A DNA stretch of 37,248 nt from Dehalococcoidia bacterium (GTDB lineage: Bacteria; Chloroflexota; Dehalococcoidia; GIF9; UBA5629): the NCBI GenBank assembly GCA_011170325.1, contig DUEX01000009.1, positions 1 to 37,248 of the forward strand, written 5' to 3'. Below the pieces are notes generated by a model. The model was not told where the DNA came from. It saw only the letters and a list, made by a program, of their open reading frames with translations, and made no database searches. Both the position numbers and the translations under genes were made by a program. The number at the start of each line of letters is the position of its first letter. Positions within the stretch are counted from its first letter, which is position 1. Below, in pieces: positions 1-37,248 of the stretch.

Positions 1-204
1 ATTTGTGTGCTTCTTGTTTCCAGAACCTCTATCCTCATTCCATTGATGCAATACAGCACCAAACCCATTATGTATTGCTTCGCTCAGGTTATTCTTCCTC
101 AAAACAGTTCCTCTGCCTCGGATGGGATGGCCTACATAATGGCGAAACATATATATTTCCCAAATAGTGCTTTTTAAAACCTCCTTGAGGAATCCTCTCT
201 TCAC
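1..204 (-). CDS. Left-edge partial open frame, no family recognised
   Basis: On the minus strand a frame stays open from the window edge back to a GTG at 204-202, with a TAA just upstream; an ATG at 150-148 is an alternative start. The visible residues (about 68) include stretches such as FRHYVGHPIRGRGTVLRK and LSEAIHNGFGAVLHQWNE. I recognise no domain. The ribosome-binding site before either start is unconvincing, although an AAGGAGG lies inside the frame near position 187. It may be the N-terminus of a gene continuing to the left, or an unused frame. Positions 205-464 hold nothing I can assign. Confidence 0.25.
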   Translation of the reverse strand, partial: MKRGFLKEVLKSTIWEIYMFRHYVGHPIRGRGTVLRKNNLSEAIHNGFGAVLHQWNEDRGSGNKKHTN

Positions 205-464
205 GACTTACTTTTTAGTTCCCTTCTTATCACTCCTACAAACCGCAATTATTTTAGCCATACCGTCATTCCGTCGTTTCTTCTATAAGATAACCGTCCC
301 TTTAGCTTTTATGTACCTTATACGACCCATAGAGCTCTCGAAAAAGCCAAATGAAAACTAGCGCTCACCGGTATCGGGCAGAAACTACCACCATAAGCTT
401 ACCACCCCGTGGGTTGGCCTTTCGGCTACCTCCAGTGCTGCCCACCTCAGATTCGGGGAGCTGA

Positions 465-965
465 TTATTCGGATGCCCCCAGCTCCTTGCCCAGCAGGAC
501 CAGACCCAGCCCGCTGGTGAGGCGAAGCCGGGTGTGCACAAGACGGCGGGCGATAAGTTGGGCTAGGCGTTTCATCAATTCAAAGCCCAGCCCAGCGTCA
601 TCAGCCATAACCTTGTGAAGCATATCACCCTTGATGGTTAGCACTCTGCAGTTGGTCATGCACCGCGCAGACAACGTATATACGTGAGGCTCAATAAGCG
701 CCGACCAACCGAAGCTTTCACCTTCAGTGACGACCTCCACCGCAGTAGGTATAGCCGGGCGGTTAGGCACAGGACGCACCTCCATTTCCAGCGCCAGCCT
801 GCCGTCCGTCAGAACGTAGAACTCCGTGGCTTCATCCCCCTCCTTGAAGACCATCATACCTGGCTGATAGCTCCCCCCACGGCATAGAACGGATACCTTT
901 TTTAGATGGTCTGCCTCCAAGCCCCCGAAGAGCTCAGAGCTTTTTAGGGTATCGATTATCGTCAT
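465..965 (-). CDS. Stand-alone cyclic-nucleotide-binding-domain protein (Crp-like sensor domain without HTH)
   Basis: The 166-residue protein is almost entirely one cNMP-binding beta-barrel (about residues 5-130: LFGGLEADHLKKVSVLC, then FKEGDEATEFYVLTDGRLAL, then GESFGWSALIEPHVYTLSAR) followed by the C-helix. It stops before any helix-turn-helix, so it is a sensor or adaptor module rather than a Crp/Fnr transcription factor. In CRP the phosphate-binding cassette carries an Arg-Ser pair after the conserved Gly-Glu; here the corresponding stretch has no Arg, so classical cAMP binding is doubtful. The start is well supported by GAAGGAGGTAAG before the ATG at 965. It lies 196 bp downstream of the DUF169 gene on the same strand and could be co-transcribed with it. 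Confidence 0.8.
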   Translation of the reverse strand: MTIIDTLKSSELFGGLEADHLKKVSVLCRGGSYQPGMMVFKEGDEATEFYVLTDGRLALEMEVRPVPNRPAIPTAVEVVTEGESFGWSALIEPHVYTLSARCMTNCRVLTIKGDMLHKVMADDAGLGFELMKRLAQLIARRLVHTRLRLTSGLGLVLLGKELGASE

Positions 966-1161
966 CTTCTCTTACCTCCTTCATAACTCTTCATAATTCA
1001 TAATTGCTCGCCGTTGCAAAGACCTTTGCCATCGGGGCACCCTAGGCAAACACCTATCACCTACGGCCACTACACCTTAAAGGCCGCCATCACTATCATA
1101 GATGGAGTATGCCGGGCGCAAGCTAATGATTACACCACTGTCTTGCTTGCTACCCCTTACC

Positions 1162-1968
1162 TTATTTCTTACCTGCTTTCCAAGCTTTGTAGGTTTTATG
1201 GTCAATAGGGTAACTTTTCGGGACCCTTGGCTCAAAGAACATGAACTTGGGTGTCGGATAAGGCAAGATGAAGTCAGTTGCCTTCATTCCCTCAACAATA
1301 TCAGGCAGTTCTTCAACAGGGGTTGCCAGGAATATATCATTTTCCTCTGTATGCCCGATAACCTTCTCTCCGCTACAGGGCAATACGGCTCTTGGCCTCT
1401 CATCCTTTGTAATTGCGTATGCCGCCACTATGCAACCTCCAAAGCCGCCACCTGCAGCAGGTACAGGGGCTCCTCTGTACCATGCAATCCCTTTACAAAT
1501 TTTCCCAATCTGTGACGGGTTACCATATATCACCACCCCTTGCGGCATAAACAAAGGCTCCGTGGCTGGAGTTAACATAACGCCTACTGTACTTCCTGGT
1601 TCTTGGAAATATGCCTCTAAGGTCTCTTGGAGCTGTTTGCCGATGTCTGGATTCTTGGCATGATGAGAACCCATCTGTCCTTTCGCAAGATAGTCTGGTA
1701 GTTCGCATTCTCCTAGTCCGGCAGCTGCCATGGTACAAAACTGATCATCCAAAGTCATCGCTATCGTCCATCCTATGGTCCTAACAATGTTCTCTGCCAA
1801 ACATACGGGCCACGCTTGGCCACGTTCACCTGGTCTTCTCGCCCCTTCCGGAATTTCAGCTTCGCTCTTTATAAGCGACATGCCAATAGGTGTATACGTG
1901 AGGTGTGCCCTTTCCCTAATCTCCTTCGCGAGCTCCGCTACCTTTTCCTTAGTAAGCTTGTCTGCCAT
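1162..1968 (-). CDS. DUF169 family protein
   Basis: This 268-residue soluble protein fits the DUF169 family (COG2043), whose biochemical role is unknown as far as I know. Features typical of that family are an N-terminal helical region with a conserved TYTPIGMSLIKSE stretch, a central Gly-rich PAAGGGFGGCIVAAYA segment, and PCSGEKVIGHTEENDIFLATP near the C-terminus. It has several cysteines (for example in WPVCLAEN, LGECELP, KICKGIAW, GGCIVA, LPCSGEK) but no classical metal motif. No signal peptide or membrane segment is seen. AGAGGAGGTT lies before the ATG at 1968. The gene is downstream of the Rrf2 regulator and upstream of the cNMP-domain gene, all on one strand, so the three could form a small regulatory unit. 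That is an inference from order only. Confidence 0.8.
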   Translation of the reverse strand: MADKLTKEKVAELAKEIRERAHLTYTPIGMSLIKSEAEIPEGARRPGERGQAWPVCLAENIVRTIGWTIAMTLDDQFCTMAAAGLGECELPDYLAKGQMGSHHAKNPDIGKQLQETLEAYFQEPGSTVGVMLTPATEPLFMPQGVVIYGNPSQIGKICKGIAWYRGAPVPAAGGGFGGCIVAAYAITKDERPRAVLPCSGEKVIGHTEENDIFLATPVEELPDIVEGMKATDFILPYPTPKFMFFEPRVPKSYPIDHKTYKAWKAGKK

Positions 1969-2299
1969 GGTTTTTTAACCTCCTCTTTGTTTCTATTTTT
2001 ATTTTTTAGCGAATAGTCCAAAATCCTTTTCTCGACCTTGTTTACTGTAGCCATAGGGTCAAGATTGCCTTGTAATTTACTTTGTAGCCTCGTCACTTCT
2101 AGCTATAATCAAACATGCCAATGGCTAGCAAAGCTTCTCGCTCCTAGGCCATTTGAAAGAGTGGATGACATTGACCTGTCCGGCAATAACTTGTCACGCC
2201 TTCCAGTTGCCTCACTTCACCTCCTGGCCTTATTGCTTGGCCAAGTGTTCATCGTCATCAACGTCGGCAACTTTTTCTTGCCAGATCTTCGCATTCCTC
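1969..2299 (-). other. 331-bp stretch between the Rrf2 gene and the DUF169 gene
   Basis: No convincing gene lies here. On the minus strand there are ribosome-binding-site-like AGGAGG clusters and short frames of about 20 codons (one begins with GTG near position 2217), but none resembles a known protein. The last 15 bases carry the DUF169 ribosome-binding site. I see no clear hairpin terminator after the Rrf2 gene. Confidence 0.4.
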
Positions 2300-2731
2300 C
2301 TAGACCTTTGCACTTGCATCCTTCTTAGCTTGCCGTTCGACCAAGTCCTGCAAGCTTATAGAGTCCAAAACACCGTTCACTGCCTTTTTCACCTCCACCC
2401 AGACATCGTGAGTTGCACAAAAAGGCGCCCGCGAATATCCCTCAGGGTCATCGACACATTCCACTGGAGCCACAGACCCCTCCATAGCTCGGATGATTTC
2501 GCCAAGCCTTATTTGGGAAGGTGGTCTAGCCAAAGTAAAGCCCCCGCGTGTTCCACGAGCACTCCTCACCACTCCTGCCACTTTTAGTGAAATAAGTAGA
2601 TGCTCCAAATATCGCTCAGAAATCTGCTGTCTCCTAGCGATGTCCTTCACAAGGATAGAACCCTCACCATAATGGAGAGCCAGGTCAAGCATTGCCCTTG
2701 TTCCATACCGCCCTTTGGTAGAAATCTTCAT
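2300..2731 (-). CDS. Rrf2/IscR-family transcriptional regulator
   Basis: The 143-residue protein has the Rrf2 layout. An N-terminal winged helix-turn-helix begins MKISTKGRYGTRAMLDLALHYGEG; the recognition part is ISERYLEHLLISLKVAGVV and the wing is SARGTRGGFTLARP. A dimerisation helix and a short Cys region follow. Members sense cellular Fe-S status, cysteine or nitric oxide through a cluster held by three Cys (IscR Cys92, Cys98, Cys104) and a His. Here Cys92, Cys105 and His108 are present, but the middle Cys is replaced (Gly98-Tyr99). The gene diverges from rel and has a good promoter, so autoregulation is plausible. No isc or suf genes are in the window, so its regulon cannot be read from context. 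Confidence 0.9.
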   Translation of the reverse strand: MKISTKGRYGTRAMLDLALHYGEGSILVKDIARRQQISERYLEHLLISLKVAGVVRSARGTRGGFTLARPPSQIRLGEIIRAMEGSVAPVECVDDPEGYSRAPFCATHDVWVEVKKAVNGVLDSISLQDLVERQAKKDASAKV

Positions 2732-2761
2732 AGTTAGTGCCCCTTTGTGAGTAAGTTTATC

Positions 2762-2799
2762 ATAATAGTAATGTTATCCCAGATGCAGGAAATTGTCAA
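2762..2799 (-). promoter_or_regulatory. Predicted sigma70 promoter and possible operator of the Rrf2 gene
   Basis: On the minus strand, TTGACA (2799-2794) is followed after 17 bp by TAACAT (2776-2771). An imperfect AT-rich dyad of 16 bp (2762-2777, 12 of 16 positions symmetric) overlaps the -10 box, as expected for an Rrf2-type autoregulatory operator. The promoter is read directly from sequence; the operator role is inferred. Confidence 0.5.
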
Positions 2800-2876
2800 G
2801 AATATAGTGGACTCAGAGCAGATATTTGCATCAGCCCCTTTGTTTGCATTATTATAGCTGGCATAACGGGGTTGAA

Positions 2877-5033
2877 ATGGACGCTAGCTCCCTTATGGAA
2901 AAAACTAAAGAATACCTGCCTCCTGAGAAATTGGCTTTAGTTGAGGCAGCTTATCAATTCGCTTTAAATGCTCATCAAGGGCAGGTACGTAAATCCGGTG
3001 CTCCGTATTTAGACCATCCGCTACAAACGGCTATAGCTCTGGCTGACCTTCAGCTTGACGCTGCCACTCTAGCAGCAGCTTTACTCCATGATGTACCTGA
3101 AGATTGCGGAGTGCCCTTGGCTGAGATTGAAGCTAAATTTGGCTCCGAAGTAAGCAAACTTGTTGACGGCACCACCAAATTGAGCAAATTATCCTGGCGG
3201 ACAGGTGCAGTAAACAAACGGGAATCTCAAGCTGAGAACCTGCGAAAAATGCTAATCGCTATGGCAGAGGATCTGAGGGTGGTCTTCATAAAACTAGCTG
3301 ACAGATTGCATAATATGTATACTTTAGGAGCCCTGTCGCCAGGGAAACGGCACGACATTGCCCAAGAGACATTAGAAGTATATGCACCTCTAGCCCATCG
3401 CCTAGGTATTTGGAAACTGAAATGGCAATTGGAAGACTTGGCTTTCCGTTATTTGGAACCACGACAATACCATAAAATCGCTCGCTTGGTAGCTACCCGC
3501 CGGACACAACGAGAGGGTTTTATAACTGAGATTACCAAGTTACTGAGGCAAGAACTGGACAAAGCAAGCATAAAGGCAGAGATTTCTGGTAGGCCGAAGC
3601 ATATTTATAGTATCTACAACAAAATGAACAAATACTCGGCTCAAGGCAGAGATTTTGGTGACATCCATGACCTGTTTGCTCTTCGTGTTCTAGTGGATTC
3701 GGTCTCAGATTGCTACAAAGCTTTGGGGATTATCCATAATTTGTGGCATCCTCTTCCCGAAGAGTTCAGCGACTTTATTGCTAATCCTAAAGATACCGGA
3801 TATCAGTCGTTACATACTACGGTGCTATGTCAAGGTACAACCCCATTGGAAATACAAATTCGGACTTACGACATGCACCGAATTGCTGACTATGGATTAG
3901 CTGCCCACTGGCGCTATAAGGAGGCTGCCAAGCAGGATACGCCCTTTGAGGAGAAAATAGTCTGGCTACGCCAGCTCATCGAGTGGCAGAGTGAACTTGG
4001 CACTGAGGAATTCCTTGAATCGCTCAAAACAGATGTCTTTATTGACCAGGTCTTTGTTTATACACCCAAAGGTGAGATAAAAGCTCTGCCCAAGGGTGCC
4101 ACGCCGCTAGATTTTGCCTATCGAATCCATACTGAGTTGGGGCATCGTTGCATTGGTGCTAAGGTAAATGGTAGGCTTGTGCCATTAAACCACAAGCTCA
4201 ATAATGGCGACATTATGGAGATTATGACAACTAAAGCCGACAGGGGTCCCAGCCTCGATTGGCTCAATCCTGAGTTAGGCTATGTTAAAACCTCCCACGC
4301 TCGAGAGAAAATTCGGCAGTGGTTTAAGAGACAAGAGCGAGCCCAGAATATAGAACGAGGTAAACAGATTGTAGACAGAGAACTCAAGCGGTTAGGCATA
4401 AGCCTAGCCAATTCCGAGGAAGTAGCACATCTATTCAACTATGAAAGTTTTGACGATTTTGTGGCAGCTATTGGCTATGGTGGTATCACTCCTCATCAAT
4501 TGGCACTTAAATTAGCCGCCGAGCCAGAACCACCCCCAGCCATAGCTAAAATTCTACCGGCTGAAAAGGTCACTACCTCAGGAATTCAAGTTCTGGGAGT
4601 AGGTGACTTACTCACTCACCTAGCTAGCTGTTGTCATCCCTTGCCTGGCGACGACATTATTGGCTATATTACCCGCAGCCATGGGGTTAACGTGCATCGC
4701 AGAGACTGCATCAATATTACCAATGAAAAGGAAAAGGAGCGACTAATCGAAGTAAGCTGGGGACAGATTCACGAGGTTTATCCTGTCGGTGTTCAGATCG
4801 ATGCTTGGGACAGAGTAGGCTTGCTTCGGGACATCACTACTGTTGTCGCTGAGGAGAAGGTAAATATAGCCAGTATCAGCACTACAGAGCAGGATAATGT
4901 CATTTCGGTATTCGCTACCTTTGAAATCAGAAGTATGGCTCAATTAACTCAACTATTATCTAAAATTCAGGGTGTGCGTGGTGTTATAAGCGCAACAAGA
5001 AGCAGCCAAGCCAAAGCTAGTCTTAGTCCTTGA
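2877..5033 (+). CDS. rel: Bifunctional (p)ppGpp synthetase/hydrolase, RelA/SpoT family
   Basis: This long RSH enzyme makes and degrades the alarmone (p)ppGpp. The order of domains is: HD hydrolase (HQGQVRKSGAPYLDHP at about 33-48, HDVPED with His71-Asp72, later DRLHNM); the nucleotidyltransferase domain (GRPKHIYSIYNKMNKY, GYQSLHTTV, EIQIRT); TGS (VFVYTPKGEIKALPKGATPLDFAY); the Cys-rich zinc-finger region (ASCCHPLPGDDIIGY through VHRRDC); and ACT. The intact HD residues argue for a bifunctional enzyme rather than a synthetase-only RelA. The frame extends upstream to a TTG at 2826, but the ATG at 2877 gives the family's usual N-terminus (718 residues). It heads a unit with rpsT and lexA, 15 bp apart from rpsT. 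Confidence 0.95.
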   Translation: MDASSLMEKTKEYLPPEKLALVEAAYQFALNAHQGQVRKSGAPYLDHPLQTAIALADLQLDAATLAAALLHDVPEDCGVPLAEIEAKFGSEVSKLVDGTTKLSKLSWRTGAVNKRESQAENLRKMLIAMAEDLRVVFIKLADRLHNMYTLGALSPGKRHDIAQETLEVYAPLAHRLGIWKLKWQLEDLAFRYLEPRQYHKIARLVATRRTQREGFITEITKLLRQELDKASIKAEISGRPKHIYSIYNKMNKYSAQGRDFGDIHDLFALRVLVDSVSDCYKALGIIHNLWHPLPEEFSDFIANPKDTGYQSLHTTVLCQGTTPLEIQIRTYDMHRIADYGLAAHWRYKEAAKQDTPFEEKIVWLRQLIEWQSELGTEEFLESLKTDVFIDQVFVYTPKGEIKALPKGATPLDFAYRIHTELGHRCIGAKVNGRLVPLNHKLNNGDIMEIMTTKADRGPSLDWLNPELGYVKTSHAREKIRQWFKRQERAQNIERGKQIVDRELKRLGISLANSEEVAHLFNYESFDDFVAAIGYGGITPHQLALKLAAEPEPPPAIAKILPAEKVTTSGIQVLGVGDLLTHLASCCHPLPGDDIIGYITRSHGVNVHRRDCINITNEKEKERLIEVSWGQIHEVYPVGVQIDAWDRVGLLRDITTVVAEEKVNIASISTTEQDNVISVFATFEIRSMAQLTQLLSKIQGVRGVISATRSSQAKASLSP

Positions 5034-5048
5034 GAAAGGGGGGCAGGA

Positions 5049-5357
5049 TTGCCAAAAAGCAAATCGTCACAGAAAGCAGCACGAGCAGCGGAAAGAAAAC
5101 GATTGCGCAATAAGTCAATTAGGAGCGCTACCAAGACCTATGTAACTAGAGCCGAAGGGCTTATTCTCAGCAATGAGCCCGAAGCAGCAGAAACGGCAGT
5201 GATAGCTGCTATAAGTGCTCTTGATAAAGCCGCCACAAAGAAAGTTATTCATCCTAACACAGCCGCCAGGCGTAAGTCACGCTTGATGAAGAAGCTTAAT
5301 CAAGCCACGCTTTCTGGCACAGGTGAACCGAAGACAACTGACAATGGCACAACTTAG
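5049..5357 (+). CDS. rpsT: 30S ribosomal protein S20
   Basis: This is a small, very basic helical protein of 102 residues, the primary 16S rRNA binder S20. The N-terminus PKSKSSQKAARAAERKRLRN and the C-terminal half containing IHPNTAARRKSRLMKKLN are diagnostic. The start is TTG at 5049 behind AAAGGGGGGCAGG. S20 usually begins MA or MP followed by a Lys- and Ser-rich stretch, so this start fits. The C-terminal tail of about 15 residues (SGTGEPKTTDNGTT) extends slightly beyond the usual end. It lies 15 bp after rel and 38 bp before lexA, so is probably co-transcribed with both. TTG starts are known for rpsT in other bacteria, where they help autoregulation; whether that holds here is unknown. 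Confidence 0.95.
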   Translation: MPKSKSSQKAARAAERKRLRNKSIRSATKTYVTRAEGLILSNEPEAAETAVIAAISALDKAATKKVIHPNTAARRKSRLMKKLNQATLSGTGEPKTTDNGTT

Positions 5358-5395
5358 AAGCTAAAGTGTGACCAACATTTGACAGGAGTCATAAG

Positions 5396-6028
5396 GTGCT
5401 GTCATCAAAACAAGAACGCATCCTCAAGTTCATTCGGAGGTTTCTTGAAGATAGAGGCTACCCACCTACGATCAGGGATATTGCTAGCGGCTGCGAAGTA
5501 AGCTCTACCTCGGTAGTGACTTATAACCTAGCCAGATTAGAGGCAGCAGGACATATCCGCCGCCATACTGATATATCACGGGGTATCGAACTTTTGACCA
5601 ATCAGCAAAGCCATCAGCATATTGTCTATGTGCCGATAGTAGGTGAAATAGCTGCTGGTGAACCAATTCCAGTACCCGGCTCTGAGACTTGGGAGGTAGC
5701 TGCTTCAGAAGAACTGGAGATAACCGAGGAGTTGACACGAGGCAGAAGGGGAGTTTATGCTCTTAGAGTAAAAGGCGACTCTATGATTGATGCCTTGATA
5801 AAGGACGGCGATATTGTTTTGATGGAGTATACGAGCAACGCCGAAAACGGGGAGATGGTAGCCGTTTGGCTCAAAACAGAAAGGGAAGTCACCCTTAAGA
5901 GGTTGTTCAGGGAGGCTGACCGCATTCGCCTAGAACCAGCAAATGCCCAAATGCAACCCATTTATACCAACCCAGAGAATGTGGAGATTCAAGGCAAGGT
6001 TATCACCGTGATTCGTCAGTTAGACTAA
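5396..6028 (+). CDS. lexA: SOS repressor LexA
   Basis: The 210-residue protein represses SOS genes and self-cleaves when RecA filaments form. The N-terminal winged helix (about 1-65; LSSKQERILKFIRRFLEDRG, SSTSVVTYNLARLE) is followed by the S24 peptidase domain. The scissile Ala87-Gly88 lies in GEIAAGEPIPV; the nucleophile Ser129 is in GDSMIDALIKDGD and the general base Lys168 is in VTLKRL. It starts with GTG at 5396 behind GACAGGAG. It probably shares a transcript with rel and rpsT. dinB, a common LexA target, lies about 1.7 kb downstream on the other strand. I see no obvious CGAAC-N4-GTTCG type SOS box directly upstream. Confidence 0.95.
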   Translation: MLSSKQERILKFIRRFLEDRGYPPTIRDIASGCEVSSTSVVTYNLARLEAAGHIRRHTDISRGIELLTNQQSHQHIVYVPIVGEIAAGEPIPVPGSETWEVAASEELEITEELTRGRRGVYALRVKGDSMIDALIKDGDIVLMEYTSNAENGEMVAVWLKTEREVTLKRLFREADRIRLEPANAQMQPIYTNPENVEIQGKVITVIRQLD

Positions 6029-6078
6029 GGAAACCTTTCGATTTGATTTTCAACATAGATTAGTGTAAAAGTAGGCAG

Positions 6079-6642
6079 ATGCTTATTTCTAAGTTTCAGA
6101 CTATCGGACGCGATCTTTTTACCCGAGGCTTGGTCTCTTCCCACAGCGGCAACCTCAGTATTAGACTGGGAGAACGCCTGTTCATCACTCATCGAACCAG
6201 TATGCTAGGTTGTCTTGAAGAACAGGACTTAGTAGAAACTGGAATCAACAAGAATGACCGGTCTACACCTTTAGCCTCGACGGAACTGGCAATTCACCGC
6301 TTCGTCTATAAGCGAACACCAGCTTCGGCTATAGTCCATGCTCACCCCGCTTATGCAGTTGCTTTATCTTTTTCCGAACGAGAAATCGTCCCCTGTGATG
6401 TCGAAGGGAATCTGTTATTGTCAAAAGTGCCGGTTCTTGGCTGGGGAATGATAGTAAGGCCTGGAGAACTCGCCGAAGAAATAGCTGAGGCACTTAAGGA
6501 ACATAAAATCATCTTAGTGCGTGGTCATGGCAGTTTTGCCGCCGGTCAGTTGCTCGAAGAAGCCTATCACTATACCACAACCTTAGAGGAAAGCTGCCGT
6601 CTTCTCTATTTGCTCAAGACCCTAGGAATAGACCTCCGTTAG
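6079..6642 (+). CDS. Class II aldolase/adducin family protein
   Basis: The 187-residue protein belongs to the zinc-dependent class II aldolase family (fuculose-phosphate aldolase, ribulose-phosphate epimerase and methylthioribulose-phosphate dehydratase types). Visible hallmarks are SSHSGNLSIR (phosphate and substrate loop, about 20-29), the acidic residue in STELAIHR, the zinc ligands in HAHPAYAVALS, and the third His in VRGHGSFAAG. It is slightly shorter than typical 210-residue members. The exact substrate cannot be read from the sequence. It follows lexA by 50 bp on the same strand and converges with ilvE. The ATG at 6079 has only a weak upstream purine stretch. Confidence 0.85.
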   Translation: MLISKFQTIGRDLFTRGLVSSHSGNLSIRLGERLFITHRTSMLGCLEEQDLVETGINKNDRSTPLASTELAIHRFVYKRTPASAIVHAHPAYAVALSFSEREIVPCDVEGNLLLSKVPVLGWGMIVRPGELAEEIAEALKEHKIILVRGHGSFAAGQLLEEAYHYTTTLEESCRLLYLLKTLGIDLR

Positions 6643-6706
6643 CCTTCCTAGCCCGTCCAGCAATATAAGCTGAGGGGATAGAACCAAGGAGATAGCCAAT
6701 GGTAAT

Positions 6707-6733
6707 AGCCAAAATTGTTTGCATAATTTGGCT
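6707..6733 (-). terminator. Weak AT-rich hairpin between convergent aldolase and ilvE genes
   Basis: AGCCAAA(ATT) pairs with (AATT)TGGCT around an 8-base loop in the 100-bp gap between the two convergent stop codons. There is no strong T-run on either side, so it is only a candidate bidirectional terminator. Confidence 0.3.
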
Positions 6734-6744
6734 TATCTTCGAAG

Positions 6745-7686
6745 CTAACTGTGCCCGGTTTTTACCAGTTTAGAATAAGCTAGGGTGCACCAATCAAGGT
6801 ATTTGGGGATCTTGCCCTGTATTGCTTGAAAATAGAGCCGTTGTAATTCTTTGGTCAGCTTACCTGCTTCTCCGCTGCCTACCGGGCGCTGGTCAATTTC
6901 AACGATAGGACTAACATGAGCAGCAGTGCCGGTAAAAAATGCTTCCTCAGCAATGTAAAGTTCACTACGGTCAACTTGCCTTTCCACCGTTTCTATGCCC
7001 AGCTCCCTTCGAGCCAGTTGTATAACTGTATCTCGAGTAATGCCCATGAGGATGTTATCAGAGCTTGGCGGTGTTATCAGCTTACCTCCTAAAACAACAA
7101 AGATATTTTCACCGCTACCTTCAGAAACATGACCATCGTGGGTCAACAGAATGGCTTCGTCGAAACCTCTCTCGCAGGCCTCAGTTTTAGCCAGAGCACT
7201 GTTCACATAAATACCGGTGATCTTACCTCGGGCTGGAATCATGGTATCGTCAATACGCCGCCAGGAAGAAGTACAGCAGCGGACACCTTTTTCAGCATCA
7301 AGGTAAGCTGGCAAGGTTGCAACGATAATAAGAAAATCATCTTCCAAATCGTGCAGGCGAACTCCGATAGCTTCAGAACTTTTATAGGCTAGGGGACGGA
7401 TGTAAACATCTTCACGGTAACCACTTTTCTCCACCAGCTCTGTGGTCAATTGGCATAGCTCATCAACCGAGTAAGGGAGATTTATTTTCAAGATGCGACA
7501 GCCTTTATACATACGCTCATAATGGTCTTTGACACGGAACAGGAACAGTTGCTGCTGCTCATCATTCCAATTGCCGCGAATGCCATCAAAACAGGCAGTA
7601 CCATAATGCAGAGCATGGGTTAGAATCCCGATTTTGGCTTCGGCCAAGGGCATAAATTGCTTATGGAAAAAAGCATACGGAGGCAT
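6745..7686 (-). CDS. ilvE: Branched-chain amino acid aminotransferase (class IV PLP enzyme)
   Basis: The 313-residue fold-type IV aminotransferase interconverts leucine, isoleucine or valine with their 2-oxo acids using glutamate. The sequence shows HALHYGTACFDGIRG near the N-terminus, the SWRRIDDTMIPARGKITGIY segment carrying the PLP lysine (Lys155), then NSALAKTEA, the cofactor-phosphate region EGSGENIFVV and MGITRDTVI. The start ATG at 7686 sits behind GGAGGAAAGGAG. Class IV also includes D-amino acid transaminase and aminodeoxychorismate lyase, but the length and motifs favour IlvE. It lies 78 bp downstream of dinB on the same strand and has its own possible promoter in that gap. Confidence 0.9.
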   Translation of the reverse strand: MPPYAFFHKQFMPLAEAKIGILTHALHYGTACFDGIRGNWNDEQQQLFLFRVKDHYERMYKGCRILKINLPYSVDELCQLTTELVEKSGYREDVYIRPLAYKSSEAIGVRLHDLEDDFLIIVATLPAYLDAEKGVRCCTSSWRRIDDTMIPARGKITGIYVNSALAKTEACERGFDEAILLTHDGHVSEGSGENIFVVLGGKLITPPSSDNILMGITRDTVIQLARRELGIETVERQVDRSELYIAEEAFFTGTAAHVSPIVEIDQRPVGSGEAGKLTKELQRLYFQAIQGKIPKYLDWCTLAYSKLVKTGHS

Positions 7687-7733
7687 TGTTTATTCTCCTT
7701 TCCTCCAAATTCTGACGTAAAAAACTGGGCTTA

Positions 7734-7762
7734 ATTATAGCTTTCGCCTCTGATAAAAACAA
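7734..7762 (-). promoter_or_regulatory. Possible promoter of ilvE
   Basis: On the minus strand TTGTTT (7762-7757) precedes a consensus TATAAT (7739-7734) by 17 bp, in the short gap after dinB. The -35 box matches only half the consensus. Confidence 0.4.
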
Positions 7763-7764
7763 GC

Positions 7765-8982
7765 CTATCGGGAAAGCGATGGTGTTTCCAACATGTAGTC
7801 ACCTTTATCACTAGCGAATATATCTTTAAGGGCTAAGGTACGTCCGGTTTGGATAGAGGTAAAACCATATTTTTTGCGGATACGGTCAACAGCTTTATCT
7901 AAATGTTCCATTCGTTGTGACATGGAATCAAGTAAATAGAGCTGCTTGCCATCACCAACCAAGTTCAATGCTTCAACGCCGAGGAGGCGCACCAGTTTCT
8001 GCTTTCGAGCCAGAGCTTGGTCAAGCAGCCGAGCGACTATAGCAAAGATAACCTCATCGGCATTGGTAGCTTCCTTCGAACTAAGACGACGAGTAATGGT
8101 TTCAAAATCAGCATACCTCAATTTTAAAGTTATACTTCTGGCTTGCTTGCTGTGTTGGCGTAGCTCAGCACCAACTCGCTCACAGAGATAGCGCAAAGTA
8201 GCTTGGAGAAGGCGACGGTCTAAGGTATCTTGGGCAAAAGTGGTCTCTCGGCTGATAGACTTAGCCTCACCTGGTGGCTCCACTCTTCGGTTATCTACAC
8301 CATTAGCGTAATGATGAATCATCATTCCAGCAGCACCAAAGCGACTCTTGACCAACCCAGGTGGCAAAGCTGCCAGTTGCCCAATACCAGTTATCCCCAT
8401 TACCCTCAATGCTTGCTCTGTTTTTCTACCAACGCCGGGCAGCCTGGCAACAGGCAGAGGTGCCAAGAAGCCCTTTTCTTGCCCTGGAGCCACCTCAACC
8501 AAGCCACCTGGCTTGCCTGAATCTGAAGCGATTTTAGCCACCACCTTACAACCGGCAATACCCACTGAAACAACCAGGTTAAGTTCCCTTTTGACACGTT
8601 CTTTTATATTTAAGGCTAGCTGGCGAGCGGAGCCATAAAGCTCACAGCCAGTAACGTCAAGATAAGCCTCATCCAGTCCCATCGGTTCTAAACAGGGAGA
8701 GAAATCAGCTAAAATCCTCATGAATCTGGCTGAGGCATTTCGATAGCGGGGAAAGCTACCCTGAAGGAAAATAGCCCGAGGGCAGAGACGATAAGCCTTG
8801 GCCAGCGGCATGCCAGCTCGAACACCAAAAGCACGGGCTTCATAGGAAGCTGAAGCTACTACACCACGACGGTCAGGTCGCCCACCAACTATCACTGGTT
8901 TGCTAAGAAGCTCCGGAACAAGTGCCTGTTCCACAGAAACAAAGAAGGCATCTAGGTCAATATGGAAAATACAACGAGTCAT
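7765..8982 (-). CDS. dinB: DNA polymerase IV (Y-family translesion polymerase)
   Basis: The 405-residue error-prone polymerase copies past damaged bases. The palm motif HIDLDAFF carries Asp9; SYEAR and GVRAGMPL form the fingers region; the second catalytic pair Asp104-Glu105 is in MGLDEAYLD. The thumb contains the HhH-like LPGVGRKTEQALR. Near residue 350, KQLYLLDS occupies the place where DinB proteins usually carry a QLxLF-like sliding-clamp motif, followed by the little-finger tail DKAVDRIRKKYGF. It is transcribed downstream of pyrF and DUF951 with a 21-bp gap. An SOS link is plausible since lexA is nearby, but no LexA box was identified. Confidence 0.95.
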   Translation of the reverse strand: MTRCIFHIDLDAFFVSVEQALVPELLSKPVIVGGRPDRRGVVASASYEARAFGVRAGMPLAKAYRLCPRAIFLQGSFPRYRNASARFMRILADFSPCLEPMGLDEAYLDVTGCELYGSARQLALNIKERVKRELNLVVSVGIAGCKVVAKIASDSGKPGGLVEVAPGQEKGFLAPLPVARLPGVGRKTEQALRVMGITGIGQLAALPPGLVKSRFGAAGMMIHHYANGVDNRRVEPPGEAKSISRETTFAQDTLDRRLLQATLRYLCERVGAELRQHSKQARSITLKLRYADFETITRRLSSKEATNADEVIFAIVARLLDQALARKQKLVRLLGVEALNLVGDGKQLYLLDSMSQRMEHLDKAVDRIRKKYGFTSIQTGRTLALKDIFASDKGDYMLETPSLSR

Positions 8983-9003
8983 AGTCCCCTGCCCCTACGT
9001 TCT

Positions 9004-9192
9004 CTATTGAGCATTCCTGGAAACCAAAGCTTTAACTCGGCGCTCAAAGATACCCCTGTCCAGAAGAACCTGCCTCTGGCATTTAAGGCACTTTACCCGA
9101 ATATCAGCACCCAGCCTGACCACCTGCCATTCATCACTACCACAGGGATGCTTCTTTCGTAAACGAACTACATCACCCAGCTTTATGTCCAT
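9004..9192 (-). CDS. DUF951 family small protein
   Basis: The 62-residue protein matches DUF951: DIKLGDVVRLRKKHPCGSDEW, then VVRLGADIRVKCLKCQRQVLL and an arginine-rich FERRVKAL tail. The conserved HPCG cysteine together with the CLKC pair suggests a small metal-binding beta-barrel that could bind nucleic acid; that function is an inference, since the family is uncharacterised. It lies 13 bp after pyrF and 21 bp before dinB on the same strand. Upstream of the ATG only a modest TAGGAA is visible. Confidence 0.9.
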   Translation of the reverse strand: MDIKLGDVVRLRKKHPCGSDEWQVVRLGADIRVKCLKCQRQVLLDRGIFERRVKALVSRNAQ

Positions 9193-9205
9193 CTTTATTC
9201 CTAAA

Positions 9206-10012
9206 TTAGCTACTAATTTGGCTAACTAAATAATTAATCTTATCTCGCAATTCCTGGGCACTGCGTCGGGCAGCTTCAGCAAAATCTGCCTCACAAGAGG
9301 CATAGAGGATTTGCCGTGATACAGCGATTATCGCTTTCTCCCCACGAGCATCAACTCCATACTTGACCGCCGAGGCTAAGTCGCCACCTTGAGCCCCGAT
9401 GCCCGGGATAAGCAGTAGCATTTCGGGGCATAATTGACGGATACACCTCAACTCTTCAGGATAGGTAGCCCCAACTACCAAACCGATGTTGCCATAGACA
9501 TTCCACTCCTTAGCTTTTCGAGCCACTGCCTCGTATAGAGGCATGCCTTGGTCACCAACTAGACTCTGGAAATCCATCGCCCCAGGATTAGATGTGCGGC
9601 ACAGGATAAAGACCCCCTTATCCTTATACTCTGTAAACGGCTCAACTGAGTCGAAACCAAGATAGGGGTTGACCGTAGCCGCATCAAATCCAAAGGTGAT
9701 AAAAAGTGCCTTAGTATAGGCTTTGGCCGTGTTGCCGATGTCACCCCGCTTGCCATCGCCGATTATCGGGATATGAGCAGGTATATGTTCAACGGTCCTC
9801 TGTAAAAGGTTGAAACCATCAACACCCAGAGCTTCATAGAAAGCCAAGTTAGGCTTATAAGCACAAACCAAGTCAGCAGTAGCATCAACGATAGCCTTAT
9901 TAAACTCCAGAAAGCTTGTTTCGGGCATCAACCCTGGGTCAGGGTCAAGCCCAATACACAGCCGACTATTATTTCGCCTAGCGGCCTTAAGCAACTTATC
10001 AATAAATTTCAT
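9206..10012 (-). CDS. pyrF: Orotidine 5'-phosphate decarboxylase, PyrF type 2
   Basis: This enzyme makes UMP from orotidine monophosphate, the last step of de novo pyrimidine synthesis. The 268-residue protein has the longer form of the family: LCIGLDPDPGLMP near the N-terminus, CAYKPNLAFYEALG, the catalytic DGKRGDIGNTAKAY (Lys88 region), VNPYLGFDSVEPF, the glycine loop IGLVVGATYPEEL, and the phosphate-binding LLIPGIGAQGGDL. No other pyrimidine gene is in the window. It heads the pyrF-DUF951-dinB unit on the minus strand. Confidence 0.95.
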   Translation of the reverse strand: MKFIDKLLKAARRNNSRLCIGLDPDPGLMPETSFLEFNKAIVDATADLVCAYKPNLAFYEALGVDGFNLLQRTVEHIPAHIPIIGDGKRGDIGNTAKAYTKALFITFGFDAATVNPYLGFDSVEPFTEYKDKGVFILCRTSNPGAMDFQSLVGDQGMPLYEAVARKAKEWNVYGNIGLVVGATYPEELRCIRQLCPEMLLLIPGIGAQGGDLASAVKYGVDARGEKAIIAVSRQILYASCEADFAEAARRSAQELRDKINYLVSQISS

Positions 10013-10124
10013 ATATTCCTTAAAGCTGAATTATAACTTAAGAAGGCAAAGTATCCAAGCTTTGATAGAAATCACAAAAACATGTATATCAAGTTTTGCG
10101 AAGCAAAAACACTGTGCGCCAATT

Positions 10125-11432
10125 TCAAGGCTCGACGGTGAGAATACCCAATGCCTGACTCAGCGCCTTTGCCTGTCTCATATGATTGCCATAGACCACA
10201 GCATGGTGGTTTCCGAGAGTGCACTGGACAAACTTCCGCACATCGCTCACCCTGACTGAGATGGTTGTTCTACAAGCTGTCGTATCTCGGCAATCGACCA
10301 GCTCTCCTCGAAGAACCACAATCTTGTCCAAGTTCCTGGCTAAGCGAGCAATAGTCACCTCCTGCCCGGTGTCCAGCTCCACGTGCGCGGTAACCCCGTG
10401 ACTTCCGTGGTAATTCCTCAAGGTGTAGCACCTAGGCGGCTGGCTAAAGCCTGCCATTCTAGTAGGTACGACACAGTGAGAGACCATAAGGATATTGCTT
10501 TCCGGGTCTGCCAAAACAATGTTTCCCATAAAGGCTGGTCCATCAGCTAGATAGCCTAGCAGCATCATTGTCAACAGTGCACTGACATCGCTCTCGCAAG
10601 CAGCATGGATCCCTTCATCGCGAAGCCTAGACATGGCATAGCAGGGAGGCGGAGCCTTCAAAGAATTCATTAGCTCAAGACAGTTGATGGCCATGGCATT
10701 TGCCTTCCTCTGTTCCAGCATGTTGCCTAAGGCCAGAAATAGCCGAGCAGCATCGACGACCTCAGTCATGCTAGGTTCAACAACCTCCTTGGCTTCTTGC
10801 AGCCAGCGCTCAGCTACAGTCTGCGCCTTCCCTTTGTCGACCATCGGCATTTCGGCCACCAATTCCCTAAGCTCCACAGGGCTAAACTCGACGCCCAGCT
10901 TCTCCCTGGCTAGCTCTAGGTCTGGTAGATGATGCCATCGAGAAAATAGGGGGGGAGGAAATCCAAACAGGGCTATCCGTGCCTTCTGCAGCTTCTTCTT
11001 CACATCCAGCAGTTGAATCTCTTCCTCAATGTCTCGGAAATCGAGGGCTATGGTTATGCCAGTCCGGCCGTGTCTCTCGACACCGAAGGCATACAGAGCT
11101 AGCATGGGTGTGTGTTGACCGCTGAATGCCACTATCGGCAGCCCCCACTTGAAAAGGGGTTGCAAGGGCATCGCTCCAATGAGATAGACAAGCAGAGCGT
11201 CAGCTTCAAGCGCCTCCCTCTTCGCCTCCACAAGGTCGTTTTCATTTCGCACCAAGGTGTCTTCAAGCAAGGCGGCATTGCATTGAAGCTCCTCCCTCAG
11301 CTCCTTACTTAATTGTGCTATCTTGAGTGCTAGAGCATCTCCGTCAGCGACTGTCTCCGCCGCTCCGTCTGATCGATAGAACCAGCCCCCGTGCCTACCT
11401 AAGACAATGACGGGTTTGACCTTGATCTCCAT
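10125..11432 (-). CDS. L-fucose/L-arabinose isomerase-like protein
   Basis: The 435-residue protein resembles the COG2407 group of sugar isomerase-like proteins. The C-terminal half holds the recognisable part: AACESDVSALLTMMLLGYLADGP (about 278-299, with Glu280 and Asp282 as likely metal ligands), GNIVLADPESN, VSHCVVPTRM (His319), and GNHHAVVYGNHMRQ near the end. The N-terminal half is a Rossmann-like region with LLVYLIGAMPLQP. True FucI or AraA enzymes use similar residues to isomerise aldoses to ketoses. This protein is divergent and no sugar kinase or transporter is adjacent, so the substrate is unknown. AGAAGGACAC precedes the ATG at 11432. It diverges from the nitrilase gene. Confidence 0.65.
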   Translation of the reverse strand: MEIKVKPVIVLGRHGGWFYRSDGAAETVADGDALALKIAQLSKELREELQCNAALLEDTLVRNENDLVEAKREALEADALLVYLIGAMPLQPLFKWGLPIVAFSGQHTPMLALYAFGVERHGRTGITIALDFRDIEEEIQLLDVKKKLQKARIALFGFPPPLFSRWHHLPDLELAREKLGVEFSPVELRELVAEMPMVDKGKAQTVAERWLQEAKEVVEPSMTEVVDAARLFLALGNMLEQRKANAMAINCLELMNSLKAPPPCYAMSRLRDEGIHAACESDVSALLTMMLLGYLADGPAFMGNIVLADPESNILMVSHCVVPTRMAGFSQPPRCYTLRNYHGSHGVTAHVELDTGQEVTIARLARNLDKIVVLRGELVDCRDTTACRTTISVRVSDVRKFVQCTLGNHHAVVYGNHMRQAKALSQALGILTVEP

Positions 11433-11616
11433 GATGTGTCCTTCTACTCATGGTCAGGTTGTCACAGTGTCTAGCGCTAGCCTCGAGTTTGCCTTGTGTG
11501 TAGTACCTGCATTCAATGTCACATTAATATGTTCTGCCAAGGAAAACTCCACAGGCATTATAGCACAGGAGATGTTTTGTTACCTCTTGACATATTTACT
11601 TGGGTGTAGCTCCACA

Positions 11617-11645
11617 TTGACGAAGCTTGCCTCGCCATTTATACT
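11617..11645 (+). promoter_or_regulatory. Predicted promoter of the nitrilase gene, flanked by a dyad
   Basis: TTGACG (11617-11622) and TATACT (11640-11645) are spaced by 17 bp, giving a good sigma70-type promoter about 70 nt ahead of the GTG start. TGCCTCG (11628-11634) and its inverted copy CGAGGCA (11655-11661) straddle the -10 box and the likely start point, as an operator would. Confidence 0.55.
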
Positions 11646-11722
11646 GTAGATTGTCGAGGCAGTAGACTTGCGAGCCCAGCAAAAAGTTGATGCAGGGACT
11701 CTTAACCGAGTGAAGGAACGAC

Positions 11723-12742
11723 GTGACCCATCTTAAGAAGCGTGGAGAAAAGGCTAGCCTGCACAGTCCGGTCACAGGAGAGGCACTCCCGAGATATAAG
11801 GTGGCCGCTGTTCAAGCAGCCCCCGCCTTTCTGGACAAAGAATCCACTGTAGACAAGGCCTGTCAGCTCATTGAGGAGGCAGCCTCCCAAGGGGCAGCCC
11901 TGGTGGTCTTTCCTGAAACTTGGGTGCCTGGCTACCCTGTCTGGACCAATGCCGTGTCACGCTGGAACTACCCTCCGGCAAAGAAGGTCTATGGCCGCCT
12001 GTACAAAAACGCGGTGGATATCCCCGGACCGGTGACCGAGCGCCTCGGCAAGGCCACTAGAAAGGCCGGTGTCTTCCTCGCCATGGGCGTACACGAGCGC
12101 ACCCAGAGTGGAACCCTCTACAACACTATTCTCTTCATCGGGAGAGATGGGCAGCTCCTGGGCAAGCACAGGAAGCTTGTTCCCACCTACCACGAGCGTA
12201 TGGTCTGGGCACACGGGGATGCCTCAACCCTTAATGTCTTTGACACTGAGATAGGCCGCCTGGGCGGTCTTGTATGCTGGGAGCACTGGATGCCCTTGGC
12301 CCGCTACGCCCTCTACACTCAGGGGGAGCAGGTGCATGTTTCCCTCTGGCCCACTGCAGGCGAGACCCACCTCCTTGCTTGCCGCCATATGGCCTTTGAA
12401 GGACGACTCTTTGTCATCGTCTCCTGTAACTACCTCACTAAGGCAATGCTCCCTGCCGACTTCGAGCTTATGAATGAGATGGAAAGCTTCCCCGAGGTGC
12501 TCTCCAAGGGCGGCAGCGCCATCATAAGTCCCGACGCCACATACTTGGCAGGTCCTGTCTATGACCACGAGACCATCCTCTACGCCGATATCGAGTTGGA
12601 GCAGACCATCGAGGAAAAGCAGGCTCTAGATGTGGTGGGCCATTACGCCCGCCCCGAGGTGTTCACACTGCATATCAACCGCAGGGAGATGAACCCCGCA
12701 GCTTTTTATGAGAGCCAGGAGGATAACGACCAAGGCAAATAA
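11723..12742 (+). CDS. Nitrilase family enzyme, CWE type
   Basis: The 339-residue member of the nitrilase branch of the carbon-nitrogen hydrolases hydrolyses nitriles to carboxylic acids and ammonia. The catalytic set is visible: Glu65 in VVFPETWVPGYPVW, Lys151 in HRKLVPTYHERMVWAHGD (with the extra Glu158), and Cys185 in GLVCWEHW. The CWE signature separates true nitrilases from amidases. It starts with GTG at 11723 behind GAAGGAACG; the first 22 residues precede the usual YKVAAVQAAP start of the fold, so a somewhat later start cannot be excluded. The coding sequence looks richer in G and C than its neighbours, which may reflect acquisition. Cyanide hydratase or arylacetonitrilase specificity cannot be separated by eye. 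Confidence 0.9.
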   Translation: MTHLKKRGEKASLHSPVTGEALPRYKVAAVQAAPAFLDKESTVDKACQLIEEAASQGAALVVFPETWVPGYPVWTNAVSRWNYPPAKKVYGRLYKNAVDIPGPVTERLGKATRKAGVFLAMGVHERTQSGTLYNTILFIGRDGQLLGKHRKLVPTYHERMVWAHGDASTLNVFDTEIGRLGGLVCWEHWMPLARYALYTQGEQVHVSLWPTAGETHLLACRHMAFEGRLFVIVSCNYLTKAMLPADFELMNEMESFPEVLSKGGSAIISPDATYLAGPVYDHETILYADIELEQTIEEKQALDVVGHYARPEVFTLHINRREMNPAAFYESQEDNDQGK

Positions 12743-12889
12743 GCAGCGCCCAACAGCTCCACTACCAAAAAATGAGTCTGATGCTCTATATGGCCTTGCT
12801 CCGCTTTCCGTTGGTTACATCAATCAGCGTGTCTTCATCCTTAGGTCGCCGAACTAGGTGCCTGAGAGGCACACGAAGGAGGAAAACTT

Positions 12890-14023
12890 ATGGACTTCCG
12901 ATTTACCGAAGAACAGGAGATGTTGAGAGATAAAGTGAGGAGGTTTGCTGAAGAGAAGCTTGCTCCTATTGCCGCTGAAGTTGACGAACTTGACGAGGTC
13001 TCCTGGGAGGTCGCCAGATTGCTGGGAGAGCAGGAGCTATTCCGTTTGATTACTCCGGAGGGATACGGTGGCGTCGGTTTGAAAGCAGTGCCTATTTGCA
13101 TTGCAAGAGAGGAGCTAAGCAGGATATCCATTCACGCAGATTTACTCCTCGCCGAGACAGGCTTATGTGCTTATCCCATCAGCACCTATGGCACGGAAGC
13201 GCAAAAGCAGAGGTACCTACCTCCATTTGCAAAGGCGGAGAAACTAGGCTGCTTTGCCCTTACTGAGCCAGAGGCTGGTTCAGATATTGCCAGCCTTCAA
13301 ACAACCGCCGTCCTAGACGGCGACTCCTATGTTATTAATGGGAGTAAATGTTTTGCCTCTGTTGGCCCTTTCGCTCAAACCTATGTCACCTTTGCCAAGA
13401 CAGACCAAACTCAAGGAAGCAGAGGGATTTCAGCTTTTGTCGTCGAGAAGGGAACCCCTGGCTTTGACGGTAAACAGATGAAGCTAATGGGACCTCACCC
13501 CATAGCAGAGCTAACCTTCACCGCTTGTCGGCTCCCAAAGGAAAACTTACTCGGCGAGCTTGGTCGAGGAATGAGTGTAGCTTTAAGTACCCTGAACCTC
13601 TTCCGAATGAGTGTAGGGGCAGCAGCAGTTGGGGTCGCCCAAAGGGCCTATGAGGAGGCTATCAGCTATTCCAAGAGGCGAGTTGCCTTTGGGCAGGCAC
13701 TTGCTGAGTTCCAGGCTACGCAGTTCAAGCTGGCAGACATGGTAACTGACATCGATGCCGCCAGGCTATTGGTCTACCGAGCAGCCTGGCTAAAGGACGA
13801 GCTACCAGAGAAGATGACCAATGAGGCCTCTATGGCTAAACTATTCGCCACAGAAATGGCTTGGCGGGTCGTTGACCAGGCAGTTCAGCTTCATGGAGGC
13901 TACGGTGTGGTCAAAGGAATGCCTGTTGAGCGCCTCTATCGGGTAATCAGACAACTTAGGGTATATGAAGGCACCTCGGAAATACAGAAGATAATCATTG
14001 CCCGCCAGATTCTGAGGGATTAG
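12890..14023 (+). CDS. Acyl-CoA dehydrogenase
   Basis: The 377-residue FAD flavoenzyme introduces the alpha-beta double bond into acyl-CoA and passes electrons to an electron-transfer flavoprotein. Visible parts are the N-terminal helical domain (DFRFTEEQEMLRDKVRRFAEE), the middle beta domain with CFALTEPEAGSDIASLQT, and the C-terminal helical domain with SYSKRRVAFGQALAEFQ, QLHGGYGVVKGMPVERLYR and the catalytic base Glu360 in RVYEGTSEIQ. The Glu sits at the medium- or short-chain type position. A strong GAAGGAGG precedes the ATG, right after a small hairpin (12858-12872). No ETF or other beta-oxidation gene is adjacent; the nitrilase is 147 bp upstream. The physiological substrate is unknown. 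Confidence 0.95.
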   Translation: MDFRFTEEQEMLRDKVRRFAEEKLAPIAAEVDELDEVSWEVARLLGEQELFRLITPEGYGGVGLKAVPICIAREELSRISIHADLLLAETGLCAYPISTYGTEAQKQRYLPPFAKAEKLGCFALTEPEAGSDIASLQTTAVLDGDSYVINGSKCFASVGPFAQTYVTFAKTDQTQGSRGISAFVVEKGTPGFDGKQMKLMGPHPIAELTFTACRLPKENLLGELGRGMSVALSTLNLFRMSVGAAAVGVAQRAYEEAISYSKRRVAFGQALAEFQATQFKLADMVTDIDAARLLVYRAAWLKDELPEKMTNEASMAKLFATEMAWRVVDQAVQLHGGYGVVKGMPVERLYRVIRQLRVYEGTSEIQKIIIARQILRD

Positions 14024-14106
14024 GAAAGGAGCTGAAGAAATGATTATCAACTCCCACACTAATGTGATGTCGCTCGGCATGGCTTGGATGGGCTAAACAA
14101 AAGCCT

Positions 14107-14128
14107 GGGGGCACCATATGGTGCCCCC
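14107..14128. terminator. Bidirectional terminator, 22-bp perfect palindrome
   Basis: A perfect palindrome (9-bp GC-rich stem, GGGGGCACC, with an ATAT loop) lies between the convergent acyl-CoA dehydrogenase and surface-protein genes. On the plus strand it is followed by AACTTCTAGTTTT and on the minus strand by AGGCTTTTGTTT, so it can serve both genes. Confidence 0.75.
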
Positions 14129-14152
14129 AACTTCTAGTTTTATGGCAACCTG

Positions 14153-15853
14153 TTATCGGGCAAAGCGGCGAACCAGAACTACCATGCCGGCAATAAAGAG
14201 AATGCCAATGATTATGATGGCAATTAAGGTGCCGGCGCCTGTAGAGCCGATGATACCGCCAGCCCCAAGGATGGTGAAACTGGCTTGCTTGCCATCGATA
14301 GCCACACTATAGCTCCCCGGCTCAGCCCTGTAGACAGTGAACCTCACCGGATAGGCAGTCCCAGGGCCAACGCTGACCGTCCTGGTCTTTTCTACCTGCC
14401 CGTTTATCTTTAGGACGACACTGTAATTGCCGGCCTCATCACCGTCGTTGACCACGTTGGCCGAGATGGTCACCGGCTGACCAGCTTGCGCCTGCTCTGG
14501 GGTAACATCCAGATACTTTACCGACAGCCTGGCTGGGCTAAGCATAGGCATAGGTGGTGACGAGGACCCTGCCGTCCCTGGGGCTACTGCCGCTGCCGGC
14601 CCGCCCGGGTCAACAATCGTGCCATTGGCAACTCCATCGGCATCCCCCAGGCCGCCGTCGGTGATGGTGAGGGTCAACACGTTGTCCCCATCGTTATCGC
14701 CTACGAGCGACGTCACATTGACCCAGGTGCCTCCCTGGCATTTCCAGAATTGGCTGCCCGCGGCCACCGGTGAGGGAAATGTGATGGTCACGGTTACAGT
14801 CGAACCAATGTTGATCCCGGTGATAGTGAACGAAAACAGCCCGTGGGGAAAACTAACCCCCGCCGGTTTACCAGTGGTTGTCAATGTCGCTTCGGCTACT
14901 GCGTTCACATTAGTTATCCTACCCTGGCTGGTGGTAATCGAGACTGTACCAGTTCCGGTAGCCGATGCCGTGGTTCCTGTGGCTGTGCCTATCGGATTAA
15001 TGGTCTGCTGCTGGTTGTCCTGGGTCAGCACTGCCCCAGCATCGGTCACCGTTACGGTAGGAGTCCCCGCTTTCTCATCGTAGTAGTCAAAGGTGCCTTG
15101 GCTCGCCCCACCGGGAATGTTGATGGAGGTTATCACGGTTTGAGTGCCAGTTGTGTAGAAGTGATGAACCCCTCCTGAATTGCTGGCCAGGTTAACCGTA
15201 TAGGCACCAGCCGCCTGCGGATTGCCATATTGGTCCTGAACCTCAACGGTAATGGTCCCCTGCGTCCCCGCATTCTGGTTCAGAGCAGCGCTTACAATCT
15301 TAAGCTTATTGGCAGCCGCTACGGCAAATACGACGTTATTAATCGTGCCCGTGTCACCTACTGAGGTAGCTACCGAAAAGGCCCCGGTTGTAGTGGCTAC
15401 GGTGGGGTGCCTGATTTCATTCCCACCAGCGGTGCCAGACGTGGCGATGGTTACATTCCCAAGACCGTTGGGGGATAGCGAACCAGCGGCAACAGTAAAG
15501 GTGATTGTTCTAGCCGCCGGATTAAAGCCGATTGCCGATGGCGCTGCTGTGCCGCCACCAACTTGATGTATAGTAAAATCTGAGGCAACGATGTTGGCCA
15601 GTGTTGTACCATTAGGGAATGTTAAGGTTATGGTGCTGCCTGCCGTTATGTTTGCGGTCGGGGTGAAAGTAACGACATTGGTCGAAACAGGCACATAAGT
15701 TCCTACCACAGAGCCGGAAGGGTGATAGGTTATAGCGCCGCTAATATTTGCAGCCGCCACTGGACTTGCCGGCACTATCGCCGCCCCCAGCGCCACCACC
15801 AAAACCAAGACCATCAATACTGAGACGAATTTCCATTCTTCTAATCTTGCCAT
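14153..15853 (-). CDS. Secreted, membrane-anchored surface protein with Ig-like and choice-of-anchor-U-like domains
   Basis: The 566-residue protein has an N-terminal signal peptide (about 1-35, ending VAAA). Three extracytoplasmic parts follow: a beta-rich domain (about 37-180) of the S-layer/adhesin type; an Ig-like domain with VEVQDQYGNPQAAGAYTV (about 183-272); and a choice-of-anchor-U-like segment (about 333-420) ending in TITDGGLGDADGVANG and DPGG. After a Pro/Ser linker comes a CARDB-like domain (about 442-528) with VNDGDEAGNYSVVLKING, then a C-terminal membrane helix (about 540-560) and the basic tail VRRFAR, so it stays in the membrane facing outward. Ser, Thr, Ala and Gly dominate and Cys is nearly absent (one, near 372). 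It has its own promoter and a long leader. A role in cell-surface structure or adhesion is an inference. Confidence 0.8.
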   Translation of the reverse strand: MARLEEWKFVSVLMVLVLVVALGAAIVPASPVAAANISGAITYHPSGSVVGTYVPVSTNVVTFTPTANITAGSTITLTFPNGTTLANIVASDFTIHQVGGGTAAPSAIGFNPAARTITFTVAAGSLSPNGLGNVTIATSGTAGGNEIRHPTVATTTGAFSVATSVGDTGTINNVVFAVAAANKLKIVSAALNQNAGTQGTITVEVQDQYGNPQAAGAYTVNLASNSGGVHHFYTTGTQTVITSINIPGGASQGTFDYYDEKAGTPTVTVTDAGAVLTQDNQQQTINPIGTATGTTASATGTGTVSITTSQGRITNVNAVAEATLTTTGKPAGVSFPHGLFSFTITGINIGSTVTVTITFPSPVAAGSQFWKCQGGTWVNVTSLVGDNDGDNVLTLTITDGGLGDADGVANGTIVDPGGPAAAVAPGTAGSSSPPMPMLSPARLSVKYLDVTPEQAQAGQPVTISANVVNDGDEAGNYSVVLKINGQVEKTRTVSVGPGTAYPVRFTVYRAEPGSYSVAIDGKQASFTILGAGGIIGSTGAGTLIAIIIIGILFIAGMVVLVRRFAR

Positions 15854-15940
15854 TTTTAACCTCGCTTCGGACTTGCTGCCATTTTGTTAAGTCAAGCCCT
15901 CGATTTGACACGTAGCACTCAATTTACCATCCAATAAAGC

Positions 15941-15969
15941 AATGGCCTCTTTTCTTTAAAGAGGCCATT
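15941..15969 (-). promoter_or_regulatory. 12-bp-stem hairpin in the surface-protein mRNA leader
   Basis: AATGGCCTCTTT and its inverted copy AAAGAGGCCATT surround a 5-base loop, about 90 bases before the start codon of the surface gene. In the transcript the hairpin is followed by GCTTTATTGG, a poor U-tract, so mRNA stabilisation or regulated attenuation are both possible. Confidence 0.5.
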
Positions 15970-16017
15970 TAAGCCGGCACTTCTTTCGCCTTCGCCAAGT
16001 CCCAGACCTTCAATTAT

Positions 16018-16070
16018 GACATATATATGTCCCATTACCCCCATTGTACCTCTAATATCTCATTTGTCAA
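16018..16070 (-). promoter_or_regulatory. Predicted promoter of the surface-protein gene with a 14-bp palindrome at the start site
   Basis: On the minus strand TTGACA (16070-16065) is followed after 16 bp by TACAAT (16048-16043). The perfect palindrome GACATATATATGTC (16018-16031) lies just downstream, around +5 to +18, where a repressor could block transcription. The leader would be about 180 nt. Confidence 0.6.
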
Positions 16071-16156
16071 TACCTTGAACTCGTCCATTACCCCGTTGAC
16101 ACATCCTTCTACAGCTATTAAGTGGAGCTACATGTTGCTATTTGGCTGGTGATATA

Positions 16157-17482
16157 ATGAAACTCCAGATGGACTATCGCCAGGCTCAAGACTATATTTT
16201 AAGCTTTACCGACTACGAGAAAACGCCGGGCGTTGCCTACACTGCGGCTAATTATGACCTGAGGCGGATGGAGAAGCTGTTACAGCCGCTGGGCAATCCA
16301 CACCTTGGAATAAGGACAGTGCATGTAGCTGGCACCAAGGGGAAGGGAAGCACAGCAGCTATGGTAGCTGAGGTTCTAAATGCCGCTGGCTATAAGACAG
16401 GACTATTTACCTCCCCCCACCTCCATACCTTGAGAGAACGCATCAAAGTTGATGCCAATTTGATTTCCGAAGCTGATTTCGCGGCTATAGTGATGGAACT
16501 CAAGCCAATCGTCGAGGCAGTAAATCAGGAGGGTCTTCACGGTCAACTGACCACCTTCGAGATATTGACAGCCGTTGTCTTCGCCTATTTTAAGAAGAGC
16601 CACGTGGATTTTCAGGTGCTTGAGGTCGGCTTGGGAGGCAGGCTTGATGCTACTAACGTGGTCAAGCCCGATATCTGCATCCTTACTTCCCTTAGTCTTG
16701 ACCATACTGAGGTTCTAGGCGATAGTCTAGGCAAAATAGCTGCTGAGAAGGCAGGCATAATTAAGCCTGGATGCATAGTGGTCAGCTCCCCCCAAGCCAA
16801 GGAGGCGACCGAAGTAATTGAGGAGTTTTGTCGTCAACAACAGGCGAGGCTGATTCAAGTCGGCAAAGATGTCACCTGGCATAGGAAAGGCGGAAATCTG
16901 TGTCAACAATCCTTAACAGTCGAAGGCGAAACCGAAAAATATGACCTGATCATTCCTCTTCTTGGTGACCACCAACTAGAAAATGCAGCTACAGCTGTGG
17001 CAGCTTTAGAAGCCTTAGTCTACCTCGGAACCAGAATTTCAGCTCACAACATGGCTCAAGGATTCAGCCAGATAAAATGGCCGGGTAGGCTTCAGATTTT
17101 GAATCGTGAGCCTATGGTGGTGGTTGACGGGGCTCACAATGCTTATTCAATGAGGAAGCTGACCGAAGCGGTAAAGGAATACTTTAAATATAATAGGTGT
17201 TTTATTATATTTGGGACCTCCTGCGATAAAGATATCCCTGGGATGGCACGAGAGCTTAAGTCTCTTGCCCACCACATTACCGTTACCCGCTCTTCTCATC
17301 CCCGGGCAGCCACTACCCCGATATTAGCTGAAGAATTTGCCAAGCTGGGCATTAAAGTAAAGGTAGCTCAAAATATTTCTGAGGCTTTATCTCAGGCTCT
17401 GGCTGCAACTAAAAAGACAGACCTCATCCTGGTTACCGGGTCTCTTTTTGTTGTGGCTGAGGCGATAGATACCCTTCTTTAG
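16157..17482 (+). CDS. folC: Folylpolyglutamate synthase/dihydrofolate synthase
   Basis: The 441-residue Mur-ligase-like enzyme adds glutamate to dihydropteroate and to folates. It shows the P-loop HVAGTKGKGSTAAMVAEVL, FTSPHLHTLRERIKV, the metal and substrate region EVGLGGRLDATNVV, SLDHTEVLGDSLGKIAAEKAG, LLGDHQLENAATA, and the C-terminal-domain DGAHNAYSM. The frame opens at a TTG (16142), but the ATG at 16157 (GGTGAT before it) is the better start. Its last 50 bp overlap the 3' end of the oppositely oriented SWIM gene. No other folate gene is adjacent, although a pabB-like gene begins at the far right edge of the window. Confidence 0.95.
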   Translation: MKLQMDYRQAQDYILSFTDYEKTPGVAYTAANYDLRRMEKLLQPLGNPHLGIRTVHVAGTKGKGSTAAMVAEVLNAAGYKTGLFTSPHLHTLRERIKVDANLISEADFAAIVMELKPIVEAVNQEGLHGQLTTFEILTAVVFAYFKKSHVDFQVLEVGLGGRLDATNVVKPDICILTSLSLDHTEVLGDSLGKIAAEKAGIIKPGCIVVSSPQAKEATEVIEEFCRQQQARLIQVGKDVTWHRKGGNLCQQSLTVEGETEKYDLIIPLLGDHQLENAATAVAALEALVYLGTRISAHNMAQGFSQIKWPGRLQILNREPMVVVDGAHNAYSMRKLTEAVKEYFKYNRCFIIFGTSCDKDIPGMARELKSLAHHITVTRSSHPRAATTPILAEEFAKLGIKVKVAQNISEALSQALAATKKTDLILVTGSLFVVAEAIDTLL

Positions 17483-17705
17483 GCAACATTTCGGCGAGGA
17501 GCCGCTGTAATGCCATGGTATGGCTACAAAGCCCCCTTTGAGAAAAAAAGTGACAGGTGCAATGCCATTTCGCACCTTTATAACTAACAGTATAGCTACT
17601 GTGCTCTCCCCGAAAATCGGCACTGAACTCTGAGAGGGTAACACGGTCAGGCTCTTCAGCATAGCGCTTGGCTTTTTCAATCTTCCCGATAAGACTGGAC
17701 TGCAT
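17433..17705 (-). CDS. Small SWIM zinc-finger protein
   Basis: The 90-residue protein consists of a short helical N-terminus, a beta segment (YTVSYKGAKWHC) and a SWIM finger CxCx8CxH made of Cys49, Cys51, Cys60 and His62 (WHCTCHFFSQRGLCSH), with the typical following helix. SWIM domains bind DNA or protein partners; here there is no attached helicase or transposase domain, so the function is unknown. GGAGGTATTGAC precedes the ATG at 17705, which strongly supports it as real. Its 3' end overlaps the end of folC by 50 bp, tail to tail, and it diverges from tldD. Confidence 0.85.
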   Translation of the reverse strand: MQSSLIGKIEKAKRYAEEPDRVTLSEFSADFRGEHSSYTVSYKGAKWHCTCHFFSQRGLCSHTMALQRLLAEMLPKEGYLSPQPQQKETR

Positions 17706-17814
17706 GTCAATACCTCCACAGACAAGTATATAACGGAGCTCTGAAAAAGTCCATGACCGTAGGGTGGCTTTTTAAGGTCACTCAGTTGGCTTTGGGCGAG
17801 GCTAAGACTTCACC

Positions 17815-17843
17815 TTGTCTTTGCTCCAACCTAGGACTAAAAT
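17815..17843 (+). promoter_or_regulatory. Predicted promoter of the tldD operon
   Basis: TTGTCT (17815-17820) and TAAAAT (17838-17843) are 17 bp apart. Transcription would start near 17850, giving a leader of about 18 nt before the ATG at 17868; this also argues against the TTG at 17853 as the start codon. Confidence 0.5.
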
Positions 17844-17867
17844 AAAAGGACTTTGAAAAGCGGGATA

Positions 17868-19226
17868 ATGCGTGACGAGCTTGCTGATGTCTTGAAAGGA
17901 CATAACGCCGATTACGTCGAGATTCGACTTGAGGAGAGCCAGATAACTCGGATTATTTACCGGGGCGAAAGGCTGGAGGAGGTAGGCACAACATCCAGCG
18001 TAGGTGGTAATGTCCGGGCTCTGGTCAAAGATGGCTGGGGCTTCGTCAGCTTTAACCATGCCGATAAGTTACGGGACAAAGTAGAGCTAGCCATAAAGCA
18101 GGCAAGGCTTGTCGGTAAGGAAGATAGCAAGTTCAGCCAAATAGAGCCGGTAGTTGACATAGTAATTGCCAAAACAAAGAGGAACCCAACAACCGTCCCG
18201 CTGGCTTCAAAAAAGCAGCTGCTTGATGAATATAATGATATTATTCTGAGCACACCAAAGATTCAAACCTCAAACATAGGTTATCATGACAGCCGGAGAA
18301 AGATAACTTTTGCTAACTCCGAAGGTACTTATATAGAGCAGAATAAATTAGACCTAAACTTGCGTCTAACAGCTATTGCCACAGAAGATGGCCAGGTTCA
18401 GCAGATTGGCTTGAGCTTGGGTAGCCAGGGCGATTTCTCAGCCATAGAGGGGCTACAAGACCAGGTGAGGGAGATGGCACAACGGGCAGTCAGGCTTCTC
18501 TCAGCGCCTCATGCGAAGGGAGGCGAGTATACCGTTGTCTTAGACCCAGTGCTGGCTGGAGTCTTTGCTCATGAAGCCTTCGGACATTTATCCGAGTCAG
18601 ACTTCGTCTATGAAAATCAGCGGCTATGCGACATCATGGTCTTGGGACGAAGATTCGGTGATGAGCATCTAAATATTGTTGATGGTGCTGCTGTTCCCGG
18701 GCTACGGGGTAGCTATAAGTATGATGATGAGGGAGTCCCAGCGGCAAAGACCTACCTTATCCGGGAGGGTATACTTGAAAGCAGGCTCCACTCCCGAGAA
18801 ACAGCCGCCAAGATGGGGGAAATGCCCACAGGCAATGCCCGCGCCCTGAACTATGTTTTCCCTCCTATAGTGAGAATGACTAACACTTTTATTGAACCCG
18901 GTTCGGTATCTCTTGAAGACATGCTCAGCGACATCAAGGAAGGTATCTATGCCAAGGATTGGTACGGAGGTACCACCAGCCTAGAGATGTTTACCTTCTC
19001 TGCTGCCGAAGCTTATATGATTCGCAATGGCAAGCTAGCTGAACTGCTTCGTCCAGTAGTACTTAGTGGCAATGTCTTCGTTACTTTGAATAACATAAAT
19101 GCCATTGGCAATGACCTGCAGATGAGTCAAGGGGGTGGATGCGGCAAAGGTCAACAGGTGCCTTTGCCTGTCTCTAATGGCAGCCCGCATATAAGAATCC
19201 GACGCTGCTTAATTGGGGGTGGCTAA
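17868..19226 (+). CDS. tldD: Metalloprotease TldD
   Basis: This is the catalytic subunit of the TldD/TldE heterodimer, a zinc protease that trims unfolded or modified peptides. In E. coli the pair matures the RiPP microcin B17 and degrades the antitoxin CcdA. The sequence carries the zinc motif HEAFGH (about 235-240 from this start) within FAHEAFGHLSESDFVYENQ, and the late cysteine ligand region QGGGCGKGQ near the C-terminus. Length (452) is normal. The ATG at 17868 is preferred over the TTG at 17853 because of the promoter position. Its stop codon directly abuts the tldE start. It is the first gene of a five-gene run. Confidence 0.93.
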   Translation: MRDELADVLKGHNADYVEIRLEESQITRIIYRGERLEEVGTTSSVGGNVRALVKDGWGFVSFNHADKLRDKVELAIKQARLVGKEDSKFSQIEPVVDIVIAKTKRNPTTVPLASKKQLLDEYNDIILSTPKIQTSNIGYHDSRRKITFANSEGTYIEQNKLDLNLRLTAIATEDGQVQQIGLSLGSQGDFSAIEGLQDQVREMAQRAVRLLSAPHAKGGEYTVVLDPVLAGVFAHEAFGHLSESDFVYENQRLCDIMVLGRRFGDEHLNIVDGAAVPGLRGSYKYDDEGVPAAKTYLIREGILESRLHSRETAAKMGEMPTGNARALNYVFPPIVRMTNTFIEPGSVSLEDMLSDIKEGIYAKDWYGGTTSLEMFTFSAAEAYMIRNGKLAELLRPVVLSGNVFVTLNNINAIGNDLQMSQGGGCGKGQQVPLPVSNGSPHIRIRRCLIGGG

Positions 19227-20531
19227 GTGGAAGAGATTTTATCACGAGCCAAAAAGGTAACTGAACAGGCCGAGGTATTTCAAATCTCTTCTAAGAGGAC
19301 TCCAGTTCATTTTCAAGCCAACCGGTTGAAACAAATTCAGACCAAAGAAAGCGCCAGCACTGCCTTGAGGCTTATTAAAGGCGGCAAGATTGGCTTTTCG
19401 CAAGCCAGTGGCTTCATTGAGCCTGAAACGCTGGTCAACATGGCAATGGAGACCTATCAATTTAGTATGCCAGCCAAATTCAATTTTCCAAGCTCAAATG
19501 TTTATTCCCAGATAGATATCTTTGATCCGCAAATAGACGAGGTAACCATTGATGACATGGTCGAACTTGGAGAGAAGCTTATAACTGCAATGAGACAGCA
19601 TACCCCCGATATTCTGTGTGAAGCATCGGTGACCAAAGGTATCATTTCAGTCCATATTATCAACTCCGAAGGCGGCGAAGCCAGCTATGGCAAGAGCTTC
19701 TTTGACCTGAGCCTTGAAGGTGTTCTCATTCAAAATGACGATATGCTCTTCGTCGGTGATAGCCAAAGTTCCTGCCGCCCCATATTTAATTTCAAGACGG
19801 TAGCTAAAGAGGTCACCAGACAGCTAGAGTTAGCTAAAAAGATTGTCAGTATATCAACCAAGTCAATGCCGGTGATTTTCACGCCACGTGGCGTGGCTAG
19901 CGCCTTGATGGCTCCCTTGGTATCAGCCTTCAATGGTAAAATAGTGCTTGATGGAGCCTCCCCGCTAAAGGATAAACGGGGGGAGAAAGTTTTTGACGAA
20001 AACTTTTCTTTATGGGATGATGCTACTTTGCCTTACCAAATAGCCAGTTGCCCCTGCGATGATGAAGAGGTGCCAAGCCAGCGAACGCCGCTTATCGACC
20101 ATGGGGTGGTATCACAGTTCCTCTATGACTTGCAAACAGCAGCTCTGGCCAATACCCAAAGCACTGGTAATGGCAGCCGTCACGGTGGTTTACCAACGCC
20201 GTCCCCAAGTTCCCTGATTATAGGTGAAGGTGATGTTCCCTTTAGGGACATGGTAAAAGATATAAAGCAGGGTTTGATTATAGACCAGCTAATGGGTGCT
20301 GAACAAGGTAACCTATTAAACGGGGACTTCAGCGGCAATGTTTTACTGGGCTATAAGGTAGAAGGGGGCGAGATAGTAGGCAGAGTAAAAGATACCATGG
20401 TTTCTGGAAACGTGTATCAAGTCTTAAAGCAGCTTGAGGCAGTAGGGCAGGAGACAAGGTGGGTTGGAGGTTTGCTACGGACTCCTTGCCTCTACTGCCC
20501 CAGTTTGTCAGTAGCGACAAAGGCAGGGTGA
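19227..20531 (+). CDS. tldE: Metalloprotease-associated subunit TldE/PmbA
   Basis: The 434-residue protein is the partner of TldD and lacks the HExxxH zinc motif, as TldE does. Recognisable stretches are the N-terminal EEILSRAKKVTEQAEVFQIS with VHFQANRLKQIQTKES, the central VIFTPRGVASALMAPLVSAFNG, and the C-terminal STGNGSRHGGLPTPSPSSLII with GNLLNGDFSGNVLLGYKVEGG. In the known structure TldE encloses the substrate chamber together with TldD. It starts with GTG at 19227 immediately after the tldD stop, behind GGGGGTGG. Translational coupling is likely. Confidence 0.93.
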   Translation: MEEILSRAKKVTEQAEVFQISSKRTPVHFQANRLKQIQTKESASTALRLIKGGKIGFSQASGFIEPETLVNMAMETYQFSMPAKFNFPSSNVYSQIDIFDPQIDEVTIDDMVELGEKLITAMRQHTPDILCEASVTKGIISVHIINSEGGEASYGKSFFDLSLEGVLIQNDDMLFVGDSQSSCRPIFNFKTVAKEVTRQLELAKKIVSISTKSMPVIFTPRGVASALMAPLVSAFNGKIVLDGASPLKDKRGEKVFDENFSLWDDATLPYQIASCPCDDEEVPSQRTPLIDHGVVSQFLYDLQTAALANTQSTGNGSRHGGLPTPSPSSLIIGEGDVPFRDMVKDIKQGLIIDQLMGAEQGNLLNGDFSGNVLLGYKVEGGEIVGRVKDTMVSGNVYQVLKQLEAVGQETRWVGGLLRTPCLYCPSLSVATKAG

Positions 20532-20536
20532 GGTAT

Positions 20537-21328
20537 ATGAAAGACGCGATTAAGCTCTATAAAGAGCCACGTCCTAAGACTTGCGACCTGATTGCAGCTT
20601 GGCCTGGGATTGGAAATGTGGCACTTATAGTTGCCCAGTACATGAAGGATAAGCTAAATGCCGAACAGATTGGGGAAATTGAGCCTTTCAACTTTTTTGA
20701 CCCCATCGGCGTTAGGGTCAAAGACAATATAATAGAGGCTCCTCAGTTCCCAGAAAATAAAGTCTACCATTGGCATAATCCCAGCTCCAACAGAGATATA
20801 ATCTTGTTTATCGGCGATGAGCAACCCAGTTCCAAAGGCTATGAGCTAGCTAATTATGTTTTGGATGTCAGTCAAAAATTTAAAGTCAAAAAAGTATACA
20901 CCTGCGCTGCAGCCATTACTCGAATTCACCATTCCGAGAAACCAAAGGTTTGGGGAGTTGCCACAAATCAAAAACTCATTGAAACGTTGAGAAAATACGA
21001 TATCGTTCTTCGTGGCGAACTTCAGATCGCCGGACTTAATGGCCTGTTCTTGGGAGTGGCTAAAGAGAGGGGGATTGAAGGCATTTGCCTGTTAGGTGAG
21101 GTGCCTATGTATGCTACTCGAATACCCAATCCAAAGGCCTCTTTGGCTATACTTGGCGTCATGACCAAAATCCTTGACATTGACATCAATTTGACTGAAC
21201 TTGCTAACTTGGCTAAAGAATCAGATGAAGAAATGAAGAAGCTGGCCGCCGAAGCTATGGAGGAATTCATCGAACGTTACACTAAACCCGTGTGGCCACA
21301 AGAGGAGGAAGAGGAGGAAGAAGAATAG
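20537..21328 (+). CDS. PAC2 family protein (proteasome-assembly-chaperone-like)
   Basis: The protein (264 residues from the ATG at 20537, with GGGTGAGG before it) belongs to the PAC2 family: LIAAWPGIGNVALIVAQYM near the N-terminus, DIILFIGDEQPSS, VKKVYTCAAAITRIHH, and GLFLGVAKERGIEGICLLGEVP. Eukaryotic PAC2 chaperones assemble the 20S proteasome; archaeal and bacterial members are mostly uncharacterised and there is no proteasome gene here. The C-terminus ends in a run of nine Glu, whose GAG/GAA codons also supply the ribosome-binding site of the next gene. It lies 5 bp after tldE. A role linked to TldD/TldE proteolysis is an inference from operon order. Confidence 0.85.
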   Translation: MKDAIKLYKEPRPKTCDLIAAWPGIGNVALIVAQYMKDKLNAEQIGEIEPFNFFDPIGVRVKDNIIEAPQFPENKVYHWHNPSSNRDIILFIGDEQPSSKGYELANYVLDVSQKFKVKKVYTCAAAITRIHHSEKPKVWGVATNQKLIETLRKYDIVLRGELQIAGLNGLFLGVAKERGIEGICLLGEVPMYATRIPNPKASLAILGVMTKILDIDINLTELANLAKESDEEMKKLAAEAMEEFIERYTKPVWPQEEEEEEEE

Positions 21329-22261
21329 ATGGCAGCGGAATTAATCCCCTACAAGCAGCGTATAGCTGAAATCTTTAACTCGAACAAGCCTTTGATCAAC
21401 TCTAAGCTAGTCTACTTGTCCGACCTCAGTGGTGAGGAATTGGGATTCTTGGAACAGACCTGGGCGAAGACAGATGTCGAACGGCGGCGTCAAGTTATCT
21501 CTCAGCTTGTCCTCCTCAGTGAGGTTGACTTTAAGCTTGATTTCAGCAGCATCTTCGTTTTTTGCCTCCGCGACCCTGACGAGGCAGTTAGAACCCAGGC
21601 TATTGCCGGTTTAGAGGCAGAGGAAAACCATCTTCTTATTGCTCCGCTGGTTCGATTACTGAGAGAAGATAGCTCTGCCAAAGTTAGGGCAGCAGCAGCT
21701 ACAGTTCTAGGCAGATTTGCCATGCTAAGCGAGCTGGGGGAGCTACCCACCGATTATGCTGCTAAGGTATATACAGCTTTGCTGGAGGTCTTAGAAAGTA
21801 AAGCAAAATCAGTGGAAGTGAAGCGTCGAGCCTTAGAGGCTATCGCTCCTCTCAACTTGCCACGAGTTAAGGAATTCATAGAAGAAGCTTACCATAACAC
21901 TGATGTTAAACTTAAAGCTAGTGCTATATATGCTATGGGACGAAATTGCGATCCACTGTGGCTGACTACCTTATTAACCGAACTAAGCTGCGATGAAGCT
22001 GAGATACGCTACGAGGCTGCTAACGCCTGCGGCGAACTTGGCGCTGATGAGGCTGTACCTTATCTCATCAGGCTGATTGAAGATGAAGATGCTCAGGTTC
22101 AGGAAGCCGCTATAAAGGCATTAGGTGAAATAGGCGGGAAGGAAGCTAAGCAAGCCCTGCACAAGCTAAGAGAAAATCCCAAACCTCGAATCCGCCAAGC
22201 AGCCAAATCAGCCTTAAAGGAGGTCGATTTTTGCGAAGACCCTCTATCTTTGAAGTTTTGA
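21329..22261 (+). CDS. HEAT-repeat protein
   Basis: The 310-residue protein is an all-helical scaffold of HEAT repeats. The clear units are FCLRDPDEAVRTQAIAGLEA, LLREDSSAKVRAAAATVLGR, the region around SVEVKRRALEAIAPL, DVKLKASAIYAMGRN, CDEAEIRYEAANACGELGADEAV, and DEDAQVQEAAIKALGEIGG, ending with NPKPRIRQAAKSALKEVD. There is no enzymatic motif, so a protein-binding adaptor role is likely. The start ATG directly follows the PAC2 stop, and the end overlaps the next gene by 31 bp, so both are translationally coupled. Confidence 0.9.
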   Translation: MAAELIPYKQRIAEIFNSNKPLINSKLVYLSDLSGEELGFLEQTWAKTDVERRRQVISQLVLLSEVDFKLDFSSIFVFCLRDPDEAVRTQAIAGLEAEENHLLIAPLVRLLREDSSAKVRAAAATVLGRFAMLSELGELPTDYAAKVYTALLEVLESKAKSVEVKRRALEAIAPLNLPRVKEFIEEAYHNTDVKLKASAIYAMGRNCDPLWLTTLLTELSCDEAEIRYEAANACGELGADEAVPYLIRLIEDEDAQVQEAAIKALGEIGGKEAKQALHKLRENPKPRIRQAAKSALKEVDFCEDPLSLKF

Positions 22262-22794
22262 CCAGACCGCTAATATTAGTTGGCAACAAGGTCAGGCTGC
22301 GCCCAAAACGTCTCCAAGATGCCGCCAATGATTATAGTTGGCGGAGGGATATCGAATTATGCCGCCTTGATGCCACTACTCCTACGTTAAGCTCCTTTGA
22401 GGAACATCTAAGGGGTTACGCCGAAGAGTTGCACCACCCTAGTAGAGGTTACCGTTTCGCCATTGAAACTTTGGACGGAAGACACATTGGCAATTGCAGC
22501 TATTTTAATATAGACGAGACTAAAGGGGGGGCCGAGCTAGGCATCATGATTGGTGACCGGGCTTACTGGGACCAAGGCTACGGTGCTGATGCCATACTCA
22601 CCTCACTAGACCATATTTTTTCGCAAACGAAGCTGGAAAGGATCTACCTCAAGACCCTAAATTGGAATGTTCGAGCGCAGAAGTGCTTTGAAAAATGCGG
22701 CTTCGCCCCCTGTGGACAGCTCATTCATGGAGACCACAGCTTCATAATTATGGAGATTAGCCGCTCAGCTAAGCCGCAAAAGCAGGCAAAATAG
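22231..22794 (+). CDS. GNAT family N-acetyltransferase (RimJ/RimL type)
   Basis: The 187-residue protein has the RimJ/RimL GNAT layout: LVGNKVRLRPKRLQDA (N-terminal strand and helix), FAIETLDGRHIGNCSYFNID, the acetyl-CoA pyrophosphate loop in IGDRAYWDQGYGADAIL, and ERIYLKTLNWNVRAQKCFEKCGF. Such enzymes acetylate protein N-termini, small molecules or peptides; the substrate cannot be deduced. Start TTG at 22231 is supported by a textbook AAAGGAGGTC eight bases upstream, placed inside the HEAT gene, which it overlaps by 31 bp. It ends the tldD operon and converges with speE. Confidence 0.88.
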   Translation: MRRPSIFEVLTRPLILVGNKVRLRPKRLQDAANDYSWRRDIELCRLDATTPTLSSFEEHLRGYAEELHHPSRGYRFAIETLDGRHIGNCSYFNIDETKGGAELGIMIGDRAYWDQGYGADAILTSLDHIFSQTKLERIYLKTLNWNVRAQKCFEKCGFAPCGQLIHGDHSFIIMEISRSAKPQKQAK

Positions 22795-22821
22795 GACTAA
22801 AACTCGAGCTTTGCCACAATC

Positions 22822-23748
22822 TTAATAGGTAAAAATAGGTTTCTTATCGGTGATGATTCTTTTGGTTATAGCTAGCTGGTGGCGGAGGTGTTTCGGGAGG
22901 GTAAATAAGGCCTGGTGGCTAACACCATCATAAGATTTTAGTTTCTTGAATAGCCTAGTCAAAATCCTATGGTCAATTTCCTTAGGAGATAGTTTTGCGG
23001 GGGTAAGGCTCTGGGAGGCTGTAGCGAATCCCCACTGGTCAACGAAGGAAGGAACATAAACTTGATATGGGCAGACTATAGAGAAAACACTTTTTAAAGT
23101 GTTGATGATTGCAGTGAAGTTCTCCAAGTTAGTCCAGCCAGAAGCTCCAGACTGGACAGACACAATACCATCGGGATTCAATCTTTCTTTAACTAGCTGA
23201 TAAAACTCCTGAGTGTATAATAAACAAGCTGGCCCTGCCTCTAGGGGCTCAACTAGGTCAATTATGATGACATCAAATCCATCGTTGGTTTCCTGCAAGT
23301 ATCTCCGGGCATCTGCAAAGTGAATCTCCGCCCGAGGGTCATCAAAGGAGCCTTGGTGGAGGGAGGAGAGAAAACGATGGCAGATATCTATCACCTGCCT
23401 ATCAATATCTACCATGACTGCCTTTCTTATAGTGTTATGAGCTAACACCTGGCGCAAAGTGGCCCCCTCACCACCGCCAGCAATAAAAACTATCTCCGGA
23501 TGCGGATGGCTGAGCATTGCAGGATGGACTAGAGCTTCGTGATAAATGAATTCATCCCACTCGCTGGATTGAATTTTGCCATCCAGCACGAGACAGATGC
23601 CGAAGCTTCCAGTATCGACGATGTCTATGGACTGGAACTCGGTTTGTCCTGAATATATTACCTGCTTGACGCTATGAAGCTGAACAAGGGCAGGACTGAC
23701 CTCATCATGTAGCCATTTACTTTTGTCAGGGTTATCTGGGTCGCTCAT
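22822..23748 (-). CDS. speE: Aminopropyltransferase (spermidine/thermospermine synthase-like)
   Basis: The 308-residue enzyme transfers an aminopropyl group from decarboxylated S-adenosylmethionine to a polyamine. Seen are DGKIQSSEWDEFIYHEALVHP, the glycine motif IAGGGEGATLRQVL, VDIDRQVIDICHRF, the catalytic Asp164 in IIIDLVEPLEAGP, and LYTQEFYQLVKERL. The pattern DLxxPxExGP with VPSFxDxWGFxxAS resembles plant thermospermine synthase (ACL5) more than the DSTDP form of E. coli SpeE, so a longer polyamine such as thermospermine may be a product. Overlap with speD by four bases (ATGA) shows a tight speD-speE operon. It is somewhat longer at the C-terminus than E. coli SpeE. Confidence 0.9.
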   Translation of the reverse strand: MSDPDNPDKSKWLHDEVSPALVQLHSVKQVIYSGQTEFQSIDIVDTGSFGICLVLDGKIQSSEWDEFIYHEALVHPAMLSHPHPEIVFIAGGGEGATLRQVLAHNTIRKAVMVDIDRQVIDICHRFLSSLHQGSFDDPRAEIHFADARRYLQETNDGFDVIIIDLVEPLEAGPACLLYTQEFYQLVKERLNPDGIVSVQSGASGWTNLENFTAIINTLKSVFSIVCPYQVYVPSFVDQWGFATASQSLTPAKLSPKEIDHRILTRLFKKLKSYDGVSHQALFTLPKHLRHQLAITKRIITDKKPIFTY

Positions 23749-24122
23749 TTTAACTCACAGCTAACTCGGTTACTTTGTAAAACACCCCTTTCCAACTCAA
23801 CAAAAGAGGGGTCCTTTGACCCCAGCTTTTCTACGAGCAGTCCCACGGCTTGCTTGGGCTCGATAGAATCCCCACAGGTGAATATGTCTACAGCAGCATA
23901 ATCGTGTTCTGGCCAAGTATGAATGCAGACATGGGACTCAGCGATAATTACCACGCCGCTTATCCCCTGAGGGGTAAATTGATAAAAAGATTCACCAACT
24001 ACGGTAGCTCCAATTTGTTCAGCAGTATCACAAAGGCAATCTTTGAGAAAATCTAAGTCATTAAGCACCTCCTTGTTGCAATCTTTCAGTTCTAGTAGTA
24101 AGTGTCTTCCGAGAGCATTCAA
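23745..24122 (-). CDS. speD: S-adenosylmethionine decarboxylase proenzyme, bacterial short form
   Basis: The 125-residue proenzyme self-cleaves to create a pyruvoyl group and then decarboxylates AdoMet to supply aminopropyl groups for SpeE. The processing site is Glu62-Ser63 in IIAESHVCIHTWPEHDYAA, with His68 and Cys83 (DIFTCG) as the usual processing and catalytic residues. It is a class 1B type by size. The start is TTG at 24122, eight bases after AAGGAGGG; an ATG four bases further on is out of frame. It has its own promoter about 75 nt upstream and is coupled to speE by an ATGA overlap. Confidence 0.95.
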   Translation of the reverse strand: MNALGRHLLLELKDCNKEVLNDLDFLKDCLCDTAEQIGATVVGESFYQFTPQGISGVVIIAESHVCIHTWPEHDYAAVDIFTCGDSIEPKQAVGLLVEKLGSKDPSFVELERGVLQSNRVSCELK

Positions 24123-24203
24123 ATCACCGTCCCTCCTTAAGATTTTTTATTTGACGAAATCTTCACCTCCAATCTGTCAGAGTATTAATCACGACAAGCT
24201 GTA

Positions 24204-24232
24204 ATTGTATATTCTGTAAAAGTGATTTTCAA
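24204..24232 (-). promoter_or_regulatory. Predicted speD-speE promoter
   Basis: On the minus strand TTGAAA (24232-24227) and TACAAT (24209-24204) are separated by 17 bp. It lies back to back with the promoter of the Cys-rich gene; the two -35 boxes are only 14 bp apart. The leader of about 75 nt includes a 7-bp AT-rich stem (AAGATTT/AAATCTT) just before the ribosome-binding site. Confidence 0.55.
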
Positions 24233-24246
24233 GAGCCCTTAGGCTA

Positions 24247-24275
24247 TTGACAAAGGCCTTTTGACCCTGTAAAAT
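24247..24275 (+). promoter_or_regulatory. Predicted promoter of the Cys-rich secreted protein gene
   Basis: Consensus TTGACA (24247-24252), 17-bp spacer, TAAAAT (24270-24275). Transcription would begin near 24282, about 30 nt before the start codon. It is the best-matching promoter in the window. Confidence 0.7.
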
Positions 24276-24311
24276 GTAAAATCAGTTAAAACTCAACAAG
24301 GAGGTGAAAAA

Positions 24312-25016
24312 TTGAGGAGAATTGTTGGTGCTTTATTTGTCTTAGTGCTGGCAGTATCCCTGGTGCTAGTACCAGCCTCCGTCTCAGCTGCGTCAGGTAT
24401 AGGTGACGATTGCACCTACGACAAAGTAAAGTGGGAGGACAATGAGAATTCCTGGATTTTGTACCTGCAGCACTGGGGAAAAACCCCACTGAGCGCCATG
24501 TCACGCCTAGCAGGTCTGTGTTCTCCCAATGCCCTGTGCAAAGATGTCTGTAATGCATCAGGCTTGTGCAAAGGCACAAGAATCACGGGCTGTGACATCC
24601 CAACTTGTGAAAACGCCTGCTGCTGCGCTGGGTCAGAAAGCATAGGTTGCTGCTTAGATGACGAGGTCTGTGAAAGCTGCTTGGAGAGACCACCTGGTGG
24701 CTGCTGCTGCTGCTGGGGGATTAGCCTATGTTTTGCCAACAAGAGCTGGTCTGCCGGTGATATCGGCGTTCACGCAAGAATCAACAACGAACACCCGAAC
24801 CACTTTGGCAATAGCGCCGCGGTTGGTGAGTTGGCTAACGTTGGTAACCCAACGTGGAACAGCCAGCACCCGAACCACTTTGCGTTCGTCACCGGCGATA
24901 ATGCCAACAGGGGTGGTGACTGGGGAGTCTCCGGATGCCAGCATGCAGAATGCGTCTCCGAGACCTGGTGTCTCCAGATGAATTGTCTTTCGCAGGATTG
25001 GCATTGTGCACCATAG
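24312..25016 (+). CDS. Secreted cysteine-rich protein, family not recognised
   Basis: The 234-residue product starts with TTG at 24312 behind a perfect AAGGAGGTGA. Residues 1-26 form a signal peptide (RRIVGALFVLVLAVSLVLVP, predicted cleavage after SVSA). The mature part has 24 cysteines: 18 are packed between residues 70 and 140, including CCC, CC and CCCC runs, and five more lie in the last 26 residues. That suits a disulfide-rich extracytoplasmic protein or a metal binder. Between the two Cys clusters lies a Cys-free, Asn/His-rich segment with a repeat (NEHPNHFGN and SQHPNHFAF). It has its own promoter and terminator, so it is a monocistronic, probably well-expressed gene. I know no homologue; function is unknown. 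Confidence 0.75.
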   Translation: MRRIVGALFVLVLAVSLVLVPASVSAASGIGDDCTYDKVKWEDNENSWILYLQHWGKTPLSAMSRLAGLCSPNALCKDVCNASGLCKGTRITGCDIPTCENACCCAGSESIGCCLDDEVCESCLERPPGGCCCCWGISLCFANKSWSAGDIGVHARINNEHPNHFGNSAAVGELANVGNPTWNSQHPNHFAFVTGDNANRGGDWGVSGCQHAECVSETWCLQMNCLSQDWHCAP

Positions 25017-25088
25017 GGTGATTGCACACTGTATTGAACAGGAAATAGACGCAGAATACTTATAGAAGTCATAGGTTGCAAAGTTTGA

Positions 25089-25132
25089 GGCTTTGGCTGG
25101 AGATTTGACTAATCTTCAGCTGAGGCCTTTTT
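25089..25132 (+). terminator. Intrinsic terminator of the Cys-rich gene
   Basis: A 17-bp stem (GGCTTTGGCTGGAGATT pairing with AATCTTCAGCTGAGGCC, four G-U pairs) with a 5-base loop is followed directly by TTTTT. Confidence 0.85.
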
Positions 25133-25266
25133 CCGTTCATCCTTAGCATGATATTAGGTTTAAGTCAACCTTCATAATTACTTTCCGCCCTTTCACTTGA
25201 GCAGCTTCAGCCCTAAGTATCAGCTAAGGTTCTATTACGTCTTTTCTTATGACTAAAAGGGAGTAT

Positions 25267-25494
25267 ATGGACTTATCTGAACGAGCTGAACTGGTTACAG
25301 TTTATGTAGCTAGCGGGCAACCAGAGGCACAAATCATCAAGGGACGCCTCGAGAGCGAGGGCATACCAGCTATGCTCCGTTATGAAAGTGCTGGGCTCGT
25401 TTATGGTCTTACCATTGATGGCTTAGGTCAGGTGGAAATACAGGTGCCCTCTTCTTTAGCTCAAGACGCAAAAGAGATTCTGGAGGCTAAATAA
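25267..25494 (+). CDS. DUF2007 small protein (putative signal-transducing protein)
   Basis: The 75-residue protein has the DUF2007 pattern: LVTVYVASGQPEAQIIKGRLESEGIPAML, then a beta part ending QVEIQVPSSLAQDAKEILE. It resembles a ferredoxin-like fold of two repeated beta-alpha units, named a putative signal-transducing domain, with no established mechanism. The frame opens at an ATG at 25249, but the ATG at 25267 has AAAAGGGAG at the right distance, so it is preferred. It stands alone, converging with the P-loop/DRTGG gene 10 bp away. Confidence 0.85.
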   Translation: MDLSERAELVTVYVASGQPEAQIIKGRLESEGIPAMLRYESAGLVYGLTIDGLGQVEIQVPSSLAQDAKEILEAK

Positions 25495-25504
25495 AGGGGA
25501 AATA

Positions 25505-26560
25505 CTAGGCTTTCAGGCCAAGCTCCGAACAAAGAGCTTTGAAGTCAAAGTAGCGGTCTAGAATAGTCTCAAACCTCTGTAGCTTTTGAGGGCTACGAAG
25601 TCTGGCCTTGGCTAGAGCCTCTTCAATACCATCTATAACACTAAAGGTATCTTGTTTTACTACCATTATGGGCACGTGCTTATCTTCAGCCCGATAAACA
25701 ACAGCTGGCAAGGGTCTTAAATTATTAGTAAGAATGAGGCATTTGGTTGAGGTCTCCAAAGCGGCTAGCTGCATGTCAGCGCGCTCGCCTCGAATTACTG
25801 CTGCTTTGTTTATTTTGCGATTGAAATAGTCTATTCCGGAGTCAGGAGTCATAGCACCCAACATTATATTTTCCACTATTTCTCCCGTGTTCTCCGGGCA
25901 AGTTAAGATTTCCCCGTCTAAAGTTTCGGCTAGCTCACCGACGCTTACGCCAAGCAAGCTCCGAACTTCGGGAAGTATGCCTAAGACATTTATTCCAGCT
26001 TCTTGAAATAAGGCTGTCATATCTTGTCCCACCGCTTCTGTCCTGGACTCCGGCACAAAGTTAATAACTACTCCCAGAAGCCTTTGTTCCAGCTCTTTGG
26101 CTACTTGAGCCATCCCTGACGCGGTTAAACTTGATGAATAACGGAGCACAACAATTACTCTAGCATCTAAGACCTCGGCAATCTTGTAGCAAGCCAGAGT
26201 AGACACATTATCTGTGCCCAAATCGCTTAGCCCTTCAATAAGAACAGTGTCTTTACCTAGCGATATATGAGCATAGGCTTGTCTAATCCTTTCTATGAAA
26301 TCTTCCGCCTCATCAGCTAGGCTTTGCCACAACTCTCGACGGGATAAGCGAATAGGACAGAGTAGCTCAGTGGACTCCTCCAACTCGAGGGCTTCCTTGA
26401 TAAAAGTGGCATCTTTGTAACCGTTAATGCTGGCTTCGGAAAGCTGAACTGGTGTAATAAAGCCTACTTTTCCCCCTAGGTTGAGCAACTTCCTACCAAT
26501 GCTAGCGCACAAGGCTGTTTTCCCAGCAGCTTCCACAGAAGTTAGATATAAAGCAACCAT
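25505..26560 (-). CDS. P-loop/DRTGG-domain protein (phosphotransacetylase N-terminal-like)
   Basis: The 351-residue protein matches the BioD-like P-loop NTPase plus DRTGG arrangement found at the N-terminus of long Pta proteins. The P-loop is in YLTSVEAAGKTALCASIG near the start, with DTVLIEGLSDLG as the dethiobiotin-synthetase-like acidic region. The C-terminal part (about 210-335, NIMLGAMTPDSGIDYFNRK through VIRGERADMQLAALE) is the DRTGG domain. The acetyltransferase domain of Pta is missing, so it is a stand-alone regulator-like protein, probably binding a nucleotide. The start ATG at 26560 has AGGAGTGAAC in front; a GTG two codons earlier lacks a site. It diverges from greA. Confidence 0.85.
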   Translation of the reverse strand: MVALYLTSVEAAGKTALCASIGRKLLNLGGKVGFITPVQLSEASINGYKDATFIKEALELEESTELLCPIRLSRRELWQSLADEAEDFIERIRQAYAHISLGKDTVLIEGLSDLGTDNVSTLACYKIAEVLDARVIVVLRYSSSLTASGMAQVAKELEQRLLGVVINFVPESRTEAVGQDMTALFQEAGINVLGILPEVRSLLGVSVGELAETLDGEILTCPENTGEIVENIMLGAMTPDSGIDYFNRKINKAAVIRGERADMQLAALETSTKCLILTNNLRPLPAVVYRAEDKHVPIMVVKQDTFSVIDGIEEALAKARLRSPQKLQRFETILDRYFDFKALCSELGLKA

Positions 26561-26603
26561 GTTCACTCCTGAATTATGCTGACCTTAAATTATTATATCA
26601 CTC

Positions 26604-26632
26604 TTTACAAGCAGGCTGAAGCAGCTTATAAT
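26604..26632 (+). promoter_or_regulatory. greA: Predicted greA promoter
   Basis: TTTACA (26604-26609), 17-bp spacer, perfect TATAAT (26627-26632). Transcription would start near 26639, about 73 nt before the greA ATG. Confidence 0.7.
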
Positions 26633-26654
26633 GTTTGCTAAATCTAGCAAGTTG

Positions 26655-26684
26655 ACTGGGGGTTTCGAGACCCTCAGTTTTTTT
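26655..26684 (+). terminator. Intrinsic terminator inside the greA leader (attenuator candidate)
   Basis: ACTGGGGGT pairs with ACCCTCAGT (one G-U pair) around the loop TTCGAG and is followed by seven T. It lies between the predicted start point (about 26639) and the greA start codon (26712). No plus-strand gene precedes it, so it can only act on the greA transcript, giving a leader RNA of roughly 45 nt when it terminates. Confidence 0.75.
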
Positions 26685-26711
26685 ACTAGCTTTCAAACCA
26701 AGGAATATCAT

Positions 26712-27179
26712 ATGGGGCAAAAGAGAATTTTTATTACTCAAGAGGGTCTGGCCAAACTAAAGTCTGAACTGGAGTATCTACTCTCAGTACGAAGGCAAGA
26801 GGTAGCTGACAAGATTAAGCGGGCAAGGGAGATGGGGGGTACTGAGAATAATGCCGAATATGACGATGCTAAGAATGAGCAGGCTTTTGTTGAGGGCAGA
26901 ATTCTGATGCTGGAGAATACTGTTAGGAAGGCTGTGGTTATAGAGTCAGCAGCTTCACCAGGCGTAGTCGAGCTGGGCAGTACGGTGCTTATTCAGAATC
27001 AAGACGGCAAGATAGACCAATTTGTCATCGTGGGTAGTGCTGAAGCCAACCCTGTTGAGGGTAAGATTTCCAACGAGTCACCGGTGGGACAATCCCTCCT
27101 AGGTAGGAGAATTGGCGACGAGGTTGAAGTAGTGACCCCAGCCGGGGTGCTTAAGCTGCTAATAATGGAAGTAAGTTGA
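26712..27179 (+). CDS. greA: Transcription elongation factor GreA with an altered coiled-coil tip
   Basis: The 155-residue protein has the full GreA layout: N-terminal coiled coil (QKRIFITQEGLAKLKSELEYLL, VADKIKRAREMGGTENNAEY, DDAKNEQAFVEGRI) and the C-terminal FKBP-like domain (VELGSTVLIQ, SPVGQSLLGRRIGDEVEV). GreA rescues backtracked RNA polymerase by inserting the coiled-coil tip and placing two acidic residues (E. coli Asp41 and Glu44 in GDLKENAEY) at the active-site magnesium. Here the loop reads GGTENNAEY, so both positions are replaced (Gly and Asn), with a Glu only at the neighbouring position. The ATG at 26712, after AAGGAA, gives a normal N-terminus; the longer frame from 26631 runs through the leader terminator. 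lysS follows within 6 bp and serS after it. Confidence 0.9.
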   Translation: MGQKRIFITQEGLAKLKSELEYLLSVRRQEVADKIKRAREMGGTENNAEYDDAKNEQAFVEGRILMLENTVRKAVVIESAASPGVVELGSTVLIQNQDGKIDQFVIVGSAEANPVEGKISNESPVGQSLLGRRIGDEVEVVTPAGVLKLLIMEVS

Positions 27180-27184
27180 CTTTT

Positions 27185-28663
27185 ATGGCAAGATTGGAAC
27201 ATATTGCTCGACAGCGTTTGGAAAAGCTAGAGAGAATCCGGGGCCGAGGGATAAATCCCTATCCCCATTCTTATCATCGCAGCCATACTGCCCGGGAGAC
27301 AGTGGCTCTCTTTGAGCAGCAGGAAAGAAGCCCGGAGGCTGTCCCCGGTTCAGAATTGAGCCTTGCCGGTCGAATTACAGCTAGCCGCTTTATGGGGAAA
27401 ATAGCTTTCTTCGATATTCGTGACGGGTCAGGCAAAATTCAACTTTATTTTAGCCATGACCTCCTTGGCAACGAGAAATATGAGATTCTTCATGACCTTG
27501 ATATCGGCGATATCATTGGCGCCAGGGGCAAGCTTTTTCGAACCAAGACCGGCGAGATAACCCTTGAGGTAACTGATTTCACTCTCTTGTCTAAGTCTCT
27601 TCACCCATTGCCTGAAAAGTGGCACGGGTTGGTTGATGTTGAGAAGCGCTACCGACAGCGTTACCTTGATTTAATCTCCAATGAGGAAGTTAAGCCTGTA
27701 TTCGCGCTTCGCAACCAGATTACTACAGCTTTGCGACACTTCCTAAACGAGCAGGGGTTTGTTGAGGTGGAAACACCGGTATTGCAGTCCATAGCCGGTG
27801 GTGCCCTGGCTCGCCCCTTCATCACTCACCACCAAGCCCTTGACCAAGACTTCTATCTGCGTATTGCTCTGGAGCTTTATCTCAAACGTCTGATAATAGG
27901 CGGTTTCGATAAGGTCTATGAGATTGGGCGTGTCTTCCGCAATGAAGGCATTTCCACTAAACACAATCCTGAATTCACCATGCTGGAAAGCTATCAAGCC
28001 TATGCTGATTATAATGATGTGATGAAGCTGGTGGAAGATATGGTGTGCTACATTGCTAAAGAAGTCGTTGGCAGGACTGAGGTCAGGTTCGGTGGCGAGC
28101 TTATCAAGCTTACACTTCCTTGGCAATGTCTTTCTCTGCGGCAGGCAATTAAGGAGCGCTGCGACATTGATTTTGAGGACTGTCCTGAGGCTGATTCATT
28201 ACGAACGAGGATGGAGCAATTGGGAATAGAAGTTGACCCCAACAAGGATAGAGGCAGGCTGGTAGACGAGCTTATTTCTACCTTCGTTGAGCCTGACCTG
28301 ATACAGCCTACCTTCCTTATAGATTATCCGGTGGAGATGTCGCCTTTGGCTAAGAGAAAGCGAGACAACGAGCGCCTAGTGGAGCGTTTTGAGGCTTTTA
28401 TTGGCGGTATGGAAATCGCTAATGCCTTTACCGAACTTAACGACCCTTTGGAGCAGAGGGAACGATTCCGTCATCAGTTGCAGGAGCATATTAGGGCAGA
28501 TGAAGTTGAAGAGGTCATTGATGAGGACTTTCTTCTAGCCTTGGAGTATGGTATGCCACCCACTGGTGGTCTGGGGGTAGGCATTGACCGTTTGGTAATG
28601 TTGCTAACTGATAAGCAATCCATCCGTGAGATTATCCTTTTCCCGCAGTTAAAAGCAAAATAA
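27185..28663 (+). CDS. lysS: Lysyl-tRNA synthetase, class II
   Basis: The 492-residue class II synthetase charges tRNA-Lys. The N-terminal OB-fold anticodon-binding domain (about 50-150, LAGRITASRFMGKIAFFDIRDGSGKIQ) is followed by the catalytic core: motif 1 region FVEVETPVLQSIAGGALARPF, then YLRIALELYLKRLIIGGF, motif 2 YEIGRVFRNEGISTKHNPEF, and motif 3 GGLGVGIDRLVMLL. All expected residues appear intact. The frame extends to a TTG at 27176 that overlaps the greA stop, but the ATG at 27185 is more likely. It is co-transcribed with greA and serS. Confidence 0.95.
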   Translation: MARLEHIARQRLEKLERIRGRGINPYPHSYHRSHTARETVALFEQQERSPEAVPGSELSLAGRITASRFMGKIAFFDIRDGSGKIQLYFSHDLLGNEKYEILHDLDIGDIIGARGKLFRTKTGEITLEVTDFTLLSKSLHPLPEKWHGLVDVEKRYRQRYLDLISNEEVKPVFALRNQITTALRHFLNEQGFVEVETPVLQSIAGGALARPFITHHQALDQDFYLRIALELYLKRLIIGGFDKVYEIGRVFRNEGISTKHNPEFTMLESYQAYADYNDVMKLVEDMVCYIAKEVVGRTEVRFGGELIKLTLPWQCLSLRQAIKERCDIDFEDCPEADSLRTRMEQLGIEVDPNKDRGRLVDELISTFVEPDLIQPTFLIDYPVEMSPLAKRKRDNERLVERFEAFIGGMEIANAFTELNDPLEQRERFRHQLQEHIRADEVEEVIDEDFLLALEYGMPPTGGLGVGIDRLVMLLTDKQSIREIILFPQLKAK

Positions 28664-28681
28664 CAAAAGAACCTACTTATT

Positions 28682-29953
28682 ATGCTAGATATTAAGCTCA
28701 TCCGTGATAATCCTGACTTAATCCGCCAAGCTTTAGATAAGCGGGGCGATAGCGCTCCACTTGGTGAAATCATAAAGCTCGATGAGCGACATCGCCAGTT
28801 GCTTCATCAGATGGAAACACTTCGAGCTCAGCGTAACGAGGTCAGCAAACAACTGAGCAAGATGGCAGATAAACCACCTCAGCTCATCGCTGATATGCGC
28901 CAACTCGGGGAAAAGATTACTTCTCTAGAGGGGGAAACAGGTCAGGTTGCAACTAAGCTGGAGGACTATCTGCTACTGTTGCCTAACATCCCAGCGACTA
29001 ATGTGCCTATTGGTAAGGATGAGCGAGATAATGTGGTAGTGCGTTCCTGGGGTGAGCCTCGAGATTTTTCTTTCACACCACTACCTCATTGGGAGTTGGG
29101 AGAAAGGCTAAGTATCATCGATTTTCAGCGAGGCGTCAAGCTTTCCGGAACTCGTTTTTATGTTCTTAGGGGGCTGGGGGCTCATCTCCAGCGGGCACTC
29201 ATCGCTTTCATGCTTGACCTCCATGTAAATGAGCATGGCTATACTGAAATCTATCCCCCTTTTATGGTGAAACGAGATTGTATGGTTGGCTCAAGTAACT
29301 TGCCCAAATTTGCCGATAATCTGTACCATGATGAGGAAGATGATTTCTGGTTTGTGCCTACCGCTGAGGTGCCATTGACCAATCTACATCGCGATGAAAT
29401 CTTACCGCCAGGTACTTTAACTGTCCATTATGTCGCTTATACCGCCTGCTTCCGTCGAGAGAAGATGGCAGCCGGCAAGGATACTCGGGGCATTAAACGA
29501 GGACACCAATTTGACAAGGTTGAACTTTATAAGTTCACTGAGCCAGAAGTTTCTGACCAGGAATTAGATGGGATGGTGAGGGATGCTGAGGAAGTGTGTC
29601 GTCGGCTAGATATTCCTTATCGGGTAGTGCAGCTATGTACTGGCGACCTAGGCTTTGCTGCAGTTAAAGCCTTTGACATTGAAATGTGGGCTCCCGGCTG
29701 TGGCGAGTGGCTAGAAGTTAGCTCATGTAGCAACTGTGGTGATTTCCAAGCCAGACGGGCAAACATTCGCTATCGCCAAGAACTTGAGGCTAAACCCCGC
29801 TTCGTCCATACTCTTAACGGCTCAGGGCTGGCTTTACCTAGAGTAATTATCTCAATACTAGAGAACTATCAGCAAACTGACGGCAGTGTAGCAATACCTA
29901 AAGCACTAAAGCCATATATAGGGGTAGAGGCAATTAAGAAGCGTCAAAACTAG
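28682..29953 (+). CDS. serS: Seryl-tRNA synthetase
   Basis: The 423-residue class II enzyme charges tRNA-Ser. The N-terminal long coiled coil (about 28-100, LDERHRQLLHQMETLRAQRNE) that reads the long variable arm of tRNA-Ser is followed by the core: VPTAEVPLTNLHRDEIL, motif 2 TACFRREKMAAGKDTRGIKR, HQFDKVELYKF, EVSSCSNCGDFQARRANIRY and motif 3 NGSGLALPRVIISILE. The ATG at 28682 follows lysS by 18 bp. A matching tRNA-Ser(UGA) gene lies further right in the window. Confidence 0.95.
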   Translation: MLDIKLIRDNPDLIRQALDKRGDSAPLGEIIKLDERHRQLLHQMETLRAQRNEVSKQLSKMADKPPQLIADMRQLGEKITSLEGETGQVATKLEDYLLLLPNIPATNVPIGKDERDNVVVRSWGEPRDFSFTPLPHWELGERLSIIDFQRGVKLSGTRFYVLRGLGAHLQRALIAFMLDLHVNEHGYTEIYPPFMVKRDCMVGSSNLPKFADNLYHDEEDDFWFVPTAEVPLTNLHRDEILPPGTLTVHYVAYTACFRREKMAAGKDTRGIKRGHQFDKVELYKFTEPEVSDQELDGMVRDAEEVCRRLDIPYRVVQLCTGDLGFAAVKAFDIEMWAPGCGEWLEVSSCSNCGDFQARRANIRYRQELEAKPRFVHTLNGSGLALPRVIISILENYQQTDGSVAIPKALKPYIGVEAIKKRQN

Positions 29954-30115
29954 AGGATGCTCTAAAGCGCTTACCGAGCGGTGGCTCAATGTCATGTTTC
30001 ATAGCTGACCTCCATCTAACGTATCCTCAGTTCCCTTATCTGAAATTCTGAATGGGTACATCTCTTTCGCCTTGTCCACCAAGGGGTATAACGGCCCTCC
30101 TGCCGGACCCCCCAC

Positions 30116-30144
30116 TTTACTTTGCCTAGACGTATAATTAGAAT
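30116..30144 (+). promoter_or_regulatory. Possible promoter in the 298-bp gap before the zinc-ribbon/TlpA fusion gene
   Basis: TTTACT (30116-30121), 17 bp, TAGAAT (30139-30144), in front of the GTG start at 30252. The rest of the gap (29954-30251) contains no convincing gene. One minus-strand frame reading PLVDKAKEMYPFRISDKG has protein-like composition but no recognisable family. Confidence 0.35.
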
Positions 30145-30251
30145 AGGTATATGATGCATCTTTAGAAGCCAATAAAGGTTGTAGGCAGAAGCGATAAAGG
30201 TAACAGAAATATTAACTAGAAGTATTAAAGTAATCGAGAAATAGTAGTAGA

Positions 30252-32159
30252 GTGCAGCCAAAGATAATCTTATGCCCCAGATGTCACGCACAAAACGCTC
30301 CAGGTGAGCCATTTTGCCGGAACTGCCACGCAAGGTTATGCTCTGAGTGCCATAGTGTTGTTCCTCCCCAATCCAGATATTGCCCAAAGTGTGGAAAGGA
30401 AGTTCGTAATTGGAAGCCGCCAGACAAAGTTCAGCAGCAAAGTTTTGCAAGTCAGCAATTCCGCGGAGTTTCTGACACGAAGCCTCAATACACTTGCCCT
30501 CAGTGTGGCGCTCATATTGACACTGCGTCTGGACATTGTCCAAGGTGTGGCTTCCTCGGTCACATGCAACATGTGGAAACGCAGCAGCAAACACCGGATA
30601 CTGCATCAGTAGAAGCACCAAGTGTTGCACCGAGGGCAGCAAGCCCTGAGTCACCACATGTTACAGAGCAGCAATTCCGTGGAGTTTCTGATACGAGGCT
30701 CCAACCCACCTGCCCTCGGTGTGGCGCTTTTGTCCCCTCCTACTCCAGATACTGTTCAAAATGCGGCAACCTTTGTGGTACAGGACGATATGTCGGGATG
30801 CGGCGTCAAATGCCAAGTGCCGCACTATGGGCGCCGAGCGCTTTGTCGCAGATAAGCCCGCCTACAGACGAGGTAACATATGCTGAACCAAGAGTGCGTA
30901 GCTCTGCATCGCAGGATTGGATGCTTCCAGATGCCGCAGCAAAAGAATGGAGCACCCCATCACCACGAAGCCCACTTCTACAGGAAATAACAGGTGCTAG
31001 AACGAGAGAATGGATATCTCCACCGCCAGTGAGGCGGTTTCCAGTAGGAACTCTACTAACCATATTACTCCTTCTCGCCGGGGTCTCTGCTCTCGGTTAC
31101 TATGTTTTTGGCCAGAATGTCATTGAATGGCCCTCACCACCGCCTCATATCCCGGTAGACACCACACCTCCTATAATCCAAAGTGTCTCGGTTTCATCCA
31201 TAACTGAGGCAAGTGCTGTTACTACCTGGGTAACTGACGAGCCATCTACCAGCCAAGTCATGGTATGCCACCCTGACGGCACTTGTACTTGGACACAGCC
31301 TGATGAAACTCCAGTTACTAACCACTCTGTAACCTTAAGTAACCTTGAGCCAGATACGACTTACCACTTAACCCTGATATCGAAAGACGAGAGCGGAAAT
31401 GAAGCGACATCTGACCGAGAATTAACAACTTTGGGCCAAGCCGATACGACCCCGCCACTGATTTCAGAAGTCAATATTTCCAATATTACAGAAACAAGCG
31501 CCACTATAACCTGGGAAACTGATGAAGATGCCACTAGCCAGGTGGAATACGGGATAACTGATGCTTATGGCTCAACCACGTCATGGGATGAGGAGTTAAC
31601 CACTGGCCATAGTGTCACCTTAAGCGAGCTAGAGCCAGATACAACTTATCACTTCAGGCTGAAGTCGATAGACGCTAGTGGGAACGAAGCGATGTCTGAA
31701 ACAGGTCAGATATTCGAAACTCTCCCCCCTGTCCCAGTCAGCCCTGAAGTGGGCAGCCGCGCTCCCAATTTCACCCTGTATAACCTTGACGGAGAGGAGA
31801 TAACTCTGGCTAATCTTCAGGGTAAAATAGTAATGGTCAACTTCTGGTTTGCATCGTGTGCTCCTTGCCAACAAGAAATGCCTTACATTCAGGCAGTGTC
31901 TGATAACTGGTCAGATGAGGAATTAGCAATACTTGCCATCAATCGCATTGATAGTGCTGGCACTATCCGAAGCTTTATGGACAGCAAAGGATATACTTTC
32001 CCCGTCCTGCTCGATTCAGTAGGAGCAGTCCATGCCTATTACGACGTAAGCAAGTGGCCCACGACTTTCTTCATAGATGCCGAGGGTATTATTAGGGAAG
32101 TAGAGGTGGGACGTTTCCATAGCCAAGAGGAAATAGGAAGCATACTCGAGTCTCTCTAG
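30252..32159 (+). CDS. Zinc-ribbon, transmembrane, double fibronectin III, TlpA-like thiol-redox fusion protein
   Basis: The 635-residue fusion begins with four CxxC-x9-10-CxxC zinc ribbons: Cys 8/11/22/25, 30/33/44/47, 82/85/96/99 and 154/157/168/171. A low-complexity Pro/Ser linker leads to one membrane helix (about 264-286, VGTLLTILLLLAGVSALGYY). Then come two fibronectin III-like domains (about 304-395 and 400-491, each with SITEASA or NITETSA and LEPDTTYH), and a C-terminal TlpA/ResA-like thioredoxin domain (about 497-633). The latter carries FWFASCAPCQQEMP with active-site Cys536 and Cys539 and the cis-Pro in KWPTTFFID. The Cys-rich N-terminus should face the cytosol and the redox domain the outside. 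The GTG start has no clear Shine-Dalgarno, but the first ribbon begins right after it. Confidence 0.85.
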   Translation: MQPKIILCPRCHAQNAPGEPFCRNCHARLCSECHSVVPPQSRYCPKCGKEVRNWKPPDKVQQQSFASQQFRGVSDTKPQYTCPQCGAHIDTASGHCPRCGFLGHMQHVETQQQTPDTASVEAPSVAPRAASPESPHVTEQQFRGVSDTRLQPTCPRCGAFVPSYSRYCSKCGNLCGTGRYVGMRRQMPSAALWAPSALSQISPPTDEVTYAEPRVRSSASQDWMLPDAAAKEWSTPSPRSPLLQEITGARTREWISPPPVRRFPVGTLLTILLLLAGVSALGYYVFGQNVIEWPSPPPHIPVDTTPPIIQSVSVSSITEASAVTTWVTDEPSTSQVMVCHPDGTCTWTQPDETPVTNHSVTLSNLEPDTTYHLTLISKDESGNEATSDRELTTLGQADTTPPLISEVNISNITETSATITWETDEDATSQVEYGITDAYGSTTSWDEELTTGHSVTLSELEPDTTYHFRLKSIDASGNEAMSETGQIFETLPPVPVSPEVGSRAPNFTLYNLDGEEITLANLQGKIVMVNFWFASCAPCQQEMPYIQAVSDNWSDEELAILAINRIDSAGTIRSFMDSKGYTFPVLLDSVGAVHAYYDVSKWPTTFFIDAEGIIREVEVGRFHSQEEIGSILESL

Positions 32160-32348
32160 TCATTCCCCCATCATCGCTGCTGAATTCAATGACTTCTTTA
32201 TCGCCCCTCAATCTGTTCATAGTATGCTGAATCTTGGCTTTACCCCAGCTGAAGTGAAAAGAAAGAGTGCTGCTCAGTTAAGTCACAGTGATGCAAACCT
32301 TGACCTTGGTTAATAGCAAAAAGAGCCGCATGCAAGAGATAGAGGTAA

Positions 32349-33023
32349 CTAGGAAAGGTGACTGAGTTCAGCTTCCCCAGCTTTGATCAACTTGGCGATT
32401 TCAGCCACCCGCTTACCCAAAGCCCGAGCCCCCTTAACACCATACTCGTCTCGCAGCACACCGAGCTTATCTTCAGGGTCAAACTTCCCCGTTCCATTTT
32501 CGCTGGCTAAGCCAGTAGCTCCGAAAGGCGAGCCTAAGTTGAGGGGTGGACCGACTGGTATCATTTCGTTCACTAAGAAGGTAGAGGTGATACTGAGCAG
32601 CGTCGTCTCTAGCCCATTATTCCTCCCCCAGGCTACGGCCAAGGCACCGCCTACTTTGTTCCTCAATCTTCTACAATAGACATTGCCAATGCCAAAGACT
32701 CGAAATCTATCACTAAAGCAAGCCATGTATCCCGAGAGTCGACTAACATAAACGGGGCTAGCCAGTAACAAGGCATCAGCCTTCAGTATCTCAGGATATA
32801 TCTCCACCATATCATCTTTCTGAGCACAAAATTTGCCCTCCTCTTGCTTCTTGACACACCAGTTACAATGACGACAATCTTTTATCTCCTTGCCGGCTAG
32901 GGTTATTAACTCCGTCCTAACATCGCCAGTAGCTTCGGCAGCTTTAAGGCTCTCCTTAAGAAAAGCTTCGGTATTGCCACCTTTGATAGGACTACCACAT
33001 ATTCCTAAAATCTCGATTTCCAT
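32349..33023 (-). CDS. Iron-sulfur flavoprotein, NADPH-dependent FMN reductase/flavodoxin-like
   Basis: The 224-residue flavodoxin-fold protein has the FMN phosphate loop ICGSPIKGGNTEAFL, a compact cluster motif CRHCNWC with a fourth Cys after nine residues (Cys50, 53, 56 and 66), and LLASPVYVSRLSGYMACFSDR. The CX2CX2C arrangement matches the iron-sulfur flavoprotein (Isf) family of anaerobes, which pass electrons or reduce oxygen and peroxides; the fourth Cys spacing is slightly longer than the usual X4-7. AGGAGGTGGTCA stands before the ATG at 33023. No partner gene is adjacent. 32160-32348 holds nothing I recognise. Confidence 0.88.
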   Translation of the reverse strand: MEIEILGICGSPIKGGNTEAFLKESLKAAEATGDVRTELITLAGKEIKDCRHCNWCVKKQEEGKFCAQKDDMVEIYPEILKADALLLASPVYVSRLSGYMACFSDRFRVFGIGNVYCRRLRNKVGGALAVAWGRNNGLETTLLSITSTFLVNEMIPVGPPLNLGSPFGATGLASENGTGKFDPEDKLGVLRDEYGVKGARALGKRVAEIAKLIKAGEAELSHLS

Positions 33024-33425
33024 TGACCACCTCCTGAGCCTCGATTATACCATTAGGTTCTTGCTATAAAAAAGGAGGTCTAAGGGACAGGTTATCAAGC
33101 ACAATCTGTTTGAATTTGAAAGTATGAATATAATCCGAGAGAATGGTTTGTTAGACCATTGGTCTGTTTTAGTTCAATATTCACGGTTATACCATCGGCA
33201 TACGTAACACCGAGGCTCTACCGCTAGGCAACCCTTCTGTAGCTCCCCGCTAGTCATTCGGATATGAGACTGGCAAGGATAACGAACTTGGTGTGTTGAG
33301 CCCAACCTCTGTGGCAAGATGGAACCATAGATAACCTTTGAGCCCTGTCTCTACCACTGGATTATTAGCTTCTTAGGCTCTTATTAAAAGCAATACATGT
33401 GAGGGTTGACTGTAACCTGCGAGGT
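33024..33425. other. 402-bp stretch without a recognised gene
   Basis: No gene was recognised. A near-perfect dyad AGACCATTGGTCT lies near 33156-33168. On the minus strand a 41-codon stop-to-stop frame (33095-33217) reads like a degraded protein end (VTYADGITVNIEL), without a start codon. Together with the adjacent integrase fragment this suggests a decayed insertion scar. Confidence 0.35.
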
Positions 33426-33659
33426 CTAGAAGGTTAGCTTATTACACTCCCCACACAGAATTTCCCAATTTGAAGGCTCGTCACCACCAGCTATACTTTT
33501 TTGATGAACTTCCCAGCCGCCTCGACCTTCTTTGCCCCTTTCCTCCCATACCAACTCTGCGTTGCACCTACCCATGTGACCATGCATCTGCCTCATACAC
33601 TCGCATCTCGCACTTGCTCTTTGCCATGATTGTCCAACAATACTTTCAGAACATGGCAT
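33426..33659 (-). CDS. Small HNH-like nuclease-family protein with an altered active-site pair
   Basis: The 77-residue protein shows the zinc-binding HNH layout: CEC and GRC cysteines at 19, 21 and 32, then WEERGKEGRGGWEVHQKSIAGG and NWEILCGECNKLTF with the final Cys69 and Cys72. Relatives, as I recall them, carry WEAHH in the middle; here it is VHQ, so one of the two catalytic His is replaced by Gln and nuclease activity is uncertain. The start ATG at 33659 has an excellent AAGGAGGTGTGAT, so the longer frame from 33833 is not the real start. It lies beside a truncated recombinase near a tRNA gene, a typical setting for mobile-element cargo. Confidence 0.65.
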   Translation of the reverse strand: MPCSESIVGQSWQRASARCECMRQMHGHMGRCNAELVWEERGKEGRGGWEVHQKSIAGGDEPSNWEILCGECNKLTF

Positions 33660-33829
33660 ATCACACCTCCTTCCGGCATGGTTAGCCGACAACTCAGAAT
33701 ATCTACAATAATGATGCATCCTACGTGATTTGTCAACACCATCTAATTTCAAGGTTACCTGCTGTGAATACCGTTTGTGTTCTGCCACCGCATCATGACA
33801 AACGACTGCTTGACAGTAACGGAGAACTA

Positions 33830-34201
33830 TCAATATAGTCCCTCAGTTACAGCCCAATTAAACGTAGCCCGAAGACATGCATATAGCCTCTTGATTGTGA
33901 TGGGACTGATTGGTCTATTGGCTCCTGCGGATTTGCTACCCCTTCTGCCCAGCTCAGTACTTCGTACATAGGCCAGAAATTGGCGGATATGCTCATGAGT
34001 AATATCAATGGCTTTCTGTGGCAGTCCATAGTTCTCTGCATACCATAGAAATTTGGCCAGTTTCTCAGTATAATATTGTATTGTTGCATTGGACTTGCCT
34101 GTGACTTTACAATCTAGTAGAAAGCCATTAACAAGAGACCACATCGCTATTTCGCTATCTGACTGAATTTGAGATTTCGGATGAAACCGTCTCAATGTCA
34201 C
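33830..34201 (-). pseudogene. Truncated tyrosine recombinase (N-terminal core-binding domain only)
   Basis: The 123-residue frame matches the SAM-like core-binding domain of XerC/D-type integrases: LVNGFLLDCKVTGKSNATIQ, YYTEKLAKFLWYAENYG, ITHEHIRQFLAYVRSTELG and SPITIKRLYACLRATFNWAV. It stops after TEGLY, before the catalytic domain with its R...HxxR...Y residues, and no such domain is found in any frame nearby, so it is a remnant. The start is a GTG at 34201, only 10 bp from the 5' end of tRNA-Ser. Regular integrases have 290-400 residues. It probably marks a former integration event. Confidence 0.75.
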
Positions 34202-34211
34202 ATACGGTTGT

Positions 34212-34300
34212 GGAGGGGTGACCGAGCGGTTTATGGTGGCGGTCTTGAAAACCGTTTTCGTCTTTGGCGAACGTGGGTTCGAATCCCACCCCCTCCGCCA
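34212..34300 (+). tRNA. tRNA-Ser, anticodon UGA
   Basis: The gene folds as a class II tRNA. The acceptor GGAGGGG pairs with CCCCTCC, then discriminator G and an encoded CCA. The anticodon arm is GCGGT-CTTGAAA-ACCGT with anticodon TGA (34246-34248). A long variable arm (TTCG pairs with CGAA) is typical of tRNA-Ser, and the T arm is GTGGG-TTCGAAT-CCCAC. It reads serine UCA and related codons. SucC begins 31 bp downstream, and the recombinase remnant is 10 bp upstream. Confidence 0.97.
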
Positions 34301-34331
34301 TAAGAAAATTTAATAAAAAGGAGGGAAATAA

Positions 34332-35498
34332 ATGAAAATCCACGAATACCAAGCAAAGGCGTTATTATCTGAGTTTGGCATACCTATCCCTGAGGGTGGA
34401 GTAGCCGCCACACCGGCTGAAGCTAATAAGATAGCTGCTAACCTCGGTGGCAAGGTGGCAATTAAAGCTCAGGTCTACGCCGGTGGCAGGGGCAAAGCCG
34501 GAGGCATAAAGGTAGCTAATACACCTGAGGAGGCCGAAAAGCTGGCAGGCCAGATGATTGGCACCAGGCTGGTAACTCACCAGACAACCCCAGAAGGAGT
34601 GCCGGTAAGCAAGGTCCTGGTGGAGAAGGCTGTTGCTGTCGAGCGCGAGCTTTATCTCAGCATTATCGTCGATAATGTCAGCCGTATGCCGGTGACGATG
34701 GCTAGCGAAGCCGGCGGTATGGATATTGAGGAGGTAGCTCAAGTTAGCCCGGAGAAGATTCTCAAAGTCTACATTGACCAGGCGGCTGGCTTTCAGGCCT
34801 TCCAGGGACGCAAGCTGGCCTATGGAATGAACTTAAGCCCGACTCAGGTTCGACCAGCCACCAGCTTGATGACAAACCTATATAGACTGTTTCAGGCAAA
34901 GGACTGCTCCCTGGCTGAAATCAATCCTTTGGTAGTTACTGCTGATGGCGAGCTTCTAGCTCTCGATGCTAAGTTGAACTTCGATGATAACGCTCTTTTC
35001 CGCCATAGTGACATCGAGCAACTTCATGACCTAGAACAGGAAGACCAGCTTGAAGTTAAAGCTAACCAGCTGGGGGTTAAGAATTATATTAAAATGGATG
35101 GCAACATTGGCTGCATGGTCAACGGGGCTGGCTTGGCCATGGCAGTTATGGACCTCATCACTCAAGCTGGTGGCAGTCCAGCTAACTTTCTTGATATTGG
35201 TACGGTTAATAATACCGAACGTGTCGTCAGCGCCTTTAAGGTTTTCACTACCGACCCCAGTGTGAAAGCGATACTGGTGAATATCTTTGGCGGTATGGCT
35301 AGGGTAGATGTTATCGCCCAAGGCATAGTCGAAGCTCACGGGCAGATGGATGTTCGTCTTCCATTGGTCATCAGATTGGCTGGGACAAATGTTGATGAGG
35401 GTAAGCGCATCTTAGCCGAATCTAAGATAGACTTTATTGAGGCAACGGATTTTTACGATGCTGCACGCAAAGCAGTGGCAGCAGCCAAAAGCTCTTAA
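34332..35498 (+). CDS. sucC: Succinyl-CoA ligase beta subunit-like (ATP-grasp)
   Basis: The 388-residue subunit has the ATP-grasp fold of succinate-CoA ligase (ADP or GDP forming): MKIHEYQAKALLSEFGIP, the nucleotide loop QVYAGGRGKAGGIK, SLAEINPLVV with the metal-binding Glu and Asn, and MVNGAGLAM whose Asn264 matches the E. coli substrate-binding position. Two substrate-site stretches differ from E. coli SucC: DVGGGA is replaced by DIGTVNN (288-294), and GGIVRCD by GGMARVD (320-326). So the acid handled may not be succinate. AAGGAGGG precedes the ATG. It is followed 20 bp later by sucD. Confidence 0.9.
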   Translation: MKIHEYQAKALLSEFGIPIPEGGVAATPAEANKIAANLGGKVAIKAQVYAGGRGKAGGIKVANTPEEAEKLAGQMIGTRLVTHQTTPEGVPVSKVLVEKAVAVERELYLSIIVDNVSRMPVTMASEAGGMDIEEVAQVSPEKILKVYIDQAAGFQAFQGRKLAYGMNLSPTQVRPATSLMTNLYRLFQAKDCSLAEINPLVVTADGELLALDAKLNFDDNALFRHSDIEQLHDLEQEDQLEVKANQLGVKNYIKMDGNIGCMVNGAGLAMAVMDLITQAGGSPANFLDIGTVNNTERVVSAFKVFTTDPSVKAILVNIFGGMARVDVIAQGIVEAHGQMDVRLPLVIRLAGTNVDEGKRILAESKIDFIEATDFYDAARKAVAAAKSS

Positions 35499-35518
35499 AC
35501 TAACAAAGGAGGCAAGAA

Positions 35519-36388
35519 TTGAGCATCTTGATCGATGAAAAAACACGGTTGCTGGTGCAGGGGATTACTGGAGGTGAAGGCAGCTTTCATACCCAGCGGT
35601 GTATCGACTATGGCACTAAAGTTGTCGCCGGAGTTACCCCGGGGAAGGGAGGAAGCCAGACGTTAGGCGTCCCTGTCTTCAACACTGTAGACACGGCAGT
35701 AAAGGAAACCGGAGCCAATGCCAGCATAATTTTTGTGCCACCTGCCTTTGCTGCTGATGCTATTCTAGAAGCCACTGATGCTGGTATTCCATTGATTGTG
35801 TGCATTACCGAGGGCATCCCAGTTTCAGATATGGTAATGGTGCATGACTACCTCAAGGGTAAGTCGGCTCGACTCATCGGTCCCAACTGCCCCGGTGTCA
35901 TCTCCCCGGGCAAATGCAAGGCAGGGCTTATGGTCGGCGAGATTCATCTTCCCGGCAATGTCGGCCTTGTTTCCCGCAGTGGCACTCTAACTTATGAAGC
36001 GGTTGCCCAGCTAACCAGTCTGGGTATCGGGCAATCTACCTGTGTTGGCATTGGCGGCGACCCTTTGCCCGGCAGTGCTTTCGTTGACATACTCACGTTA
36101 TTCCAAGAAGACAAGGATACTAAGGCGATCGTGCTTATCGGTGAGATCGGCGGCACTGCTGAGCAGGAGGCTGCCGACTTCATTAAGGGGAAGATGACCA
36201 AGCCAGTGGTTGCCTTTGTGGCTGGAGCTACAGCTCCACCGGGGAGAAGAATGGGACACGCCGGGGCTATCATCAGCGGCAGCTCAGGCAGAGCCCAGGA
36301 AAAGATAACAGCCCTAGCCACCGGGGCTACCATAGCTCCTAGCCCTGCCGAAATCGGGCTTACCATGAAGAAGGTACTGGAGGCATAA
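35519..36388 (+). CDS. sucD: Succinyl-CoA ligase alpha subunit
   Basis: The 289-residue alpha subunit binds CoA and carries the phosphohistidine. Visible are the CoA-binding domain ([33 protein letters not shown]), the [16 protein letters not shown] loop, [13 protein letters not shown], and the active His247 in [16 protein letters not shown]. The start TTG at 35519 lies after AAAGGAGGCAAG with a good spacing. Paired with SucC it makes acyl-CoA from an acid, CoA and NTP, or runs in reverse with substrate-level phosphorylation. It is transcribed with sucC and overlaps the ribosome-binding site of the following gene. Confidence 0.95.
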
Positions 36389-36391
36389 TTT

Positions 36392-37051
36392 ATGAATCAA
36401 ATGGAAAAATATCTGAGACCTACACCTACAATCGACTGCGACAACGAGGCCATAAAAGAGAAGGCCCAAAGTCTAACCAAAGGTCAGAAGGAAGTTACAG
36501 ACAAGGCCAAAAGCCTTTTCTATTTCGTAAGGGACGAGATTAAATATAACTTCTGGGCAATGAGCGACCTTCTTGAAGATTACCGGGCAAGCAGGACTTT
36601 GGAGAGAGGAGAAGGATTTTGCGTCCAAAAGGCAGTCCTCCTCGCCGCCTTAGCCCGAGCTGTGGGTATCCCAGCCCGCCTGCGACATGCCGCTATTCGG
36701 AACCATACCGTTCCCAATAAGGTAAGGGAGCTAATGAGGGGAAACCTGTTTGCCTTCCACGGTTACGATGAGCTATATATCGAAGGAAAGTGGGTTAAAG
36801 CTACTCCAGCCTTTGATGCGGAGATGTGCCAAAAGAACCGAATTACCCCGGTAGAATTTGATGGTAAGAACGATGCCACGTTTCACTCCCATAATCAAGA
36901 CGGGAAATTGCATATCGAATATGTCAAAGACCATGGCCACTATGATGACCTCCCTTTCGATAAGATGATTAATATAAGAATCCAGACCCTCGGCGCTGAT
37001 TTTTTCGAGCGAATAAGACAGGCGATTGAGTCAAGAAAAGCACAAGGATAG
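36392..37051 (+). CDS. Transglutaminase-like cysteine protein
   Basis: The 219-residue protein has the papain-like transglutaminase core: nucleophile Cys77 in ERGEGFCVQKAVLLAALARAVGIPARLR, His123 in FHGYDELYIEGKWVKATPAFD, and Asp142 completing the triad. No signal peptide is seen, so it should be cytosolic. Bacterial members act as proteases, amidases or crosslinking enzymes; the substrate is unknown. The ATG at 36392 lies 3 bp after the sucD stop, with GGAGG inside the end of sucD, so it belongs to the same operon. Confidence 0.85.
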   Translation: MNQMEKYLRPTPTIDCDNEAIKEKAQSLTKGQKEVTDKAKSLFYFVRDEIKYNFWAMSDLLEDYRASRTLERGEGFCVQKAVLLAALARAVGIPARLRHAAIRNHTVPNKVRELMRGNLFAFHGYDELYIEGKWVKATPAFDAEMCQKNRITPVEFDGKNDATFHSHNQDGKLHIEYVKDHGHYDDLPFDKMINIRIQTLGADFFERIRQAIESRKAQG

Positions 37052-37079
37052 GATGCTAGAGGCTGAACAATAAACTAGC

Positions 37080-37165
37080 ATCAACGAGGAGGTCGATGCT
37101 GTGGCATACAGGCTCTTTGGATTGACCAAAGACAAGAGACAGACAATAGAGGCAGCAATCAAATG
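37080..37165 (+). pseudogene. Short frame resembling the C-terminus of a DNA methyltransferase (remnant or leader peptide)
   Basis: The short frame reads EEVDAVAYRLFGLT followed by KDKRQTIEAAIK and a stop that overlaps the next ATG (ATGA). The VAYRLFGLT pattern is like the LVYxLYGLT tail seen at the end of many restriction-type adenine methyltransferases. A GTG at 37101 sits eight bases after GAGGAGG, so it could also be a short translated leader of 21 residues. There is no upstream coding sequence for a methyltransferase. Confidence 0.3.
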
Positions 37166-37248
37166 AACCGTTACCCCTTAGTCGAGGAAATCTCCACTCC
37201 GTTAACCGCCCCTGAAGCCTTCGAGCTGTTCCACAGCGAGCCGTATAG
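37163..37248 (+). CDS. PabB/TrpE-like chorismate-binding enzyme, N-terminal start (truncated by window edge)
   Basis: Twenty-eight codons are present before the edge, reading NRYPLVEEISTPLTAPEAF and ELFHSEPY. This matches the N-terminus of aminodeoxychorismate synthase component I (PabB), whose family begins with a similar PxxEEIxxPLxPxEAF...EPYxFxL pattern; anthranilate synthase TrpE is related. The ATG overlaps the stop of the short upstream frame. A PabB here would fit the folate gene folC elsewhere in the window, but that is only inference. Confidence 0.6.
   Translation, partial: MNRYPLVEEISTPLTAPEAFELFHSEPY

Follow-up and report, generated by a model that had tools for sequence, protein, structure and literature searches.

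The window, i.e. the whole stretch of 37,248 nucleotides that was analysed, carries on its plus strand a single open frame (30252..32159) that begins with GTG, ends with the stop at 32159 and encodes a protein of 635 aa. The frame, the Pfam matches and an orthologue alignment together give its layout: four zinc ribbons, one membrane helix (TM), two fibronectin III (FN3) domains and a TlpA/ResA-like domain. Pfam matched DZR and Zn_Ribbon_1 in three stretches of the protein, fn3 in two, and AhpC-TSA at 5e-27; these matches, the alignment with ResA and a count of cysteines by eye bore out the order of domains given in an earlier note on this DNA (four ribbons with 16 Cys, helix, two FN3 domains, TlpA-like domain with CAPC). 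Two doubts that the note had raised about its own reading were removed. An assembly chimera is ruled out, as the same architecture and the same gene order recur in several independent assemblies; a start after the ribbons is ruled out as well, since the aligned orthologues from eight other genomes share the first residue (MQPKIILC or MQPRITLC) and the start at 30252 is therefore correct. The frame, the start and the domain order of this gene are real.

Ribbons 1 and 2 form a double zinc ribbon (residues 8-48, 30273..30395), followed by ribbon 3 (residues 80-101, 30489..30554) and ribbon 4 (residues 152-173, 30705..30770), all of them, as all parts of the gene described below, on the plus strand. 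The 16 paired Cys, counted by eye, stand in quartets at 8/11/22/25, 30/33/44/47, 82/85/96/99 and 154/157/168/171; a seventeenth cytosolic Cys is located after the fourth ribbon. With its paired CxxC the array scored 52.1 bits for DZR, above the Pfam cut-off of 27.3. In a nine-row orthologue alignment all 12 Cys of ribbons 1-3 (eight in the double ribbon, four in ribbon 3) are invariant, which suggests that the ribbons bind zinc; the linker that joins them to the helix is not conserved. For the four pairs compared from one of the family's two gene neighbourhoods (locus A, see below) dN/dS was 0.01-0.15 in the ribbons versus 0.08-0.40 in the linker, thus the ribbons are the more strongly constrained part. 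Ribbon 4 is present in the window gene only; none of the other aligned orthologues has it and its flank QQFRGVSDT recurs at ribbon 3, so it is probably an internal duplication.

The single membrane helix (residues about 263-285, 31038..31106) has VRR just before it. In aligned members the net charge is zero or positive on its N-side (+2 in the window protein) and mostly zero or negative on its C-side (-1 in the window protein); hydropathy and charge thus predict, by the positive-inside rule, an N-in/C-out topology, and helix and charge pattern agree with an extracytoplasmic location of the C-terminal part on a membrane anchor. The layout proposed earlier, a cytosolic metal-Cys array joined through a helix to FN3 domains and an extracytoplasmic thiol oxidoreductase, is in this way supported, its topology by hydropathy and charge only.

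After the predicted helix come FN3-1 (residues 304-395, 31161..31436) and FN3-2 (residues 396-488, 31437..31715); Foldseek with a partial model returned matches to tandem FN3 structures. FN3-1 contains a C-x5-C pair, Cys339 and Cys345 (31266..31286, within the sequence VMVCHPDGTCTW), predicted from sequence and model to sit at the tip of a beta-hairpin: in the single-sequence model the strands stop at Cys339 and resume at Cys345 (pLDDT 82-88 there). Among the single-sequence structure models the usable part was the FN3 tandem of the longer model; its TlpA part had pLDDT <50, and FN3-1 modelled alone was unusable.

The C-terminal ResA/TlpA-like thioredoxin-fold domain (residues 494-635, 31731..32156; Pfam AhpC-TSA and ResA match) aligned with Bacillus subtilis ResA (PDB 1st9) at E = 1e-24 over 121 residues; in this alignment the active-site motif CAPC was located at 536-539 (Cys536 and Cys539, 31857..31868) and KWPTT fell on the cis-Pro site LPTT of ResA. 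The domain belongs to the AhpC/TSA-Redoxin-TlpA branch of the thioredoxin fold (AhpC-TSA 5e-27, ResA structures 1e-24), its score for NCBIfam ResA being 114.1 bits against a cut-off of 170. The window protein is like ResA of B. subtilis in the thioredoxin fold, the CxxC, the cis-Pro, the membrane anchor and the extracytoplasmic location (predicted for the window protein); unlike the window protein, ResA has a short N-terminal anchor only, with neither ribbons nor FN3 domains.

We then have to consider what such a domain could act upon and what could feed it. The window's genome (92% complete) lacks the cytochrome c assembly protein PF01578, as do 18 of the 19 family members sampled; therefore the classical ResA role in cytochrome c maturation is unlikely, and this process is disfavoured as the client. 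MsrA is disfavoured as a client too, being absent from the window's genome. VKOR was missing in 31 of 31 genomes searched. A CcdA-type DsbD_TM was present in 18 of the 19 sampled family members, including the window's genome, where a good match adjoins a TlpA lipoprotein on contig C35; the window gene itself has no CcdA as neighbour. CcdA-fed surface lipoproteins of thioredoxin fold have been described in pneumococcus (PMC3914529). In the Etrx1/Etrx2-CcdA pathway of Streptococcus pneumoniae, as in the reading proposed below, surface proteins of thioredoxin fold receive electrons from cytosolic thioredoxin via CcdA (PMC3914529), and the structures 4hqs, 4hqz and 2yp6 from this pathway match the window's TlpA-like domain. 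Etrx1 and Etrx2 differ in being lipoproteins without ribbons or FN3 domains, and for their client MsrAB2 the window's genome offers no MsrA counterpart.

By gene order in relatives, serS (28682..29953, plus strand) is the conserved upstream neighbour and sucC-sucD (34332..36388, plus strand) are the conserved downstream neighbours; the place between serS and sucCD is kept in several genera. Between an FMN reductase gene and sucC lies a segment (33426-34297) with a tRNA gene (34212-34297), a minus-strand N-terminal fragment of a tyrosine recombinase (33830-34201) and a short Cys/His-rich ORF; it resembles the remains of an element that had integrated at this tRNA. Further upstream, at 24312-25016, a secreted Cys-rich protein is encoded (234 aa, 24 Cys, no Pfam match); it is a possible client of the thiol enzyme, although its Cys are poorly conserved.

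In relatives, genes of this kind occupy two main places. At locus A the order is lysS-serS, often a small soluble ribbon protein (~116 aa), then a ribbon-TM-FN3-TlpA protein (~550 aa), the window gene's orthologue, and sucC-sucD; FMN reductase is found here in some relatives as well. At locus B the order is thioredoxin-CcdA-TlpA lipoprotein-ribbon-TM-FN3-FN3-TlpA, and a tandem TlpA protein often comes next. Of this gene family the window's genome has just the window gene at locus A; its locus B (contig C35) has thioredoxin, CcdA and one TlpA lipoprotein, with the ribbon gene missing. The window gene and the C35 lipoprotein are the only close TlpA-domain matches there, so this genome has a small set for the family.

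Several variants of the architecture were seen on the way. A paralogue with three ribbons, a helix and two FN3 domains and without TlpA is encoded in the window's genome (L061, contig C46, 17226-18308), which elsewhere also encodes ribbon-helix proteins whose outer domains are different or missing. In relatives, genes for small soluble multi-ribbon proteins (L043 10847-11200, L077 4720-5562) separate serS from the membrane genes; these proteins are possible cytosolic partners. In two other genes (L085 5740-7455, L090 6950-8671) a multi-helix N-terminus, MauE/DoxX-like by reading of the sequence, is fused to FN3-FN3-TlpA; by eye, these adjoin genes resembling arsenate reductase, arsenite transporter and ArsR regulator.

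All 29 other genomes of the same taxonomic family had 2-10 matches at E <= 1e-20, with best E <= 3.1e-60, and most of the strong matches share the architecture of the window gene. Other genomes of the order (n=30) gave weak matches only, to the TlpA domain alone among the matches listed. Outside the family no match jointly covering FN3 and TlpA was found in the class (197 genomes) or the phylum (301 genomes), scans in which the best few candidates per genome were scored and a very diverged copy could escape. None of the 12 outside-family regions read (seven with the match in a long frame) had the architecture, and a scan of genome contigs gave five matches, each confined to one part of the protein, the best of them without ribbons and TlpA. 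The domain-architecture search proposed in the earlier note thus found the architecture across the family and, with the best few candidates per genome, found none in the class and phylum samples. As the note had supposed, we met no description of the ribbon-TM-FN3-TlpA architecture in the open-access literature searched, and a search for zinc-ribbon single-pass proteins gave nothing relevant. The gene is no single curiosity; we characterize it as a member of a multi-copy family of one lineage.

The two ends of these proteins turned out to be separable. Among 77 members with the helix, 39 had both ribbons and CxxC, 11 had ribbons without CxxC, 26 had CxxC without a ribbon and one had neither. 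The eleven without CxxC are ribbon-bearing paralogues of locus B type (in L044, L045, L046, L048, L051-L054, L057, L059 and L064); CcdA stands beside eight of them and was not seen on the stretch read for the other three. Purifying selection acts on their TlpA domain (dN/dS 0.17-0.31), so that pseudogenes can be ruled out. Between the paralogues L044_8 and L053_9 similarity is 88% in the ribbons and 55% in TlpA; for L053_9 and L048_8 the values are 33 and 73%. Judged by these similarities, ribbon segments are exchanged between paralogues independently of the rest. In the window copy, the best match of ribbons 1-2 is to sucC-side orthologues, that of ribbon 3 to a small ribbon protein and that of the FN3 domains to CcdA-locus paralogues, and in a TlpA tree the window protein groups weakly with sucC-side orthologues (87/73). 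The differing best matches, which are no proof, suggest that this copy is a mosaic made by recombination between paralogues.

As ribbons and redox site are separable and ribbon segments are swapped, it is unlikely that redox changes are relayed from one end to the other; the relay along the chain offered in the earlier note is disfavoured by ribbons without CxxC in 11 members, CxxC without ribbons in 26 and the exchanged ribbon segment. The separability, the exchange and the stronger constraint on ribbons than on linker fit a docking module and do not fit a device that passes electrons or conformation. The inside and outside parts evolve separately and so probably have no electron passage between them.

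The reading we prefer, and hold to be fairly probable, is that of a membrane-tethered, extracytoplasmic thiol oxidoreductase of the ResA/TlpA kind, fed by CcdA, with an FN3 arm and a cytosolic zinc-ribbon docking tail. The TlpA-like domain is predicted to carry out thiol exchange through its CxxC on the outer side of the membrane, with reduction as its likeliest role; CcdA and thioredoxin are both encoded in the window's genome, and the domain would receive its electrons in trans, from cytosolic thioredoxin via the membrane protein CcdA of contig C35. Paralogues within the Trx-CcdA-TlpA gene cluster of relatives count for this CcdA-fed reading. The two FN3 domains would be spacers that keep the catalytic domain off the membrane, and the zinc-ribbon array, outside the electron path, would serve as a cytosolic docking or assembly module that positions the protein, perhaps jointly with the small soluble zinc-ribbon proteins encoded beside the gene in relatives. 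Of the functions offered in the earlier note, the best fit is a surface anchor for a redox enzyme. Staphylococcal zinc-ribbon-TM proteins of the TcaA type likewise have a cytosolic zinc ribbon, one helix and extracytoplasmic domains; to our knowledge, their outer domains are unrelated to those of the window protein.

One could speculate further about the Cys pair of FN3-1. In the N-terminal domain of DsbD the active pair, Cys103/Cys109, lies on opposite sides of a hairpin (PMC11838788), and the pair in FN3-1 may be a second thiol site of this sort or a structural disulfide. DsbD resembles the system described here in a thioredoxin-like C-terminal domain and a beta-sandwich domain with a hairpin C-x5-C, and a CcdA-type membrane domain is encoded in the window's genome; it differs in that these are separate chains in the window's genome, the window protein having no such membrane domain and its FN3 not being DsbD_N by profile. 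Of the DsbD_N, DsbD_TM and thioredoxin-like domains that make up DsbD in one chain, the window chain contains the thioredoxin-like domain only. No DsbD N-terminal domain was among the Pfam matches or the best PDB sequence matches, and FN3-1 as a true domain of this type was rejected, as it has no profile support and is an ordinary FN3 by profile. It is possible, if rather improbable, that the pair is nevertheless a thiol carrier like that of the DsbD N-terminal domain, exchanging with its own or neighbouring CcdA-fed TlpA domains, which would be compatible with the preferred reading and extend it. A pair of C-x5-C or near spacing is present in 26 out of 40 two-FN3 members with ribbons versus 2 of 23 without them (counts uncorrected for relatedness); it is kept in all 11 CxxC-less paralogues, in six of which it is the sole extracytoplasmic Cys. 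Against a carrier stand the ordinary FN3 profile, the structural disulfide, which explains the pair equally well, and several close orthologues without the pair (L043_9, L047_9, L060_8, L088_8, L050_12).

A wider version is a split, multi-copy DsbD-like system, with the FN3 hairpin C-x5-C as second thiol carrier, the conserved and mostly CcdA-adjacent branch with redox-dead TlpA as receiver or scaffold, and the zinc-ribbon tails assembling the copies in the cytosol; we regard it as a speculative and unlikely arrangement. Still harder to credit is a ribbon array acting as redox- or zinc-responsive sensor, so that the protein would signal across the membrane: either outer thiol chemistry would alter the state of the ribbons in the cytosol, or zinc or redox state in the cytosol would gate the enzyme outside. 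It would account for thiol-rich ends joined by one helix and for invariant ribbon Cys, but ribbons persist without CxxC and CxxC without ribbons, ribbons are exchanged between paralogues, the Pro/Gln-rich linker from ribbons to helix is unconserved, and the protein has no regulator domain. It is very improbable that the enzyme outside, instead of being a reductase, works as an oxidase or isomerase and forms disulfides in Cys-rich secreted proteins. In favour of this, a secreted protein with 24 Cys is encoded ~5 kb upstream and has relatives in this region in other genera, and VKOR, one oxidase partner, is missing, which leaves disulfide handling unexplained; yet the nearest homologues are ResA-type reductases, the family's conserved membrane partner is CcdA, a reducing protein, and few Cys of the secreted protein are conserved.

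Under the preferred CcdA-fed reading, a known extracytoplasmic thiol enzyme would have become part of a surface protein whose zinc-ribbon tail is cytosolic. This protein has expanded, up to ten strong matches per genome, in a lineage where cytochrome c assembly, the classical client, is mostly missing. Ribbon-only, CxxC-only and redox-dead variants form a natural set with which the role of the ribbons can be told apart from that of the enzyme. Should the FN3 Cys pair prove redox active, a fold generally regarded as a spacer would have gained, by convergence, a thiol carrier of the DsbD type.
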